DNA from: Phormidium tenue FACHB-886
GTDB lineage: Bacteria > Cyanobacteriota > Cyanobacteriia > Elainellales > Elainellaceae
NCBI RefSeq assembly: GCF_014764505.1
Contig: NZ_JACXWX010000001.1
Coordinates: forward strand, 496,001-560,000
Direction: 5' to 3'
DNA length: 64,000 nt
Below the pieces are notes generated by a model. The model searched no databases, had not been told where the DNA came from, and saw only the letters and a list, made by a program, of their open reading frames with translations. Numbering within the stretch: the first letter of the stretch is position 1; each line of letters begins with the position of its first letter. The position numbers and the translations under genes are program-made. Below, piece after piece: positions 1 through 64,000 of this stretch.

Positions 1-833
1 AGAAAATCTCCCTGCCCATCCACCGCTGCTACTCGATCGCTGTCTCCATCAAACACCAAGCCTACCGCTAGCCCAGTTGGGTTCTCCTGCCGATAGGCTT
101 TGATGCGCTCAAACAGGGTAGACAGGTAGCGGGGCAACGGCTCTGGGGCACCTCCGCCAAACAAAGGATCGCGATCGCTGTTTAACTCCTGGATCGGAAT
201 GCCCAAGAGCTGCTCTAATCCGCTCGCAGCGGCTCCGTGCATCACGTCTGCAAACACGGTCAGCTTGCCAGAAGCAATCGCCGCTTTCAAGCTACCCACA
301 TCCACCCTGGAGCGCAACGCCTCGCAGTAGCTCTGCCAGGGGTTAAAGGTTTCCAGCTTGCCAGGAGCGCTGGGTTCAGGCTGGATGCCCTCCTGCAGCA
401 TTGCCTCGATCTGCTTCGTCACTTCCGGCGGCACTGAGCCACCAAAGCCCCCCTTTACCTTCAAGCCAGAATAGATGCCTGGATTGTGGCTAGCCGTAAT
501 CACTAACGCCCCCAGCGCATTGAGCTGTTTGGCTGCCCAGCTAAAAGCAGGCGTAGGCGCGTAAGTTTCTGAGAGCAGCACATCATAGCCTGCTGCCTGC
601 ACTGCGGCGGCTGTGGCTTGGGCAAAATTTTCTGAAAGAAAGCGGCGATCATAGCCCACAATCACGGTGCGGCTGCGGCTGCCATAGGTTTTTTCTAGGG
701 CAATTGCCGCAAGCGGAGCCACCCGCATCACCCGCTCGAAGGTGAAATCAGCGGCAATGATGCCTCGCCAACCATCCGTTCCAAAGGCGATCGGCTTTGC
801 AGTTAGAGACGCAGGAGAAAGGGAAGCTGACAT
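1..833 (-). CDS. Phosphoglucomutase/phosphomannomutase family protein (3' part missing)
   Basis: This is an alpha-D-phosphohexomutase, moving phosphate between C1 and C6 of a hexose via a phosphoserine. The first 277 codons are visible; the rest lies beyond the window start. Read on the minus strand from the ATG at 833, the protein has the family N-terminus with FGTDGWRG, the active-site serine loop TASHNPG and, near the window edge, the metal-binding loop DGDSDR. It is closest to the cyanobacterial PGM/PMM type rather than GlmM. The substrate (glucose, mannose or glucosamine phosphate) cannot be settled from this part. No strong ribosome-binding site is visible before the ATG. Confidence 0.93.
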   Translation of the reverse strand, partial: MSASLSPASLTAKPIAFGTDGWRGIIAADFTFERVMRVAPLAAIALEKTYGSRSRTVIVGYDRRFLSENFAQATAAAVQAAGYDVLLSETYAPTPAFSWAAKQLNALGALVITASHNPGIYSGLKVKGGFGGSVPPEVTKQIEAMLQEGIQPEPSAPGKLETFNPWQSYCEALRSRVDVGSLKAAIASGKLTVFADVMHGAAASGLEQLLGIPIQELNSDRDPLFGGGAPEPLPRYLSTLFERIKAYRQENPTGLAVGLVFDGDSDRVAAVDGQGDF

Positions 834-1011
834 AGGAGAAGGAATGAGGGATAAATTGTTGCTGATTTTCGCTGTTTTTGGCGGTGCAATACACCCTGTA
901 GATTCTTTAAACTCACTACAAATCTCGATCCAGTTTAAACATCAAAGCGATCGACTTTGTACTTTCTTTAGACAACCTGCCCGTAACTTCACAAATCTGC
1001 GCAATTCATCC

Positions 1012-2757
1012 TCATCCCTCCTTTGTTCCTCCCTCCCTGCCAACCGCCTCCATTGCCTCTACCCGGTCGCGTCCGTTGCGCTTTGCAGCATACAGTGCTT
1101 TGTCAGCGCGTTGCAGTACATCCCAAGCAGAACGGTCGTAGGAGGAGCTTTGCTGAGCGACACCAAAGCTAGCAGTGACCTGTAGTTCACCGATTTTGGT
1201 GTGCATGGGCTGGGTGCGGATGGCCCGGCGCAGGCGCTCCGCTACATCGATCGCCATATCCAGCGGTGTGTCAGTCAGGATGATGACGAACTCTTCACCA
1301 CCGTAGCGATAGGCGAGCGTTCCGCGTCGCAACTGCCCCTGCAGACGCTGCGATAGCTCTATGAGCACTTCATCGCCGATGAGATGTCCGTAGTCATCAT
1401 TAACGGTTTTAAAGTAATCAATGTCACAAACAATCACGCTGAAGCAGGGCTGGATCGTCCAGACGGCTCCCGTGCTGATCTGCTCGAGTTCATGCTCTAG
1501 CGATCGGCGGTTCATTAGCTGCGTCAGATCGTCTAGCAGCAGGGTTTGCCGCAGGGAATCGTTTTGGACGCGCAATAGCTCTTGGCGTTTCCAGAGGCGC
1601 TGATAGTTCTGGGCGTTGGTGAGGGCGATCGCAGCTTGGTCTGCGACTTGCCGGACAGTTTGCAGCTCATCGAGCAGATACGATCGCTCCTGCTGATAAG
1701 AGAGCAGTGCCACAGCTCCAAAAAATTCTTCTTGAATAAACAGCGGTACTAGCAGCACCGACAACACGCCAATGGAGCGCATCCAATCCTGTAGTGGATC
1801 AAGTTCGGGATCATTTAGCCCCATTTGCAGATAGGACGCGCCGCCCTGCATAAACATTTCGATCACGTTTTGCCAGAAGTGGCGCTGGCTCTGGCGTACT
1901 TCTAGCAGCGGCAGTTCCCGGTTTGGGTAGTCCCACACCGTCAGGATGATCGCCGGATCGTCGCGCAGACCCACCAGAATAGAGCGATCGCACTGCAAGC
2001 CATAGCCCAGCTCTGCCGCAATCCGCCCGATCACCTCATCTGGATTGAGGGTGGAGTTTAGCAAGCGAGAAATTCTGCCGATCAGTGCTGCTTGCAGCCG
2101 GGATTGCTCCAAGCGTTGCCGCCAGTAGAGAGCGCTATAAGCCAGCCCCAAATGGCTACAGACGATCTCCAGTGACTCCAGCTCTTCTAAATTCCAGCCT
2201 CGAATTTTAGTTGAGTTCGCTATTGCCCCTAAGCTCACATCCATAAAAGGGAATTTGGCAGACTGAGCTTCTATTTCAGAAGCATACAGTTCTATCTGAG
2301 GACGACGGAGCTGCAAAACAAACTGGAGCGGATTTGCAACCGCAATTCCACCCCCAGGCTCTTCAGAAGCGCCGCGAGAGGTAATTGGGATGATTAATTC
2401 ACCTGTATCAAGCTGGATGAGATGCGGCGTTTGCTGTTGATCGAACAGCCACGGCGGGAGCGATCGCAGCACAAAGGATTGAACAGGAGATTGGAGTGCT
2501 CGGTCGGCATTGGCGGCATCTGCATTTGAAGGAGAGACGATCGCAAAGCCAGCGGCATATCGGCTAACGACTTCCGGTGCGCCATAAACCCGCAGCGCAT
2601 CGGAAACACCAAACTCTAGCCCTGCCCACAGTAAACATTCAGCATCATAGACTGCGGCAATCTTTTCAACGATCTGCCGCAGTAGAAAATCAACAGAGTC
2701 TAGGTTGAGGAGGGCAGTTCTGATCCAGGGGTAGATGTGTTTCCAAGTTGGCTGCAT
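1012..2757 (-). CDS. GAF-GGDEF diguanylate cyclase
   Basis: Predicted to make cyclic di-GMP from two GTP in response to a signal bound by a GAF-type domain. The 581-residue protein has an uncharacterised N-terminal sensory region, a GAF-like segment at roughly residues 220-385 and a C-terminal GGDEF domain at about 410-575 with intact GGEEF signature (near residue 486) and the metal-binding CDIDYFK segment. The RxxD inhibitory site that normally precedes the signature reads RRGT, so product inhibition is probably absent. I start at the ATG at 2757, not at the longer open frame from 2847, because AGGAGG lies four bases before it. No transmembrane segment is evident, so it is likely cytosolic. 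Confidence 0.92.
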   Translation of the reverse strand: MQPTWKHIYPWIRTALLNLDSVDFLLRQIVEKIAAVYDAECLLWAGLEFGVSDALRVYGAPEVVSRYAAGFAIVSPSNADAANADRALQSPVQSFVLRSLPPWLFDQQQTPHLIQLDTGELIIPITSRGASEEPGGGIAVANPLQFVLQLRRPQIELYASEIEAQSAKFPFMDVSLGAIANSTKIRGWNLEELESLEIVCSHLGLAYSALYWRQRLEQSRLQAALIGRISRLLNSTLNPDEVIGRIAAELGYGLQCDRSILVGLRDDPAIILTVWDYPNRELPLLEVRQSQRHFWQNVIEMFMQGGASYLQMGLNDPELDPLQDWMRSIGVLSVLLVPLFIQEEFFGAVALLSYQQERSYLLDELQTVRQVADQAAIALTNAQNYQRLWKRQELLRVQNDSLRQTLLLDDLTQLMNRRSLEHELEQISTGAVWTIQPCFSVIVCDIDYFKTVNDDYGHLIGDEVLIELSQRLQGQLRRGTLAYRYGGEEFVIILTDTPLDMAIDVAERLRRAIRTQPMHTKIGELQVTASFGVAQQSSSYDRSAWDVLQRADKALYAAKRNGRDRVEAMEAVGREGGTKEG

Positions 2758-3001
2758 GATCCTCCTGGAGCAAAAAGCCGAGCGGCATGAAAGGTAGAAG
2801 CTACAACGAAGGCAATACTCCAGCGGATGACCCCGTATGGGCAGCACCCTGTGGTTGCCCTTCGGTTTGGCACAGCTACAAAGGATTCGCCGCGACTGTT
2901 CATCCTAATCAGCAACGCCTAAGATTCAGTATATTTTTAGCATGAGGGGAAGCCTGCGGATTGTAGTGTGCCGCTGCACTTTAGATTTGTTTAGTCATTC
3001 A

Positions 3002-3769
3002 TTAAACATTATTGGATCGTTCAACCCAGTCTGGGACATATCGCCATGCGTCGTTCAGTTCAGCATCGTGAAAGCGGTAGTCTGAGTCTTTGGTTTCGAC
3101 TAGCGCCCAGAAGCGATCAGAGTGGTTGAGGTGGACAGTATGACACAGCTCGTGCACAAAGACATACCACACTAGGTCAGGCGGCAAAAACAGCAGCTTA
3201 TAGTTAAGGCTAATATTGTGCTGGCTAGAGCAGCTCGCCCAGATCGTTTTTTGTCCCCGCACTGAAATTTTTTCGCAGGGCAGGTTGACTTCGCGGCTGA
3301 CCTGCCGCAGCCAGGGAATCAGCTGCATTTCTCCTCGGCGAGTTAGCCAATGCTTGAGGATGCGACAGCAGGTCTGGGGCTGGTCAATTATGCCTGCTAC
3401 GGTCAGGCAATAGGGTTTGCTGGGGTTGGTGGTAAGCTGCCAGGTTTTAGCGGGCTGATAACGAATCTTCCAAACTTCAGAGAGCGATCGCAGCTCTAGC
3501 TGAGTTGGCAGCTGCAGCGAGTGACCAAGCGCGGCTGTGGGTTCTGCCACGAGCCCCGCTGCCTGCCGTTCTGCTGCCACTCTTTGAGTAGTTTTGGCGA
3601 TCCAATCTTGCCGCTTTGCTAAAATCTCAGGCAGCTTGCGGCGATCGAATCCCTTCGGGATCACAACCTCTACTTCACCGAGATGGGAAACTTTGATGCT
3701 GACATGTTTTGCCCTGGCACTTTCTCGGATGGTGTAGGGCTGGGATTTGTAGGGTTTTGCCGTTGCCAT
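3002..3769 (-). CDS. YgjP-like (DUF45) M48-type metallopeptidase family protein
   Basis: A 255-residue protein of the YgjP/DUF45 family, zinc-metallopeptidase-like proteins of poorly defined role. The N-terminus carries the family's RESARAKHVSIKVS-type strand, and the C-terminal half has the zinc signature HELCH followed after five residues by a third histidine in HLNHSDRFW. The length fits the family. The gene stands alone on the minus strand between the GGDEF gene and a Nudix gene. Peptidase activity is inferred from the motif only. Confidence 0.88.
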   Translation of the reverse strand: MATAKPYKSQPYTIRESARAKHVSIKVSHLGEVEVVIPKGFDRRKLPEILAKRQDWIAKTTQRVAAERQAAGLVAEPTAALGHSLQLPTQLELRSLSEVWKIRYQPAKTWQLTTNPSKPYCLTVAGIIDQPQTCCRILKHWLTRRGEMQLIPWLRQVSREVNLPCEKISVRGQKTIWASCSSQHNISLNYKLLFLPPDLVWYVFVHELCHTVHLNHSDRFWALVETKDSDYRFHDAELNDAWRYVPDWVERSNNV

Positions 3770-3842
3770 AGGAAGTGAAGGAGAAGGAAGGAGAGCAGTC
3801 GGGTGAGCCTTGGACGCGGAAGCAGAGTCTTTTCATCCAGGA

Positions 3843-4286
3843 CTATCTAGCAACACCCGTTAGTCCGCTTGCAATAAACTCTAGGAGGATCTGCTGATGA
3901 GGCTTACCGAGGGGGTAGGCTTTGGTCATGCGATTGGAGTAGCAATAGCCCTGCTGAATCTCTTCTATGGTAACCAGTCTCAGGTCACATCCCTCATTAA
4001 GTTGCAGGGTATCAAGCCCAACGGGGAGTGGCGCATGGAAGACATGCCGAATGAACTGTGAATCCTCGGTAAAGGTTTTAAATAGCGTCAGCGTCGGAGG
4101 GGCGTAGCCAATTTCTTCTAAAAGCTCTCGTCGCATTGCAGCAGCAGGAAGTTCGTCAGGTTCCAAATGCCCTCCAAAGAATGCCCAACAGCCCGGATAG
4201 GCAATATTTGGCTTTTCTTCGCGGAGCTGCATCAGGAAGGAGTCGTTTTGGTGAAGGATAGCGATCGCTACGGCAGCGCGAGACAT
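3843..4286 (-). CDS. Nudix hydrolase
   Basis: A 147-residue Nudix protein expected to hydrolyse a nucleoside diphosphate linked to another moiety. The complete Nudix box G-x5-E-x7-REUxEExGU is visible: it opens at GGHLEPDE and closes with RRELLEEIGY (about residues 38-61), so the catalytic glutamates are present. Substrate cannot be read from the sequence. It follows the lipoprotein gene on the same strand, separated by a hairpin at 4323-4355. No clear ribosome-binding site precedes the ATG. Confidence 0.92.
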   Translation of the reverse strand: MSRAAVAIAILHQNDSFLMQLREEKPNIAYPGCWAFFGGHLEPDELPAAAMRRELLEEIGYAPPTLTLFKTFTEDSQFIRHVFHAPLPVGLDTLQLNEGCDLRLVTIEEIQQGYCYSNRMTKAYPLGKPHQQILLEFIASGLTGVAR

Positions 4287-4322
4287 AGGTTTTTTGTGGA
4301 ATTTTTGCAGTCAGTTTTGCAA

Positions 4323-4355
4323 TTTTTGGAGGCAGGCTGCACCCACCTCCAAAAA
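4323..4355. repeat. Inverted repeat between lipoprotein and Nudix genes
   Basis: Perfect 10-bp arms TTTTTGGAGG (4323-4332) and CCTCCAAAAA (4346-4355) enclose a 13-base loop. In minus-strand RNA the U-rich arm comes first, so this is not a canonical intrinsic terminator. The arm resembles the first arm of the hairpin repeat at 18298. Confidence 0.7.
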
Positions 4356-4365
4356 CCTACCATGC

Positions 4366-4791
4366 TTATCCATTGTCCTTCTCGACTTGTTCCTCTTCAA
4401 TGTACGCTTCCCCAAACTCCATCCCCTTAATTGGGATGCTCTGGAAGCGGACTTGCCCTTTAATCTGGATCGGCTCGCCCGATCGCACATCCTGGCGCTG
4501 CGTCAACACCCAGATTGTGCCCGTCGCATCTTTAAGCTGGTAAAGCTGGGCATCAATTAGGGGCGCGCGATCCCCTACAGTGCCACGCAGACGCACGCTA
4601 GTCGTAAACCAGTTGCGCTCTGGGTTGGCTCGAACTGCCTGCACGGTTGTTGTAGAAGCGCAGGCAGTGAGTCCGACAAGCAAAAAGGCGCAGCCGCTCC
4701 GGAATGCAAACTTTAGCCCAGACTTTAGCCCAGACTTCAAATAAGGATTTCTAGTGGAACGAACTAAAACTGAGACACTAATTTGAGACAC
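4366..4791 (-). CDS. Small lipoprotein, function unknown
   Basis: A 141-residue protein with a basic N-terminus, a hydrophobic stretch (about residues 31-45) and a lipobox ending LTAC, so it is predicted to be lipid-modified and membrane-anchored facing the periplasm. The mature part is short and beta-rich, with segments such as LRGTVGDRAP and IQIKGQVRFQ that suggest a small barrel like an OB fold; that is inference. The n-region contains a small tandem repeat LKSGLKSGLK, encoded by repeated DNA around 4713-4740. A later methionine could be the true start. I do not recognise a named family. Confidence 0.8.
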   Translation of the reverse strand: MSQISVSVLVRSTRNPYLKSGLKSGLKFAFRSGCAFLLVGLTACASTTTVQAVRANPERNWFTTSVRLRGTVGDRAPLIDAQLYQLKDATGTIWVLTQRQDVRSGEPIQIKGQVRFQSIPIKGMEFGEAYIEEEQVEKDNG

Positions 4792-4887
4792 TAGTGAAAA
4801 GGGACAGCGATCGGTATTGTTTAAAGTCCGACCTTAAATTTAACCTACTCTCCATCCCTCTATTCTTCCACTCCCCCCAATACCGTT

Positions 4888-5763
4888 ATGGCTGCTTTAA
4901 TGGATGGCAAAGCGCTTGCCGCCCGAATGCAAACGGAAATGACCGAGCAGGTGAAAGCACTGCACAGCCAAATAGGTCGCCCACCCGGATTGGCAGTGTT
5001 GATGGTGGGCGATAATCCTGCCAGTGCTGCCTACGTGCGCGGTAAAGAAAAAGCCTGCGAGCGGGTCGGCATCGCTTCATACGGGCAGCATTTGCCCACA
5101 GAAACTTCTCAGGCGGAGCTAGAGGGCATCATCCAAACGCTGAACCAGGACGACCGCGTGGATGGCATTCTTGTGCAGCTGCCGCTGCCTGCCCACCTGG
5201 ATGAGGTAGCGCTTTTGAACCAGATCGATCCCGGTAAAGATGCCGACGGGCTGCACCCAGTCAACCTGGGGCGGTTGGTGCGCGGCGAGCCGGGGCTGCG
5301 GAGCTGCACTCCAGCAGGGGTGATGCGGCTACTGCAGGAATACCAGATCGACCTGAAGGGGAAGCAAGCGGTGATGATCGGGCGGAGCATTTTGGTCGGT
5401 AAGCCGCTAGCGCTGATGCTACTAGAAGCCAATGCCACTGTGACGATCGCCCATTCACGTACAGTAGATTTGACGACGATCGCCCGATCGGCTGATATTC
5501 TGGTGACGGCGAGCGGTAAAACTGAGCTAGTCACTGCAGATATGGTGAAGCCAGGAGCCGTGGTTGTGGATGTGGGGATTAACCGCGTCACAGGCAAAGA
5601 TGGCAAATCTCGTTTGGTGGGCGATGTGCAGTTTGAGCCTGTGGCAGCCGTTGCTGATTGGATCACGCCAGTTCCGGGAGGCGTGGGACCGATGACCGTC
5701 ACCATGCTGTTGCAAAATACAGTATGGAGTTTCCAGCGCCGGGTCGGAGTTTCCACTAGCTGA
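4888..5763 (+). CDS. folD: Bifunctional methylenetetrahydrofolate dehydrogenase/cyclohydrolase FolD
   Basis: Interconverts 5,10-methylene-, 5,10-methenyl- and 10-formyl-tetrahydrofolate using NADP, supplying one-carbon units in the cytosol. The 291-residue length fits the family. Visible signatures are VGDNPAS and YVRGKEKAC near the N-terminus (substrate-site tyrosine and lysine), the [11 protein letters not shown] stretch, the nucleotide-binding segment [14 protein letters not shown], and the C-terminal [11 protein letters not shown] motif. It precedes the GGPP synthase gene by 94 bases on the same strand. The ATG at 4888 lacks a strong ribosome-binding site; an in-frame ATG lies four codons later. 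Confidence 0.97.
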
Positions 5764-5857
5764 AAGATGAACTGAAAGCCAAAAGTTCACGCTGTTCAAT
5801 AGCATCATAAAAATCAAGGATATTAATCATGCTGTATGTTTTAGAGGTGGTGAGGAG

Positions 5858-6781
5858 ATGACCAGCACAACCGAACACAACCCAGTTGCCAAACCAGGTT
5901 TTGACCTGTCTGCCTACCTGTCAGCCCAGCAAGTGCAGGTAGAGTCCGCGCTGGATGCGTCGATTGCCCTCACCTATCCAGAGAAAATCTACGAGGCAAT
6001 GCGCTATTCCCTGATGGCAGGCGGTAAGCGGCTGCGCCCGATTCTCTGTCTGGCAACCTGTGAGCTCATGGGCGGCACTACAGAAATGGCAATGCCCACC
6101 GCCTGTGCGCTGGAAATGATCCACACGATGTCGTTGATTCACGATGATCTGCCCGCCATGGACAACGACGACTACCGGCGCGGCAAGCTCACCAACCACA
6201 AAGTTTACGGCGAAGACATCGCGATTCTGGCAGGAGATGGGCTACTGGCCTATGCCTTTGAATTCATTGCAGCTCAAACACGGCAGGTTGCTGCCGATCG
6301 CGTCCTTCAGGTGATCGCTAAGCTGGGGCGGGCAGTCGGCGCAGCTGGATTAGTCGGGGGGCAGGTGGTCGATCTGGAGTGCGAGGGTAAGTCAGATGTG
6401 ACGCTAGAAACGCTCACCTTCATCCATCGCCACAAAACTGGCGCGCTGCTAGAAGCTTGCGTAGTCTGCGGTGCAATTCTGGCGAATGCCTCAGAAACTG
6501 ACGTGCAGCACCTCTCTCGCTATGCCCAAAACATCGGGCTAGCTTTTCAAATCATTGATGACGTGCTAGATATCACCGCTACCCAGGAAGAATTGGGTAA
6601 AACCGCTGGAAAAGATCTACAAGCCCAAAAAGCTACCTATCCCAGTATCTGGGGTATTGAAGAGTCGCTGCGGCAAGCCAATCAGCTTATTGCAGATGCC
6701 AAAGCCGAGCTGGCGTCCTATGGTGATCGAGCCGAACCCCTGATGGCGATCGCTGACTATATTACTGCCCGCAAAAACTAG
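5858..6781 (+). CDS. crtE: Geranylgeranyl diphosphate synthase (trans-prenyltransferase)
   Basis: Condenses isopentenyl diphosphate with allylic diphosphates to make C15-C20 prenyl diphosphates for carotenoids, phytol and quinones. The 307-residue protein shows the first aspartate-rich motif [10 protein letters not shown] and the second, QIIDDVLD, plus the GGKRLRP substrate segment. It is in the short-chain GGPP/FPP class; as in other cyanobacteria one enzyme probably serves both products. The ATG at 5858 has GAGGAG immediately upstream. The PAP2-related membrane gene follows closely and may be cotranscribed. Confidence 0.95.
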
Positions 6782-6852
6782 CCCACCTCAAATCCATGTT
6801 TAATTTCGCTTCAAGCGTAGCAAAATTAAACTTGTTCACCTACTCCCCAACT

Positions 6853-7308
6853 ATGCAGGACTTTCCTTCTATCCTGAATAACCACATCCTGATGATTGCC
6901 TTGTTTGCCTGTTTGCTGGCGCAGCTTCTCAAGGCAATTGTTGAAATCCTTCAGCATGGCAAAGTCAATTTGCGAACAATGGTGACAACAGGCGGCATGC
7001 CTAGCGCCCATTCTGCGCTAGTAACGGCATTAGCAACGGGTATTGGGCAAACTATAGGCTGGGCATCAGGGGAGTTTGCGATCGCCTTTTGTTTTGCAAT
7101 CATTGTGATGTACGATGCGGCGGGCGTTCGGCAAGCAGCCGGAAAACAAGCCCGCATCCTCAATCAGATTTTGGATGAGCTATTCCGCGAACATCCTACG
7201 TTCAATGAAGATCGGCTGAAAGAGCTGTTGGGGCATACGCCAGTACAGGTGATTGCCGGTTCAATTTTGGGCGTGGTGGTTTCCTGGATCGCAGCTCCAG
7301 CCTACTGA
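6853..7308 (+). CDS. Divergent PAP2 family (DUF212) membrane protein
   Basis: A 151-residue integral membrane protein of the divergent PAP2/acid-phosphatase-related family. It has three to four hydrophobic stretches and the family motif GGMPSAHSA, followed by a histidine-less second half ending in KELLGHTPVQV. The open frame runs back to 6796, but cyanobacterial members start at MQDF, so I use 6853. Phosphatase activity of this divergent branch is unproven. Its place behind the GGPP synthase gene hints at a role near prenyl-phosphate metabolism, which is inference from position. Confidence 0.88.
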   Translation: MQDFPSILNNHILMIALFACLLAQLLKAIVEILQHGKVNLRTMVTTGGMPSAHSALVTALATGIGQTIGWASGEFAIAFCFAIIVMYDAAGVRQAAGKQARILNQILDELFREHPTFNEDRLKELLGHTPVQVIAGSILGVVVSWIAAPAY

Positions 7309-7328
7309 GGGCGAAGGTGTAAGTTTTT

Positions 7329-7371
7329 ACAAACATTAGAAGTCGCGCATTGCGCGACTTCTAATGTTTGT
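7329..7371. terminator. Palindrome between convergent genes, probable bidirectional terminator
   Basis: Twenty-one-base arms (7329-7349 and 7351-7371) are perfect reverse complements around a single T. It lies 20 bases after the PAP2-family stop and 17 before the stop of the opposite-strand S41 gene, the usual place for a shared terminator. No clear T-run follows on either strand, so termination is inferred from position and stem strength. Confidence 0.7.
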
Positions 7372-7387
7372 ATGCTGCTTGTATGAG

Positions 7388-8716
7388 CTATTTGATCTGC
7401 TCGCTCACGACGGCGATCGCCCGCTCTTTTTGAGGGTCAGCCCCTTGGGCATATTCCAGGGTAAAGGGTACTTCTACATCTGGCGCAACGCCCACGCCTT
7501 CTAGCCGCTGTCCGTCATCGAGATAGACATCTACCACCGCCAGATATAACAAGCTGCCGTCTGACATCAGAAAGGGGCTGCCGCCTACCACGGCTCCAGC
7601 CGTCTTCGTTCCGACAATTTTGCCAATATTGTGTTTACGAAATCCGTATGCCAGGATTTCTTTACCACTGCGGCTGCCTTCATTCACTAGCATCACTACA
7701 GGCTTAGTCCAAACGGATTGGGAGGTGCGGCGGGTTTCATCCCGAGAAATGCTGGTGAGGCTGAGGCTGTTTCTGCCATAGAGGTTGAGATAGGTCGGGG
7801 ATGCGCCCCCCCAGCCATCTCGCAGATCCAGCACAAACCCGTCTACAGATCTAAGACGACCAAACAGCAGTTCTGATTCGAGCTTTTGCTGATACTCATC
7901 GTCGGCATAAGACCAGATGTGAATATAGCCAATTTCGCGATCGCCTTGCTCAATCACCTGCACGCTAGCGTCCATCGCCTCCAGAAACATCTTTGTACCG
8001 TCTAGCTGCTTGGGGGTCACGGTTATGTCTTGAGGGCTGGCATCCGCAGATCGCTGAATCTGCAGGGTAACTGGCTGCCCTGTGGCAAAAGATTGAATTG
8101 GCTGAAACGGCTGTCCCATGGCGCTAAGAAGACGATCGCCCACCCGCAGCCCTGCCTGCTCCGCCGGACTACCCTCCAAAATAGCGCTAATAAATGTGTT
8201 GCCGTCAACAATTTTAGTGAAAGCGCCGATGCCGCTGTATTCTGGCTTGCCAGTGGGCAAAAGAGGCTTTAGCTGCTCCTGCAGCTCCTCGCTTCTGGGC
8301 AGAAAAATGCCGAGAAGCTGATAGTAAGCGGGGTCATCAGGCGTGTAGTAGCGGGTGTGGGAAGTTTTCAGCTCAGCCAGCATCTGGTTGATCGCTGCTG
8401 CAAATTCTGTGTTGGAGCGAGCCTGTTCTGCCAGTGGCGCATACTTCTGCCGCATCGCCTGCCAATCGACCCCGTTAAAACGCGGATCGAAAAAGTTGTC
8501 GTTGACAGTCTGCCAAACCTGCTCAAATACTTCTGCCTGCGTTTGTCCTTCTTGCGCCTGTTCTGCTTGCGCCTGCCCTATCTGCGCCTGTTCTGCCTGC
8601 ACCTGCCCCATCCGGGGGAGAAACGGCATCGCCAAGCTACCCAGCAGGACAGCTGCACAACTTAGTAGAACGATCGCCACTAAGCTTTTGAACCTTGTCA
8701 ATCTAAACCCTCTCAC
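7388..8716 (-). CDS. S41 family C-terminal processing-type peptidase
   Basis: A 442-residue exported or membrane-anchored serine protease of the Ctp/tail-specific family. A hydrophobic N-terminal segment (about residues 10-32) is followed by a Gln/Ala-rich linker with imperfect ten-residue repeats of the QAEQAQxGQA type, an N-terminal helical region, a PDZ-like segment (GSPAEQAGLRVGDRLLS) and the catalytic domain with NEGSRSGKEILA (serine) and KIVGTKTAG (lysine). It is not an obvious match to the D1-processing CtpA and its substrate is unknown. Overall length is usual for the family. No strong ribosome-binding site is visible. Confidence 0.9.
   Translation of the reverse strand: MRGFRLTRFKSLVAIVLLSCAAVLLGSLAMPFLPRMGQVQAEQAQIGQAQAEQAQEGQTQAEVFEQVWQTVNDNFFDPRFNGVDWQAMRQKYAPLAEQARSNTEFAAAINQMLAELKTSHTRYYTPDDPAYYQLLGIFLPRSEELQEQLKPLLPTGKPEYSGIGAFTKIVDGNTFISAILEGSPAEQAGLRVGDRLLSAMGQPFQPIQSFATGQPVTLQIQRSADASPQDITVTPKQLDGTKMFLEAMDASVQVIEQGDREIGYIHIWSYADDEYQQKLESELLFGRLRSVDGFVLDLRDGWGGASPTYLNLYGRNSLSLTSISRDETRRTSQSVWTKPVVMLVNEGSRSGKEILAYGFRKHNIGKIVGTKTAGAVVGGSPFLMSDGSLLYLAVVDVYLDDGQRLEGVGVAPDVEVPFTLEYAQGADPQKERAIAVVSEQIK
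8531..8610. repeat. 30-bp tandem repeat within the S41 peptidase gene
   Basis: Segments 8551-8580 and 8581-8610 are near-identical 30-base units, with a partial third unit from 8531. They encode the Gln/Ala-rich linker between the membrane anchor and protease domains, so copy number changes would lengthen the linker in frame. Confidence 0.75.
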
Positions 8717-8844
8717 GGATTCTCTCTCCTGAGAAACTGTTTCTCGTCTGGACTCAGCTAAATTAGCTGTTGGCGTAGAGGCTGGTGTGGCGGAACCCTA
8801 CCGCCATTTATTCCTCAAACCCTTCGCAGTCCTATTTAGACGAA

Positions 8845-8876
8845 CGATGGCAGCAGCGCTAGCGCTGCTGCCATCG
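8845..8876. terminator. 32-base perfect palindrome, likely terminator or barrier
   Basis: The sequence is fully self-complementary, with centre GCGCTAGCGC and arms beginning CGATGGCAGCAG. A short T-rich stretch (gccttttct) follows on the plus strand. It lies between two minus-strand genes, 69 bases after the secreted-protein stop at 8946. With no spacer it would fold as a stem with a tight loop. Confidence 0.6.
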
Positions 8877-8945
8877 CCTTTTCTACAGTAGCCAAACCCT
8901 GCTCGATTCGGGTCTAATCCCAACTCTCAAAAACTACGTAAGCAA

Positions 8946-9707
8946 TTAACCGTCTGTTGTGCCTGCCACAGTAGGCGTCAGCAGCATCACCTGACGGCTA
9001 TCCACAATCTCTGCTGTGAAGCCGCGATCGTTCAGCGTTTTGAGGATTGCAGCCGCCGCCGCCTGATCGGTCGTTTGCAGCGCCAGCAGGTAAGGACGCT
9101 GATTATAAGAAACCAATCCTACGCTGCGGGAGATCGTCTCGCTCACTTCTGCTGCCACTTCCGGACGGTTGGCATAATTGACTAGCACTGCATAGCCCGT
9201 TCCCATAGGCTGGGGGTTGTAGGCAGTTGGGGCAGCAGGATTGGTTGAGCCCGTGGCATTATTGCCTGAACGATTGTTGCCGGAGCTAGTATTAGTTGCG
9301 CTAGGACGACTGGAAGAATTGGCTGGCTGGGCAGGTGCTTCGGCGCCCGCCGGACGAGCAATAAATGCCTGTAGCCCTGTGCGATCGCCTACATACTTCG
9401 CCCAAGCATTGGCAATCTCGGCGCTGGAAAAGCCCTCAACCCGAACGACGCTGCGGCTCAAGTAGTCGCAAGCAGTAAGAATGGCATTACTGGGTAAGAG
9501 CTGCTGCAGTTGGGTTTGGGCATTTGCCTGTGGATCAACCACCAGCAGCAGAAACTGATTTTCTCTAGGAGGCTGACAGGCAGGTAAAGCTTGAGCGATC
9601 GCTGGCTTTACCCATAGTCCCGCCACCCCAACTGCTGAACCTAGGATCACATGAGGCAGTATTGAGCCGATTGCTCTAGGCTGGCGTAAAACATTGGAGA
9701 ACCGCAT
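8946..9707 (-). CDS. Exported conserved cyanobacterial protein with two SPOR-like segments
   Basis: A 253-residue protein beginning at the ATG at 9707, which has AAGGA upstream; the open frame extends to 9767 but without such a site. It has a signal peptide (hydrophobic stretch ending near AIAQA). The mature part has two short alpha/beta segments of similar design, one around NQFLLLVVDPQ and one around GTGYAVLVNYANRP, separated by a Ser/Asn/Thr/Gly-rich low-complexity linker. The second ends in a pattern like SPOR repeats (YLLALQTTDQAAA, then a second half). I do not know a function; cell-envelope location is inferred from the signal peptide. Confidence 0.75.
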   Translation of the reverse strand: MRFSNVLRQPRAIGSILPHVILGSAVGVAGLWVKPAIAQALPACQPPRENQFLLLVVDPQANAQTQLQQLLPSNAILTACDYLSRSVVRVEGFSSAEIANAWAKYVGDRTGLQAFIARPAGAEAPAQPANSSSRPSATNTSSGNNRSGNNATGSTNPAAPTAYNPQPMGTGYAVLVNYANRPEVAAEVSETISRSVGLVSYNQRPYLLALQTTDQAAAAAILKTLNDRGFTAEIVDSRQVMLLTPTVAGTTDG

Positions 9708-9880
9708 AGCATCTTTCCTTCGTAATTCAGAGTTTGGAATTTGGGCTGGCTTTGCGCCAACGAGCAAGCGCTAAAACACAACACTAAAATTTGCTTCTCT
9801 CTTTGGGTAGGATCAGGAATCTATCGCGGCAACCCCAAGGATAAACGCCGAACGCTAAATATTTCCTAACGCGCAGTGCT

Positions 9881-10207
9881 TCAGATGGATGCCAACGATG
9901 CTAGCGGATCAGGAATAGCAGCAGAAGGCGCTTGAAACTCACCAACTGCCACATGCTCAAGGCGCAGCTTTAACCAAGTGATGAACGACGACTGGGTTGA
10001 GACAATTGCAGCAGCGGGCTGAGGACACTTTGCCTTAGCTGCTGCTAGTTCTGGCGCTTCCAAGAAGGCAGGTTCTGGCACTAGCCAGAAGTCAATTTCT
10101 TTTTCCTGCTCTTGATAGTAGCGGGTTCGCTCTTTTAGCACCTCGTCGATCGGTTCTTCTTCTAGGAGGTAGCGCTTGCTAGCTAAAACATAGTAATAGG
10201 TTTGCAT
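9881..10207 (-). CDS. ycf54: Ycf54 family, Mg-protoporphyrin IX monomethylester cyclase accessory factor
   Basis: A 108-residue protein of the Ycf54 (DUF2488) family, which in cyanobacteria and plastids is needed for accumulation and activity of the oxidative Mg-protoporphyrin monomethylester cyclase that forms the fifth ring of chlorophyll. The compact N-terminus MQTYYYVLAS, the IDFW segment with D39 and F40, and R82 in WLKLRLE are at the positions I recall as conserved. The C-terminus ends IPDPLAS as in relatives. The gene is monocistronic; no other chlorophyll gene is in the window. Confidence 0.9.
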   Translation of the reverse strand: MQTYYYVLASKRYLLEEEPIDEVLKERTRYYQEQEKEIDFWLVPEPAFLEAPELAAAKAKCPQPAAAIVSTQSSFITWLKLRLEHVAVGEFQAPSAAIPDPLASLASI

Positions 10208-11142
10208 GGGATTGAGTCTTAGATTTTAGTTCTGAGTTTCTTATCTGTACTGAGCTTCCTATATGGGGATAAGAAGCTATTGTCTATCGGAAGTTGCCGC
10301 TGGCAATATAGCCTCAGCCTCCTTGCCATAAGTCTTGTCCGTGGAATGCCTGAAGCAGCGTTGCAGAAGACTTCCAACCCTTAATCATGACACATCTTAA
10401 GAGGACGTCTGAAGAGACTTTGTTCAACTGGCAAGTCGATCGATCCCCCTGAATCTTCCAACCCTGTGAAAGGCAAAGTCTAGCAAAAAGAGGACTTTGA
10501 ACGGGATCGATTTTCCCTTTTAAGGAGGGCTAGCGGGGAATCAGCCCTTCTAAGGCGTAAGAAGCCACTTTTCAGTCAGCTTCTAAATGCCTAGTCGTTT
10601 GGCTTCTCGATCTTAGTTGGAAGTTTTGCTTGCAGGTGCTTGAAGCTGCCGCGCGGTTCTAGCACTTAGATTCCAGGCACTTAGATTCTAGGATTCTAGG
10701 TACTTAAAAGTGTCCCTATCGCGATCGCTGTGGCGGTTGCTGCAAGCAGTCAAAAGCAGGAAACTTGTGTGTCTGTAGGGGTGCTTCACACCTGTTGCTG
10801 ATTCTTGAGAGGACTTAGATAATTCAGCAAGCAGGAACAGCAAACAGGAATTAGAGGGCTGTGGCTGTAACCTCATCTATTCTTCATCTTGTAGCCCCTG
10901 AATCTGTAGAGTATCTCCTGTCACTTTGGGCATGCCAATGTCAAGATAGATGTAGGAGATCTCAGGGTTTTCCCTGATGCGACGACTATTCATGTTTTGC
11001 AATTAGCTCCACTCAGCCTGCATCCACAGTCTGCTGAAAATTGCTGTTTGCTGAATGTCGCTCGTTTTTCAGGGGGTTCTAGGCGTACTGTAATCCCAGA
11101 ACTTATCTGCCGTCACACAGTCAAAAAATTAAGCCTGACTTC
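10208..11142. other. 935-base stretch without a convincing gene
   Basis: No reading frame here looks coding. The stretch holds degenerate repeated motifs: CTTCCAACCCT twice (about 10371 and 10456), AGAGGACTT-like words at about 10400, 10489 and 10808, and a tripled TTAGATTC/CTAGGTACTTA-like word at 10665-10707. A weak hairpin (GGAGGGCT / AGCCCTTCT) lies near 10525-10552. It separates the divergently read ycf54 and GGDEF-EAL genes, so both promoters should be inside. Confidence 0.6.
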
Positions 11143-13377
11143 ATGATGACCCAATTTGTTCAGGAGCAACCGTTTCGCTTGAGGTTTCAAGTGCCCACAA
11201 GGTTCTGGTGGCGGTTCTCAGCTGTGGTAACCGCTACGTTAGTTGTGTTTGGGCTAGTTCACGTTGGTATTGGGCGATCGCTGGAGCGGATTGCCGCTCA
11301 GTTTTGGTCGCCGCTGCAGCCGCCGATTGCTCAGCAGAATTGGTTAGGGCTAGGGCTGTTGGTGATTGGGCTTAGCTTAGGCGCAGCAATGGCACGATGG
11401 CGATTTCGCTATCAGATGGCAGCCTGGATCGGGCTGTGTTTGGGCTGGGGCATTCTTAGCGGCTGGCTCTGGCGGCAGGGCTATGGAGTGCCGATCGCTA
11501 CGCCCATGCTGCTGTTTAGCGCTTGTGGAGCTACGGTGGCAGTTGCAGAAGCCGTACGCACTTACATGCTGCTGCGCCAAAGCGAAAAGCGCTATGCTCT
11601 GACCGTGCGCAGCATAAACGAAGGGTTTTGGGATTGGGACTTGCAAACCAACTGTGTTTCCTATTCACCCCGCTGGAAGGAAATGCTGGGCTATGCAGAG
11701 TATGACTTAAGTAATCGAGCGGCTGAATGGTTTGATCGAGTACATCCCCTAGATTTGGAAGGCTTGAAGCAGGCGATCGCTGATTATCGGCAAGGCTTGA
11801 CACCAGAACTGAAGTGCGAATATCGGCTGCTACACCAGGATGGCTCCTATCGCTGGGTGCAAGGACGCGGCTGGCTGCTGCTAAATCGACGGGGCAAGCC
11901 GGAACGTCTTGTCGGCTTTCAAATCGATATCACTGCCCGCAAAGATACCGAAGCGGCGCTGCAGCGCAGCGCGCTCCACGACCCCCTGACCGACCTGCTA
12001 AACCGAGCAGGCTTTGCGCAGCGGGTACAGCAGGCGCTAATCGAAGCGTCCCAAAATTCTCAATCTGCCTTTGCAGTCCTCTGGCTGGATATTGACCAGT
12101 TCAAGCTAGTGAATAACAGCTTGGGAAGCGCATTGGGAGATCGTATCTTGGTTGCAGTTGCCCAGCGGCTCAAAGCCTTTCTGATGCCCGATAGCACAGT
12201 TGCTCGGCTAGGCGGGGATGAGTTTTCGGTTCTGCTGCAAATTCACGACGCCAGCGATGCAACCCGTATGGCAGAGCGAATTCAGCAAATTCTGGCGCTA
12301 CCGTTTCAGATCGACAGCCACGAAGTCTTCATTACAATCAGCGTTGGGGTTGCCCTTAACGCAACCCACTATACCCAAGCAGAGCAAGTCCTTCGTGATG
12401 CTGATACTGCCATGCACCGCGCTAAGGCGCTTGGTCGGGCACGTCATCAAGTGTTTGATCGAACCATGCGGACGCATATGCTGGTAAAACTCCAGCTAGA
12501 AAACGACCTGCGCCGTGCCATTGCTCAAGAAGAGCGCCACGCTACGCTGGTGGGCCCGATGGGCAGCTCTTTCTCGATCCTGCAACAGACGAGCCTCGAT
12601 CGGGTGGCAATCCTGAGTGAAATACCGGGTATCCACCCAGAACTACAGCTGCACTATCAGCCGATCGTTGGGCTAGCGACCGGTTTAGTGGTTGGCTTTG
12701 AGGCGCTTGCTCGCTGGCGGCACCCTGAACGAGGCTTGCTGCCTCCGGCAAAGTTTATTCCGGTTGCTGAGGAAACAGGGTTAATTATCCCGCTGAGCTG
12801 GTGGGTGTTGCGAGCTGCTTGCCAGCAGATGCGTCAGTGGCGGAAGGCTTTTCCGCAGCAAAACTTTTTGACGATGAGCGTTAATCTTTCTAGCCAACAG
12901 TTCTCCACGCCCAGCCTGGTCGATATGCTCCGGCAAGTTCTGCAAGAAACAGAGCTTGATCCAGCTCATTTGAAGCTAGAAATGACGGAAAGCATGGTGA
13001 TGAACAATGCTGCTTCTGTGGTGGAGATGCTGTATCAGATTCGGGCACAGGGGATTCAGCTGGCGATCGACGACTTTGGTACAGGCTATTCTTCGCTGAG
13101 CTATTTGCCCCGTTTCCCAATTAATACTCTCAAGATCGACCGATCTTTTGTGAGCGAGATGGACTTCTGCACCGACAGCCGCGAAATCGTCCGCACGATT
13201 CTGTCGCTTGCTCACAATTTAGGGATTGATGTCACGGCAGAAGGTGTGGAAACCGCTGAGCAAAACGCCCAACTTCTGGAAATGCGATGCGAGCATGGAC
13301 AGGGCTACTTCTTTTCAGAACCCCTAAACGCAACCGCGATGACTCAGCTGCTGAAGCGGCAGCAGTCGCAGATCTAG
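11143..13377 (+). CDS. Membrane PAS-GGDEF-EAL protein (c-di-GMP synthase/phosphodiesterase)
   Basis: A 744-residue protein expected to both make and degrade cyclic di-GMP. About four hydrophobic helices occupy residues 25-140; then comes a PAS/PAC sensor (about 145-270, ending QIDITARKD), a GGDEF domain (about 275-440) with intact RLGGDEF, and an EAL domain (about 500-735) with FEALARW and DDFGTGYSS. Both catalytic signatures are intact, so either activity is possible. The RxxD inhibitory site is absent. The membrane part resembles the C-terminal end of CHASE2-containing proteins but is too short for a full CHASE2 domain. A short non-conserved insert lies between GGDEF and EAL. Confidence 0.93.
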   Translation: MMTQFVQEQPFRLRFQVPTRFWWRFSAVVTATLVVFGLVHVGIGRSLERIAAQFWSPLQPPIAQQNWLGLGLLVIGLSLGAAMARWRFRYQMAAWIGLCLGWGILSGWLWRQGYGVPIATPMLLFSACGATVAVAEAVRTYMLLRQSEKRYALTVRSINEGFWDWDLQTNCVSYSPRWKEMLGYAEYDLSNRAAEWFDRVHPLDLEGLKQAIADYRQGLTPELKCEYRLLHQDGSYRWVQGRGWLLLNRRGKPERLVGFQIDITARKDTEAALQRSALHDPLTDLLNRAGFAQRVQQALIEASQNSQSAFAVLWLDIDQFKLVNNSLGSALGDRILVAVAQRLKAFLMPDSTVARLGGDEFSVLLQIHDASDATRMAERIQQILALPFQIDSHEVFITISVGVALNATHYTQAEQVLRDADTAMHRAKALGRARHQVFDRTMRTHMLVKLQLENDLRRAIAQEERHATLVGPMGSSFSILQQTSLDRVAILSEIPGIHPELQLHYQPIVGLATGLVVGFEALARWRHPERGLLPPAKFIPVAEETGLIIPLSWWVLRAACQQMRQWRKAFPQQNFLTMSVNLSSQQFSTPSLVDMLRQVLQETELDPAHLKLEMTESMVMNNAASVVEMLYQIRAQGIQLAIDDFGTGYSSLSYLPRFPINTLKIDRSFVSEMDFCTDSREIVRTILSLAHNLGIDVTAEGVETAEQNAQLLEMRCEHGQGYFFSEPLNATAMTQLLKRQQSQI

Positions 13378-13411
13378 GACAAAGCGAAAGACCAATCCAA
13401 AAACGAGTGCA

Positions 13412-14596
13412 TTACAAGCAGCAGGTTGACCGAACTTGGGCGGTTAGCCGCTGCAAAACCTGCTTCAGCACCATTGCTGTCCAGTCAATGTCCTCTAGGG
13501 TAGTTTGCCGCCCCAGCGTTAGCCGGATCCCAGTTTTAGCAGCGCGATCGTTATAGCCCATTGCCTGCAAAATGGGGCTTGGAACCAGCTTGCCGCTGTG
13601 GCAGGCAGAGCCAGCGCTGATACCAATGCCTGCTAAATTCATCTGCCGGACGATCGTTTTGCCGCTGAGTCGTTCCCCTTCGGCGCTTTGCCAATCTGCC
13701 CAGCGCAAAGAAAAACTGACGTGGTGCGGTAGGCGATGCAGGCGATCGCCAGTAGGCACTAACTCCGGTACATCTGCCAGTTGTTCAAACAGGCGCTCGC
13801 GCAGCTGCAGCAGGCGGGATGTTTCACCGGCTAATTCTTGGGCGGCTAGCTCGGCGGCAGCACCAAAGCCAGCAATCAGCGGCACGGCTTGAGTTCCCGA
13901 TCGTAGCTTGAACTCTTGCCCGCCTCCCTGCAGCAGCGGCAGCAGCCTGACACCGGGACGCACATACAGCGCCCCTGCCCCTTGCGGACCATATAGCTTG
14001 TGGCTAGACAAGGAGAGAAAATCAACCGGGATCTGCTGCACATCAATGGGCAAGCGTCCGGCTACCTGTACGGCATCTGTATGAAAGAGCGCGCCATGAT
14101 CGCGGGTGATTTGCCCCAATGCTTCAATCGGCTGCAGCGTTCCCACTTCGCTCTGTCCATAGATGACCGAGACCAGCACCGTATTCGCTTGCAAAGCCGC
14201 TTTCAAATCCAGCGGATTGATCCGTCCTTGCCGGTTGACGGGCAGTTGTGTGACTTGCCAGCCCCATTGCTCCAGCAGCCGAGCAGGTTCAGCGATCGCC
14301 GAATGCTCGACGCTAGAAATAATCAAGTGCTGTGGTGTTTTGTATTGCTGCGCCACCCCCAGCAGCGCTAAATTATCGGCTTCTGTGCCACCCGAGGTAA
14401 AGACGATCGCGTCAGCGCTAGCGTTGATTAAATCGGCAACCTGCATCCGCGCTTGCTCTAGGCAAGTGGCAGCACGCCCGCCCCACTGATGCAAACTGGA
14501 AGGGTTACCCCAGTCTGTAGTCATCGCCTGCTGCATAGCGGCGATGGCTTCTGGGCGAGTGGGGGTGGTAGCGCTGTAGTCGAGATAGATTTGCAT
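13412..14596 (-). CDS. Cysteine desulfurase (NifS/IscS-like)
   Basis: A pyridoxal-phosphate enzyme taking sulfur from L-cysteine as a protein persulfide for Fe-S cluster or other thiocofactor synthesis. The 394-residue form starting MQIYLDYSATTPT is used; the frame extends 15 codons upstream to 14641 without family support. Visible are the SSVEHSA segment (cofactor-stacking histidine), the PLP-lysine loop SLSSHKLYGP and the persulfide cysteine loop SGSACHSG. The short spacing of that loop fits class I. It converges with the GGDEF-EAL gene, with 34 bases between stops. Which of the cell's several desulfurases it is cannot be told. Confidence 0.93.
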   Translation of the reverse strand: MQIYLDYSATTPTRPEAIAAMQQAMTTDWGNPSSLHQWGGRAATCLEQARMQVADLINASADAIVFTSGGTEADNLALLGVAQQYKTPQHLIISSVEHSAIAEPARLLEQWGWQVTQLPVNRQGRINPLDLKAALQANTVLVSVIYGQSEVGTLQPIEALGQITRDHGALFHTDAVQVAGRLPIDVQQIPVDFLSLSSHKLYGPQGAGALYVRPGVRLLPLLQGGGQEFKLRSGTQAVPLIAGFGAAAELAAQELAGETSRLLQLRERLFEQLADVPELVPTGDRLHRLPHHVSFSLRWADWQSAEGERLSGKTIVRQMNLAGIGISAGSACHSGKLVPSPILQAMGYNDRAAKTGIRLTLGRQTTLEDIDWTAMVLKQVLQRLTAQVRSTCCL

Positions 14597-14708
14597 AGAT
14601 TGGGCTGTGGTGTTGCCACACGGACTTTCATCTTTGAGCATAAGGCGGATTAATGCCTAGATCACCCGACTTCTTACATAAATTCTGATTGAAATCAGGG
14701 GCATTGCT

Positions 14709-15185
14709 TCAGGAAGTTTGCTCAGACTGCAGCGTTTCTTCGTCTGGGTTACTTTCGGTGCTCTCTGATGAGTTTTTCTGTTCCGGGCGTTTGGTAATTT
14801 GGGTCGGCATCATGCTAGCAAACTTACGGGGTGAGCTATCTGCAGCAGGGGTGGAAATCGGGTTCATTTCTTTAAGTGCTGCCTCGCCCATCCGAATTTG
14901 CAAGTTGGGTCCCGATCGCGCCAGCCGAATCACTGCACCATCTTGAATGAGGACTTGTGTGATCCGCTTGCCTTCCAGATAGGTGCCATTTGTGCCTAAA
15001 TTGATGACTTCCCAATGCCGTCCTGATCGGCGCAGCTCCACATGGTGTCTCGACACAACAGCGCTGTAGAGAACAACCTGATTGTCAGCCGATCGCCCAA
15101 TCCGAATTAAAGATTCATCGGTAAACGTCCAAACCTGAACCGGAATCTCTTTAACGGGATGAAGGAGAGAGAGAGTAATCAACAC
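14709..15185 (-). CDS. FHA domain protein
   Basis: A 158-residue protein with an N-terminal forkhead-associated domain, which binds phosphothreonine peptides. The signature residues are present: IGRSADNQ, SRHHVEL and LGTNGTYLEG (about residues 29-75). The C-terminal 60 residues are Ser/Pro/Glu-rich and look disordered. It could read out a Ser/Thr kinase such as the one encoded at 48668; that link is inference. The gene lies upstream of the desulfurase on the same strand, about 110 bases apart. Confidence 0.9.
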   Translation of the reverse strand: MLITLSLLHPVKEIPVQVWTFTDESLIRIGRSADNQVVLYSAVVSRHHVELRRSGRHWEVINLGTNGTYLEGKRITQVLIQDGAVIRLARSGPNLQIRMGEAALKEMNPISTPAADSSPRKFASMMPTQITKRPEQKNSSESTESNPDEETLQSEQTS

Positions 15186-15519
15186 AAGTAAGGCAGCGCT
15201 AGAAACAGTAAGGCAATGAGCTAATGCCCCGTTGCTTGTTTAGCTCATCTACACGACTATATCTTATGCTGCTCGAAGCGAAACGGGGGTTCTAAATCCT
15301 GACCCGCTCCCCCACCCATAGCAGTAAAGGGAACTCGCGGTCCTAGCGACAGTAGGTCAATTGTTGCAATGTTCTGCTGAAAAGGGCACGCATTAGCTCC
15401 ACCAAAAGAGCGAGTTTAATTAGCGACTTGTGGGACAAGAACGTCTGCCCAGCGAACGATCTAACTAATAGGCTATCTAAAGCAATTAAGGATACTAAAT
15501 CTCAAGGAGATTATATTAT
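15186..15519. other. 334-base intergenic stretch at the edge of a decayed island
   Basis: No coding frame is convincing. It contains the promoter region of the FHA gene on one side and of the broken secreted-protein gene on the other, including an A/T-rich stretch (ttatattat) and AAGGAGA just before the ATG at 15520. Confidence 0.5.
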
Positions 15520-15672
15520 ATGCAACTGAACGATTTCGCAAAAGCACTTTCCAATGTAGGACGCTGGATTGCTACAGCTTTATTTTGTGTACCGGCGATC
15601 GCTTTGGTTTGGTAGGGCGCATCCTTCTCAACCCCTGCAAGTAGTTCTATACCCAATTCGTCTGCCGTTACT
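15520..15672 (+). pseudogene. Broken 5' end of a secreted-protein gene, paralogue of the gene at 16241-16660
   Basis: From the ATG at 15520, preceded by AAGGAGA, the frame reads 31 codons and stops at TAG (15613-15615). Its product MQLNDFAKALSNVGRWIATA... aligns with the start of the intact gene on the opposite strand (MKLNSFTKRLSIAGRWIAAT...). The stop falls where the intact gene has CAG in TGG-CAG-GGT, so one C-to-T change explains it. Reading past the stop continues a signal-peptide-like segment GASFSTPASSS until IS-derived sequence begins near 15672. A 31-residue membrane peptide could still be made, so loss of function is inferred. Confidence 0.75.
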
Positions 15673-15674
15673 GG

Positions 15675-16110
15675 CGCAAAGCGTTTCCGCGATTAGCTCA
15701 GTTACCAACGCTTTGTCGAATGGATGACATCGGTCCTAATTCCACTGTGTGCCTACTTGCGTTACTGCTTTGGCAACTGCACTGGCATCAGCTTTATGGA
15801 CTTGACCAGTATCAAGGTCTGCCACAATCAAGGTCTGCCACAACCGCCGCATCTCCTCGCACAAGGTGTTCAATCCCCTAGCCGTTCGAGGGTAAAACGT
15901 TGGTGGACAGTTCTTTGGGTTTAAGCTGCACCTCGAGCCATTATTGAATCGGTGATTGACCAGTTGAAGAACATTTCTCAGATCGAGCATTCTCGTCACC
16001 GTTCACCCGTCAACTGCTTGGTCGATTTGGTCTGTGGATTGATTGCCTACTGTCACCAGCCCAAGAAACCTTCCCTCCTAGCTGATGCCTTTTTGCCTAA
16101 GTCTGTTTAA
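15675..16110 (+). pseudogene. IS982-family transposase remnant, frameshifted and internally deleted
   Basis: Pieces of an IS982-type transposase are readable in order. KAFPRL appears at about 15678, then, one frame off, LSYQRFVEW and TGISFMDLTSIKVCHN. Next comes RRISSHKVF in another frame after a 16-base tandem duplication at about 15810-15841. FFGFKLHL follows and joins directly to [19 protein letters not shown] and the C-terminus ending [10 protein letters not shown] at the TAA at 16110. Roughly a hundred residues between FKLHL and RAIIE, including catalytic residues, are deleted. It cannot encode an active enzyme. It sits against the broken secreted-protein gene, which it probably interrupted. 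Confidence 0.88.
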
Positions 16111-16125
16111 TCCGAACTCACGTTC
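16111..16125. repeat. Possible IS982-like terminal sequence
   Basis: TCCGAACTCACGTTC directly follows the transposase stop. A matching word, CCGAACTGACGTTA, occurs at 17056-17069 with no transposase attached. Shared CCGAACTnACGTT suggests both are ends of related insertion elements; this is inference. Confidence 0.45.
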
Positions 16126-16127
16126 AC

Positions 16128-16196
16128 TGTAGGGGTAGGCTTGCCGTGTGGGATTTCAACAAATTGAAATCTCGATAGCAGAACCCACCCCTACTG
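16128..16196. repeat. Nested hairpin repeat, MITE- or REP-like
   Basis: Outer arms CTGTAGGGGTAGGCTTGC and GCAGAACCCACCCCTACTG pair imperfectly; inside them GATTTCAA-CAAA-TTGAAATC (about 16152-16171) is a perfect stem. The 11-mer GAACCCACCCC recurs as its reverse complement at 16929-16939. Confidence 0.6.
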
Positions 16197-16240
16197 AGGA
16201 TACTTCAGTCATTCATACCGAATGCAGAAGCCGTTCGCGA

Positions 16241-16660
16241 TTAGTCAGCGGCATCCTTAGCTTTATTAACATTCGTGTCGATCGCTTTCTTAGTCCGCGA
16301 AGCATCTTCCTCTGAACGGTTCACGATGCGATTAGCATCTCTGCCCGCTTTGCGGCTGATCGGGTTGTCATCACCTAGTGTGTCTTGAACTTTTTCGGCG
16401 TTGCTTTGTGCAGCGTCCTGAACCTTTTCCTTCACGGTTTCCACAAAGCTCTTATTGGAGCGTTTAGTATCTTCTGCTGCGTTGTTGGCGTCTCTGTCTA
16501 GGTTAGCTGCAATCAAGGTTCCGTGGGGTGCAGCCATTGCTGTCGTGTTGGCAAGAAAAGCACCCTGCCAAGCAAAAGCCGTTGCACAAACAAACAGCAG
16601 CGTTGCTGCAATCCAGCGTCCTGCAATCGAAAGCCGTTTAGTGAAAGAATTTAGTTTCAT
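16241..16660 (-). CDS. Small exported alanine/asparagine-rich protein, function unknown
   Basis: A 139-residue protein with a signal peptide (hydrophobic core ATLLFVCATAFAW, probable cleavage after TTAMAA). The mature part is highly charged and helical, with repeated patterns such as KVQDAAQSN, KVQDTLGDD and NKAKDAAD, which recall LEA-like or CsbD-like stress proteins; family membership is not established. A truncated, stop-containing paralogue of the first 45 codons lies on the opposite strand at 15520, so the two form an inverted pair around the IS982 remnant. Confidence 0.75.
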   Translation of the reverse strand: MKLNSFTKRLSIAGRWIAATLLFVCATAFAWQGAFLANTTAMAAPHGTLIAANLDRDANNAAEDTKRSNKSFVETVKEKVQDAAQSNAEKVQDTLGDDNPISRKAGRDANRIVNRSEEDASRTKKAIDTNVNKAKDAAD

Positions 16661-17344
16661 ACGATACTCTTTGTCACGTCAGTATCCACTTCTACTCTAG
16701 GAATTGCATCGGCTGAATCCTCCTCCAGACACAGGTTCGCCTGTATCGATCGTCTCATTGACTCTGGCTTTAGCCGATCGACCGACTGCTGTTTCTGGGT
16801 AAGTGTGCAAGTTTCGGAGGCAATGGAGGTTGTTTTTGAACGAATGTTAGAGGTTGAAGGAGTATCGAATGTCAGTTTCGCATAAGCCTCCTTGCCCTCA
16901 AGCCTTCTTCCCTCCAAGGAGGGGTAGAGGGGTGGGTTCAGCTAGAACAGGCAGGGGTAGTCCGATTCGTTGCGACAGGGTTAGACCCACCCCGTTGGTG
17001 CAGACACCTCTGCCAGGAGGGGATGAGAAGCGAGAAGTTGAGGCGATTCGGTATCCCGAACTGACGTTAGATTAAAATTCTTTTTGTGTAAAAGTCCTGC
17101 GTAATGGGGCTTCTGCACAAAAAGGTTTGTTCCAATGTATGCGCACAGCGCTGTTACTAATTTATCGTTTTTGCATATCTACGAATTAAATTTGTGTAAG
17201 TTCTATAAAACCCATTGTGCTCTTAAGTAAGCAAGGTTGTGAGTATCCTAATTCAATACCTGTAAAGATATTGATAGAAGATTTCAAGAGGTAAAGCACA
17301 GATTGCTTTCTGACAGCCACGTAGTTTTCAAAGGAGCTTAAATT
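16661..17344. other. Gene-free stretch with decayed repeat fragments
   Basis: No convincing gene. An imperfect inverted structure at about 16910-17022 carries GGGGTGGGT (16929-16937) opposite ACCCACCCC (16985-16993), flanked by CCTCCAAGGAGGGG and CCAGGAGGGG; such words occur in dispersed cyanobacterial repeats. An IS-end-like word lies at 17056-17069. The rest (17070-17344) is A/T-rich and featureless. Confidence 0.6.
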
Positions 17345-17350
17345 GCTGAA

Positions 17351-18172
17351 TTAAAGAGTCAAAATTTCTACGCCTGTCGCTGTTACTGCAATAGTGTGTT
17401 CAAATTGAGCAGAACGCTTCTTGTCTTTGGTAATCACAGTCCAACCGTCAGGCAAAAACTTAAGATCGCGCCTTCCTTCATTCAGCATTGGCTCCACCGT
17501 AAAAACCATACCTGTCCGCAGTTTCAACCCGCTGCCACGTTTGCCATAGTGAAGAATCTGGGGTTCCATATGAAACTGTTTTCCTACGCCGTGCCCCACC
17601 ATCTCCCGTACTACTGAAAACCCGTTTGCTTCGGCATACTCCTGGATTGCAGCGCCAATATCACCCATTCTTGCTCCGGGCTTTATTTCTGCAATACCTC
17701 GCATCATACATTCCTCAGTCACCTCAACTAACTTACGAACTGATGCCGATGGGTTGCCAACCAAAAAGGTTTTAGAGGTATCGCCGTGGTATCCGTTAAG
17801 TTTGGGCGTTACGTCGATATTGATAATATCTCCATCTTTTAAGATCTGCTTGGAATTGGGAATTCCGTGACAAACTACCTCATTCACACTAGTGCAAATT
17901 GAATGGGTGAAAGGCGTATGACCTGGAGGAGCATAGCCCAATTGAGCGCTGACAGCGCCGTTGGCTTGCGTCCATTGTTCCGCTGCATCGTTGAGCGCTT
18001 GAGTGCTGACTCCAGGCTGTACCATGGGAGCAAGATATTGCAGTAAGCTCGCGGCCAGTCGCCCTACCTGGCGCATCTTGTCTAATTCTCTAGCAGAAAG
18101 CAAGATAATTCCCCGCTCGATCGACGGTTGCTGTAGGTTTTCAGCGATTGAAAGCAAATTTTGGTAGTTCAT
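17351..18172 (-). CDS. map: Type I methionine aminopeptidase
   Basis: Removes the initiator methionine from nascent proteins in the cytosol, using two metal ions. The 273-residue form starting MNYQNLL at 18172 has a weak AGAAAGAG upstream; the frame runs on to 18226. Metal ligands and catalytic residues are in place: CHGIPNS (histidine), NIDVTPKLNGYHGDTS (two aspartates), MVGHGVGKQFHMEP (histidines), FTVEPML and QFEHTIAVT (glutamates). The N-terminal 20-30 residues extend beyond the minimal enzyme. Cyanobacteria often carry more than one map gene, so this may not be the only copy. Confidence 0.95.
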   Translation of the reverse strand: MNYQNLLSIAENLQQPSIERGIILLSARELDKMRQVGRLAASLLQYLAPMVQPGVSTQALNDAAEQWTQANGAVSAQLGYAPPGHTPFTHSICTSVNEVVCHGIPNSKQILKDGDIINIDVTPKLNGYHGDTSKTFLVGNPSASVRKLVEVTEECMMRGIAEIKPGARMGDIGAAIQEYAEANGFSVVREMVGHGVGKQFHMEPQILHYGKRGSGLKLRTGMVFTVEPMLNEGRRDLKFLPDGWTVITKDKKRSAQFEHTIAVTATGVEILTL

Positions 18173-18297
18173 AGTGCCACTCTTTCTAGTCGTGCTATGC
18201 CATGCTAGCACAGCAAAGCACAGCACAACCTAGCTTAATCTGCTGCCTGTATGCTGAAGAAGCAGGACTTATAGTAACTCTCTATCATGTGAGGAAT

Positions 18298-18376
18298 TAG
18301 TTTTTGGAGGTATGCCGCGCAAAGTAAGGCATACTCCAGAAAACCACCCTTCATTTGAACGTGAAGCGCTATAAGG
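18298..18376 (+). repeat. Dispersed hairpin repeat, copy A
   Basis: The unit runs from TAGTTTTTGGAGGTATGCC through a hairpin (second arm GGCATACTCC) to GAAGCGCTATA. The same order of elements occurs in reverse orientation at 19731-19803. The two copies bracket the RHH and aldo/keto reductase genes. Confidence 0.72.
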
Positions 18377-18405
18377 ATGAAGAGAATTGAAAGCAGGCAA
18401 TTGAA

Positions 18406-18615
18406 ATGGGTGGAAAGACAGATTTAGACCGGGTAGTGGCTTATGTTTCCTCGGAGCGCAAAAAAGAGCTAGAAGAATGGGCAGAGGCGGAAGAGCGCTC
18501 TGTCTCCTGGTTGGTCGCAAAGTTGATCGATAAGGCACTCCAAGAACGCCGATCGCAGCAGGCTCCAGCTTGCGCTGAGGCTATTAGGCAGAATCACTCC
18601 AAGCATTCGATGTAG
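18406..18615 (+). CDS. Small ribbon-helix-helix (CopG-like) protein
   Basis: A 69-residue protein whose residues 9-48 fit the ribbon-helix-helix DNA-binding fold: a short strand RVVAYVSSE followed by helices KKELEEWAEAEE and VSWLVAKLIDKAL. Such proteins are transcription factors or antitoxins. No toxin-like frame lies next to it, so it is listed as a solo RHH protein. It lies just downstream of repeat copy A. The ATG lacks a strong ribosome-binding site. Confidence 0.68.
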   Translation: MGGKTDLDRVVAYVSSERKKELEEWAEAEERSVSWLVAKLIDKALQERRSQQAPACAEAIRQNHSKHSM

Positions 18616-18762
18616 TTGCACATACCCTCAGCAGATCGAGAATCAAAGTTCTATCGGGTAGGGAGCTACGGCAACGTCCCTTATTTTAGGTTTTAGGACT
18701 TACCTCCCCGGAGCAAGCCAGAGCAAACTAGATCTGGATACAGTAAAGGGGTTGGTAGAAGT

Positions 18763-19608
18763 ATGAGAATGACCATGCGAAACTTGCATCTGCCTTCTGG
18801 ACAACCAATTCCGGTGCTGGGTCTTGGTACTTGGCGGATGGGAGAAACAGATAGACAGCGCCAGACTGAGGTGCAGGCGCTGCGTCACGGAATTGAGCTA
18901 GGGATCTCTTTAATCGACACAGCCGAAATGTATGGTGAGGGCGGCGCAGAAGAAGTAGTCGCTGAAGCGATTGGCGATCGGCGAGCAGAGATTTTTCTAG
19001 TTAGCAAAGTTTATCCGCATAATGCTTCACGTCGGGGTGCAATTGCTGCCTGCGAACAGAGTTTACGCCGACTCAAGACGGACTATCTCGACCTGTATTT
19101 GCTGCATTGGCGTGGTGCTGTGCCCCTATCAGAGACATTAGAAGCATTTCAAGCGCTTCAGCAGTCGGGCAAAATTCGCAGCTACGGTGTCAGCAATTTT
19201 GACCTTTTAGACATGGAAGAAGCCAGCACTCTTACAGGAGGAGACTCAATTGCCGCGAATCAAGTTCTCTACAACTTGGTGAGGCGAGGCATTGCCTGGG
19301 ATCTGCTGCCATGGTGCCGGCAGCGAAATATCCCAATTATGGCATATTCACCCATTGAGCAGGGTCGTCTGCTGCAAGATCCTACACTCCGATCGATCGC
19401 CCAACAGCGCCATGCGACACCCGCCCAAATTGCGCTCGCTTGGCTGCTGCATCAAGACAATGTGATTGTGATTCCCAAAGCCAGCCGCATCGAACATGTT
19501 GAGCAAAATCGAGCTGCCCTCGATCTGAAACTGAGCGCAGAAGAGCTTGCTGCCCTAGATGCTGCCTTTCCCCCGCCAACCAAGCCTGTGCCGCTAGAGA
19601 TGCTGTAG
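18763..19608 (+). CDS. Aldo/keto reductase
   Basis: A 281-residue NADP-dependent (alpha/beta)8 oxidoreductase. The catalytic tetrad is present: aspartate and tyrosine in DTAEMYGEGG, lysine in LVSKVYPHN, histidine in LYLLHWRG. The phosphate-binding end IPKASRIEH is also seen. It resembles the YeaE/2,5-diketogluconate-reductase group. Substrate is unknown. The frame has three candidate start ATGs within five codons; the first is used. It is followed by repeat copy B and then the Rieske oxygenase gene. Confidence 0.92.
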   Translation: MRMTMRNLHLPSGQPIPVLGLGTWRMGETDRQRQTEVQALRHGIELGISLIDTAEMYGEGGAEEVVAEAIGDRRAEIFLVSKVYPHNASRRGAIAACEQSLRRLKTDYLDLYLLHWRGAVPLSETLEAFQALQQSGKIRSYGVSNFDLLDMEEASTLTGGDSIAANQVLYNLVRRGIAWDLLPWCRQRNIPIMAYSPIEQGRLLQDPTLRSIAQQRHATPAQIALAWLLHQDNVIVIPKASRIEHVEQNRAALDLKLSAEELAALDAAFPPPTKPVPLEML

Positions 19609-19730
19609 CCAAACGTTTTGCTTTAAGACCAAATCCAGTGGTCAACTTGGCTGAGAGCGCTGAGTTGGCAGAAAACGAGCTAAGGTAGCTGCCTATACAG
19701 ATATCGCCATTTGAAGGCTTTAACTTGCCC

Positions 19731-19803
19731 CATATAGCGCTTCATGCTCAGAAGAGGTTTTTAGTGGTGTGCTACGGGTAGTGCGGCATACCACTAAAAA
19801 CTA
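19731..19803 (-). repeat. Dispersed hairpin repeat, copy B (inverted relative to copy A)
   Basis: Read on the minus strand it begins TAGTTTTTAGTGGTATGCCGC and ends GAAGCGCTATA, matching copy A at 18298-18376 at both ends with divergence in the middle. On the plus strand the 15-base arms at 19758-19772 and 19786-19800 form a strong stem with one G-T pair. The U/A order is opposite to that of a terminator. Confidence 0.72.
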
Positions 19804-19874
19804 GCACCTTAGGTGATTGAAAATCGCTATATATCGCTATTTACAAAGACGAGTGCAAGATAGAGGACTGTCGA

Positions 19875-20891
19875 ATGCTAGTAACTCAACAGCCAATTTT
19901 ACGGCGATTCTGGTATCCGGTCATGCCGATCGCCCACCTCTCGATCGACAAACCACACTCTTTCCAGCTTTTGGGGCAGAAGATTGTGCTGTGGTTGAAA
20001 CAGGATGGACAGCCCGCTGCCCTAGCCGATCGCTGTTGCCACCGTTCTGCCCAGTTGTCTAAAGGGGTGGTAATTGACGGCTGCGTTCGTTGCCCCTATC
20101 ATGGCTGGTCTTTTAACGAGGCAGGGGCTTGCGTTAATGTCCCGCAGCTCGATCGAGGGATGATTCCCAAAACGTATATGGTCCAGTCCTATCACTGTAC
20201 CGAGCGCTATGGTTATGTTTGGGTTTGTTTAGACGAGCCGCTACAGCCAATTCCTGAGATCGCAGAAATTAAAGATCCTGGGTTTCGTTTCATTCCCCAG
20301 TTCTATGAAACCTGGGAGGTGAGCGGACTACGAGCTATTGAAAACTCGTTCGATAGCGCCCACGGTCATTTTGTTCATGCTAGCTCTTGGGGCGATCAGA
20401 GCAATCCTGCGCCGCCGCCAATCGATGACATTATAGAAGCAGAAAATGGTTTCCTGATGAAGCACTGGCTAGAAGTCCTCAATCCCGATCTGCAGAAGAA
20501 GAACTTGGGGATTCAAGCCGAAAAAACTATCCGCACCAATGAACGACGCTGGTTCATGCCGTTTGCTCGTACCCTGAAGATTCACTACCCAAATGGCTTG
20601 GTTCATCTAATTTTTACTGCCTATACACCGATCGACGACCAAACTTCCCAACTCGTACAATTTTGTCTGCGAAACGACACTGAAGCAGATGCCAAAGCAG
20701 CGGATATCATCGCTTTCGATCGCCAAGTGACACAGGAAGACCGAGACGTTCTAGAAACAACAGATTATGATGCGCCTCTATCGCTTTCTGAGGAGCAGCA
20801 TATGGCATCCGATAAACCAGGCATTTTGATGCGGCATCGGCTGGCAGCGCTGTTGAAGGAGCATGGCGAGGTTGAGCAGCGGCGAGCCTGA
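19875..20891 (+). CDS. Rieske-type aromatic ring-hydroxylating or N-demethylating oxygenase
   Basis: A 338-residue oxygenase with an N-terminal Rieske [2Fe-2S] domain, ligands C54-x-H56 and C73-x2-H76, and a C-terminal domain holding the mononuclear iron triad within IENSFDSAHGHFVHAS (D160 or N157, H163, H168). It resembles oxygenases of the VanA, PAO and N-demethylase type, which need a separate electron donor. The 2Fe-2S ferredoxin at 62360 is only one conceivable donor. An amidohydrolase gene follows after 101 bases, suggesting a two-step conversion of one substrate. Substrate is unknown. Confidence 0.88.
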   Translation: MLVTQQPILRRFWYPVMPIAHLSIDKPHSFQLLGQKIVLWLKQDGQPAALADRCCHRSAQLSKGVVIDGCVRCPYHGWSFNEAGACVNVPQLDRGMIPKTYMVQSYHCTERYGYVWVCLDEPLQPIPEIAEIKDPGFRFIPQFYETWEVSGLRAIENSFDSAHGHFVHASSWGDQSNPAPPPIDDIIEAENGFLMKHWLEVLNPDLQKKNLGIQAEKTIRTNERRWFMPFARTLKIHYPNGLVHLIFTAYTPIDDQTSQLVQFCLRNDTEADAKAADIIAFDRQVTQEDRDVLETTDYDAPLSLSEEQHMASDKPGILMRHRLAALLKEHGEVEQRRA

Positions 20892-20992
20892 AGGCTTATC
20901 TACTGCTTATCTATTAGCTATTGCTTATCTATTAAGGAAACGGGCTAAGCAATGCCAAAATTATTTTGCTGAGAATTGCTGCAGAGGGGTGC

Positions 20993-22396
20993 ATGGATTT
21001 TTCAATTCAAAATGTTCTGGTTCCTCAAGGTGAAACCTATAGAACAATCGATATCCAGGTTGTAGAAAATCGCATTCATTCGATCGCTTCTCCCTTGCAA
21101 GGTGACTTGGGATCAGCCGTCATTTCAGGACAAGATCGGCTGTTACTGCCTGGATTTGTGAATGGTCACACGCACTCGTCACAAGTCTGGCAGCGCGGCT
21201 TGATCCCTCAACTGCCTCTAGAGTTATGGCTGGCAGATCTATTTGATTCAACGCCAGCAAACCTAGAGCAATTCTATCTAGGTGCGCTCAGTACCGCCGT
21301 GGATACAATTTTGTCTGGTGGCACTTGTGTGGTTGACCATGCCTATCTAGCGCCAAACCAAGAGCTAGAAACCGTTGCCGAACTGGTTAGGGGCTATCGG
21401 CAGGTGGGAATTCGAGCCGTAATTGCGCCTCTCATTCAAGACATGCCTTTCGTATCTGGGTTGCCGTCAGGATCGTCGCTGCCACACAGCCCTTATTCTC
21501 GTTCTACGGAGGAACTGCTGCAGCTAATGGAGGCGATCGTCCAGCAGTTTCACCGACCCGATGAGGGAATTTACATTGGCATGGGACCAACCGGATTCCA
21601 TCGCTGCTCAGACAAGCTGCTAGAAGGCTGTGCCGCATTGAGCGATCGCTATCACTTATGCCAACACGCCCACCTGCTTGAAACCAAAGCCCAAAAATTG
21701 CTAGCGCAAGAACGCTACGGACTCAGCGCCGTTGCGCATCTCCAGCAGCTTGGATTCCTCAACGATCGCACCTCGCTAGCCCACTGCGTCTGGCTCACCG
21801 ATTCAGACATTGAAATCTTGGCGGCAACGCGCTCCACGGTTGTCCATAACCCAGTTAGCAACCTGCGGCTGGGCAGCGGCATTGCGCCGATCCTCAAATG
21901 TCTTCAGGCGGGTGTAAATGTTTCGTTTGGCTGCGATGGAGCTGCCAGCAACGATGCCCAAAATTTGCTAGAGGCAATCAAGCTGGGAACTATTTTGCAC
22001 ACGATCACGGACCCCGATTATCAACGGTGGCTGTCTCCGCACAGCACACTCACAATGGCAGCGTTGGGAGGAGCGATAGGGATTAACTTAGCTGATCAAT
22101 TTGGCTCGTTAAGCGTTGGCAAAGCAGCCGATTTAGTCCTCTATGACCTGATGCATCCTTCTTTATTGCCCTGCAACGATCCTGTTCAACTGCTTGTGCT
22201 GGGCAGACCTACTGACGTGGTTGATCGGGTTTGGATTAATGGCAAACCGATCGTGGAACAGGGTCAGGTTTTGACGATCGATGTGAGTGAGTTAAGACGA
22301 GAGCTAGCCGATCGAAGTCGAGGTAGCCATCGACCAAAATTTCAGTCTATTCAGCAAGTCGAGCCGCATTACCGAAAAGTCATTCAACAGTTTTAG
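20993..22396 (+). CDS. Amidohydrolase, cytosine/guanine/SAH deaminase-like
   Basis: A 467-residue metal-dependent hydrolase of the TRZ/ATZ/5-methylthioadenosine-S-adenosylhomocysteine deaminase group. Metal ligands appear in FVNGHTHSSQ, CQHAHLLET, LAHCVWL and FGCDGAASND, in the order typical of this fold. The start at 20993 is chosen because AGAGGGG precedes it; the frame extends to a TTG at 20966. It lies behind the Rieske oxygenase gene on the same strand, so the pair could oxidise and then deaminate a purine, pterin or other N-heterocycle. That pathway is inference; the deaminase could equally act on an unrelated compound. Confidence 0.87.
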   Translation: MDFSIQNVLVPQGETYRTIDIQVVENRIHSIASPLQGDLGSAVISGQDRLLLPGFVNGHTHSSQVWQRGLIPQLPLELWLADLFDSTPANLEQFYLGALSTAVDTILSGGTCVVDHAYLAPNQELETVAELVRGYRQVGIRAVIAPLIQDMPFVSGLPSGSSLPHSPYSRSTEELLQLMEAIVQQFHRPDEGIYIGMGPTGFHRCSDKLLEGCAALSDRYHLCQHAHLLETKAQKLLAQERYGLSAVAHLQQLGFLNDRTSLAHCVWLTDSDIEILAATRSTVVHNPVSNLRLGSGIAPILKCLQAGVNVSFGCDGAASNDAQNLLEAIKLGTILHTITDPDYQRWLSPHSTLTMAALGGAIGINLADQFGSLSVGKAADLVLYDLMHPSLLPCNDPVQLLVLGRPTDVVDRVWINGKPIVEQGQVLTIDVSELRRELADRSRGSHRPKFQSIQQVEPHYRKVIQQF

Positions 22397-22421
22397 ATTA
22401 CTGCCAAGCCATACCCAGCGG

Positions 22422-23498
22422 CTACTCTACCTTGACCTCTGCTTCTCTCGTAAGCAGTGCCTGCTTGCGATCCACTCCCCAGCGATAGCCTGCAAGGTTG
22501 CCATCGCTGCCAATCACTCGATGGCAGGGAATAGCAACCGCGAGTTGATTGCTAGCACAGGCGCGGGCAACGGCACGAACTGCTTTGGCATTGCCAAGCT
22601 GCTGCGCCACTGCGGCATAGCTAGCGGTGCTGCCTGCTGGAATTGTTTGCAGAATTTGCCAGACGCGCTGTTGAAATGCAGTTCCTTGAATATCAAGCGG
22701 CAGGTTGAATCCTTGCTGCGGTGTCTCAACCAGCAAAACGACCTGCTCGACCCAGCTTGTGAAGGTCTCGTCTGAGCTATCAAGCTGGGCATTTGGAAAG
22801 CAACTTTGCAGTTGGCTAGTTAGAGCATCGGGACTATCGCCAAATTCAATGGTGCAAATTCCTCGTTCCGTTGCTGCAACCAACACCCAGCCCAAGAAAC
22901 ACTGCCTGATTGCAAACCGGATCGCAATTCCAGCGGCACCTTGTTTATATTCAGTGGGGGTCATGCCTAACATATCAGTGGCTCCTTCATAAAAACTACT
23001 GCTTGCCCCAAAGCCAGCCTCATAAATCACTTGGGTGATCGAGGCTTCTGGATTCAGCTGATTGCGGACTCGCTTAGCACGCTGTGCAGCCGCATATTGC
23101 TTTGGGGTAACACCCACAACTTCTTTGAACAGGCGATGAAAGTGATATTGGCTGAAACCCGTCTCTGCTGCCAGTTCCTTCAGCGACAGAGGCTGTTCTG
23201 CTGCTTCAATCCGTTTGCAGACGTTGACGATCGCTTCCACCTGCTGGCACCGTGGAGAGACTGCATCAGGCTGACACCGCTTACAGGGACGAAAGCCCGC
23301 CCCTTCTGCGTCTGCGCAAGTTTGAAAGAAAAGAACATTCTTCTGATTGGGCAAACGGGACGAACAACCGGGACGGCAATAAATGCCTGTTGTTCTAACG
23401 GCGTAGAAAAACGCACCATCTGCCTGCGGAGCCCGTTGCGCCAGTGCTTCCCATCGCTGTACATCTGTTGAAAATTCTGCGATCGTTGCGTCTGCCAT
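22422..23498 (-). CDS. ada: Ada, DNA-alkylation sensor, AraC regulator and O6-methylguanine methyltransferase
   Basis: A 358-residue protein that repairs methyl phosphotriesters and O6-methylguanine by transferring the methyl to its own cysteines and activates repair genes. The zinc site has C41, C45, C72 and C75, close to the E. coli positions; an AraC helix-turn-helix follows (about residues 85-180). The C-terminal methyltransferase has the acceptor motif IPCHRV. Start 23498 has AGGA upstream; the frame extends to 23558. All three functional parts are complete. Confidence 0.95.
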   Translation of the reverse strand: MADATIAEFSTDVQRWEALAQRAPQADGAFFYAVRTTGIYCRPGCSSRLPNQKNVLFFQTCADAEGAGFRPCKRCQPDAVSPRCQQVEAIVNVCKRIEAAEQPLSLKELAAETGFSQYHFHRLFKEVVGVTPKQYAAAQRAKRVRNQLNPEASITQVIYEAGFGASSSFYEGATDMLGMTPTEYKQGAAGIAIRFAIRQCFLGWVLVAATERGICTIEFGDSPDALTSQLQSCFPNAQLDSSDETFTSWVEQVVLLVETPQQGFNLPLDIQGTAFQQRVWQILQTIPAGSTASYAAVAQQLGNAKAVRAVARACASNQLAVAIPCHRVIGSDGNLAGYRWGVDRKQALLTREAEVKVE

Positions 23499-24256
23499 AG
23501 TGGCTTTCCTGAATGCTGTCTGTAAGTATGATAGAAGTCTCAGCTCAGCTCCTACCATCTAATTCTTGCTGTCTAATTCCTGGCTTTGGGTCATGTTAAT
23601 TTCGCGGAATATAAAGGTAAGAATGCAGGCTCCAACGACGCAACTGCTGAAATCCGCATTTTGAGAAGGGGAATGGGAAAGGTAAAGTAATCGAGCATAG
23701 ACGCAAATCTTCTGCAAATCTTCTATAGAGTCGGTATGCAAAACGAAGACGAAAACTTAAATTCTTGATTGCATCACCGTCGCTAGCAACTTTGAATTTA
23801 TTCAGTGCATCAGGTCGAAATACCTTAGGAAAGATAGTTCTGCATCTGGATTAACAGTCGTAATTAGCGTTGTGGTGTTTGATTACTCTCCTGGAAAATG
23901 AATAAATCAGTGACATTAATACGTCCATCCTCGCGTGAGGAAAGAGATTCAAAATGATGAGACGTAGTCAGAAAGAAGATTACAAAGCGTCAGTGCATTC
24001 CTATCCTGACGGCTTGCATCCAGTATCATTATCGATTTCCTACTGTTTCATTCAAAGCAAAGGATGTTGCCCTCTGCTCTAACCGCTCTATGAACTGGCA
24101 TAAAGCAGCAAAGCCTGTGATCTAGGAGCGCTATGATTCAGATAGAAAGCAAAAGCTCCCAGAGCGCCCCCCTCATAATTGAAAGTAAGTTTTGCTTTTA
24201 CAGAAATTTATTACCTGTGTTGCGCTCAGGGCTACGGTAGCGCCGAGGAGGATGAG
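23499..24256. other. 758-base intergenic stretch between divergent genes
   Basis: No convincing gene. It contains a direct repeat GCAAATCTTCT (about 23703-23725) and a hairpin-prone segment at about 24125-24170 (GGAGCGC opposite GCTCC/GCGCC). Promoters for ada and the exported protein should be inside. Confidence 0.5.
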
Positions 24257-24661
24257 ATGAATCGAAGAAAATGGATGACTATTCCCACTGCCTTGGCAAT
24301 GACTTTCGCAGTCACCACGGCTGCACACAGCAACCCAGTACAAACACCTCTGGCTGCCCCAATTACAGTGAATGGTAATTCAGGTGGGGGTCAGTCAAGT
24401 CAGTGTGGCTTCATTGCCAATACCCCAAACCAAGTAGTAGTGGTAGGACAGCCTACGCCGCTACGTTTTAAGCTACAAGGTCAGGGACAGCCAACGCTGT
24501 GGATTACAGGACCAGTAAACCGTTGCGTTATGGCAGATGATTATTCCGCTGGAACCATCGAAGTTCCTGGTGTTTGGCAGGAGGGGACGTATTCGGTGTT
24601 CGTAGGCGATCGGACTCAAAGCAGCCACCCGTTCACGCTGTCGATTAGCCAAGAAAACTAG
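24257..24661 (+). CDS. Small exported protein, function unknown
   Basis: A 134-residue protein starting at the ATG at 24257, directly behind GAGGAGGATGAG; a longer frame back to 24179 has no such site. The N-terminus is a signal peptide (MNRRKWMTIPTALAMTFAVT). The mature part is glycine/glutamine-rich, then beta-rich with two cysteines (SSQCGF and NRCVMAD) that could form a disulfide. It resembles small periplasmic or extracellular cyanobacterial proteins. A strong bidirectional terminator follows. Confidence 0.75.
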   Translation: MNRRKWMTIPTALAMTFAVTTAAHSNPVQTPLAAPITVNGNSGGGQSSQCGFIANTPNQVVVVGQPTPLRFKLQGQGQPTLWITGPVNRCVMADDYSAGTIEVPGVWQEGTYSVFVGDRTQSSHPFTLSISQEN

Positions 24662-24677
24662 TCTATATTCTGCTTGA

Positions 24678-24709
24678 AAAAGCCCCACTTCCATAGAAGT
24701 GGGGCTTTT
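24678..24709. terminator. Bidirectional intrinsic terminator
   Basis: Fourteen-base perfect arms AAAAGCCCCACTTC and GAAGTGGGGCTTTT flank the loop CATA. T-runs exist on both strands. It separates the plus-strand exported-protein gene from the convergent infB stop. Confidence 0.93.
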
Positions 24710-24756
24710 ATTTTGGGATATTAAGGAGAACATCAGCTGCCCTCCTCAATAATGGA

Positions 24757-27700
24757 TTAGACCGAAAGCGTACGGCGCTTAGTTACCAGACGGAAGGCTT
24801 CAATGATGTCACCTTCAACCCAGTTCTTGAAGCTGTCTACACCAACTCCACACTCGTAGCCAGCATTGACCTCTCTCGTGTCTTCCTTCATACGCTTCAG
24901 TGAGTCAAGGTTGCCCTCAAACACCATTTCTTTACCCCGGACTACCCGAATTCTGCAGTTGCGGACTAGCTTGCCGTTCTGCACATAGCAACCTGCTACT
25001 GCACCACGACCCACCGCAAACACTGCCCGGACCTCGGCTTGGCCCAGCGGCTCTTCCACCATTTCTGGCTCTAGCAGACCCTCCATCGCACCCTGGATGT
25101 CCTCCAGAAGCTTATAGATGATGTTGTAGTCACGGACATCAACGCCTGCTGTATCTGCAGCCTGCCGCGCACCGCTAGCAAGCGTTGTGTTAAAGCCAAC
25201 GATAACTGCCGAGCTGGCTGCTGCCAAGTCAACATCTGTCTCGGTGATCTCACCTGGAGCCGCCAGCAGAACGCGAACCTGTACCTCTTTCTGGGGTAGC
25301 TGCTGCAGTGCGCCTAAAATCGCCTCTACCGATCCTTGTACGTCTGCCTTGAGGATCAGGTTTAGCTCTTTCAGATCACCTTCCTGAGCTTGCGCAGAGA
25401 TCGTGTTGAGGCTGACTCGACGAGAAGCCATAGCCTGCTGCAAGCGTGACAAGCGCTGCTGATCCATCCGGCTGGACGCAACCGCCCTTGCTTCTTTTTC
25501 GTCAAGGTACACTTCAAACTCGTCTCCGGCAGCTGGCACATCGCTCAGACCTAGCACCTCAACCGCAAAGGAAGGACTCGCTATGTCGACGCGCTTGAGG
25601 CGATCGTCTACCATTGCTCGGACTTTACCGAACACAGAGCCAGCCACCAGAATATCTCCGACCCGCAGCGTTCCGTTCTGGATGATCAGCGTTGCTACAG
25701 AGCCTTTTGATTTATCCAGGTTGGCTTCAATCACCGTTCCCCTAGCTGGGCGATCGGGGTTGGCATAGAGATCTTCTACTTCTGCAACAAGCAGAATCAT
25801 TTCCAGCAGGGTATCCAGATTTTCGCCTTTAATAGCGCTAACCGGAACCATGATCGTGTCGCCGCCCCATTCTTCTGCCACTAAGCCGTACTCCGTCAGC
25901 TCTTGCTTAACGCGATCGGGCTGAGCCTCTTCTTTGTCTACCTTGTTGATAGCAACAATGATAGGCACTCCAGCAGCTTTAGCGTGGCTAATGGCTTCGA
26001 TCGTCTGAGGACGGACACCATCATCCGCTGCTACCACCAGAATGGCAATGTCTGTGACTCGTGCTCCTCGTGCCCGCATAGCTGTGAAGGCTTCGTGACC
26101 AGGCGTATCCAGGAAGACAACCTGCTGAATTTGCCCACCTTGCTCTACATCCACATGGTACGCACCGATGTGCTGAGTAATGCCACCTGCTTCACCCTGT
26201 GCCACTTTGGTTTTGCGGATAGAGTCAAGCAGAGTAGTTTTACCGTGGTCAACGTGACCCATAATCGTCACGACCGGTGGACGACGCTGCAGGTTCTCTA
26301 GATCTGCTGCGTCAAGCATTTCGGTCACTTTCTTAGCTTCGGCTTCGGCTTCACCGGCTTCTGCCTCCACGCCAAGTTCCTGCGCCACCATAGTAGCGGT
26401 TGGGATATCCAGGATTTGGTTAATGTTTGCCGCAATCCCTTTCATAAACAGAATTTTGATCAACTCTGTCTCAGGTGCAACTAGCAGGTCTGCCAAATCA
26501 TGGACAGACATCCCTCCCGACAGCACAACATGCTCTGGGCGCTGCCGCACTTCTTCTTGGCGGCGATCGCGCCGGAAGCCCCTCGAAGAGGAAGAGGACT
26601 CGCCAGAGCGGGGTTTGCTGCGAGGCGCTGCTGCTGCTGCTGGCTTCGTTGCTTGCCCTGGACGGCTCTTCGGCTTGGGTGGACGTGCCAAAGACAGGCT
26701 GACCTGCATTGGAGCGTCTTCATCAATTTCATTGCCCTCTTCGTCAAGAACGTCCTCTAAGGTAATGAGATCGACATCTTCGTCTTCGTCGATCACCGGC
26801 TGAGTGCGACGCTTCGCCTTGGGCGCTGCCTTTTGCTCTTCTTCTTCTTCCTCCTCCCATGTCTTACCACGCTTGGGCAAGCGTAATCCCACAGTGGGAC
26901 GGCGCAATTCCGTAGTACCTTCTGCACCCGCCACACCTGCAGCTACAGGGGCTGATTCCCCTGTGCCTGAGTTAGCAGTACCCGGGCGAATGGGCTTGTG
27001 TCGGAGTTCGATGACCGGCTTTGGCTTGAGAGCGGGTTCAGCTGTTGTTGTAGCAGAGCGTTCGACCCGCCGTGGCGCGTCTTTGGGAGTCACGCTTACC
27101 ACTTCCTGCGATCGCTCCTTAGGCTTAATCACACTGGTACGAGCATCAGGCGCTTCTACCTTAGGACGCTTAAGCAAGGGGCGATTCGCTAAATTCGCTT
27201 GGGGAGGAGCGGGTTTTGCCGCAGGACGAGGTGGCGGAGCTAGACTAGCTTCAACTGGCGGCGGTGCTTCGACCGGTGCTTCGATAGGCGGCGCTTCGAC
27301 GGGCAGTACTTCAGCTACCTCAGATGTAGGGGGCTCGGGTGCCTCAGCTATCTCCACAGGTGCTATTTCCACAGGTGGAGTGGATTCTGGCTGTGACTCT
27401 GTCAGGTTTAGATCTACTTTTGAATCGGCTGAATCTGTCTCAGCAACTAAGTCTGCTTCAGCAACTTGGCTGTCCGGTCGAGCAGGGCGCTTGGGTGAAC
27501 TTGGCTTAACCGGAGCCGCTTGAGACGATGCGGCCTGGGTAGGCTGAGCTTGCGGCTGTGGAGCAGGCGCTTCAAGCTCAGGTCGTTTCGGTGGTTCAAC
27601 TAGCGAACGATTCTTGCGAACTTCGAGAATCTGCTGCTTCTTCACGGGCGGCTGAGGACTAGAGGATCTGGATGCAGAACCGGAGGAAGAATGGGAAGGC

Positions 27701-27894
27701 AATGGTCTAGAAGGGGTTTGGCTAGGGGTGTACTTTTCGGCAGCAGCTCTAATACGAGCCGCTTCTACTTCGGTAATGGTACTACTATGGCTCTTTACTG
27801 AGATATTAAGCTGATCACAGACTGCTAAAAGGTCTCTATTATCCAAATTCAATTCCTTCGATAATTCGTATATTCTCACTTTGCCGTTGTTCAT
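24757..27894 (-). CDS. infB: Translation initiation factor IF-2
   Basis: GTPase that brings initiator tRNA to the 30S subunit and promotes subunit joining. The 1045-residue protein has an N-terminal IF2N domain ([11 protein letters not shown]), a long Pro/Ala/Glu-rich region to about residue 480, then the G domain with [23 protein letters not shown] and NKVDK, followed by domains II-IV ending in the C2 barrel. The start ATG at 27894 has GAGGGG upstream; a TTG two codons earlier is also in frame. It is the last gene of the rimP-nusA-ylxR-infB cluster, but 651 bases separate it from ylxR. Confidence 0.98.
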
Positions 27895-28545
27895 CCACAA
27901 TCCCCTCTGCGTCCCGACTGATTTTACATAGTGACCTACTGCTTTTGTTGAAACTACATTGAAAGTCCTTGATCTGAATACAGTATTTGAGCGCTGAGTT
28001 CAAGGGTTAAGCCAAAATTTAAGGTTAGCTTGCCTTTATCGAGCGATTTTTAACTGCGAGTCATACCGTGTTTCAAGAGAAAAAAGGGAGATTGAATTCC
28101 CTAAAATAGTTTCCCTACCATATTGCACGAATTTTTGAGAAATTGGAGTTAGGTCAATGGATTCTCTTCATCTCAGAGCTTCAATGCAGGACTTTGCGGC
28201 GTAGCCTTCCGCTTGGAGCTAGCGTCCATCGGTGGATTAAGTTTGTTTCAGTACGAACTTCACGATCCTCCTGTGAACGCCTCAAGCTTCTGATGTTGGC
28301 TCCTTAACTTACGCTGCTTCAAACTCTCTTTCCAACTCTACTTTTGCAAATTCACGCGCTTTTTGCTGCATATCTTCTGTTCTGTGCTTTCTGCTCCGTG
28401 CTTTCTGCTTAGTATCGCTGTGCTGAGTTCTCTCTACGCATCTGTTCCCTATTATTAGTCTAGCCTCTGCGACGCAATACCTGAAGGTTAGTAGTTTCTG
28501 TTTAATAACTTTACAAGCACCTGATTACTAGTCTAGCCTCTGTGA
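27895..28545. other. 651-base spacer between ylxR and infB
   Basis: No gene is supported. Near the ylxR stop a 22-base direct repeat with two mismatches, TTAsTAGTCTAGCCTCTGyGAC, occurs at 28452-28473 and 28525-28546, the second copy touching the ylxR stop codon. GTGCTTTCTGCT is repeated at about 28383-28408. The length suggests infB has its own promoter here. Confidence 0.6.
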
Positions 28546-28836
28546 CTACTCTTGCGCTTGCTTTAAGGACTCTAAATTGGCTTTATCTAGAATAGACAAG
28601 CGCTGCCAAAGCGTTTGATAGGTATCCTTCGAGACAGGTGATTTTAGCGATCGCCCCAGCCGGTCTTTTTTCTGAGCGAGCTGTAGACAGTCTACTGTAG
28701 GACAGAGATAGGCAGAGCGGCCCATCCCCTGATCTAATTGTATCGTTCGAGTGGGAAACACTCGCACAACTCGCCAAAAATCTGTTTTTGGAGCAACTCT
28801 ACGGCAACTCACACAGCGGCGATAGTTAGAAGACAT
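28546..28836 (-). CDS. ylxR: YlxR (DUF448) RNA-binding protein
   Basis: A 96-residue member of the YlxR family, a nucleic-acid-binding protein almost always encoded between nusA and infB and described in Bacillus as a modulator of RNase P. The family signatures RRCVSCRR and GRSAYLCP are present near the N-terminus and middle. It follows nusA in the same direction with an 80-base gap that holds a perfect hairpin. Confidence 0.93.
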   Translation of the reverse strand: MSSNYRRCVSCRRVAPKTDFWRVVRVFPTRTIQLDQGMGRSAYLCPTVDCLQLAQKKDRLGRSLKSPVSKDTYQTLWQRLSILDKANLESLKQAQE

Positions 28837-28867
28837 GGCACTTCTGTTTAAAACAAGCGGTTGAGGA

Positions 28868-28903
28868 CTGGTATTTTTGAAGGCGCATCTTCAAAAATAC
28901 CAG
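28868..28903. repeat. Perfect hairpin between nusA and ylxR
   Basis: Fifteen-base arms CTGGTATTTTTGAAG and CTTCAAAAATACCAG flank GCGCAT. It lies 13 bases after the nusA stop and 31 bases before the ylxR start on the transcript. No T-run follows, so it may act as an RNA-processing or stabilising element rather than a terminator. Confidence 0.85.
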
Positions 28904-28916
28904 GACAGGAGTTAAG

Positions 28917-30305
28917 TTAGGGACGCTGAAGCGCTTCACTAGCCTCTGTACCAAAGCCATCAAGCTTAGTCTCTTCTGGGTCAAGCCCTTCGTCAAGCGC
29001 TCGCTGCGCTGCCAATTCTTCCGCCTCTTCTGCCTCCAAAGCCACTTCTGCTGCCAATTCTTCTGCTTCTTCTGCCTCTAGTGCGGCTGCCTCAGCTTCT
29101 TCTGCCAAGCTTGCTTCACGCACCAGACGGCGTTCTTCGGCAACCGCCTCTATCTTCCGGGTTTCTGCTTCGTAGTCGTATTTAGCAGAATCTTTGATGT
29201 CAATCTTCCAGCCCGTCAAACGAGCAGCCAGGCGGACATTCTGACCCTCCTTGCCGATCGCCAAACTCAGCTGATCCTCTGGCACCAGCACATGAGCCTG
29301 CCGCTCGTCAGGATTCATCAACCGCACTTCCTCAACCCGTGCCGGGCTGAGCGCGTTGGCAATATAGATGGCGGGATCAGGCGACCAGCGAATCACATCA
29401 ATCTTTTCGCCGCGCAGCTCATTGACCACGACCTGAATGCGCGATCCACGTGCGCCGATGCAAGCTCCCACAGGATCGACATCTCGCTCCAGTGTGTCTA
29501 CGGCAATTTTGGTTCGCGGACCCACCGATCGGGACGGTGGATTTGCTTCTCGCGCCACTGCCACAATCCGGACGATCTCTTCTTCAATTTCTGGGACTTC
29601 AGTGGCAAACAAATCCACTACCAGTCCAGCATCTGCTCTAGAAACCAGGAGCTGTGGACCCCGGTGAGACCCCTCCAGCACCTTCTTGAGATAAACCCGG
29701 AAGGTGGCATTCGCACGGTAATTGTCGTTGGGCAATTGGTCGCGCTTCAATAGTTCTGCTTCTACTTCAGCCTGCCCAAAGCCACTGGTGACTGCCATGA
29801 TGACCGACTGTCGCTCGAACCGTAGCACTCTAGCCTGTAAGACAGTTCCTTCCAGCTCTTGAAACTCTTCCTGAACCAACTTCCGCTGCTGATCGCGCAG
29901 CTTCTGCGCCAGCACTTGCTTCGTTTGAATAGCTGCCATCCGCCCAAACTCACCTTGGTCAGGCGTCACATCTAGTACTACAGTGTCGCCTAGTTGAGCT
30001 TCAGCGGCGACTTCTTGGACTTCTTCTAGGGCAATTTGGTGGTCAGGATTATCAACTGCCTCAACAATTGTTTTGGTCGCTAGCACCCGGAAGCCTTCAT
30101 CTTCAACATCCAGTTCCACTTCAAAATTACTGAAATATTCTTCGTCGAAGAGATTGCTGTCGGAGCGATGGGTACGGCGATAGCGCTCATAGCCTTTGAG
30201 CAACGCTTCTCGTAGGGCAGCCTGCACCGCATGCTTGGGTAAATTGCGCTCGCGGCTAATGCCGTCGATCATTTCTTGAAGTCCTGGTAGCGTGACCATC
30301 GACAT
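28917..30305 (-). CDS. nusA: Transcription termination/antitermination factor NusA
   Basis: RNA polymerase-associated factor controlling pausing, termination and antitermination. The 462-residue protein has the N-terminal polymerase-binding domain (residues 1-130), an S1 domain (about 135-205) and two KH domains (about 225-370, with GACIGARGSRIQ and SLAIGKEGQNVRLA). After residue 375 it continues in an Ala/Glu-rich tail containing a 14-residue tandem repeat of the LEAEEAEELAA type. There are no C-terminal acidic repeats of the E. coli kind, as is normal in cyanobacteria. An ATG two codons downstream is equally possible as start. Confidence 0.97.
   Translation of the reverse strand: MSMVTLPGLQEMIDGISRERNLPKHAVQAALREALLKGYERYRRTHRSDSNLFDEEYFSNFEVELDVEDEGFRVLATKTIVEAVDNPDHQIALEEVQEVAAEAQLGDTVVLDVTPDQGEFGRMAAIQTKQVLAQKLRDQQRKLVQEEFQELEGTVLQARVLRFERQSVIMAVTSGFGQAEVEAELLKRDQLPNDNYRANATFRVYLKKVLEGSHRGPQLLVSRADAGLVVDLFATEVPEIEEEIVRIVAVAREANPPSRSVGPRTKIAVDTLERDVDPVGACIGARGSRIQVVVNELRGEKIDVIRWSPDPAIYIANALSPARVEEVRLMNPDERQAHVLVPEDQLSLAIGKEGQNVRLAARLTGWKIDIKDSAKYDYEAETRKIEAVAEERRLVREASLAEEAEAAALEAEEAEELAAEVALEAEEAEELAAQRALDEGLDPEETKLDGFGTEASEALQRP
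29011..29083. repeat. 42-bp tandem repeat in the 3' end of nusA
   Basis: GCCAATTCTTCxGCxTCTTC recurs 42 bases apart (29011 and 29053) and encodes the repeated Ala/Glu segment of the NusA tail. Confidence 0.75.
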
Positions 30306-30469
30306 AAGAGGAACCTCGTTTCGACTTTTAAGTTGTGAAGGAGCTGAAAAAATCAGCAGTTGCGAAGCTAAAGAACCAGTCGCAACAATGGGCAGTGTGA
30401 ACCGAAACTAGCAATAGAGCCTTCCGGCTGCAGTAGCTTGTGCATTGACCGACTCAAGCTGAGACTAAT

Positions 30470-30931
30470 TTAGACGTGATCGACAAGCTGCACACGGCTG
30501 ATTAAATGGCGTGGAATGGCAACAGATTTTCCTTTCTGGCTGATGTAAACTGCTTCCTCATCTCGACGAATCAGTTGCCCTGTCCAAGCAAGCCGCCCAT
30601 CGTGAGGTTCGGCAGCCGTGACCTCCACCGGAAACCCTTTGAACGAGATGAACTCTCGATCGGTGCTAAGGGTTCGGGGGACACCAGGGCTAGAGATTTC
30701 TAAGACGTAGGCATCGGGGATCAGGTTCGATTCATCTAAGGCGATTTCCAGAGCATGACTCATGCGTTCACAGTCAGCCAAGCTAGTGTCTGCCTCCGGA
30801 TTTCGGATATCTACCCGTAGCGCTGGCGGACTCTGATTTGTTTGAAAGACTGCTCCCACCACCTCAAGCCCAAGCTCCACCGCAACGGGGGTTGCAAGGT
30901 CGATCACTTGGGGAATTAATGGATGCGCCAT
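30470..30931 (-). CDS. rimP: Ribosome maturation factor RimP
   Basis: Assists 30S subunit maturation. The 153-residue form begins MAHPLIPQVIDLA at 30931, matching the family N-terminus, and has a weak AAGAAG upstream; the frame runs on to 31099 through a terminator hairpin, which argues against the longer form. Family features are the ISSPGVPRTL segment (about residue 88) and the C-terminal small barrel ending in SRVQLVDHV. First gene of the rimP-nusA-ylxR-infB cluster. Confidence 0.95.
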   Translation of the reverse strand: MAHPLIPQVIDLATPVAVELGLEVVGAVFQTNQSPPALRVDIRNPEADTSLADCERMSHALEIALDESNLIPDAYVLEISSPGVPRTLSTDREFISFKGFPVEVTAAEPHDGRLAWTGQLIRRDEEAVYISQKGKSVAIPRHLISRVQLVDHV

Positions 30932-30950
30932 GAGCTTCTTAATTAATCGA

Positions 30951-30984
30951 CAAAAATAAAAAAAGTGGGCAACGACCCACTTCC
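30951..30984 (-). terminator. Intrinsic terminator/attenuator just before rimP
   Basis: On the minus strand GAAGTGGG-TCGTTG-CCCACTT is followed by TTTTTATTTTTG. It ends about 20 bases before the rimP ATG. It either ends the transcript of the membrane-protein gene at 31125 or acts as an attenuator in the rimP leader, like the leader known ahead of rimP in enterobacteria. A second possible stem (GAGGAA / TTCCTC) lies at about 31011-31030. Confidence 0.8.
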
Positions 30985-31124
30985 TAACGGAATGATGTCC
31001 TAAAGCAAACCGAGGAAAAGCTTTATTCCTCAATACCCACAAGTCTAGCGTATCCATTTTGAATGGTGCAGGAATTTCGCTTTTTGTTTGAAGGCTCAAT
31101 TCATCCCCATGTCACTGATTCTTT

Positions 31125-32546
31125 TTATTTGCGGCTGCTTTGCGTCAGCTCATAAAGCCTTTTTGTACGAGTTTGTAAGCGTTCCCAATCCTCTTGTTCA
31201 ATCTGTCGGACGTAATTCAATTTGACTTCATCAAGCAGTGCAATTATCAAGGTTTGGATTTCTTCGATCGTGTTCTCATGCTGAACTTCTGTACGGAAAG
31301 TTCCCAAAAGACGATTGACAAGCTGTTGAGTCATCTTCGCCCCCACTTCGTCTTCTAGCGCCGCAAGCAGGGCTTGATAGGCATTTTGCGATGCTTCGGC
31401 AGCGATCTGCTGCGTCAGCCGATGAGAGAGGTCGCTAGCGCCCGGCAAATGCTGCAGCCCAGTGTAGAGGGGTGAACTGTTGAGAACTTGAATCAGCACA
31501 TGCTGGAGTAGCGCATCTAGATCGGGTTTAGCTTTGGGCAATACCTGATACACCAGTACGGAAGTGAAGCGCTGCGCGATTGCTTCTCCTTCGTTAATGT
31601 TGTTTAAATCAATGTATTGCCGCCCACCCAGTGGATCTAGCAGCCATCGCCTCAGCGCACCTCGCCGCAGTAGATCTTGGATTTGGTCAATGATTTGCAG
31701 CACCACCATTTCGGTTAGCTCAACAGCAAAGGTTGCCACAATGCTGTGAACGATGCGATTGTTTATCGAATTGAGATTGATTAATTTAGCTTGGTTAAGC
31801 CGAACTGCCACCGGAATCACCCGTAGCCAGCGCCAAAAGGGAATCAGCAGCAGCAAGTCATACCAGCGCCAGATGATTGTATCTAACCAACTTGTGCCTC
31901 GATACCGACGGCTGAGGTAGAAAGTCCGCGCCAAGAATTCGACAGCAAACAGCCCTATAAACCCTATGTCTACTTGCCAAAAACGATCGATAAATTCGCC
32001 GTTCACGCCGATATTGCGGTAGTAGTTCGTGTCCATTAGCGGACGAATTTCGCTGTTGAAGAAATCAATGGAATTTGTCCACCCTGCTTGGGATAGATAT
32101 GCCTCACTCCAGAAGGTTGCAAATGCCTGCTTCGAGGAAGCCTCGTTGACGCGATCGCGCATCCGGCGCTTGATTCGTTCCAGCGTTCCCGATTTGCCCG
32201 CCGCTTCAAATGGGTTCTCATCGATCAAGTCAGCACTAGACGATCGCAGCGTTGTCAACAGCGAGCGAGCTGGAGCCGACTGCAGTCCGGTTGCTGCCAC
32301 TTGATCTGCTAGCTGCTGCACCGTTGTCAGATAGGTTTCTGTCGTCCGGTGTGGCTCGATGCCCTTAAAATGAGCGCCATACCAGGTCGTAAACTGGGGA
32401 GCCTGCCGCAAATAGAAGTTTCGCCAGGGAATATAGCTGAGGTCAAACAGCACCAGCAGCAAATTTAGCAGGGCAACGATCGCCATCAGCCGCTCAAACC
32501 ACAGGCTACGGCGGTACACGGATTTTTTCTTAGCAGATTGCATCAT
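31125..32546 (-). CDS. Conserved cyanobacterial membrane protein, function unknown
   Basis: A 473-residue protein with a hydrophobic helix near the N-terminus (MAIVALLNLLLVLFDLSYI), a soluble helical stretch, and a second membrane region at about 195-265 (IGFIGLFAVEFLA and a following hydrophobic segment). That second part resembles ion-channel-like sensor segments. The C-terminal 200 residues are soluble and helical. No catalytic motif is recognised. It has no good ribosome-binding site, and a second in-frame ATG directly follows the first. The rimP terminator hairpin lies between it and rimP. Confidence 0.8.
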   Translation of the reverse strand: MMQSAKKKSVYRRSLWFERLMAIVALLNLLLVLFDLSYIPWRNFYLRQAPQFTTWYGAHFKGIEPHRTTETYLTTVQQLADQVAATGLQSAPARSLLTTLRSSSADLIDENPFEAAGKSGTLERIKRRMRDRVNEASSKQAFATFWSEAYLSQAGWTNSIDFFNSEIRPLMDTNYYRNIGVNGEFIDRFWQVDIGFIGLFAVEFLARTFYLSRRYRGTSWLDTIIWRWYDLLLLIPFWRWLRVIPVAVRLNQAKLINLNSINNRIVHSIVATFAVELTEMVVLQIIDQIQDLLRRGALRRWLLDPLGGRQYIDLNNINEGEAIAQRFTSVLVYQVLPKAKPDLDALLQHVLIQVLNSSPLYTGLQHLPGASDLSHRLTQQIAAEASQNAYQALLAALEDEVGAKMTQQLVNRLLGTFRTEVQHENTIEEIQTLIIALLDEVKLNYVRQIEQEDWERLQTRTKRLYELTQSSRK

Positions 32547-32690
32547 AGGAGTAGAGCGACTGGCTTGCTGGTCGCCTTTAATTCTTGGGATATATTCTTT
32601 CCTTCAAAGTCCCTGATCCCGCCGCGCTCCAGCCACCTGCGCTAAGATACTTAACATAGCTTCAAACTTCTTTGGTCAACTTTTCGGGAT

Positions 32691-33596
32691 ATGCAAACCG
32701 CAGTCGCATCTGCCTCCGGAGCCTATTGGCAGTGGCAGGGACACCAGATTTATTACGTCAAGGCGGGCAATCGCCACCCAGATCGTTCACCGTTGCTGCT
32801 AGTGCATGGTTTTGGGGCATCAACTGACCACTGGCGCAAAAATATTGCTGGACTTAGCCGCGAATTTGAGGTGTGGGCAATCGATCTGTTGGGTTTTGGT
32901 CGCTCGACTAAAGCCGATGTGGAATATAACGGCAATCTTTGGCGTGACTTGCTCCATACATTCATCACCGAGGTAATTGGTCAGCCTGTGGTGCTAGCAG
33001 GTAACTCGTTGGGCGGTTATGCGTCGCTCTGCGTGGCTGCACAGCGCCCAGAGTCAGCAACAGGATTGGTGCTGCTCAATTGTGCAGGTGGCTTTACAAG
33101 TAGTGAACCCCCCACAGACCCAAATCCACTCCGCAAGGTTTTCTTCGATCTATCACGAACGCTGCTGCTGCAGCCCTTGCCAAGCTGGATGCTCTTTCAA
33201 TATGTCCGCCAGAAGTCGGTGATTCGCCAAACGCTAGAAAACGTTTACTTAGACAAAAGCGCCATTACTGATCAGCTCGTTGAGGACATTTATCGTCCCT
33301 CTTGCGACCCGGGTGCGCCGATTGTCTTTGCTGCCGTATTTAAGTCGCCTCAAGGTGAAAAAATTGACATCCTGCTGCGGCAGATGACCTGCCCGCTGCT
33401 GCTGCTGTGGGGTGAGGGCGATCCTTGGATTAATGCTAGAGCAAGCAGCACTAAATACCACCAGTTCTATTCGCAGATCACGGAATACTTCTTACAGGCG
33501 GGGCATTGTCCACATGATGAAGTGCCCGATCAGGTCAATGCCCTCATTCACGACTGGATGCTGAATACAGTGGGCTCAGTAGAGGCTTTGAGATAG
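32691..33596 (+). CDS. Alpha/beta hydrolase
   Basis: A 301-residue hydrolase with the oxyanion-hole motif LLVHGFGAS, the nucleophile elbow GNSLGGYAS, an acid in GEGDPW and the histidine in AGHCPHDE, so the triad is complete. It resembles cyanobacterial and plastid esterases of the haloalkane-dehalogenase/pheophytinase-like group; the substrate is unknown. Its 3' end overlaps the opposite-strand DUF1643 gene by 49 bases. Confidence 0.93.
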   Translation: MQTAVASASGAYWQWQGHQIYYVKAGNRHPDRSPLLLVHGFGASTDHWRKNIAGLSREFEVWAIDLLGFGRSTKADVEYNGNLWRDLLHTFITEVIGQPVVLAGNSLGGYASLCVAAQRPESATGLVLLNCAGGFTSSEPPTDPNPLRKVFFDLSRTLLLQPLPSWMLFQYVRQKSVIRQTLENVYLDKSAITDQLVEDIYRPSCDPGAPIVFAAVFKSPQGEKIDILLRQMTCPLLLLWGEGDPWINARASSTKYHQFYSQITEYFLQAGHCPHDEVPDQVNALIHDWMLNTVGSVEALR

Positions 33597-34087
33597 AGCG
33601 GGTGGCGCGGCTGTCCGGCTTGCGTCAGTCCTAAACAGTGCAGTTCCGTCCGCTGAGCCAGGAGCGTCAAGACTGCCCGATCACGCCCATGCAGGTTGCC
33701 CCAGTTGCCCCAAGCCAAAACGGTGCGATCGGCAGCTTTAATGGCTTCCAAAAGGTGGCGATCGCAGTCGGCGCCGATTGGGTCGATTGCCTCTTTTAGC
33801 AGCGTAGGCTGGGTTGCCTTGAGGGCAAACAAATTGACAACCTCTAGTCCGCCATAGCCCCAAGCTTGGGCAAAGCCAATGCAGCGCCGAATCGTTGGAT
33901 CGTTTGTGGAGGCATCTGCTGTGCTGGGGTTAAGCATGATAAAAACAATGCGGGGAGCAGTAAAGCTCCACTGCCGCCAGAGCCGATAGCGATATGCGCC
34001 AGTCGCATCAAACACGGCTCCCTGGGCAAGCTCAGCAAGTGCTTCCCGTGTTGTCTCGATCGTCCTTGGCAGTTTAGCCATTGGCAT
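33548..34087 (-). CDS. DUF1643 family protein
   Basis: A protein of about 179 residues from the DUF1643 family, recognised by IVFIMLNPSTADA, NDPTIRRC and the VVNLFALKAT stretch, with a later WGNWG. No function is known. The family N-terminus appears to start at MPMAKLP or MAKLP (34087 or 34081); the frame runs on to 34201 through sequence that does not look coding. Ribosome-binding sites are poor for all candidates. The last 49 bases are antisense to the end of the alpha/beta-hydrolase gene. Confidence 0.85.
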   Translation of the reverse strand: MPMAKLPRTIETTREALAELAQGAVFDATGAYRYRLWRQWSFTAPRIVFIMLNPSTADASTNDPTIRRCIGFAQAWGYGGLEVVNLFALKATQPTLLKEAIDPIGADCDRHLLEAIKAADRTVLAWGNWGNLHGRDRAVLTLLAQRTELHCLGLTQAGQPRHPLYLKASTEPTVFSIQS

Positions 34088-34368
34088 GGGAAACGCAAAA
34101 ATTAAAGAAGGCAGGCTGTTGCTCGTTGGGCAACACAGACTCCCTAAACCTGCCCCATTCTCATTTCCTCTCAATAGAATACAAGTAGAGCTGGCTGCCA
34201 AAACCTTAACATGTTGTTCGGGAGTCTGAGCTAGACCTATGCTAAGACAGAGATATATGCCTTGTTGAGCCGCAGCCGATGTGCGGCTTATTTGGAGCTT
34301 GAAGGGGCTGCCGGTTGCTTCAAGTGTTTAGCTACTTTACCTTCGTACATCCGAAAGGAAACAGAGTC

Positions 34369-35169
34369 ATGGGACTATTCGACCGTGTAAGCCGAGTTGT
34401 TCGATCAAATCTCAATGCTGCTGTCAGTGCTGCTGAAGATCCAGAGAAGATTCTTGACCAGGCAATCATAGACATGCAGGAAGACCTGGTGCAGCTGCGG
34501 CAGGCAGTAGCCACGGCGATCGCTAGCCAAAAGCGGATGCAGCAGCAGGTCAACCAAGCACAAACTGAATCTAGCAATTGGGAGCAACGCGCTCGCCTCG
34601 CGCTGCAAAAAGGGGATGAAAATTTGGCGCGGGAAGCACTGAACCGCAGAAAAGTGCAGACAGAAACGGCAACTGCGCTGAAGAGCCAACTCGACCAGCA
34701 GGCTGCAACCGTAGATACGCTAAAGCGTAACTTGATCGCCCTGGAAGGCAAAATTTCCGAGGCGAAGACTAAAAAAGACATGCTCAAAGCCCGTTCGCAG
34801 GCTGCTAAAGCGAACGAACAGCTCCAGAAGACAGTGGGCAGTTTGGGAACCAGCAGCGCTATGTCGGCGTTTGAGCGGATGGAAGAGAAAGTTCTGCAGA
34901 TGGAAGCTCGATCGCAGGCGGCGTCTGAGCTAGCAGGGGCAGATCTGGAGCAGCAATTTATCCAGCTAGAGTCGGGTAGCGATGTGGATGATGAGCTAGC
35001 GGCAATGAAGGCACAGCTGTTGGGTGGTACATCTACTAATCAATCGCAATTGCCCTCGGCGCAGCAAGCTTCTTCCCCTTCGACTTCGGCTTCCACTTCG
35101 GCCGCAGCGCCCAAGGATTCTGTAGATGCGGAATTAGAGGCACTGAAGACCCAGTTGGATCAGCTCTAG
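34369..35169 (+). CDS. vipp1: PspA/IM30 family membrane-remodelling protein Vipp1
   Basis: ESCRT-III-like protein that assembles rings and rods on membranes and is needed for thylakoid biogenesis and maintenance. The 266-residue protein starts MGLFDRVSRVVRSN (amphipathic helix 0) at 34369, with AGGA upstream; the frame extends back to 34315. Long coiled-coil helices fill residues 25-215. A Ser/Thr/Ala-rich linker and a C-terminal helix (VDAELEALKTQLDQL) form the extension that distinguishes Vipp1 from plain PspA. A terminator follows the stop. Confidence 0.93.
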   Translation: MGLFDRVSRVVRSNLNAAVSAAEDPEKILDQAIIDMQEDLVQLRQAVATAIASQKRMQQQVNQAQTESSNWEQRARLALQKGDENLAREALNRRKVQTETATALKSQLDQQAATVDTLKRNLIALEGKISEAKTKKDMLKARSQAAKANEQLQKTVGSLGTSSAMSAFERMEEKVLQMEARSQAASELAGADLEQQFIQLESGSDVDDELAAMKAQLLGGTSTNQSQLPSAQQASSPSTSASTSAAAPKDSVDAELEALKTQLDQL

Positions 35170-35210
35170 GGCGTGCGACAGGCTGTCTATATTTAGCTTT
35201 ATCAGGTGAG

Positions 35211-35238
35211 AGAGGGGCAGTTGCCCCTTCTTTTTTTG
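35211..35238 (+). terminator. Intrinsic terminator of vipp1
   Basis: GAGGGGCA-GT-TGCCCCTTC is followed by seven T. It also overlaps the region just past the HNH gene on the other strand. Confidence 0.9.
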
Positions 35239-35247
35239 GAGGCTCAG

Positions 35248-35697
35248 CTAATCCTTCAAGGAGCGGAGCAATTGAATAGGGCGTACAGCCTGGATAGCAG
35301 GCAAAAAATTGGGCTGGTGAATCAGCATGTAGTGTTCGTATTCAAACCAGTGCTTCTCTCCTTTCTCCAAATTGCAAGCTCTACAAATAACCCAAAGATT
35401 GTTAAAGTTCATTGACAGCCAGGGATACTGCGAGCGAGGCAATTTGTGGTCGATCGTCCTGCCGCCGCATGCAGAAAATCGATCTCCGCAAATTGGGCAG
35501 TGCGAATCGGAATTTTCTCTTGCCCAATCCTTGCTTTCTTGGGTAGTTCCACACTCAAAATCGCCACTGATATAGCGCCAGTAATCAAATCTTCTATAGT
35601 CTTCAAAATCTTGGCGAGTTAATCGGTTGTATCGCTGTTTGCCAATTTGATCTGCCAGCTCAAATAATTTTTCAAGCGTCTGATCCGCAAGATCCAT
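35248..35697 (-). CDS. HNH endonuclease family protein
   Basis: A 149-residue protein with an HNH nuclease motif framed by zinc knuckles: C67-x2-C70, D83-H84 in TIDHKLPRS, N100, and C105-x2-C108 with N109 and KG. All expected metal and catalytic positions are present, so it should cut DNA. The N-terminal 50 residues are helical and unassigned. It is the last gene of a tight three-gene minus-strand cassette (11- and 21-base gaps), with AGAGGAAA before its ATG. Role unknown: defence, repair or mobile-element nuclease are all possible. Confidence 0.88.
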   Translation of the reverse strand: MDLADQTLEKLFELADQIGKQRYNRLTRQDFEDYRRFDYWRYISGDFECGTTQESKDWARENSDSHCPICGDRFSACGGRTIDHKLPRSQYPWLSMNFNNLWVICRACNLEKGEKHWFEYEHYMLIHQPNFLPAIQAVRPIQLLRSLKD

Positions 35698-35708
35698 AGG
35701 TTTCCTCT

Positions 35709-36137
35709 CTAAAGTTTTGCCGTTCGGTATGTTTTTTGATTGCGTTTCTTCTGGGGTTTCTTTGCTGTAGTTTGACCGAAATCAATCATCTCAACTTCAG
35801 TATCTGGAAATTGTCGATCGATTAGTTCGCCAATCTCCGCAACTTCTTTAGAAAATTGCTGGTTAAACTCTTCTATTTCTGCGGGAGTTTGATACTTGCT
35901 ACCAATTCGCTCAGCCTCTAGGAAAAGTTCCTCCAGGCTCATATCCTCAAGCGGGTATTTCTCTAAAAGCTCCTCAATCTTTTGGTACAGTGCAATTACA
36001 TTCTCCCAGCCTACATTCCTGTAGCCGTTGTCTTTTAGCCACTGTCGGTCTTTTTGCTTCAGCTGGCTTCGGGCGTTTGAATTGGACTGCTGCACCTTGC
36101 CATAGCTCATCCCCTTGAATCTCTTCTGGCTTTTCAT
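35709..36137 (-). CDS. Hypothetical protein in HNH cassette
   Basis: A 142-residue charged protein with a basic start and end (MKSQKRFKGMSYGK; KKPQKKRNQKTYR) and a helical, acidic middle (LYQKIEELLEKYP, EELFLEAERIG). I recognise no family. Its coding context is good: GAGG before the ATG, 21 bases after the coiled-coil gene stop and 11 bases before the HNH gene. It may bind nucleic acid or its neighbours, which is inference from charge and linkage. Confidence 0.75.
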   Translation of the reverse strand: MKSQKRFKGMSYGKVQQSNSNARSQLKQKDRQWLKDNGYRNVGWENVIALYQKIEELLEKYPLEDMSLEELFLEAERIGSKYQTPAEIEEFNQQFSKEVAEIGELIDRQFPDTEVEMIDFGQTTAKKPQKKRNQKTYRTAKL

Positions 36138-36158
36138 GCTTGCCCTCGGCTTTGCTCC

Positions 36159-36743
36159 TCAGCCTAATGTCCATCGAAATAGCCTGATCATGGCTTTGCG
36201 GATCTCGCTGTCCTCATATTGAAGCAGGACTTTTGTATCCCTTGCTAGCCTGAGCTTAATTTGATCAACGATGTTCTTCAGGTCCTTGTTTTCTTTCTTG
36301 AGCTGCGTATTGGAGAGGGTCAGCTCATCATTTTGAGTCGTTAGGATTTGAACTTTAGAACTTAAAGATTGATTCTTAGAAGATAAGCTGTGTACTTCGG
36401 CTTCCAGCTTTCTCTGCTCTTCCCCCAGAAGTTTCTTTCGATCTTCTAGCGCTGTCTTCGCTTCTTCTATGGAGGCGATCGATGCTTCTAGCTGTAAATA
36501 CTCTGATTGTAAAGCTGTAAATTGACGTTCTGCTCGGCTACGCGCCCTACCGAAGGTGGCATTATTCTGTGACAAGCTAGAGTTTTTGTCGGCATAAGAC
36601 TCAACCAGCCTTGCAGCGCTAGGTTCATGAATAAGCAGATCGAGCAACCTTTCGCATTCTTCTTTAGCCAGGGGTTGGCTAATATTTTTATTAATGCCAA
36701 ACTTCTCCTTCAAAGCGTTTTGCAGCTCATTCTTGGAAGCCAT
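36159..36743 (-). CDS. Coiled-coil protein, first gene of HNH cassette
   Basis: A 194-residue protein starting at 36743 behind AGGAGAG. A short N-terminal helical domain (MASKNELQNALKEKFGINKN) of a type I have seen in cyanobacterial hypotheticals is followed by a long coiled coil (about residues 55-165, with repeated SLSSKNQSLSSKVQ) and a short tail RKAMIRLFRW. The function is not known. With the two following genes it forms a compact operon ending in a nuclease. Confidence 0.77.
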   Translation of the reverse strand: MASKNELQNALKEKFGINKNISQPLAKEECERLLDLLIHEPSAARLVESYADKNSSLSQNNATFGRARSRAERQFTALQSEYLQLEASIASIEEAKTALEDRKKLLGEEQRKLEAEVHSLSSKNQSLSSKVQILTTQNDELTLSNTQLKKENKDLKNIVDQIKLRLARDTKVLLQYEDSEIRKAMIRLFRWTLG

Positions 36744-37040
36744 CAGCGCTCTCCTGAAGGATTGATTATTTGGCACTCTAAGACAGCTTGTGTGGAATTT
36801 ACCCGCTTCATGGTTCTCTTGAATCTGGGAGGCAGCAATTTTTTAACTTTATGCCCATTCTTCCCAAATCCTCTGAAGTGGGTAGAGTTTCTATCTTCTC
36901 TTCATCAAAGTTGGCAAATTTTAAAAGACAGCTAAATCTTGCTTCTCTAGTGCAACTATTCGCGCGAAAAAGCCGATGCCAGTTGCACGTCTAAAGCCTT
37001 GATAAAAATGTTTAACTGAGCTATAGCGGTGAGCCCTGTT

Positions 37041-37511
37041 TTACTCGCTTTTTAGAGATGCCGATCGCCGGTTTAGCTGATCGATCGCGTCACCCAAGGC
37101 AGTCGTGAGCTGCTGACGAGTGGCTACATGGGCAGTTTGCTCAGCTCTCAGGGTTTGAGAGAGGCGATCGCGCTCTAGCAGCGCTTCTGCAAGCTGAGCC
37201 TGCAAAGCTGAGATGTCTGTAGTTTGAGCGATCTGCTGCTGGAGGGCAGCAGGTATTTCAGCGGCAGTGGAAGTATATTGGAGTGCCTCCAGCTCTGCTT
37301 TGATCGCCTCGATCGTCTGACGGGCTATAGCGGCTTCAGTACGGCGCTGCTTAGCTTCTGTTTCATAGAGGCTGCGCCAGTTCGCAGCACTAGCATAGGC
37401 TGTGTCACGCTCTTGGAGTGCCTCAGCCAGCTTTTGTTGAAGCGCCTTAATTTCTGCCAGCCATTGTTTGATCTCTTGCGGTCTGTCTTGGATTATTTTG
37501 TCTTGAGTCAT
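37041..37511 (-). CDS. Coiled-coil protein
   Basis: A 156-residue protein that is helical almost throughout, with heptad-like Leu/Ala/Glu repeats (IKALQQKLAEALQERD; LQAQLAEALLERDRL), so a dimeric coiled coil is likely. No signal peptide or membrane segment. It lies 50 bases downstream of the site-2 protease gene on the same strand and may be cotranscribed. Function unknown. Confidence 0.75.
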   Translation of the reverse strand: MTQDKIIQDRPQEIKQWLAEIKALQQKLAEALQERDTAYASAANWRSLYETEAKQRRTEAAIARQTIEAIKAELEALQYTSTAAEIPAALQQQIAQTTDISALQAQLAEALLERDRLSQTLRAEQTAHVATRQQLTTALGDAIDQLNRRSASLKSE

Positions 37512-37561
37512 CCGCTATGCCCCTCACCCACATCTGAAATGTTGCAGCTTTTTCAGAGAGT

Positions 37562-39052
37562 TTAGAACAAAAACTGCGTAATCGCCTGAGGTGCAGGCAA
37601 AACGATCACGATTAGCAGCGCCAGGGCAAACAATCCAAGAAAGTCCCGTCCATTGTTTAGCTCCGAGACATCATTCAGCGCAGGTTCATCCACAGACGGA
37701 ATCAAAAACAGAAACACTGCCCACAGCAACAAGTCCCTCTGGATAAACACTAAGCCCAGAATTAACAGCCGCGCGATCTGCCCAATCATTGCCCCACCGC
37801 GCTGCCCAAACATTGCGTGAACCATGTGTCCGCCGTCTAGCTGCCCAATTGGGGTGAGATTCAAGGCGGTAAACAGCACGCCCAGACAGCCGGCGATCGC
37901 CACTGGATGCAAATTTAACCCTTGCCCTGCCGTTAACAGGTTCCCCAGCGCCAGCTTGCTCAGCAGCGAAATCAGCAGGGAGCGGCTGGGGTCAAACGAC
38001 TCGAAGTTGAGCAACGAAGATTCAGCAGTCAGCGCGACGGGCGTAGAATGAGCCAGCCCCCATAGAGCAATTGGCACTGCCACCACCAGCCCTGCCAGCG
38101 GTCCGGCAACTGCCACATCAAATAGCGATTGGCGATTAGGGTAGGGCGATCGAGATTGGATAAAAGCACCGAATGTGCCAATCGGAAAAGCAGCATTAGG
38201 CGGAACAGGAATCAGATAGGGCAAGGTTGTCCGAATGCCATAGCGCCTCGCCACAAAATAGTGTCCCAGCTCATGGACACCCAAAAATGCCAGCAGGGCC
38301 AAGGCATAAGGGAGACCCGTTTGAAATGCTGCAAAGCTCTGGGGAAACTCGCGTTGCGCTAGCGGCTTGTCGATCATCGCGCCTGCTATTACCATCGTCA
38401 GGAAGGTGGCGATCAGCATTCCTGCCGCCAACAGGGGACGAGTCATTTTCGTTGGCTTTGCACCTGCTCCTTTGGCTTGGGGGTTGGGCACCAATACAAA
38501 GAAAGGTTTGCCGTTCATGCCTTCTTGCAGCACAACGAGAAAACGATCCCGGAAATAGGACTCCACGTTCTCCTGCACGGTTTTGTAAGCCACTTCTGCC
38601 GAAGTGCGGAGCTGTCCTCGACAGATCAAAGCTTGGGGGCGCTGTTCGATACCCTGCAAATAAAAGACTGACCAAGGGAAGCAGTTCTGTAAGTTTGCTT
38701 CTTCTTCTTTGTCAAGGGTGCGGACGGGCGGTCGCGGCTCTGCTAAGGGGCTGATCGCAGCAGCAGCGGCTGGCGGCTGCGATTTGGCTGAAGCAGCATC
38801 TGGTTTAGCCGGACGGCCCCACTGCACCAAAAACCAATAGAGGACTGAGCTAACTACAAAAGCACCCGTTAGCACCAGCAACAGCGCTGTTTCGTCGCCG
38901 CTGTTTCTGTAGGTTGAGATCCAGCCGGCCCACACAAACGCAGGAATCATCATCACCAGCCACAGCAGCCAAACGGGAGTTCTAGTGAGATTGGCAACGC
39001 TGCGCTGCACAATGATGTAAGTGAAGATACCAATTAGAAGCAGCCAAATCAT
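37562..39052 (-). CDS. Site-2 protease family (M50) membrane protein, EGY-like
   Basis: A 496-residue intramembrane zinc protease resembling the chloroplast EGY proteins. An N-terminal two-helix membrane part (residues 1-80) and a soluble stretch precede the protease core of six to seven helices, with the zinc motif HELGH and the second motif LTPIGQLDGGH carrying the ligand aspartate. It presumably cleaves membrane-bound regulators or photosynthetic proteins; the substrate is unknown. Confidence 0.93.
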   Translation of the reverse strand: MIWLLLIGIFTYIIVQRSVANLTRTPVWLLWLVMMIPAFVWAGWISTYRNSGDETALLLVLTGAFVVSSVLYWFLVQWGRPAKPDAASAKSQPPAAAAAISPLAEPRPPVRTLDKEEEANLQNCFPWSVFYLQGIEQRPQALICRGQLRTSAEVAYKTVQENVESYFRDRFLVVLQEGMNGKPFFVLVPNPQAKGAGAKPTKMTRPLLAAGMLIATFLTMVIAGAMIDKPLAQREFPQSFAAFQTGLPYALALLAFLGVHELGHYFVARRYGIRTTLPYLIPVPPNAAFPIGTFGAFIQSRSPYPNRQSLFDVAVAGPLAGLVVAVPIALWGLAHSTPVALTAESSLLNFESFDPSRSLLISLLSKLALGNLLTAGQGLNLHPVAIAGCLGVLFTALNLTPIGQLDGGHMVHAMFGQRGGAMIGQIARLLILGLVFIQRDLLLWAVFLFLIPSVDEPALNDVSELNNGRDFLGLFALALLIVIVLPAPQAITQFLF

Positions 39053-39194
39053 GCTTTGGATCTCAAAATAGTTTTGTCAATTCAACCAGGGAAACTGTCA
39101 ATTTGCGAACCTGAAGCAATTGCCTTTCAAGCGATCGTTTGCAAGCTATCGTGATTGGATAGAGTAATTCAACTGACCTCAATCTGCTAACTGC

Positions 39195-39902
39195 ATGATG
39201 TCCCCTGCGCTGCCCTCCCCGCCAGACCCTATTCGCTCCTCAAAGCCGCCTCGCCCTATTACCAATAGCCTGTTTGCGTTTGCACCGAATCGAGACGCAA
39301 TGGGCGGAACGTCTTATCTTATTCTAGAGAATTCTGGGAATATCCTGATCGATTGCCCGGCTTGGGAGGAAGGAAATCGCCAATTTCTGCAGGAAAAAGG
39401 GGTACATTGGCTGTTTATAACGCATCGCGGAGCAACCGCCAAAGCTAAAGAAATTCAGCAATTGCTTGGCTGTGAAGTGTTAGTTCAAGAGCAAGAAGCC
39501 TATTTGCTGCCTGGAGTCCCAGTGACCTCATTCCAGCAGTTTTTCCGCCTAAGCACCGCCTGCGAAGCCCTCTGGACACCTGGTCACTCGCCGGGTTCCG
39601 CTTGTCTCTACTGTGCTCCGCAAGCGTCAGAGATTGGCGGCATCTTGTTTAGTGGACGGCATCTGCTGCCTAACCAACAGGGTGACCCCGTGCCGCTCCG
39701 CATCTCCAAAACTTTTCATTGGCGCAGGCAGATCGAGAGCGTCCGGCGGTTGCGCGATCGCTTCTCTGCTGATACCCTCCACGCTATTTGTCCTGGAGCC
39801 AATACAGGCTTTTTGCGCGGCGAACGATTCATCAATGGTGCCTATGAGCGGCTCATGCAGCTAGATCTAGATGCCTGTCTGCAAACTAAGCCAATTTTGT
39901 GA
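39195..39902 (+). CDS. Degenerate metallo-beta-lactamase-fold protein
   Basis: A 235-residue protein with the overall MBL-fold layout: ILENSGNILIDCP, a TPGHSPGSA loop and a late barrel segment. However the metal motif HxHxDH reads HRGATA and the later aspartate ligand position reads SGRHL, so the dinuclear zinc site is largely lost. It is likely non-catalytic or uses another mechanism. The proline-rich first 20 residues may not all be translated. It directly precedes recQ with 85 bases between. Confidence 0.85.
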   Translation: MMSPALPSPPDPIRSSKPPRPITNSLFAFAPNRDAMGGTSYLILENSGNILIDCPAWEEGNRQFLQEKGVHWLFITHRGATAKAKEIQQLLGCEVLVQEQEAYLLPGVPVTSFQQFFRLSTACEALWTPGHSPGSACLYCAPQASEIGGILFSGRHLLPNQQGDPVPLRISKTFHWRRQIESVRRLRDRFSADTLHAICPGANTGFLRGERFINGAYERLMQLDLDACLQTKPIL

Positions 39903-39987
39903 GCACCCGTACTAATCTTAAACATCTTGTATGAACTCAGAAGGCAATGTCCACCTTAAACTGGTAGGGTGCGATTGCCAAGGAATC

Positions 39988-42228
39988 ATGACAGCCAATT
40001 TGCCATTCACACCCGCCTACACCAACCCTGAATTTTCCACTCTAGAGCAGGCGCTCAAGCACTTCTTTGGCTATGACTCCTTCCGGCTGGAACAGAAAGA
40101 AATTATCCAAACCGTATTAGATGACCGCGATCTGCTGGTAATTATGCCTACGGGTGGCGGCAAATCACTATGTTTTCAGCTGCCGGCGCTGCTGAAACGA
40201 GGTGTAACGATCGTTGTATCGCCGCTGATTGCCCTGATGCAAGATCAGGTAGAAGCGCTGCGAGACAATGGCATTGGGGCAACTTTCATCAACAGCACCC
40301 TAGGACTTGCCCAATCGAGAGAACGAGCTGCCCAAATTTTGGCAGGTCAGATCAAGCTGCTCTATGTAGCGCCAGAACGCCTGCTTGCTGATTCTTTTCT
40401 AGAATTTCTGGGGCGAGTGCAGGCGCAGGTAGGAATTGCAGCATTGGCGATCGACGAGGCGCACTGTGTTTCAGAATGGGGGCACGATTTTCGCCCAGAG
40501 TATCGTCAGATCCGCATGGTGCGATCGCGCTTTCCACAGGTGCCGCTGGTTGCCCTGACGGCAACGGCAACGCACCGCGTCCGGCAGGATATCGCCCAGC
40601 AGCTAGCGCTCCGCCAACCCTCGGTTCATGTTGCCAGCTTTAACCGCCAAAATCTTTACTACGAAGTCCGCTCCAAGGAAAAGCAGGCATACCGGGAACT
40701 GTTGCAGCTCGTGCAAAAAACGCCCGGCTCTGGAATTATCTATTGCCTCAGCCGCAAGCGGGTGGATGAAATTACCCAGCGGCTCCAGATGGATGGCATT
40801 GATGCGTTGTCCTACCATGCCGGCATGAATGACAAACAGCGCAGCGAGAACCAAACCCGCTTCATCCGTGATGATGTACGGCTGATGGTGGCAACGATCG
40901 CCTTTGGCATGGGGATCAACAAGCCAGACGTGCGGTTTGTCGTACACTACGACCTGCCACGCAACCTAGAGAGCTACTATCAGGAGTCGGGTCGGGCTGG
41001 ACGAGACGGCGAACCCGCACAGTGCATTTTGTTCTTTGGCTATGGCGACATTAAAACGATTGATTACCTGATTGCTCAAAAAGTCGATCCGCAGACGGGC
41101 GAACCGCTGGAAGCCGAACAGCAAATTGCGCGGCAGCAGCTCCGTCAGGTGATCGACTATGCCGAAGGCTCTGACTGTCGCCGGACGATTCAGCTCAGCT
41201 ATTTTGGCGAATATTTTGACGGCAACTGCGCAAACTGCGACAATTGCCTGCAGCCCAAATCTACGGTTGATTGGACGATCGAAGCGCAAAAGTTTCTCTC
41301 TTGCGTGGCGCGCTGCAAAGAGCGGTTTGGTATGAAGTATGTGATCGATGTGCTACGTGGCTCCAAAGACAAACGAATTTTGGCGAACAACCACGATAAG
41401 CTTTCCACTTACGGCATTGGTAAAGACCACACTGTTGAAGAATGGCGCGTTCTAGGGCGATCGCTCCTGCATCAAGGCTTGGTAGACGAAACCACCGATG
41501 GCTATGCGGTGCTGCGGCTAAATCCGCTGAGCTGGGAGGTGCTACGCAGCCAGCGCTCCGTCAACATTGTGCTGCCAGCCCAAACAGAAACGCAATCGAC
41601 AGAAAGCTCTGAAAATAGAGCTAATGCCGAACGTCTGTTTGACCAACTGCGGTCGCTGCGAAAGAGGATTGCCGATGAGCAATCTGTGCCACCCTATGTG
41701 GTATTTGCTGATTCTAGCCTGCGGCTAATGGCACAAACCCAGCCGCAAACGCTAGATGAGTTTGGTGAGATTTCGGGTGTGGGCAGCCACAAGCTAGAGC
41801 AATATGGCGATCGCTTCGTGGCTGAGATCCGGGCGTTTTGTGAACGGCACAATATTCCCCTGCGCAACCAGGCAGCTCCATCGAGTGCCTCCCGCAATGC
41901 GAAGCCGCTCCTCGCCAGCACTCACTTTTTTACACTCGATCTGCATCAGCAGGGGTATTCTGCTGCGGAGATTGCTGAAAAACGCAACCTCCGCACGAGT
42001 ACAGTTCTGAACCACTTAGAACTGCTGCTGGAAGAAGGGCGGGAGGTTAACTTGGATGCCCTCGTGCTGCCCGATCGTCAGTATCCGATTCAAGATGCAA
42101 TTGAGGAGATTGGCGTTGCCTCATTGAAAAATCTGTATGACTATCTAGGTGAAAAATTTGATTACAATGAGATTCGCTTAGTGCGAGCTTGGTGGCATGG
42201 GCGCAATCAATCACAAGTTAAGCGCTAG
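39988..42228 (+). CDS. recQ: ATP-dependent DNA helicase RecQ
   Basis: 3'-5' helicase for recombination and fork repair. The 746-residue form starts MTANLPF at 39988 with AAGGA upstream; the frame extends to 39931. Visible are Walker A (TGGGKSLCF), the DEAH box (IDEAHCVSEWGHDFRPE), the RecQ-Ct zinc site (CANCDNC), a winged helix, an HRDC domain (about residue 535-620) and a C-terminal HTH region (LDLHQQGYSAAEIAEKRN). All canonical parts are complete. Its 3' end overlaps the convergent dinB gene by 18 bases. Confidence 0.97.
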   Translation: MTANLPFTPAYTNPEFSTLEQALKHFFGYDSFRLEQKEIIQTVLDDRDLLVIMPTGGGKSLCFQLPALLKRGVTIVVSPLIALMQDQVEALRDNGIGATFINSTLGLAQSRERAAQILAGQIKLLYVAPERLLADSFLEFLGRVQAQVGIAALAIDEAHCVSEWGHDFRPEYRQIRMVRSRFPQVPLVALTATATHRVRQDIAQQLALRQPSVHVASFNRQNLYYEVRSKEKQAYRELLQLVQKTPGSGIIYCLSRKRVDEITQRLQMDGIDALSYHAGMNDKQRSENQTRFIRDDVRLMVATIAFGMGINKPDVRFVVHYDLPRNLESYYQESGRAGRDGEPAQCILFFGYGDIKTIDYLIAQKVDPQTGEPLEAEQQIARQQLRQVIDYAEGSDCRRTIQLSYFGEYFDGNCANCDNCLQPKSTVDWTIEAQKFLSCVARCKERFGMKYVIDVLRGSKDKRILANNHDKLSTYGIGKDHTVEEWRVLGRSLLHQGLVDETTDGYAVLRLNPLSWEVLRSQRSVNIVLPAQTETQSTESSENRANAERLFDQLRSLRKRIADEQSVPPYVVFADSSLRLMAQTQPQTLDEFGEISGVGSHKLEQYGDRFVAEIRAFCERHNIPLRNQAAPSSASRNAKPLLASTHFFTLDLHQQGYSAAEIAEKRNLRTSTVLNHLELLLEEGREVNLDALVLPDRQYPIQDAIEEIGVASLKNLYDYLGEKFDYNEIRLVRAWWHGRNQSQVKR

Positions 42229-43284
42229 CTGTACATACGTTGGCGTCGGATTGTCTTCCTCTAAGTTAGACAGCGTTAATCCCAGTAGTCGCACCTGTTT
42301 ATGCTCTACTTCTGTTGTGGTCAGTAACTCAGATGCCAGTTCTGCAATCGTTTGCAGTTCGCAGATCGGATGATTTAATGTTCTACTGCGGGTAATTTGC
42401 TGATAGTCTGCATACTTCACCTTGAGGGTTAGCGTTCTGCCAGCAGCCTGGTGTCGATCGATGCGATCTTTCAAAACATGAGCAATCTCCTCCAAAGCGC
42501 TCAGAATGACTGCTCGATCGCTCAAATCTTCAGCAAAACTAGTTTCTGCCCCAATCGATTTACGAACTCGATGCGGATTAACGGGGCGATCGTCTTGCGC
42601 TCTGGCAATCTGGTAGTAGAATCGCCCTACCTTGCCAAACTGCTGCATCAGATCCATTTCTGACCATTGCTTTAGATCTGCTCCGCTACAAATTCCCAGG
42701 CGGTTCATCTTAGCGGCTGTAATTTGCCCAATTCCATAAAACTTCTCGATCGGCAACTGCTCTACAAAAGCAGCAGCAGCTTCAGGCGGAATTACAGACA
42801 ATCCATCTGGTTTATTCATCCCAGAGGCAATTTTGGCAAGAAATTTGTTGATAGAAACGCCAGCAGAGGCGGTTAAGCTAGTTTCAGCGCAAATCTGGGT
42901 TTTGATTTCTTGAGCAATTATCGTTGCTGAGGGTATTCCTAACTTGTTCTCAGTCACATCAAGGTAGGCTTCATCCAGCGCTAGCGGTTCCACAAAATCA
43001 GTGTAGCGGTAGAAGATCGACCGGATATGTTCAGAGATCGATCGATAAACTTCAAATCTGGGTTTGACAAAAATTAAATGAGGGCATCGTTGGCGAGCCG
43101 TGCGCGACGGCATCGCTGAGTGGATGCCATATTGCCGAGCTTCGTAGCTAGCAGCAGCGACAGCGCCACGCTGATTGGGAGACCCACCCACCACAAGCGG
43201 CTTGCCCCGGTAGCGCGGTTCGTCTCGCTGCTCAACCGAGGCATAAAAGGCATCCATGTCGATGTGAATCACTTTCCGCTGCAT
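42211..43284 (-). CDS. dinB: DNA polymerase IV (Y family)
   Basis: Error-prone translesion polymerase. The 357-residue protein begins MQRKVIHIDMDAFYASVEQR at 43284, the standard family N-terminus; the frame extends to 43455. The catalytic aspartates are in DMDAFY and in DEAYLDVT (with neighbouring glutamate), and the two HhH and little-finger regions follow. It has no good ribosome-binding site. It lies tail-to-tail with recQ, with 18 overlapping bases. Confidence 0.96.
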   Translation of the reverse strand: MQRKVIHIDMDAFYASVEQRDEPRYRGKPLVVGGSPNQRGAVAAASYEARQYGIHSAMPSRTARQRCPHLIFVKPRFEVYRSISEHIRSIFYRYTDFVEPLALDEAYLDVTENKLGIPSATIIAQEIKTQICAETSLTASAGVSINKFLAKIASGMNKPDGLSVIPPEAAAAFVEQLPIEKFYGIGQITAAKMNRLGICSGADLKQWSEMDLMQQFGKVGRFYYQIARAQDDRPVNPHRVRKSIGAETSFAEDLSDRAVILSALEEIAHVLKDRIDRHQAAGRTLTLKVKYADYQQITRSRTLNHPICELQTIAELASELLTTTEVEHKQVRLLGLTLSNLEEDNPTPTYVQLALNL

Positions 43285-43474
43285 CAGAAAGCCGCTGGAC
43301 GGTTCGCTAGTTTCACCGTTTAGCTGCAGATGAAGCGTAGCACAAGCCCAGCCAGACAGAACGCAAAAGCCAAGGAGCAGCTTTGGTCTCCTTCCAAAAC
43401 TGCTCCTCGATCGTCTATTAAATTGAATTGCCTCTGCGGTAGCGTACCGTTTCAAATATAGGGCGCTGAATGGC

Positions 43475-43915
43475 TTAGGGATTAGCCGTTTGCAGAAGCT
43501 GCTGTTTCAGCTTCTCTAGCTGGTCTGCCCAGCGTGGGTCTGGCTGAACGGATTCCGGATCGCTGGTCACAGCCGGTTTGCGCGACTTATTAGCGCCGCC
43601 CTTGCTGCTGCTGTTGCGACGAGAAGCAGGACTGCTCGTACTGGGGGCTTCTTCTTCCTTGCCCTTAGCACGGGGCTGGGCACGTTCGATTTTCAGTGCG
43701 GTGTCTTTGAACTCAAAGCCGTTAAACTTTTCGATCAGCTGATCGGCTTGTTCCTCAGTTTTGACGGTGACAAAGCCGAAGCCCCGACATTTACCCGTTT
43801 TGCGATCGGTGATCACCTTAGTGGAAGCCGCATCACCAAACTCGCTGAATACTGCTTCCAACTCTTGACGCTCAAACTCTTTGGGCAGGTTGCCCACATA
43901 CAGACGGATGGACAT
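43475..43915 (-). CDS. rbp: RRM-type RNA-binding protein (Rbp family)
   Basis: A 146-residue protein with one RNA recognition motif: RNP2 as LYVGNL (residues 5-10) and RNP1 as CRGFGFVTV (about 44-52). The C-terminal half is Ser/Pro/Arg/Lys-rich. Cyanobacterial Rbp proteins of this type are often cold-induced and help place mRNAs at membranes. A GGAGG lies about ten bases before the ATG. The long gene-free region upstream may hold a regulated 5' leader. Confidence 0.9.
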   Translation of the reverse strand: MSIRLYVGNLPKEFERQELEAVFSEFGDAASTKVITDRKTGKCRGFGFVTVKTEEQADQLIEKFNGFEFKDTALKIERAQPRAKGKEEEAPSTSSPASRRNSSSKGGANKSRKPAVTSDPESVQPDPRWADQLEKLKQQLLQTANP

Positions 43916-44733
43916 GGAAAAGATACCTCCAGAGGCTCAATAACAAACGATTTGAAATCTGTCCCTACAACGCTGTTTCTGGATAAAGCTGAATATACCA
44001 AGGACTCTGCAAACGCGGAAAAACTTTCTTTGCCAATACTGACAATACCGTGTAATGAGTGCCCTTTTCGATGCTAGACGATACCCTCGCTGTAAAACTC
44101 CATACTTAAGGGAGAAAAACTTGTAAGAGAAATACAAAATCAACTGTTGCGCCATTTGAAGTTGTCTCGTCTGAGGTTTTCTGGCTGGCGGAAGTTGAAA
44201 ATTGCTTCAGCAGTGGCCAAGCTAAGTGGATGATCACGGCTCTGCTGTATCAGCATGTTGCATGCCATCCACTAAGTTATCACGGCGTTGCGCAACCAAC
44301 CAGGTTAAAGACAGAATTTCATCTTTAGGAGTGCCCGCTGAAAAATTAGATTGTCTTATAAGAGGGGGAAATCAGCAGCGTCACAACAAAGTAGCAGGTT
44401 TACAAAGCCACAAAATGCTACTAGATAAAAGCCAGCCTCTAACTGGGCTGGCAGAACTCGCTGTGTTGGGAGGAGATAACCCGATACCTTTGAACATCCG
44501 AATTGAGGCAGTTCAGAACAGACCCCTAAACTGAACAGCTGCTGGATGAACCCAAGCTCGTTGTTAAGAAATATAACACAAATTTTTGAATTGATGCAAT
44601 ATTTCTTTACATCTTTGAACATGGCGATCGACAAAGATAAGCGTTCGCATAACCTCTGGTGAATCTTGGATAAAACAGAAAAGTTTACCTAAGGGCATCT
44701 CTATTTGTCTCTCTGGACAATTCATGAGATTGC
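43916..44733. other. 818-base gap between rbp and smpB with a hairpin cluster
   Basis: No gene is supported. An inverted repeat AGTGGATG / CATCCACT spans 44226-44273. Further right, three stems lie close together: AGTAGCA / TGCTACT (44390-44422), GCCAGCC / GGCTGGC (44431-44452) and GTTCAG / CTGAAC (44511-44536). Most of the rbp leader should be in the left part. Confidence 0.55.
44388..44540. ncRNA. Candidate structured RNA (hairpin cluster)
   Basis: Three consecutive perfect stems (see arms at 44390-44396/44416-44422, 44431-44437/44446-44452, 44511-44516/44531-44536) lie within 150 bases of otherwise non-coding DNA. Strand, transcript and family are unknown; it does not match 6S, tmRNA or RNase P RNA as I know them. 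Confidence 0.3.
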
Positions 44734-45201
44734 CTATCTGCTCTTGATTACCCGCTCAATCTCTCGTTTTTCCTGCTTGCGCTTGAGGTCTTCCCGTTTG
44801 TCATGTAGCTTCTTGCCTCGGACTAAGGCGATTGTCAGTTTCACCCAGCCGCGTTTTAGATACATCTTAAGTGGCACGAGGGTTAACCCTTTCTGCTCCA
44901 CCTGCCCAATCAGCTTGCGGATCTCTTGCTGGTGCATCAGCAGCTTCCGGGTGCGGCGAGGATCGTGGTTAAATACCTGACTTGTAGTTTCGTGGGGTGA
45001 AATATGGACGTTGTGCAGCCAAATTTCACCATTGCGAATTAGAGCAAACCCGTCTCTGAGGTTCGCCTTGCCGTTCCGGATTGATTTAACCTCCGTGCCT
45101 TTCAGCTCAACGCCCACCTCAAAGGTTTCCATAATTTCGTATTCAAATCGGGCTTGGCGATTGTCGGCGACTATTTTGAAGCCATCAGTAGGTTCGGGCA
45201 T
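44734..45201 (-). CDS. smpB: SsrA-binding protein SmpB
   Basis: Binds tmRNA and delivers it to stalled ribosomes for trans-translation. The 155-residue protein has the family core [14 protein letters not shown] and NVHISPHE, and the basic C-terminal tail ([15 protein letters not shown]), which becomes helical in the ribosome. No tmRNA gene is visible in this window. Confidence 0.97.
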
Positions 45202-45272
45202 AGGAAAGGAATGAGGGATGAAGCGAGGTAGGAATTGTAGCAGGGTTGCGGGAGGCTAAGACGGTGAAAATC

Positions 45273-45539
45273 TTATTCTAGAACGATGCGCCATTCGTGG
45301 AGCTGATAGTCTACACAGCCATTTTGGATCAGCGGGTCTTGGGAAACAATCACCTTCGCTTCTTCTAAAGTTGCTGCTTTAAATAACAACATGCCGCCAC
45401 CATAATCGCCCCAGTAGCCAGTTTTTGCTTCGTATCCTTGAGCAATCAGGTGCTTTACAAAATCCTTGTGCGCTGGAACAAACTGGTCAAAGGTAGACTT
45501 GTCAACAATACCCTGTTCAATCTTTACAAACCACGGCAT
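45273..45539 (-). CDS. YciI family protein
   Basis: An 88-residue protein of the YciI/dimeric alpha-beta barrel superfamily, starting MPWFVKIEQG at 45539 behind AGAGG; the frame extends upstream to 45662 across the divergent gene. It has the family's short strands and the end segment QDPLIQNGCVDYQLHEW. The function of this family is unclear. Confidence 0.87.
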   Translation of the reverse strand: MPWFVKIEQGIVDKSTFDQFVPAHKDFVKHLIAQGYEAKTGYWGDYGGGMLLFKAATLEEAKVIVSQDPLIQNGCVDYQLHEWRIVLE

Positions 45540-45638
45540 GGACTGACCTCTACTGAATGGGCGAATTCTAGGATAGCCCGATCGAGGTGCTGACAGCCGG
45601 AGGATAGGGGGATTGAGGAAGATCGCATCTAAATTTTT

Positions 45639-47267
45639 ATGTCTAGAAGTAGTTTGATTCATCTATTACGACAAAGCTATAGAGCTTCTCAAATTTCAAA
45701 CAAAACTCAAGTGCCGATCGCCGAAGTCGCAGCAAAATTGCGCGATCTGCAGTTGCCTAAAACAGACCCACTGGAAGCTTCACGCTCTGCCCACGTCTCT
45801 CGCCGTCAAGTTCTGAATGGCATCGCTGCTACGGGTCTGCTGAGCCTCACTCCAATGGGTAGGCAGCATCTAATTGCAGCGAGAACTGCCGCAGATCCCA
45901 AAATTTTGGTTGTGGGAGCGGGTGTTGCGGGGCTAACGGTTGCTTATCGGCTGCAACAGGCAGGTGTTGCGGTAGATCTCGTGGAAGCAAGCCGTCGTGT
46001 TGGTGGACGGTTGCGGAGCCTCAACGGGAATGCTGTTGCGCCCGGCGTGGTGGAACTAGGCGGCGAATTTATTGATTCACGCCATACAGCAGTGCGATCG
46101 CTGGCAGCAGAGCTGGGGTTGAAGCTAGCAGACTTGCGAGCGGCAGATGCAGGCTTAGACCCAGAGATTCTCTACTTTCAAGGGCAGAAAATTAGCCATG
46201 AGCAGGTGGCAGCAAATTTTGCCCCGCTTGCCAAACGGGTCGCCGAAGATTTATCCAGTTTGGGCAGTCGAGAGATCACGTATCATGCTCCTAGCCCAGA
46301 TGCAGTAAGGCTTGATCGTCAATCTTTAGCAGCTTATCTAGATGCCACACCGCTTGACCCTGTGATCAATCAATTGGTGCGGGTTGCCTACATCACTGAG
46401 TTTGGGCGCGATGCTGAGTCGCAGTCTTGCCTCAATATGCTGTTTCTGATTGGCTCTGAGGTAGGCAAGTGGAGTACTTATGGCATCAGCGATGAGCGCT
46501 ATCACGTAGTAGGCGGCAACGAGCGGATTCCGCAGGCGCTAGCGACGCAATTGGGAAGTGAAATTGAAACAGAAACTGCTCTGGAGTCGATCCGGATGAC
46601 TCCTGCTGGACGCTATCGGGTTAGCCTGCGGCAGGGAGGAACTAGCTTGGAGCGGGTCTACGAAGAGATCGTGCTGACTCTTCCGTTTAGCATTTTGCGG
46701 CAGGTAGAGCTTGCCATTGATCTGCCGCCTGTGAAGCAGCAGGCGATCGCAGAATTGGGCTATGGCACCTGTAGTAAGCTAGCCATTCCTTTCCGGGAGC
46801 GGCTGTGGCGATCGCGCTATGGCTCCACAATCAGCATCTACACCGACTTAGACTTTCAAAATACTTGGGAGAGTGCCCGTTATTCTACGCTACCGTCTGG
46901 CTGGGTTACAGACTTGCGCGGCGGCAAAGGAGGAGTTTGGCTGGGTGCTAACAGTCCTGCACATCATGCACAAGCCTTGACGACCAATCTGGAACTGCTT
47001 TTTCCGGGAATTAGCCAGGTAGAGCAGGGGCAGGCAGTCCGGGCAGTTTGGGCGGCAGACCCTTATGCACTTGGCTCTTATTCTTGCTATTTGCCAGGCC
47101 AGTGGACGGCGATTGGCGGCGCAGAAGGCGAACGAGTCGGTAATCTTTGGTTTGCTGGGGAGCATTGCTCGGCAGGTTCGCAGGGCTATATGAATGGAGC
47201 TTGCGAAACGGCGGAAGCGGTGGCTAAAGGCATTCTTCAGCAGCTTGGCTCTCGCCGATTTGCGTAA
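45639..47267 (+). CDS. Flavin-dependent amine oxidase family protein
   Basis: A 542-residue FAD enzyme, expected to oxidise an amine or amino acid to the imine with release of peroxide. After a 65-residue leader with a Tat-like SRRQVLNGIAATGLLS segment comes the dinucleotide-binding motif VVGAGVAGLTVAYRL, then VGGRLRS and the C-terminal FAD motif FAGEHCSAGSQGYMNGA. The leader suggests export, though the n-region is unusually long; a start nearer the twin-arginine motif is possible. Substrate not known. Confidence 0.92.
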   Translation: MSRSSLIHLLRQSYRASQISNKTQVPIAEVAAKLRDLQLPKTDPLEASRSAHVSRRQVLNGIAATGLLSLTPMGRQHLIAARTAADPKILVVGAGVAGLTVAYRLQQAGVAVDLVEASRRVGGRLRSLNGNAVAPGVVELGGEFIDSRHTAVRSLAAELGLKLADLRAADAGLDPEILYFQGQKISHEQVAANFAPLAKRVAEDLSSLGSREITYHAPSPDAVRLDRQSLAAYLDATPLDPVINQLVRVAYITEFGRDAESQSCLNMLFLIGSEVGKWSTYGISDERYHVVGGNERIPQALATQLGSEIETETALESIRMTPAGRYRVSLRQGGTSLERVYEEIVLTLPFSILRQVELAIDLPPVKQQAIAELGYGTCSKLAIPFRERLWRSRYGSTISIYTDLDFQNTWESARYSTLPSGWVTDLRGGKGGVWLGANSPAHHAQALTTNLELLFPGISQVEQGQAVRAVWAADPYALGSYSCYLPGQWTAIGGAEGERVGNLWFAGEHCSAGSQGYMNGACETAEAVAKGILQQLGSRRFA

Positions 47268-47299
47268 CCTACAGCGCTTTACGCCGAATCGGCAATAAT

Positions 47300-47332
47300 A
47301 GCTGAGAGTCGCGTAAGGCGCCACTCTCAGCT
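47300..47332. terminator. Hairpin after the amine oxidase gene
   Basis: AGCTGAGAGT and ACTCTCAGCT are perfect ten-base arms around a 13-base loop with a further inner GCG/CGC pairing. There is no long T-run, so termination is plausible, not certain. Confidence 0.55.
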
Positions 47333-47402
47333 CTATCTAAGCACTTAAAATCTAAGTACCTAAACTAAAGAACTCACAGGTTAGGGAGCCTTTTCTTAAA
47401 AA

Positions 47403-47474
47403 TGGGTCGCCTGGGATTCGAACCCAGGACCAATCGGTTAAAAGCCGAGTGCTCTACCGCTGAGCTAGCGACCC
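47403..47474 (-). tRNA. trnK: tRNA-Lys (anticodon UUU)
   Basis: On the minus strand the sequence begins GGGTCGCTAGCTCAG, has the anticodon stem-loop ACTCGGCTTTTAACCGAGT with UUU, the T arm GGTTCGAATCC and closes the GCGACCC acceptor stem with discriminator A. 72 bases; CCA is not encoded. Confidence 0.96.
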
Positions 47475-47726
47475 GCGATCGTTCAGACCGATTACTACCG
47501 TAACACATGAACGACAATTGAGGAAAGAATTTTTGAGCAAAGCGCCGTGAAATTTTTTGGGCGATAAACAAAAGCAAGGAGCGATTTACCCCTTGCTAGC
47601 TGGTTATGGTGGTTTTAGACTTCAGCAGTTCTAATTGCCGGAGCGATGAATGATTTCTGGAATCTAGCCTTCATGAGGCTTCCACGCTAAGCCTTCAAAA
47701 TTTGCCGCGCACAGCCAAGGCGAGCG

Positions 47727-48080
47727 TTATTGACTGAAAAAGGTGTAGTAGTCGTTATTGCAAACGTTCACCTGGTAATCCTCAACGACTTGCCCATCTG
47801 AAAACACGGCACGAATATCGTACAGGCAGGCACTGTCTGAGTAGTCGCCAAAAGTAACCTGGAAGCGATCGCCGCTTTCTAGCACCGTACTACCGAGGAG
47901 ATCATTGTCCCAAGAATCACGGTTAGATGCAGATAAATAGAGTTCACTGATAGTATTTTCACTGTCGTTACGAACCCAGAAATCAGACTTATCGGCTAGC
48001 GCGGCTGGCGCGAGTACGGATACCATCGACACTGCTAATGCAGAAGCTACCATAACCGGACGAAGAACTTTCTGTAACAT
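47727..48080 (-). CDS. Small exported protein, function unknown
   Basis: A 117-residue protein with a clear signal peptide (LRPVMVASALAVSMVSVLAPAALA, cleavage after ALA) and an AAGGA ribosome-binding site. The mature part is short, acidic and beta-rich, with two cysteines (DSACLYD and VNVCNN) that may pair. It resembles small secreted cyanobacterial proteins; the function is not known. Confidence 0.83.
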   Translation of the reverse strand: MLQKVLRPVMVASALAVSMVSVLAPAALADKSDFWVRNDSENTISELYLSASNRDSWDNDLLGSTVLESGDRFQVTFGDYSDSACLYDIRAVFSDGQVVEDYQVNVCNNDYYTFFSQ

Positions 48081-48667
48081 AGCTGATTCCTTGCAACTAG
48101 TAGAGCTGGCGCACCGTCTTGATTTGATACCATCCAGCCTGATGAATACATCTACTGGTCTAGCCTACAAACTTCCGAACTGTAGTCAGTAAAGTTCCCA
48201 ATAATTAGCAAGAGAATTCATTGAATTCTTTGCAATGGTAAATCAGTAATTTCTGGATTTATGAGCAAACGGAGTGTGCTGCTCCTCCATCCTCTTAAAG
48301 GTGACATATTATACACCGTTCTATTGCTGCTTCCAGTGCAGGCTACGCATAATTACTTATCGCAACAGGTACGCCAACTTGAAGCAAGACCCTTAATTCT
48401 TGCTATTATGAGATGCCAATTTGACTAGCTGTAGATTTTGTAGGGCTACAGAGCAGTTACGCGGTTGGGTTTCCCCTACCCAGGCTTAAGCAACAAGAAA
48501 ACCCGATCGGCCGTCGGATTTGTTAACATGCGGCGTGTAGTTTGTGGAGGGGCTTAGTACATCGATTGCAGAGCGATTTTCCTGGCTTCAGAAGATTTGG
48601 GTTCAACGGGTTTAACTAAGCCCTACTTTATTAAATCTCTATAATTCAAAGGGTCGATGATTCTGCC
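48081..48667. other. 587-base region upstream of the protein kinase gene
   Basis: No gene seen. A possible sigma-70-like promoter, TTGAAG (48379) and TATTAT (48404), has a 19-base spacer, longer than ideal. Closer to the gene a nine-base inverted repeat GGGCTTAGT (48550-48558) / ACTAAGCCC (48615-48623) encloses 56 bases, indicating a folded 5' leader. Confidence 0.5.
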
Positions 48668-50638
48668 ATGCAACCATCTATTGCTGTAGATACTGTTTTA
48701 CAAAACCGTTACCGCATCCTCAGCATCATTGGGCAAGGCGGATTTGGTCGGACTTATTTGGCAGAAGATCAGGGGCGCTTCAAAGAGCGCTGTGCGCTGA
48801 AAGAATTCATCCCGCCGCAGGGCAGCAGCTACGCGCTCAACAAAGCCAAGGAGCTGTTTCAGCGAGAAGCGGCAATTCTATACCAAATCCAGCATCCGCA
48901 GATTCCTCAGTTTCGAGCCACCTTTGAAGAAAATCAGCGGCTATTTTTGGTGCAAGACTATGTGGATGGCAAAACCTTCCGTGCCCTGTTGAATGAGCGC
49001 AAAGCTAAAGGAATAACCTTTTCTGAAGCAGAAATTTTGCAGCTAATCCGGCAGATTCTGCCGATCTTGCACCATATTCATGGCAAAGGCATCATCCACC
49101 GCGATATTGCGCCTGATAACATTATGCTGCGGCAGCAAGACGGGCTACCCGTTCTTATAGACTTTGGTGTGGTCAAAGAGATCGCTACGCGCGTCCAGTC
49201 ACCTGAAACCAATGCCGAACCTACCACAGTCGGTAAATTTGGCTATGCGCCCAGCGAACAAATGCAGACCGGGCGCGCCTATCCCAGCAGCGATCTATAC
49301 GCACTTGCCGTAACGTCTCTCGTCCTGCTAACGGGCAGAGAACCCCAAGAACTCTACGACGATCGTTCTCTCACTTGGAACTGGCAGCGGTGGGCAACCC
49401 TGAGCCCGGCTGTGGCACAAGTATTTAATCGGATGCTGAGCTACCGCCCCAGCGATCGCTATTCTTCAGCCGCAGAGGTTGCTCAAGCGTTGCAGGCAGC
49501 CACCGGAACGGCAGCAAACACAGTCGCGGTTAATGCTCCCACACCCAACGGCACAGCAACCCGTGGGGCAACCGCTGTATCAAACCCTGTACCTGTGCCT
49601 CCCCCAGCCTCAGCGCCCGATGTTTCTCAGATGCAAACGATGGCAGTAGGGCGAGCGGCTCCGCCACCCACGGCTAGCAGCAGTTCACCCAACAGGTCTG
49701 TGCAGCGGGCTGCGCCTTCAATTCCGCGCAGTTCGGGTTCAGGGTGGGATAATCCGCTAACAATCATTCTGACGGCAATGGGCGTGGCAGTTGTTGCTGG
49801 AATTGCTAGCTGGGCAATTGTTAGCGCCCTGCGGAATGCCAACCAGTTTGCCAGCGATCCAACCCCGACTTCCACGCCGACCCCGACAATTTCTGCTTCG
49901 GCAACGCCAACCCCGACTCCCACGCCCAGCCTTTCTCCTTCTCCTGCTGCGCCCACAGAGTACAGCCAATCGATCGGCGATCGGCTAAAGCCCAATGGTG
50001 AAACGGTTACTTATCAGGGAAATCTGCGATCGAACGAGACGATTACCTATGTGATTCCAGTCGAGCAGGGACAAACGCTCAGTGCTTCTCTGGAAGGCGA
50101 AGGCGTGCTGCTGACGGTGCTCGCTCCTAGCCGTGACCCTGTGGTGGAACGAGTTCCGTCCTGGCAAGGAACACTCGACTTCAATGGGGACTATGCGGTG
50201 CGGTTGAGCCCTGTTAAAGGGTTGCCCGAAAGTGACTTCCGGGTTAACTTCAGCCTTCAGCCTGTACCGTCTCCCACGCCGACAGAACCTTCACCCCCAC
50301 CGATCGACACACTGCCGCCTGCCGATCCACAGATTAACGAACAGGGGTTAGACCTGCCGCCAGGTGAGCCTATCGAGTTTTCTGGCAATGTGAATGAAGG
50401 ACTCATTCAGCGCTACTTAGTGGATGTGCTGCCTGGCGAAGTGTTAGAGGTAAGGCTGCTTAATGGGGATGCTGCCCTTACCGTTCGTTACCCAGATGGG
50501 CGTCCTGTTGAAGGCGGCAGCGATGTCCGCGATTGGTCTGGGCTAGTTTTGGAGCGGGGCAGGTATCAGATTGATGTGGGCGCAGGGGCAGCGACATCGT
50601 TTTCGCTAAGAGTGTTGTTGGATAATCGCCCCCGCTAA
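48668..50638 (+). CDS. Membrane-anchored Ser/Thr protein kinase with C-terminal PPC-like domains
   Basis: A 656-residue Hanks-type kinase. The N-terminal kinase domain (about residues 12-275) has GQGGFGRTY, K45 in ALKEF, E67, the catalytic loop HRDIAPDN with D146, and IDFG with D165. A proline/serine linker, one transmembrane helix (about 363-387), a Thr/Pro-rich spacer of TPTPTPTP type and two similar periplasmic domains resembling PPC modules follow. The lysine or arginine normally two residues after D146 is alanine, a variation known in some bacterial kinases. The C-terminal part would sit outside the cytoplasm and may sense the envelope. Confidence 0.93.
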   Translation: MQPSIAVDTVLQNRYRILSIIGQGGFGRTYLAEDQGRFKERCALKEFIPPQGSSYALNKAKELFQREAAILYQIQHPQIPQFRATFEENQRLFLVQDYVDGKTFRALLNERKAKGITFSEAEILQLIRQILPILHHIHGKGIIHRDIAPDNIMLRQQDGLPVLIDFGVVKEIATRVQSPETNAEPTTVGKFGYAPSEQMQTGRAYPSSDLYALAVTSLVLLTGREPQELYDDRSLTWNWQRWATLSPAVAQVFNRMLSYRPSDRYSSAAEVAQALQAATGTAANTVAVNAPTPNGTATRGATAVSNPVPVPPPASAPDVSQMQTMAVGRAAPPPTASSSSPNRSVQRAAPSIPRSSGSGWDNPLTIILTAMGVAVVAGIASWAIVSALRNANQFASDPTPTSTPTPTISASATPTPTPTPSLSPSPAAPTEYSQSIGDRLKPNGETVTYQGNLRSNETITYVIPVEQGQTLSASLEGEGVLLTVLAPSRDPVVERVPSWQGTLDFNGDYAVRLSPVKGLPESDFRVNFSLQPVPSPTPTEPSPPPIDTLPPADPQINEQGLDLPPGEPIEFSGNVNEGLIQRYLVDVLPGEVLEVRLLNGDAALTVRYPDGRPVEGGSDVRDWSGLVLERGRYQIDVGAGAATSFSLRVLLDNRPR

Positions 50639-50798
50639 GCCATCAAAACGCTCACTTTAGTCCTGTCAGTTCGGATCGCTAGGGTTACACTGGTCTTAAG
50701 GACTATTGTTTGATGGCGCATGGACGTCAGGGCAATTGAAAACAGCCTGACCTTGAGCTGCCGCAGTAGTAAGTTCCAGAAAGCGACAGAAAAACAGT

Positions 50799-52748
50799 AT
50801 GAAGCAGCCTGAAGATAAGGGATTGACCCACAAGCGTCTTGACAGTGATTGGCATGGGCAACCGCGCCCTCGGCTCAAGGGGTCTTTAGTGACCGGCACA
50901 GTCACAGCCGTTTGGCTAGCGCTCCAGAGTACGCTAATCACTCCGCCCAGCCTGGCGCAAAATACTAACCGCGACAGCAATACCCTTACCTACAGTGGAC
51001 TGCTGCAAAAAGTGGAAGCTGGAGAAATCGCCGACATTGAGATCGATCCAGTGCGACGCGTAGCAGACGTTCGCTTGAAGAATCAACCTAAGGACAGCGC
51101 ACCTCAAGAGGTTGTGCTGTTTGATGACAATAACCCAGAGCTGGTAGAAGCCGCCCGTAGAAACGGAGTTGCGCTAGAAGTACAGCCCTCCACAGATGGC
51201 GGGACGCTGGCAGCATGGCTGGTGCATGGTCTGCTGGCGTTTGTGCTGATTATGGCGCTGCTGATGTTCTTGCGGCGGACGAGCAATGCATCAGGACAGG
51301 CAATGAGCTTTGGCAAGTCGCGAGCGCGATTCCAGATGGAGGCTAAGACAGGCGTTCTATTTGATGACGTGGCGGGCATTGAAGAAGCCAAAGAAGAGCT
51401 GCAAGAAGTAGTTACCTTCCTCAAGAAGCCAGAGCGCTTTACGGCTGTTGGCGCTAAGATTCCCAAGGGCGTTCTGCTCGTCGGTCCCCCTGGAACTGGC
51501 AAAACCCTCCTGGCAAAAGCGATCGCCGGAGAAGCAGGTGTGCCATTCTTCAGCATCTCTGGCTCCGAGTTCGTCGAGATGTTTGTGGGCGTGGGAGCGT
51601 CGCGGGTGCGCGATCTGTTCAAGAAGGCGAAGGAGAATGCCCCCTGCATCATCTTTATCGATGAAATTGATGCCGTGGGTCGGCAGCGGGGTACTGGCAT
51701 CGGCGGCGGCAACGACGAGCGAGAGCAGACGCTGAACCAGCTCTTGACGGAGATGGACGGATTTGAGGGGAACACGGGCATCATCATCATCGCGGCGACG
51801 AACCGACCAGATGTGCTCGACTCTGCCCTGCTGCGCCCGGGTCGCTTCGATCGCCAAGTCATGGTCGATCTACCTGGGTTTAAAGGACGGTTGGGCATTC
51901 TGGAAGTCCATGCCCGCAACAAGAAGCTTGACCCCGATGTTTCGCTGGAAACAATTGCTCGCCGTACTCCCGGCTTTTCGGGTGCTGAGCTTGCCAACAT
52001 GCTGAATGAAGCTGCTATTCTCACGGCTCGTCGGCGTAAGGATGCAATTACGGTTCTGGAAATCGATGACGCGATCGATCGAGTGACGACGGGGATGACG
52101 CTGGCTCCGCTCATGGACAGCAAGAAGAAGCGGCTGATCGCCTATCACGAGATTGGTCACGCGCTGCTGATGACGCTCCTCAAGAACTCTGACCCGTTGA
52201 ACAAGGTGACAATTATTCCGCGTTCTGGTGGCATTGGTGGCTTTGCTCAGCAGACCTTTAACGAAGACATGATCGACAGCGGGCTGTACACGCGCGCTTG
52301 GCTGCTCGATCGAATCACCGTTGCATTGGGCGGGCGAGCAACTGAAGAAGAAGTGTTTGGTGACGCTGAGGTAACAGTGGGAGCCAGCAGCGATATCCAG
52401 GTGGTAGCCAGTCTAGCGCGGGAGATGGTGACTCGCTATGGCATGTCGGATCTGGGTCCGTTTGCCCTGGAAAGCGGCAACAACGAGGTCTTCCTGGGTC
52501 GAGACTGGATGGCAAAGTCGGAATATTCTGAAGAAGTGGCAACGCAGGTCGATCAGCAGGTGCGAGCGATCGCGACCCGCTGCTATTCCGAAGCACGTCG
52601 CTTGATCCGCGAGCACCGCGAACTCATCGACAAGCTTGTCGATCTGCTATTGGAGCAAGAGACGATCGAGGGTGAACAGTTCCGGCAGATCGTGTCGCAA
52701 TATGCCACGCTGCCTGAGAAACAGCTAGCGGTTGCTAAGGGATCTTAA
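50799..52748 (+). CDS. ftsH: ATP-dependent zinc metalloprotease FtsH
   Basis: Membrane AAA protease that degrades damaged photosystem II and other membrane proteins. The 649-residue protein has two transmembrane segments (about residues 31-52 and 139-158), Walker A GPPGTGKT (229-236), the DEID Walker B (FIDEID), the second region of homology ([16 protein letters not shown]) and the zinc site HEIGH (450-454). Isoleucine replaces the common alanine in that site, as in some cyanobacterial FtsH subunits. A 14-bp tandem duplication covers the stop codon. Confidence 0.96.
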
Positions 52749-52762
52749 CTAAGGGATCTTAA
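52735..52762. repeat. Exact 14-bp tandem duplication over the ftsH stop codon
   Basis: CTAAGGGATCTTAA occurs at 52735-52748 and again at 52749-52762. The first copy supplies the ftsH TAA; the second gives a second TAA in the shifted phase after it. Confidence 0.9.
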
Positions 52763-52768
52763 ACTAGC

Positions 52769-53302
52769 TCATTGCTCTACGCGGTTAAGAAGCCGCTGAA
52801 TTGGGGATCTCGCAGTCCGAGATCCCCGATTTAATTTCGAAACTGGTATTCCTGAGTAGAGTTGCCCCCTTCGTTGCAAATCTGCGGCTCGCCGACCTGC
52901 AGGCGGAGCCGATGGGGTCTCACCGCGAAACAGCAAGATTGGAATACTCAAGACACCTAAAACCATCACAACGATAGTAATGATCCAGACGAGCAGCCGA
53001 CTAGGGCGATAGTCACCCCGTTCAATCTGTTGAAATATGCGGTTGTAGTTCCAAGCGGCTAGCGCGATCATCATAATTCCGACCACAACCAAACTGACGC
53101 CTAAAGTTTCAGAAGATAGAAAGGCAGGGTTTGGCATTGGCTGCGGGCTCAAAGTAGATTGCAGTTGGCGGATGAACAGCCCAAAGCGAGCGATTGCAAA
53201 GCCAAACGCGATCAGGGCGATCGAGGTTCTGAGCCATGCCAAAAATGTGCGTTCGTTTGCTTGGTGTTCTCGCTGTCGATCGACTTGAGATTCTATCACC
53301 AT
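52769..53302 (-). CDS. DUF202 (YidH-like) membrane protein with C-terminal extension
   Basis: A 177-residue protein. The DUF202 core (residues 10-130) has NERTFLAWLRT and three hydrophobic helices (about 23-43, 66-86, 104-126). The family usually ends near there; here about 45 further residues, rich in arginine and serine, continue to the stop at 52769 and run through the ftsH terminator hairpin. The extension may be a recent read-through past a lost stop. Function of DUF202 is unknown. Confidence 0.82.
   Translation of the reverse strand: MVIESQVDRQREHQANERTFLAWLRTSIALIAFGFAIARFGLFIRQLQSTLSPQPMPNPAFLSSETLGVSLVVVGIMMIALAAWNYNRIFQQIERGDYRPSRLLVWIITIVVMVLGVLSIPILLFRGETPSAPPAGRRAADLQRRGQLYSGIPVSKLNRGSRTARSPIQRLLNRVEQ
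52803..52827 (+). terminator. Terminator of ftsH, inside the DUF202 frame
   Basis: GGGGATCTCG-CAGTC-CGAGATCCCC is a perfect ten-base stem about 55 bases after the ftsH stop, followed by GATTTAATTT. It lies within the coding end of the opposite-strand gene. Confidence 0.8.
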
Positions 53303-53325
53303 GACGGATTGATACCTTTAGATGA

Positions 53326-53362
53326 ATATGTGGGAGATACGCTCAGCATGACTCCCACATAT
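53326..53362. repeat. Perfect inverted repeat upstream of the DUF202 gene
   Basis: ATATGTGGGAG (53326-53336) and CTCCCACATAT (53352-53362) enclose 15 bases. On the minus strand it lies between the RTX nucleotidase stop and the DUF202 start. Confidence 0.8.
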
Positions 53363-53481
53363 CCTGTCTAGATTACAGCGCTTTGCACTGAAACGAAATT
53401 AAATCATTTTTTGGAGTTCACAGGCAGTACAGCTTCCAAACAATATGGTCTATGTGCAGACATGCGAGCTTGGGTAGAGGG

Positions 53482-56070
53482 TTAACTGACGCTGCGAAAA
53501 TCTGTTCTGGTCAATGAGTTTGCATTCACATTGCGGAGAACGGCAAGCAAATCGTTGCCCAAGCTAATCTCAGTGGTGCGTCCCACCTGTTCGATCTCTA
53601 GCCTACGGAAGGCGATGCCCCGTGATAGCCCTAATTGGTCTTGTCGATCGCGGAAATCGTTAATCAGCGCTTCGCCCTTCCCTGCTTCTAGCGTAAATAG
53701 ATCTCTTCCGTTGCCGCCTGTAAAGACATCGCTGCCGCTCCCCCCGAAGAAGGTGTCGTTGCCCTCACCACCAGCCAGCCGGTCTTTTCCAACCCCGCCG
53801 CGCAACACATCGTTATTTCTGCCACCGTCTAGGCGATCGTTGCCACCGTTGCCGCTCAGGTCATCATCGCCGTTGAAGCCGCGCAGCAAATCATCACCGC
53901 CGCCCCCCACGATCGCATCATCGCCGCTGGTGCCTCTCAATCGGTTATTGCGATTGGTGCCACTCAAAAAGCGACCGCCGCTGAGAACAGCATCACTGCG
54001 AACTGCCAAATTTTGGATGCGTTGGTCTTGGGCAGCAGGCGTATCTTGAAGGTTGACAGAACCAACCGTACTGAGATATTCCGCGAGGGCATCTTGTTCG
54101 GTGCCGGTAGCAGCAAAACTAAACCTGCCTGCCGGAAGGTTAACTGCTGCATCGATTCTGCCGTTGCCATTCAGATCGGCATTGGTCTCGCCTGTAAAGT
54201 CGATGCGATTGGCAAGAGTCGGATTCTCCCTGATAAAGCGGAAGAAAGGATAGCCATCTCCCCCTGCTGTAGAGGTCGTACCTGCTAAAAAGTTGAGCGT
54301 TACGGTGCGGAAGGTGCGATTGGGGTTGACCACCACAGCCCCATTTTCAACAATCGTATCGATGATTTTGCCTTGGTCGTTGACGACTGCCAGCGATCGA
54401 ATCCGTTGTCCCGGTGTTGTAACGCTGCCATCCGTCGCAAGCACTTGGGCAGGCTGAGTCGGATCAAAGCTGAAGCGCAGCCCAGACACCTGTGGGAAAG
54501 CACCCGGAGTGGCGCCCGCCCGCACTCCTGAAACACCATTTTCCAGTAGCTCTTTGAGCTGAGCGGCAGTGACCGTAACTAGCGATAGGGCGTTGTTGAA
54601 GCGCAGTGAGTTCTCGATATCGAGACGAGAGACATCACCCGTTTGTTTATTGGGTGCAAGTGGATTGGGTTGGGGCGGTAGCTTCTGCACAGCATTGGGA
54701 TCAGTTGCACCAGGAGCCGCTGAGACGGTTCCAATATTGTCTCGGATACCACCTCCGTTCTTAATCGAAATCACTACCGACGGATCGATTTGTTTCGCAT
54801 AGGAGAGGTTTGCATCTGCCGTCAGGTTTCCCAGATTAGTTTCTTCGGTACGAACAAAATTGCGATCGCCGTTCAAGAACGCAGTCGTTCTACCAGTAAT
54901 CAAATTATCTTTGTCGGCAATCACTCGCCTGAGTCCGTCGCTGATCGCCACTACATTGGGATTAGCTTGCTGACGCGGATCAACATCGCTGCCATAAACA
55001 CGATCGACACCCGCTGCATCAGTGGCAAACGCGCCATTCAGCACTGGATTTAGGCTATTAGGATCAACAATGCCATTATCATCAAATGTCAGTACGAGCC
55101 GACTCACGTATTCGTAGTTAGCAGCAGAATTAACAACCAGAACGGGCTGCCCATCTGCACCCGTTCTGAGGATGGGATAGCTGCCTTGAGAAGTGTCGCC
55201 AGCCCGCAGTGTATCGTTGCTATCTGAGAGCAGCGTATGCGAACCCCCTGCGATGACTACATCGACGCCGCGCAGTCGGGGTGCTAGCTCATCTCGTTCA
55301 ATATTGAGCTGCTGCATGTGCGCCAGCAAAATAATCTTGTTAATACCAGTGTTTGCCAGCGAATCTACCGATTGCTGAATTTCTGCTGCCAATGCATTGT
55401 AATCAATCGGGTTAGCAGGCAACACCCTAATTTGACCGGACGAGGTGATCTGCGGCAGCGTCGGCGTGGTGGCTCCCACGATGCCAATCTTTTGATCGTC
55501 TGCGGTTCCGGCAATGCCATCTGCACCTGCAACAGTGATCACGGCACTCTCAGCAAGCTTGCCTCTAATGGTATTTGCTTCTGCTGCGTTCTGAGCGGTG
55601 GCTAGATCAGTTGCTCTCAAGTTGCCTGCGGCAATTTCAGGGCTGTAGTCTAGATTGCTGCTGAGGTAGGGAAATGCCGATCCGGGACTGCCGCTGCCCG
55701 CTCGTAATGCATCGCCAAACTGCCGCACTCCCAGATCTAAGTCGTGGTTGCCTACGGTTGAAGCTTGAATCCCAAACTCATTCAAGATTGCCACATCGCC
55801 CCGTCCGATCAGCGGAGCGCTGGAAGTTCCTAGCCCGCCCACGCCATTGAGGCTGGGATCACTAGAAGCATAGAGAAAAGGACCTGGGATCGAGTTATCG
55901 CCTGAAGAGAGAGTTAGGGTGTTTGCAAGTATCGTGGGAGAAACGCCATACTGCCCAGTGCTGCTGGTTCTGAAATTGTTGAGAACGGCAGAAAAGCCGA
56001 TGGAATCATCGATCGCTGGAATGCCGCCCTCAAAGTCGGAGGCATGAAGAATCTGGAGAGTCGTCGGCAT
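53482..56070 (-). CDS. 5'-nucleotidase/metallophosphoesterase with RTX calcium-binding repeats
   Basis: An 862-residue secreted enzyme expected to release phosphate from nucleotides or other esters outside the cell. The metallophosphoesterase domain has ILHASDFEGG, STVGNHDLDLG and VIAGGSHTLL; the 5'-nucleotidase C-terminal domain has NGGGIRDN. The last 150 residues hold RTX repeats (GGxGxDxLxG type, such as GGEGNDTFFGGSGSD), which fold with calcium after type I secretion. No N-terminal signal peptide is seen, as expected for that route. The start at 56070 (MPTTLQ) is preferred over 56112 but neither has a good ribosome-binding site. Confidence 0.92.
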   Translation of the reverse strand: MPTTLQILHASDFEGGIPAIDDSIGFSAVLNNFRTSSTGQYGVSPTILANTLTLSSGDNSIPGPFLYASSDPSLNGVGGLGTSSAPLIGRGDVAILNEFGIQASTVGNHDLDLGVRQFGDALRAGSGSPGSAFPYLSSNLDYSPEIAAGNLRATDLATAQNAAEANTIRGKLAESAVITVAGADGIAGTADDQKIGIVGATTPTLPQITSSGQIRVLPANPIDYNALAAEIQQSVDSLANTGINKIILLAHMQQLNIERDELAPRLRGVDVVIAGGSHTLLSDSNDTLRAGDTSQGSYPILRTGADGQPVLVVNSAANYEYVSRLVLTFDDNGIVDPNSLNPVLNGAFATDAAGVDRVYGSDVDPRQQANPNVVAISDGLRRVIADKDNLITGRTTAFLNGDRNFVRTEETNLGNLTADANLSYAKQIDPSVVISIKNGGGIRDNIGTVSAAPGATDPNAVQKLPPQPNPLAPNKQTGDVSRLDIENSLRFNNALSLVTVTAAQLKELLENGVSGVRAGATPGAFPQVSGLRFSFDPTQPAQVLATDGSVTTPGQRIRSLAVVNDQGKIIDTIVENGAVVVNPNRTFRTVTLNFLAGTTSTAGGDGYPFFRFIRENPTLANRIDFTGETNADLNGNGRIDAAVNLPAGRFSFAATGTEQDALAEYLSTVGSVNLQDTPAAQDQRIQNLAVRSDAVLSGGRFLSGTNRNNRLRGTSGDDAIVGGGGDDLLRGFNGDDDLSGNGGNDRLDGGRNNDVLRGGVGKDRLAGGEGNDTFFGGSGSDVFTGGNGRDLFTLEAGKGEALINDFRDRQDQLGLSRGIAFRRLEIEQVGRTTEISLGNDLLAVLRNVNANSLTRTDFRSVS

Positions 56071-56201
56071 AGGTGCGGTTAAAGTAAAAAAATTGACTTC
56101 GCGATCCCACACGATCCCACAGCGACGTTAAGCAGATCTAATCACTCGATTAAGCCAGGTTAAACCTGCATTAAACCTGCACAGGTTTTAGAGTTTTTTT
56201 A

Positions 56202-56948
56202 CTATCTACCCCCGCTCACATCCAGAATTGCCCCTGTTGTATAGGATGCCTCTGCCGACAGCAGCCACAAAATCGCCTGCGCCACTTCGATCGCCTCACC
56301 GCCTCGCTGCATCGGCACTAAACTTTTAACCCGATTGACTCGATTAGGCTCACCGCCAGTGGCATGGATCTCAGTATTGATCACGCCCGGTCGTACAGCA
56401 TTGACCCGGATACCCTCAGCCGCAACTTCTTTCGCCAGCCCGATCGTCAGCGTGTCGATCGCGCCTTTCGAAGCGGCATAGTCAATATATTCGTTGGGAG
56501 AGCCTAACCGGGATGCCATCGACGAAACGTTGACAATTGCCCCACCCTGCCCGCCGTACCGAGTAGACATGCGTTTGATAGCTTCTCTGGCGCACAAAAA
56601 GCTGCCTGTGATGTTGGTCATAAACACGCGATGGAGACGATCGGCATCCATCTGATCGAGCCGCATTTGCTGCGCCAAAATGCCTGCATTATTCACCAGA
56701 GCTGTTACCCTACCGAGCTGCCGATCGACCGTTTCAAACAAACGCAGCACGTCAGATTCTGAGGCGACATCCGCAGGCAGGGCAATTGCCTTACCTGCTT
56801 GGGCAGTGATTTGGTTGACCACTGCAGCGGCAGCGGCTTGGTTTTGCAAATAGCTGATACAGACGGCATAGCCCTGTTCTGCAGCTAGAAGAGCGGTTGC
56901 CGCTCCGATTCCCCGACTGCCTCCTGTGATAATCACAACCTTATTCAT
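56202..56948 (-). CDS. Short-chain dehydrogenase/reductase
   Basis: A 248-residue Rossmann-fold oxidoreductase starting MNKVVIITGG at 56948, with an ATG four codons earlier also possible. The cofactor motif TGGSRGIG, NNAGILA, the serine in VNVSSMAS and the catalytic YIDYAASK are all in place. Phosphate-binding preference looks NADP-like. It resembles YgfF-type sugar or aldehyde dehydrogenases; substrate unknown. Confidence 0.93.
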   Translation of the reverse strand: MNKVVIITGGSRGIGAATALLAAEQGYAVCISYLQNQAAAAAVVNQITAQAGKAIALPADVASESDVLRLFETVDRQLGRVTALVNNAGILAQQMRLDQMDADRLHRVFMTNITGSFLCAREAIKRMSTRYGGQGGAIVNVSSMASRLGSPNEYIDYAASKGAIDTLTIGLAKEVAAEGIRVNAVRPGVINTEIHATGGEPNRVNRVKSLVPMQRGGEAIEVAQAILWLLSAEASYTTGAILDVSGGR

Positions 56949-56970
56949 GGTCTTCAGCAAGCTTCATTCC

Positions 56971-57240
56971 CTAGTCGAGTATCTGAAATTCGTCACGATA
57001 GAGAGATAAAATAACGTCTTCTGACTCTAGCTGAATAATCCAGCGATCGCTCACTTCATCTTGAGATATTTCTTGACTAACGATCGCTCCAATTTCGCCT
57101 GCCGCATAGTCAGGCGCTAGAACTCTAACCCTAGCGCCAATTTGAATATTTTCTGATGATTCCAACCCTACCTCTGCAGCTGAAAACCGTCCTCTTAACC
57201 TTGGCTTAACCAAGCATACAGCAGTAGTGCAAGTTGCCAC
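56971..57240 (-). CDS. Small beta-rich protein, function unknown
   Basis: An 89-residue protein with a variable first 30 residues and a C-terminal small-barrel pattern (GARVRVLAPDYAAGEIGAIV, then WIIQLESEDVILSL) resembling KOW/SH3-like proteins. The gene sits 22 bases before the SDR start on the same strand. An ATG is lacking later in the frame, so the N-terminus is uncertain. Confidence 0.6.
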   Translation of the reverse strand: MATCTTAVCLVKPRLRGRFSAAEVGLESSENIQIGARVRVLAPDYAAGEIGAIVSQEISQDEVSDRWIIQLESEDVILSLYRDEFQILD

Positions 57241-57331
57241 AATGCCGGGATGCCATTACGCAAGTATGCGAGAATACCAGGACATAAATTGGCAATGTAA
57301 GACAATAGGAGGCGTTGAGATATCCCTGTAA

Positions 57332-57532
57332 ATGAGTGCAAAAAGACGTAAGCCTGAGTTTAGAGTTTTTGTGGATGAGGAACAATCGGCGCTAATTAGG
57401 ACGATCGCAGCTCTCAAAAATCTAAGTATTTCTGAGCTGTTTAATGAAGCAATCGCGCTTTATCTCTCTCAAGCTGATATGCAAAGACTGATAGAGAGAC
57501 ACAGACTGAATGAGATTGAAAATGAAAAATAG
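57332..57532 (+). CDS. Small ribbon-helix-helix-like protein
   Basis: A 66-residue protein with a basic start, a strand (EFRVFVDEEQ) and helices (SALIRTIAALKNL, ISELFNEAIALYL) fitting an RHH DNA-binding fold. AGGAGG lies upstream but about 19 bases from the ATG, farther than ideal. No toxin-like partner is adjacent; a tRNA gene follows. Confidence 0.6.
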   Translation: MSAKRRKPEFRVFVDEEQSALIRTIAALKNLSISELFNEAIALYLSQADMQRLIERHRLNEIENEK

Positions 57533-57617
57533 TCCTTATAGCGGCTATAATTAGGTGCAGTGCCGTCGCAGTCAGCAGATATCCTTCTGCGCTTGCGTAG
57601 GCTAGCAATGTGAATAA

Positions 57618-57691
57618 CGGGATGTAGCGCAGCTTGGTAGCGCACTTCGTTCGGGACGAAGGGGCCGCTGGTTCGAATCCAGTCATCCCGA
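57618..57691 (+). tRNA. trnP: tRNA-Pro (anticodon CGG)
   Basis: CGGGATGTAGCGCAGCTTGG opens a canonical cloverleaf with anticodon stem-loop CTTCGTTCGGGACGAAG and T arm GGTTCGAATCC, closing with CATCCCG and discriminator A. 74 bases, no CCA encoded. It ends five bases before the convergent argF stop. Confidence 0.96.
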
Positions 57692-57696
57692 TTGAG

Positions 57697-58629
57697 CTAT
57701 TTCAATCCTAGTACGCCAACCAGCAGCGCTTTTTGCGCGTGCATCCGGTTTTCTGCCTCATCCCAAATCCGTGACTGTGCCCCTTCCATGACCGAATCGG
57801 TAATTTCTTCACCCCGGTGAGCAGGCAAACAGTGCAGCACGATCGCCTTTGGATCTGCCAGACTCAAAATTCGATCGTTAACTTGATAAACCTGAAAAGC
57901 TTGCATCCGGTCTTTCGCCTCTTGTTCCTGCCCCATGCTTGCCCACACATCCGTGTAGAGTACCTGTGCGCCTGCTGCGGCAGCTTCTGGGTCGGGCAAC
58001 ACTTCAACTTGAGTGCGATCGCCTGCAATCTCTCTGGCTTTTGCTGTTACCTCGGCATCCGGCTCATAGCCTGCCGGCGAAGCAATTCGCACGTTCATCC
58101 CTGTCAAAGCACAGCCCAGCATCAGCGAGTTTGCCATGTTGTTGCCATCGCCAATGTAGGTTAGCGTCAACCCCTCCAGCGCGCCAAACTCTTCTTTCAC
58201 CGTCTGCAAATCAGCAAGCACCTGACAGGGATGCTCCAGATCCGTGAGCGCATTGATGACCGGGATCTTGGCATAGCTGGCAAAAGTTTCGACTTCTGCC
58301 TGGGCAAACGTGCGAATTGCCAGAACATCGACATAGCGATCGAGGACTCGCGCCGTGTCAATTGCTGGTTCTCCGCGTCCTACCTGCGTCACGCTGGCGT
58401 TCAAATCAAGCACCTGCCCGCCCAGCTGATACATTGCCACTGAAAAGCTAACGCGGGTACGGGTTGAAGCTTTGGTAAATAACAGCCCCAACACCTTAAC
58501 GCGCTCACATCTGGGGCTGACTTTGCCTGATTTGAGGTCAATCGCCAAATCAATCAAGTCTTGCAGCTCGGCTGCACTCAAATCCGCCATGCTCAGCAGA
58601 TCGCGACCTTCGAGGGATGCTACGCTCAT
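57697..58629 (-). CDS. argF: Ornithine carbamoyltransferase
   Basis: Joins carbamoyl phosphate to ornithine to give citrulline in arginine synthesis. The 310-residue form starts MSVASLEGRDLLS at 58629; the frame extends upstream to 58689. The carbamoyl-phosphate motif STRTRVSF, HPCQVLADLQT and the ornithine-side HCLPAHRGEE are all present. No ribosome-binding site stands out. Single-gene unit converging on tRNA-Pro. Confidence 0.97.
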   Translation of the reverse strand: MSVASLEGRDLLSMADLSAAELQDLIDLAIDLKSGKVSPRCERVKVLGLLFTKASTRTRVSFSVAMYQLGGQVLDLNASVTQVGRGEPAIDTARVLDRYVDVLAIRTFAQAEVETFASYAKIPVINALTDLEHPCQVLADLQTVKEEFGALEGLTLTYIGDGNNMANSLMLGCALTGMNVRIASPAGYEPDAEVTAKAREIAGDRTQVEVLPDPEAAAAGAQVLYTDVWASMGQEQEAKDRMQAFQVYQVNDRILSLADPKAIVLHCLPAHRGEEITDSVMEGAQSRIWDEAENRMHAQKALLVGVLGLK

Positions 58630-58796
58630 TCTGGGTAACTGAAGTAACAACAGTAGATTTATCACCCTACCAGATTTGAGCCAGCTCAAGCGGTGTTTCG
58701 TGAACGGTTTTGAATGCCGATCTATGGGCGTGTTAAGCGATCGAATGTAACCGCTATCTAACGGGCTACAGGCTAAAGACGGCTAGTTTCCGGCCG

Positions 58797-60020
58797 CTAT
58801 GGGTCACACTGCTTTAGGGTAGGTTCGCCTGCTTCATTAATCCACACGATCTTTTCAATTCGACGGTGTCGGGCGTACTGATAAACTGCTTCAGCCGTAC
58901 TCTGCCCATTCAGCTCTACCTCAACGCGAATCAGCTCGTCTGCTTGACGGAGCTGTTGAGCATAGGTGAACGCCGCCGCCCAAGCCTTTGCGGAAGCCGG
59001 CACAATCAAATAATCGCTGGCAGGTGTTTGCGTGGGCAACTGCCCGGTAGGCAGCAGGGTTTGATGCAGTTCTTCGATATTCAGCACAAAGCCAATGCCC
59101 GGACAGGACTCGCCTTGCGGATGGTAAAGGCTCAGGAGTTGGTCGTAGCGTCCGCCCTGCGCCAGGATACGCTTGCCAGAAGGCGAAGAGCTAACTACCT
59201 CATACACAATGCCTGTGTAGTAGTCAAACGCCTGGATCAAACTCAGATCTAGAATTAGCGTAGGCAGCTGAACCGAGTTTTCTTGTAGCAGATCGATCAG
59301 TGCCTTTAGTCGATTCACCGTTGCTTGCTGCTCTGCATCCAGTTCTAAGCTAGAAACGCGCTGCAACACGTCAGCAGGCTGACCCCGCAAATCCAGCAGC
59401 AGCAATGCCCGATCGCGCAGTGCTGGCTCCATGGGCAGCGTTTCCAGGGCAACCCGATCGAGCGCTACAATTGCACCCCGGACACGATCGCGCAGCGGCA
59501 GCGGAAAGGCAGAAAGCAGCGAACGGGTTAGCCCTGCCTCCCCCAGCACGCCATAGCAATCGCTGAGGTTTAAGCTATTCAAGCAATTTGCCAGCAGCAG
59601 CAAAATTTCGGCATCTGCCGCTACGCCACCGCTGCCTAGCAGCTCCACGCCTGCCTGGTAAAATTCCTGCTGGCGGTTCTGAATGCCGCGATCGCCCTGG
59701 CGAAACACGTTGGCGTTGTAATATAAGCGCTGGGGATAGGTGACTCCCTTCAGCCGGGAAGCAGCAGCACGGGCGATCGACGCCGTTAGCTCTGGACGCA
59801 AGCCAAGCGCTTCTCCCTCTTTATCCTGAAGCTGGATCACAGTGGATTGCTCCACGGCACCGCCTGCCATTAGCGTGTCGAGCCGCTCCAGCGTTGAAGT
59901 GATGATACGGTGATAGCCCCAGCGGTGAAACACCTGCTGCAGCCGGTCTTCAATCCAACGCTTTTGTGCTACATCCAGCGGAAATAAATCCCGCGCACCC
60001 ACGGGAGGCTGATAAACCAT
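58797..60020 (-). CDS. hisZ: ATP phosphoribosyltransferase regulatory subunit HisZ
   Basis: A class II synthetase-like protein that forms the regulatory subunit of the short-form HisG enzyme in the first histidine-synthesis step. The 407-residue protein has the PPVGARDLFP start, GLRPELTASIARA, the arginine segment FRQGDRGIQNRQQEFYQAGVE and FDYYTGIVYE. The lack of a tRNA-binding C-terminal domain separates it from HisRS. The J-domain gene lies 55 bases upstream on the same strand. Confidence 0.94.
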   Translation of the reverse strand: MVYQPPVGARDLFPLDVAQKRWIEDRLQQVFHRWGYHRIITSTLERLDTLMAGGAVEQSTVIQLQDKEGEALGLRPELTASIARAAASRLKGVTYPQRLYYNANVFRQGDRGIQNRQQEFYQAGVELLGSGGVAADAEILLLLANCLNSLNLSDCYGVLGEAGLTRSLLSAFPLPLRDRVRGAIVALDRVALETLPMEPALRDRALLLLDLRGQPADVLQRVSSLELDAEQQATVNRLKALIDLLQENSVQLPTLILDLSLIQAFDYYTGIVYEVVSSSPSGKRILAQGGRYDQLLSLYHPQGESCPGIGFVLNIEELHQTLLPTGQLPTQTPASDYLIVPASAKAWAAAFTYAQQLRQADELIRVEVELNGQSTAEAVYQYARHRRIEKIVWINEAGEPTLKQCDP

Positions 60021-60075
60021 TTCGCTTCTACCAGTTCAGAGTTGAGAGATGCGCAAAGCGCGCCAACACCTAACT

Positions 60076-61044
60076 CTACCTTTTTTTGCCGCCAAACAGC
60101 CCAAACAAACCGCCACTGCCGTTATCTGGCTTGCCGCCCTTTGCTGCTGGTTTGGTTTTGGGGTCAGGTTTGCCGCTAGAGACGGCTTTTGCAGACGATG
60201 GCTGCGTGCCGATTGCCTCAAGCCTGCTTTTTCCTGCCAAGGCTGCGCTATCTTGAGGGTTCAACTCCAACGCTTTGTTGAAGTGGATTTTTGCCATCGT
60301 GTTTTGGTTGGTTTTTAGGTAAATTTGCCCCAAGCGACTGTGGCATTCGCTGTTGGTTGGCTCCATTTTGATGGCTTCCCGCAGCTCCAGGATGGCTCTA
60401 GGATAGTCTTGCTTCGCTTCAAACCCTTCCGATCGCCGCAGGTTTGCTGCAATCAGTGCTTCACGAGTAGGCGGTGGGGCAACACGGCTGGCGCTAGCCG
60501 CTGGCTTAGGAGCTGCACCGGCCGGAGTATGGGCAGGCTTGCGCTGAATCCCGACCGATTCGCCTCGGCTCTCTTTGCGCATCAGGTACACCAGGTTTAG
60601 CTCGCTGATTTGCCCGGTCACTTCCAACACTTGATTGAGCTGCTTATACTGTCGCTCAATTAGATCCTGCAGTGCCTCGCGATAAACGACATCAATGTCG
60701 GCTGTGGCGGCAAGCTGCCGTGCTAGATCGCTAGTCAGCACGACGGTGTCTTGCTGCTTGAGCGCTTGCTGTCCTTTCAGCCGCAGCAGCACCGAATATT
60801 CGGGATGGTTTTTTTCCTGCGACAGCACCTCATAAGCAGGGTTGACTAGCTTAGAGAGATATTCTGCGGCACGCTGGCGATCGGCTTCGTGTTCTGTGGC
60901 GCAGCTATCGGGGTGGAGACGACGAGCAATGTTGAGATAGCGCTTACGAATTTCCTTCACATCTGCATCAACTGGAGCGCCCAAAATTGCATGACAATCA
61001 GTGAAATCCAGATTAAATAGCCCTTGGTCAATTTTGAGAGACAT
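60076..61044 (-). CDS. J-domain protein with tetratricopeptide repeats
   Basis: A 322-residue protein. The N-terminal J domain (residues 12-80) has the HPD tripeptide in ARRLHPDSC, so it should stimulate an Hsp70. A helical middle and proline/alanine linker lead to TPR-like repeats (about residues 205-280: LIAANLRRSEGFEAKQDYPRA, HSRLGQIYLKTNQNTMAKIH), and a Lys/Gly/Pro-rich tail. It is a specialised co-chaperone. It shares a short intergenic gap with hisZ, so they may be one transcript. Confidence 0.9.
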   Translation of the reverse strand: MSLKIDQGLFNLDFTDCHAILGAPVDADVKEIRKRYLNIARRLHPDSCATEHEADRQRAAEYLSKLVNPAYEVLSQEKNHPEYSVLLRLKGQQALKQQDTVVLTSDLARQLAATADIDVVYREALQDLIERQYKQLNQVLEVTGQISELNLVYLMRKESRGESVGIQRKPAHTPAGAAPKPAASASRVAPPPTREALIAANLRRSEGFEAKQDYPRAILELREAIKMEPTNSECHSRLGQIYLKTNQNTMAKIHFNKALELNPQDSAALAGKSRLEAIGTQPSSAKAVSSGKPDPKTKPAAKGGKPDNGSGGLFGLFGGKKR

Positions 61045-61484
61045 GCTACTTCTTCCACGACCCCTTCCTGTTCAGGGTTCCCTATAGTGTACTTGGTCTA
61101 ACCTGTTGCCCGATGTATCACGCTGACTTGAAAGTTAGAATTCGCAGCCTAGAGAGTAGTCAGTCTAATCTTTAGCTTGGCAAGAGTTTCTAACTTATTA
61201 AAGCTTCTAGCCTTAAAGTGACCAGCTGTGAAGCAGGCTAACACCCTGTGGATTTAGCAGAACTAGCAGAACTGGGCATTGCTGGGTTGAAAGACTGCTT
61301 CTCGTTTGACGCACGCTGCGGCGCAACAAAAAGTCAGACTTAAACAGCAACACGAGATGAGTAATGTAGATGCCTTGATGTGCAATAGAGATGCCAGGAG
61401 TGAACTACTTTATTCTCCCTCCACGTCTAATCCAGTAAACAGATGTAGCCTAAACGCAAGATGAGAAACGAGCCTTTACCTGCT
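61045..61484. other. 440-base intergenic stretch without a gene
   Basis: No coding frame, RNA gene or strong hairpin is recognised. It should hold the promoter of the J-domain gene and the end region of the phosphatase transcript. Confidence 0.5.
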
Positions 61485-62312
61485 TCATTCCTCATCTTTT
61501 AAAGTGCTAAACCCCTTCAATGGTTTAATTTTCAGTAGTTCTTGGCTGAGAACAGGATGAATGTGACCGTTGGTTGCAAGAATTCGCCCTGATTCGATCG
61601 CAAATGCCCCTTCATCATAAGCCGTCACTTTGCCACCTGCCTCTTCGACTATAACAACTCCTGCTGCCAGATCCCAAACAGAAAGTCCACGCTCCCAGTA
61701 GCCGTCCAGCCGGCCGCAGGCAACATATGCCAAATCAATTGCCGCAGAACCGCCTCGTCGCACGCCTTGCGTCAGGTGTGTGAGATGACAAAATTCGGCG
61801 TAGTTGTTGTCTGGGGTTTCGCGGCGATCGTAAGCAAACCCCGTGACCAATAAGCTTTGGCTGAGCGTCGTCGTTTTAGAAACCTGAATAGGTTGGCGAT
61901 TGCGAGTTGCACCTAGTCCTTTAGCCGCGCGAAACAGCTCCTGATGAAACGGCGCAAACACGACGCCAACTGAGGGAATCCCGTTGACCAGCAGCCCGAT
62001 CGAGACAGAGTAGAAGGGATATTGATGGGCATAGTTAGTCGTGCCATCGAGCGGATCGATCGCCCAGAGAAACTCGTTTGTTCCGGCGATGCTGCCAGAT
62101 TCTTCTGCCAAGATTGCATGATTTGGACAGTGCCGCTGGATGATCTCTAGAATGACTGCTTCAGAGGCTTTGTCTGCTTCGGTCACTAGATCACCGGGTC
62201 GCCCTTTTTCCTCAACTTCTGTGAGCTTGCCCGCATAGGCTTGCAGAACAGCACCACCCGCCAGAGCGGCTTCTGTCGCGATCTCAAGGAAGGTTTGGAA
62301 TGTCTCTTTCAT
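61485..62312 (-). CDS. Inositol monophosphatase family protein
   Basis: A 275-residue magnesium-dependent phosphatase. Metal ligands are in LAEESG, WAIDPLDGTTNY and WDLAAGVV, all present. Cyanobacterial members can act on inositol phosphate, fructose-1,6-bisphosphate or histidinol phosphate, and association with hisZ is a recurrent arrangement; the substrate here is open. It lies 47 bases after the ferredoxin gene. Confidence 0.94.
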   Translation of the reverse strand: MKETFQTFLEIATEAALAGGAVLQAYAGKLTEVEEKGRPGDLVTEADKASEAVILEIIQRHCPNHAILAEESGSIAGTNEFLWAIDPLDGTTNYAHQYPFYSVSIGLLVNGIPSVGVVFAPFHQELFRAAKGLGATRNRQPIQVSKTTTLSQSLLVTGFAYDRRETPDNNYAEFCHLTHLTQGVRRGGSAAIDLAYVACGRLDGYWERGLSVWDLAAGVVIVEEAGGKVTAYDEGAFAIESGRILATNGHIHPVLSQELLKIKPLKGFSTLKDEE

Positions 62313-62359
62313 CCGATGTGTCCTGCTTCGGGGAGGGGAGCTATCACGCCTACAGCGTT

Positions 62360-62728
62360 TTATTCTTCATCTAGGGGTAAGCCCTGCCGGACTTTGCCTT
62401 TGCCGAAGTGCCGACCAAACTGTAGCTCATACACTTCATCTTCGTCTTGAGTTTCGACCTGCAAGTCCGACTGGGCATAGCTGACACACAGCAACGCATA
62501 ACCCGACTGCCGCAAGTGGGGAGACAGACCCATGGCTTCGGGCTGGTGGACTTCACCTGCCAAAACTCGCACCGCGCAAGTTGTGCAGGCTCCGTTGCGG
62601 CAGGCAAACGGCAGCTCAACGCCTTGGCTCTCGGCGGAGTGCAGGACATAGCGATCGTCTGGGACTTGAACAGTGTGGTAGGTGCCGGTCTGACGATCGT
62701 GAATCTGGACAGTGTGGACGTGGCTCAT
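62360..62728 (-). CDS. Plant-type 2Fe-2S ferredoxin with C-terminal extension
   Basis: A 122-residue ferredoxin. The cluster ligands are in CRNGACTTC (three cysteines) plus the fourth in ALLCVSYAQ. The start at 62728 (MSHVHTVQIHDRQ) matches the family; the frame runs on to 62869. A roughly 25-residue tail (ELQFGRHFGKGKVRQ) goes beyond the standard fold, as in FdC2-like proteins. Electron partner unknown. Likely cotranscribed with the inositol phosphatase gene. Confidence 0.92.
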   Translation of the reverse strand: MSHVHTVQIHDRQTGTYHTVQVPDDRYVLHSAESQGVELPFACRNGACTTCAVRVLAGEVHQPEAMGLSPHLRQSGYALLCVSYAQSDLQVETQDEDEVYELQFGRHFGKGKVRQGLPLDEE

Positions 62729-62946
62729 GCAAATAGGTAGAAAAAGATTTTGAAAAAAGCTTGAATGTACTTGAACGTAAAAGACAGTCCAAACCCCATC
62801 ATAGTGCGTGGAGGCAACCGGGCAGAACGCGAGCCCAAAATTCGGAGATCGATTGAAAATAAGCCACACTATTTTCAGAGTGAGCCAAAATCTGCTAATG
62901 TAGTGAGTCTGTGGCTAAGGTTTAGTCGCACTAAAATAAATCCCCT

Positions 62947-63033
62947 GGAGAGATGGCCGAGTGGTTGAAGGCGCAGCACTGGAAATGCTGTTTAGGGGTA
63001 ACTCTAACGAGGGTTCGAATCCCTCTCTCTCCG
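62947..63033 (+). tRNA. trnS: tRNA-Ser (anticodon GGA)
   Basis: GGAGAGATGGCCGAGTGG opens a class II tRNA; the anticodon stem-loop CAGCACTGGAAATGCTG holds GGA, a variable arm follows, then GGTTCGAATCC and the closing TCTCTCC with discriminator G. 87 bases, no CCA. Confidence 0.96.
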
Positions 63034-63131
63034 TCCATAATTAGTTTGATTTAGCCTGGTTTTCCGAACGGCAGTATCGGGGAAAAGCCGTTACGATCGG
63101 AGATAACCCCTCTCCAAACTGCCTCCTAACC

Positions 63132-64000
63132 ATGTCAGACTTTCAGATTCAAGCGCCGTTTCAGCCGACCGGAGACCAGCCCAAAGCGATCGCCAAACTG
63201 ACTGAGCTTGTTTCCGCCGGAGAGCGCTATCAAACGCTGCTTGGCGCGACCGGAACTGGCAAAACTCACTCTGTTGCCAGAGTGATTCAAAATATAGGGA
63301 AACCAACGCTGGTGCTGGCACACAACAAGACGCTAGCAGCGCAGCTCTGCAACGAGCTACGTGAGTTTTTCCCCGATAACGCCGTTGAATATTTCATCAG
63401 CTATTACGACTACTACCAACCGGAAGCCTACATCCCGGTGACGGACACCTACATTGCCAAGACTGCCTCAATCAACGAAGAGATCGACATGCTGCGCCAC
63501 TCTGCCACGCGATCGCTGTTTGAGCGGAAAGATGTAATTGTGGTGGCGTCCATTAGCTGTATTTATGGCTTGGGGATTCCGTCTGAGTATTTGAATGCTT
63601 CCATTCCGTTCCGGGTTGGCATGGAGATGGATCAGCGGCAGGTGTTGCGCGATCTAGCCTCGGTGCAGTACGAGCGGAACGACCTGGATGTGGGGCGGGG
63701 GCGCTTCCGCGTGAAGGGCGATGTATTGGAAATTGGACCGGCTTACGAAGATCGGATCATTCGGATTGAATTTTTTGGCGATGAAATTGATGCAATTCGC
63801 TACATCGATCCGCTGACGGGCGAAACGCTGCAGAGCATGGAAGCGCTGAATGTTTACCCAGCGCGGCACTTTGTCACGCCAGACGATCGCCTAGAGGAAG
63901 CTTGTGCGGCGATTGAGCAAGAGCTAAAAGACCGCCTGGCCGTTCTGGAGAGCGAGAATAAGCTGCTGGAGGCACAGCGCCTAGAGCAGCGCACCCGCTA
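63132..64000 (+). CDS. uvrB: Excinuclease ABC subunit B (3' part missing)
   Basis: DNA damage-verifying helicase-like subunit of nucleotide excision repair. The first 289 residues are present. They start [16 protein letters not shown], with Walker [13 protein letters not shown] and the beta-hairpin stretch [12 protein letters not shown], both typical. The end at 64000 is the window border. It follows tRNA-Ser in the same direction. Confidence 0.97.

Follow-up and report, generated by a model that had tools for sequence, protein, structure and literature searches.

Does a broken reading frame that lies beside an intact homologue represent a failed duplicate, or did the two copies reach the same place by separate routes? 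The question is raised by a locus in the window, a stretch of 64,000 nucleotides, which sits on an 873-kb contig of a cyanobacterial genome (8.9 Mb, 255 contigs). An open reading frame of 31 amino acids (15520-15615, + strand, from the ORF list) faces here an intact gene for 139 amino acids (16241-16660, - strand), and the remains of an insertion sequence (IS) lie between them. The preliminary description took this arrangement for an inverted duplication, followed by insertion of the IS and decay of one copy.

The broken copy and the IS982 remnant

The codon alignment of the short frame with the start of the opposite-strand gene bore out the match described before, 17 of 31 residues and 62 of 93 bases being equal over codons 1-31. 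When the host genome was searched in full with the 139-residue protein, the protein itself came first and then the short copy at E 9.9e-6, the third place having an E value of only 1.08. The homology of the short and the long copy is real and beyond chance. The stop codon TAG at 15613-15615 stands where the intact copy has CAG, as had been noted, and a glutamine occupies this column in 63 of 78 relatives; of the others, 6 have a gap and 9 a different residue. The tryptophan that precedes it is kept in 73 of the 78. Homology to the gene ceases at about 15637, in codon 39-40 of roughly 147, where IS982 sequence starts, so that roughly the last 100 codons are gone whatever the stop does. The chief lesion is the takeover by IS982 at about codon 39-40 rather than the TAG; the stop at codon 32 is either a second lesion or arose together with or after the IS982 cut.

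The fragment as a whole, hereafter the stump, comprises about 39 codons of the 5' part of a gene (15520-15637, + strand), as deduced from homology, trees and the alignment of relatives, its 3' limit being the start of the IS982 similarity at about 15638. It belongs with the genes here called type A, a label of convenience for all members of the family outside the type B clade described below, which does not imply that type A is itself a clade. The stump is preceded by a type A leader with the ribosome-binding site AAGGAG (15480-15519, + strand), recognized by its identity to type A genes: the last 27 bases are 85% identical to the leader in genome G009 and 74-78% identical to those of seven further type A genes, and 8 of the 27 are equal to the leader of the intact copy. 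Upstream of the stump, 3 of 35 other genomes of the order gave matches, all of them short and confined to the leader or to a stretch of 30 bases.

The IS expected between the copies was identified as IS982 (15638-16124, + strand). Profile matches to its transposase were obtained at 15952-16110 with NF033520 (E 1.3e-5; 24.9 bits, below the cut-off of 130) and PF13612 (E 1.5e-4), and a tblastn comparison of an IS982 transposase with the remnant gave E 9e-25, with further pieces back to about 15638. The similarity opens at residue 61-68 of the transposases of Leptolyngbya boryana and Cyanobacterium sp. Dongsha4 and reaches the transposase C-terminus at about 16104-16110; residues of about 61-153 are found in several frames, followed by 235-291, the two parts being joined at about 15934. 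Of the terminal inverted repeats the right one alone is present, with the end motif CCGAACTCACGTT at 16112-16124 (+ strand). The IS982 elements WP_217983190.1 and WP_026148520.1 of cyanobacterial plasmids have a similar right end, and the fragments of the remnant are 49-73% identical to them in protein; unlike these elements, the remnant has lost its left end together with the first ~60 transposase residues, has suffered an inner deletion and is broken into fragments in differing frames. It is by itself not mobile, and no further copies of it were found in the host genome. A 16-base unit is repeated in tandem at about 15812-15850 inside the remnant, where it shifts the frame.

Several smaller features adjoin the pair. 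A palindrome (16129-16194), read from the letters and giving only a weak chance match in Rfam, occupies the spacer 3' of the intact gene. On its other side lies a possible miniature element with imperfect inverted ends (inverted pair I4, 16864-17072), whose right end (CCGAACTGACGTT) is similar to that of IS982; over the window as a whole the motif is no more frequent than chance would give. A composite transposon with an IS982 end on one side and the end of an IS982-like element on the other was considered and set aside on the same ground. At 17068-17125 there is a short palindromic repeat, the first ~30 bases of which match at least 33 other places in the host genome.

The protein family and the segment shared with another genus

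The intact protein is predicted to have a signal peptide with an AxA-like site, followed by a charged, Ala/Lys/Asp-rich and probably helical remainder. Pfam gave nothing above cut-off for it (best E 0.05) and scattered weak matches only for its relatives, and no solved structure was found for the family. A match to VirB10 (E 4e-4, 19.6 bits against a cut-off of 374) was discarded as low-complexity. A role as a stress protein would be a guess. When a profile of 12 rows was run against 388 genomes of the class (E <= 1e-6), 86 genomes matched, 85 of them with one copy and only the genome of the window with two. The search with the long protein covered 98 genomes, the window's own and relatives (E <= 0.01), and 30 of them matched; two rows are weak, that of G020 (E 0.0035, inside a 610-residue frame) and a second match in G028 (E 0.008, with stops). 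In a tree built from 30 full-length proteins, the intact copy forms with those of G012, G005 and G023 a clade with support 100/100 and a long stem of 0.46, which is referred to as type B; the homologues and this tree assign the intact gene to it.

The closest relation of the intact gene was found in G012, a genome of a different genus from the host of the window. By DNA alignment the segment 16072-16858 (- strand) is common with L060 (contig JACQYI010000053.1 of G012), at 93.9% identity over 788 aligned columns, and the similarity ends sharply on either side. The segment holds the IS982 tail, the spacer, the intact gene and its upstream region; in the non-coding flanks 185 of 196 bases upstream and 155 of 166 downstream are equal in the two genomes. 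The intact copy and that of G012 (G012:C48, on the same contig as L060) share 93% protein identity, in conflict with the divergence of the neighbouring genes, which are 66% (FHA) and 65% (map) identical in protein between these genomes. The segment stops just beside the possible miniature element mentioned above, which adjoins it upstream.

The shared segment includes the final 53 bases of the IS982 remnant, so that the IS end adjoined the type B gene before both genomes shared the segment. Since tail and spacer are common with G012, this portion of the IS arrived together with the intact gene, and the earlier proposal that the IS was inserted between fresh duplicates does not hold.

No second copy at the 94% level was found when the segment was searched as DNA against 386 genomes of the phylum; 19 genomes matched, the window's own included, the other matches being of 66-76% and covering only part of the gene. 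The match to G012 came from separate searches, among them that with the long protein, and not from the 386-genome DNA search. A plasmid collection gave no DNA match to the segment and, at the protein level, one distant match on a Gloeothece plasmid. L060 (1-7284) is a patchwork, the other parts of which match scattered places in the host genome, the longest of them at 79-87%. Pieces of this patchwork reach up to 94% identity to the host genome, and the contig carries repeats common to several genomes. The G012 copy sits on a contig of 7,284 bp from a metagenome assembly, for which misbinning is possible; a second DNA match in G012 to its largest gene, for glycerol kinase, was looked for and none was found, which speaks for correct binning of L060 without proving it.

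Vertical descent would ask for a grouping of the copy of G012 with that of its genus-mate G025. This grouping was rejected (p-AU 5e-33, or 1.5e-27 with the window's copy added), so that the gene conflicts with the relationships of the genomes.

Origin of the two copies

The position of the copies cannot tell which of them is native, because neither was found between the FHA and map genes in the relatives' loci examined. The FHA-domain gene lies beside a gene for a NifS-like cysteine desulfurase (13412-15185), and this pair is kept in 13 of the 29 relatives' loci examined. The FHA tree places the host genome nearest to genus g13, with modest support (85/77) and on a long branch, and the NifS tree, of only 14 rows, places it with the g13 member G034 (98/96). 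Among the members of g13, G012 has type B and G025 a copy outside the B clade, while G031 and G034, assemblies that are 72% and 68% complete, gave no family match. This pattern favours type A as the resident and type B as the arrival from outside.

The local inverted duplication of the preliminary description accords with the adjacency, inverted orientation and homology of the copies and with the IS remnant between them, and of its elements the homology and the broken state of one copy stand. The duplication itself is contradicted by tests on the first codons, which rejected the short and the intact copy as nearest relatives (p-AU 0.00296; 0.0019 with the leader added to the codons) and likewise a group of the two with the G012 copy (0.00363). 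The copies are moreover too diverged for a recent event. In the 31 codons the stump is less identical in protein to its neighbour than to copies of other genera (65%). The trees, together with a leader that is unlike that of the intact copy and like those of type A, indicate that the stump was not copied from its neighbour. A local duplication is thus already refuted unless gene conversion with a different type A gene has changed the stump, and it can be given hardly any credence. The tests do allow the short copy to join all four type B copies (p-AU 0.225; 0.37 with the leader), and this agrees with a history of old paralogues, in which an ancestor possessed A as well as B, one of them was lost in nearly all lineages, and the host kept both until A broke. 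The long B stem fits such a history, as does the 70-72% protein identity of the intact copy to the type B proteins of G005 and G023, which is close to the 65-67% of the FHA proteins of the same genomes. Very many losses would be needed, as no other of the 86 carriers has two copies, and the 94% DNA identity to G012, flanks included, would still demand a transfer; we therefore consider old paralogy rather improbable.

The short frame might also be a working membrane peptide of 31 residues under selection. As the preliminary description had remarked, its ribosome-binding site is good, and with the leader whole the frame may be translated. In addition pN between the stump and type A genes (0.283) is no higher than among these genes themselves (0.254-0.384). 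A recent truncation fits such a value equally well, 31 codons give little power, and the value is no proof of selection. The signal cleavage site is absent, none of the 78 relatives has a stop at that column, and a conserved product of 31 residues was seen in none of the relatives examined. A selected peptide is accordingly very unlikely.

The explanation that we favour, and hold to be reasonably probable, is that the type A gene lost its 3' part and that horizontal transfer on exchanged, IS-associated DNA brought in a type B homologue. Either an IS982 residing at the type A gene or DNA that carried type B and was linked to IS982 would have joined the two, by insertion or by recombination between IS copies. 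Later deletions would have taken away the 3' part of the type A gene and, from the IS, both its left part and an internal stretch. Type B would then have been left as the sole full-length member of the family, now presumably supplying the function, and the stump would be the former resident gene in its broken state. The replacement of a resident gene by a horizontally acquired homologue is known as xenologous gene displacement. The locus resembles such cases in that the family is single-copy, the intact copy conflicts with the relationships seen in the FHA, map and NifS comparisons, and a broken copy of the presumed resident type (15520-15637) lies alongside. It differs in that the stump is still visible, across an IS remnant, and in that a replacement of function is putative.

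A candidate hairpin in the leader

The leader of the family was examined at 96 loci with a family match, of which 93 could be cut (3 had no fitting ATG), giving 78 distinct rows of leader and protein. The 78 leaders have in common a motif of about 40 bases that ends at the ATG (e.g. window 15480-15519, L177, L193 and L206) and can be folded into a two-part hairpin that would cover the ribosome-binding site, a structure picked after the sequences had been seen. The z-score of the fold averages -1.43 and is below -1 in 46 of the 78. The arms pair better with their own partners than with those of other rows (none of 5000 permutations reached the observed value, relatedness being uncontrolled), and in the outer stem 540 of 699 cells are paired (0.773), against at most 0.616 when the arms are slid. 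Under a tree-based null, 2 of 500 draws reached the excess pairing of the outer stem and 37 of 500 that of the inner stem; compensatory double changes were not significant (85/500 and 49/500). RNAalifold gave no structure on the leader alignment, and Rfam gave no leader match at four loci of the family. Conserved pairing in the leader appears moderately supported. A TAGAAT-like box in the 5' arm could instead be a promoter element. In the stump, the inner stem can be read as kept and the outer stem as having mismatches.

RNA thermometers, such as the leader of Synechocystis hsp17, offer a comparison: like these, the putative hairpin would stand just before the ATG and mask the ribosome-binding site, and unlike them the family leader is without an Rfam match at the four loci. 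It is tempting to speculate that the leader, kept even on the stump, represents an RNA element of cyanobacteria that is as yet undescribed. Its hairpin, in two parts and reaching to or into the start codon, would mask the ribosome-binding site and control how a small exported protein, possibly a stress-related one, is translated. In type B the hairpin would be rewired with a different sequence, so that the B transfer may have exchanged the control element along with the protein. We put this forward as a tentative possibility.

The case is mostly one of ordinary genome wear and exchange, and an event of this kind is already known. Its value lies in that the gene that was probably replaced and the one that probably replaced it both remain legible at one locus. 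It illustrates that a broken homologue next to an intact gene is not necessarily a failed duplicate. The transfer of segments a few hundred bases long beside IS ends is a plausible route for gene swaps. The leader is the sole part that could prove new, and it would provide research on cyanobacteria with a concrete candidate for a regulatory hairpin.
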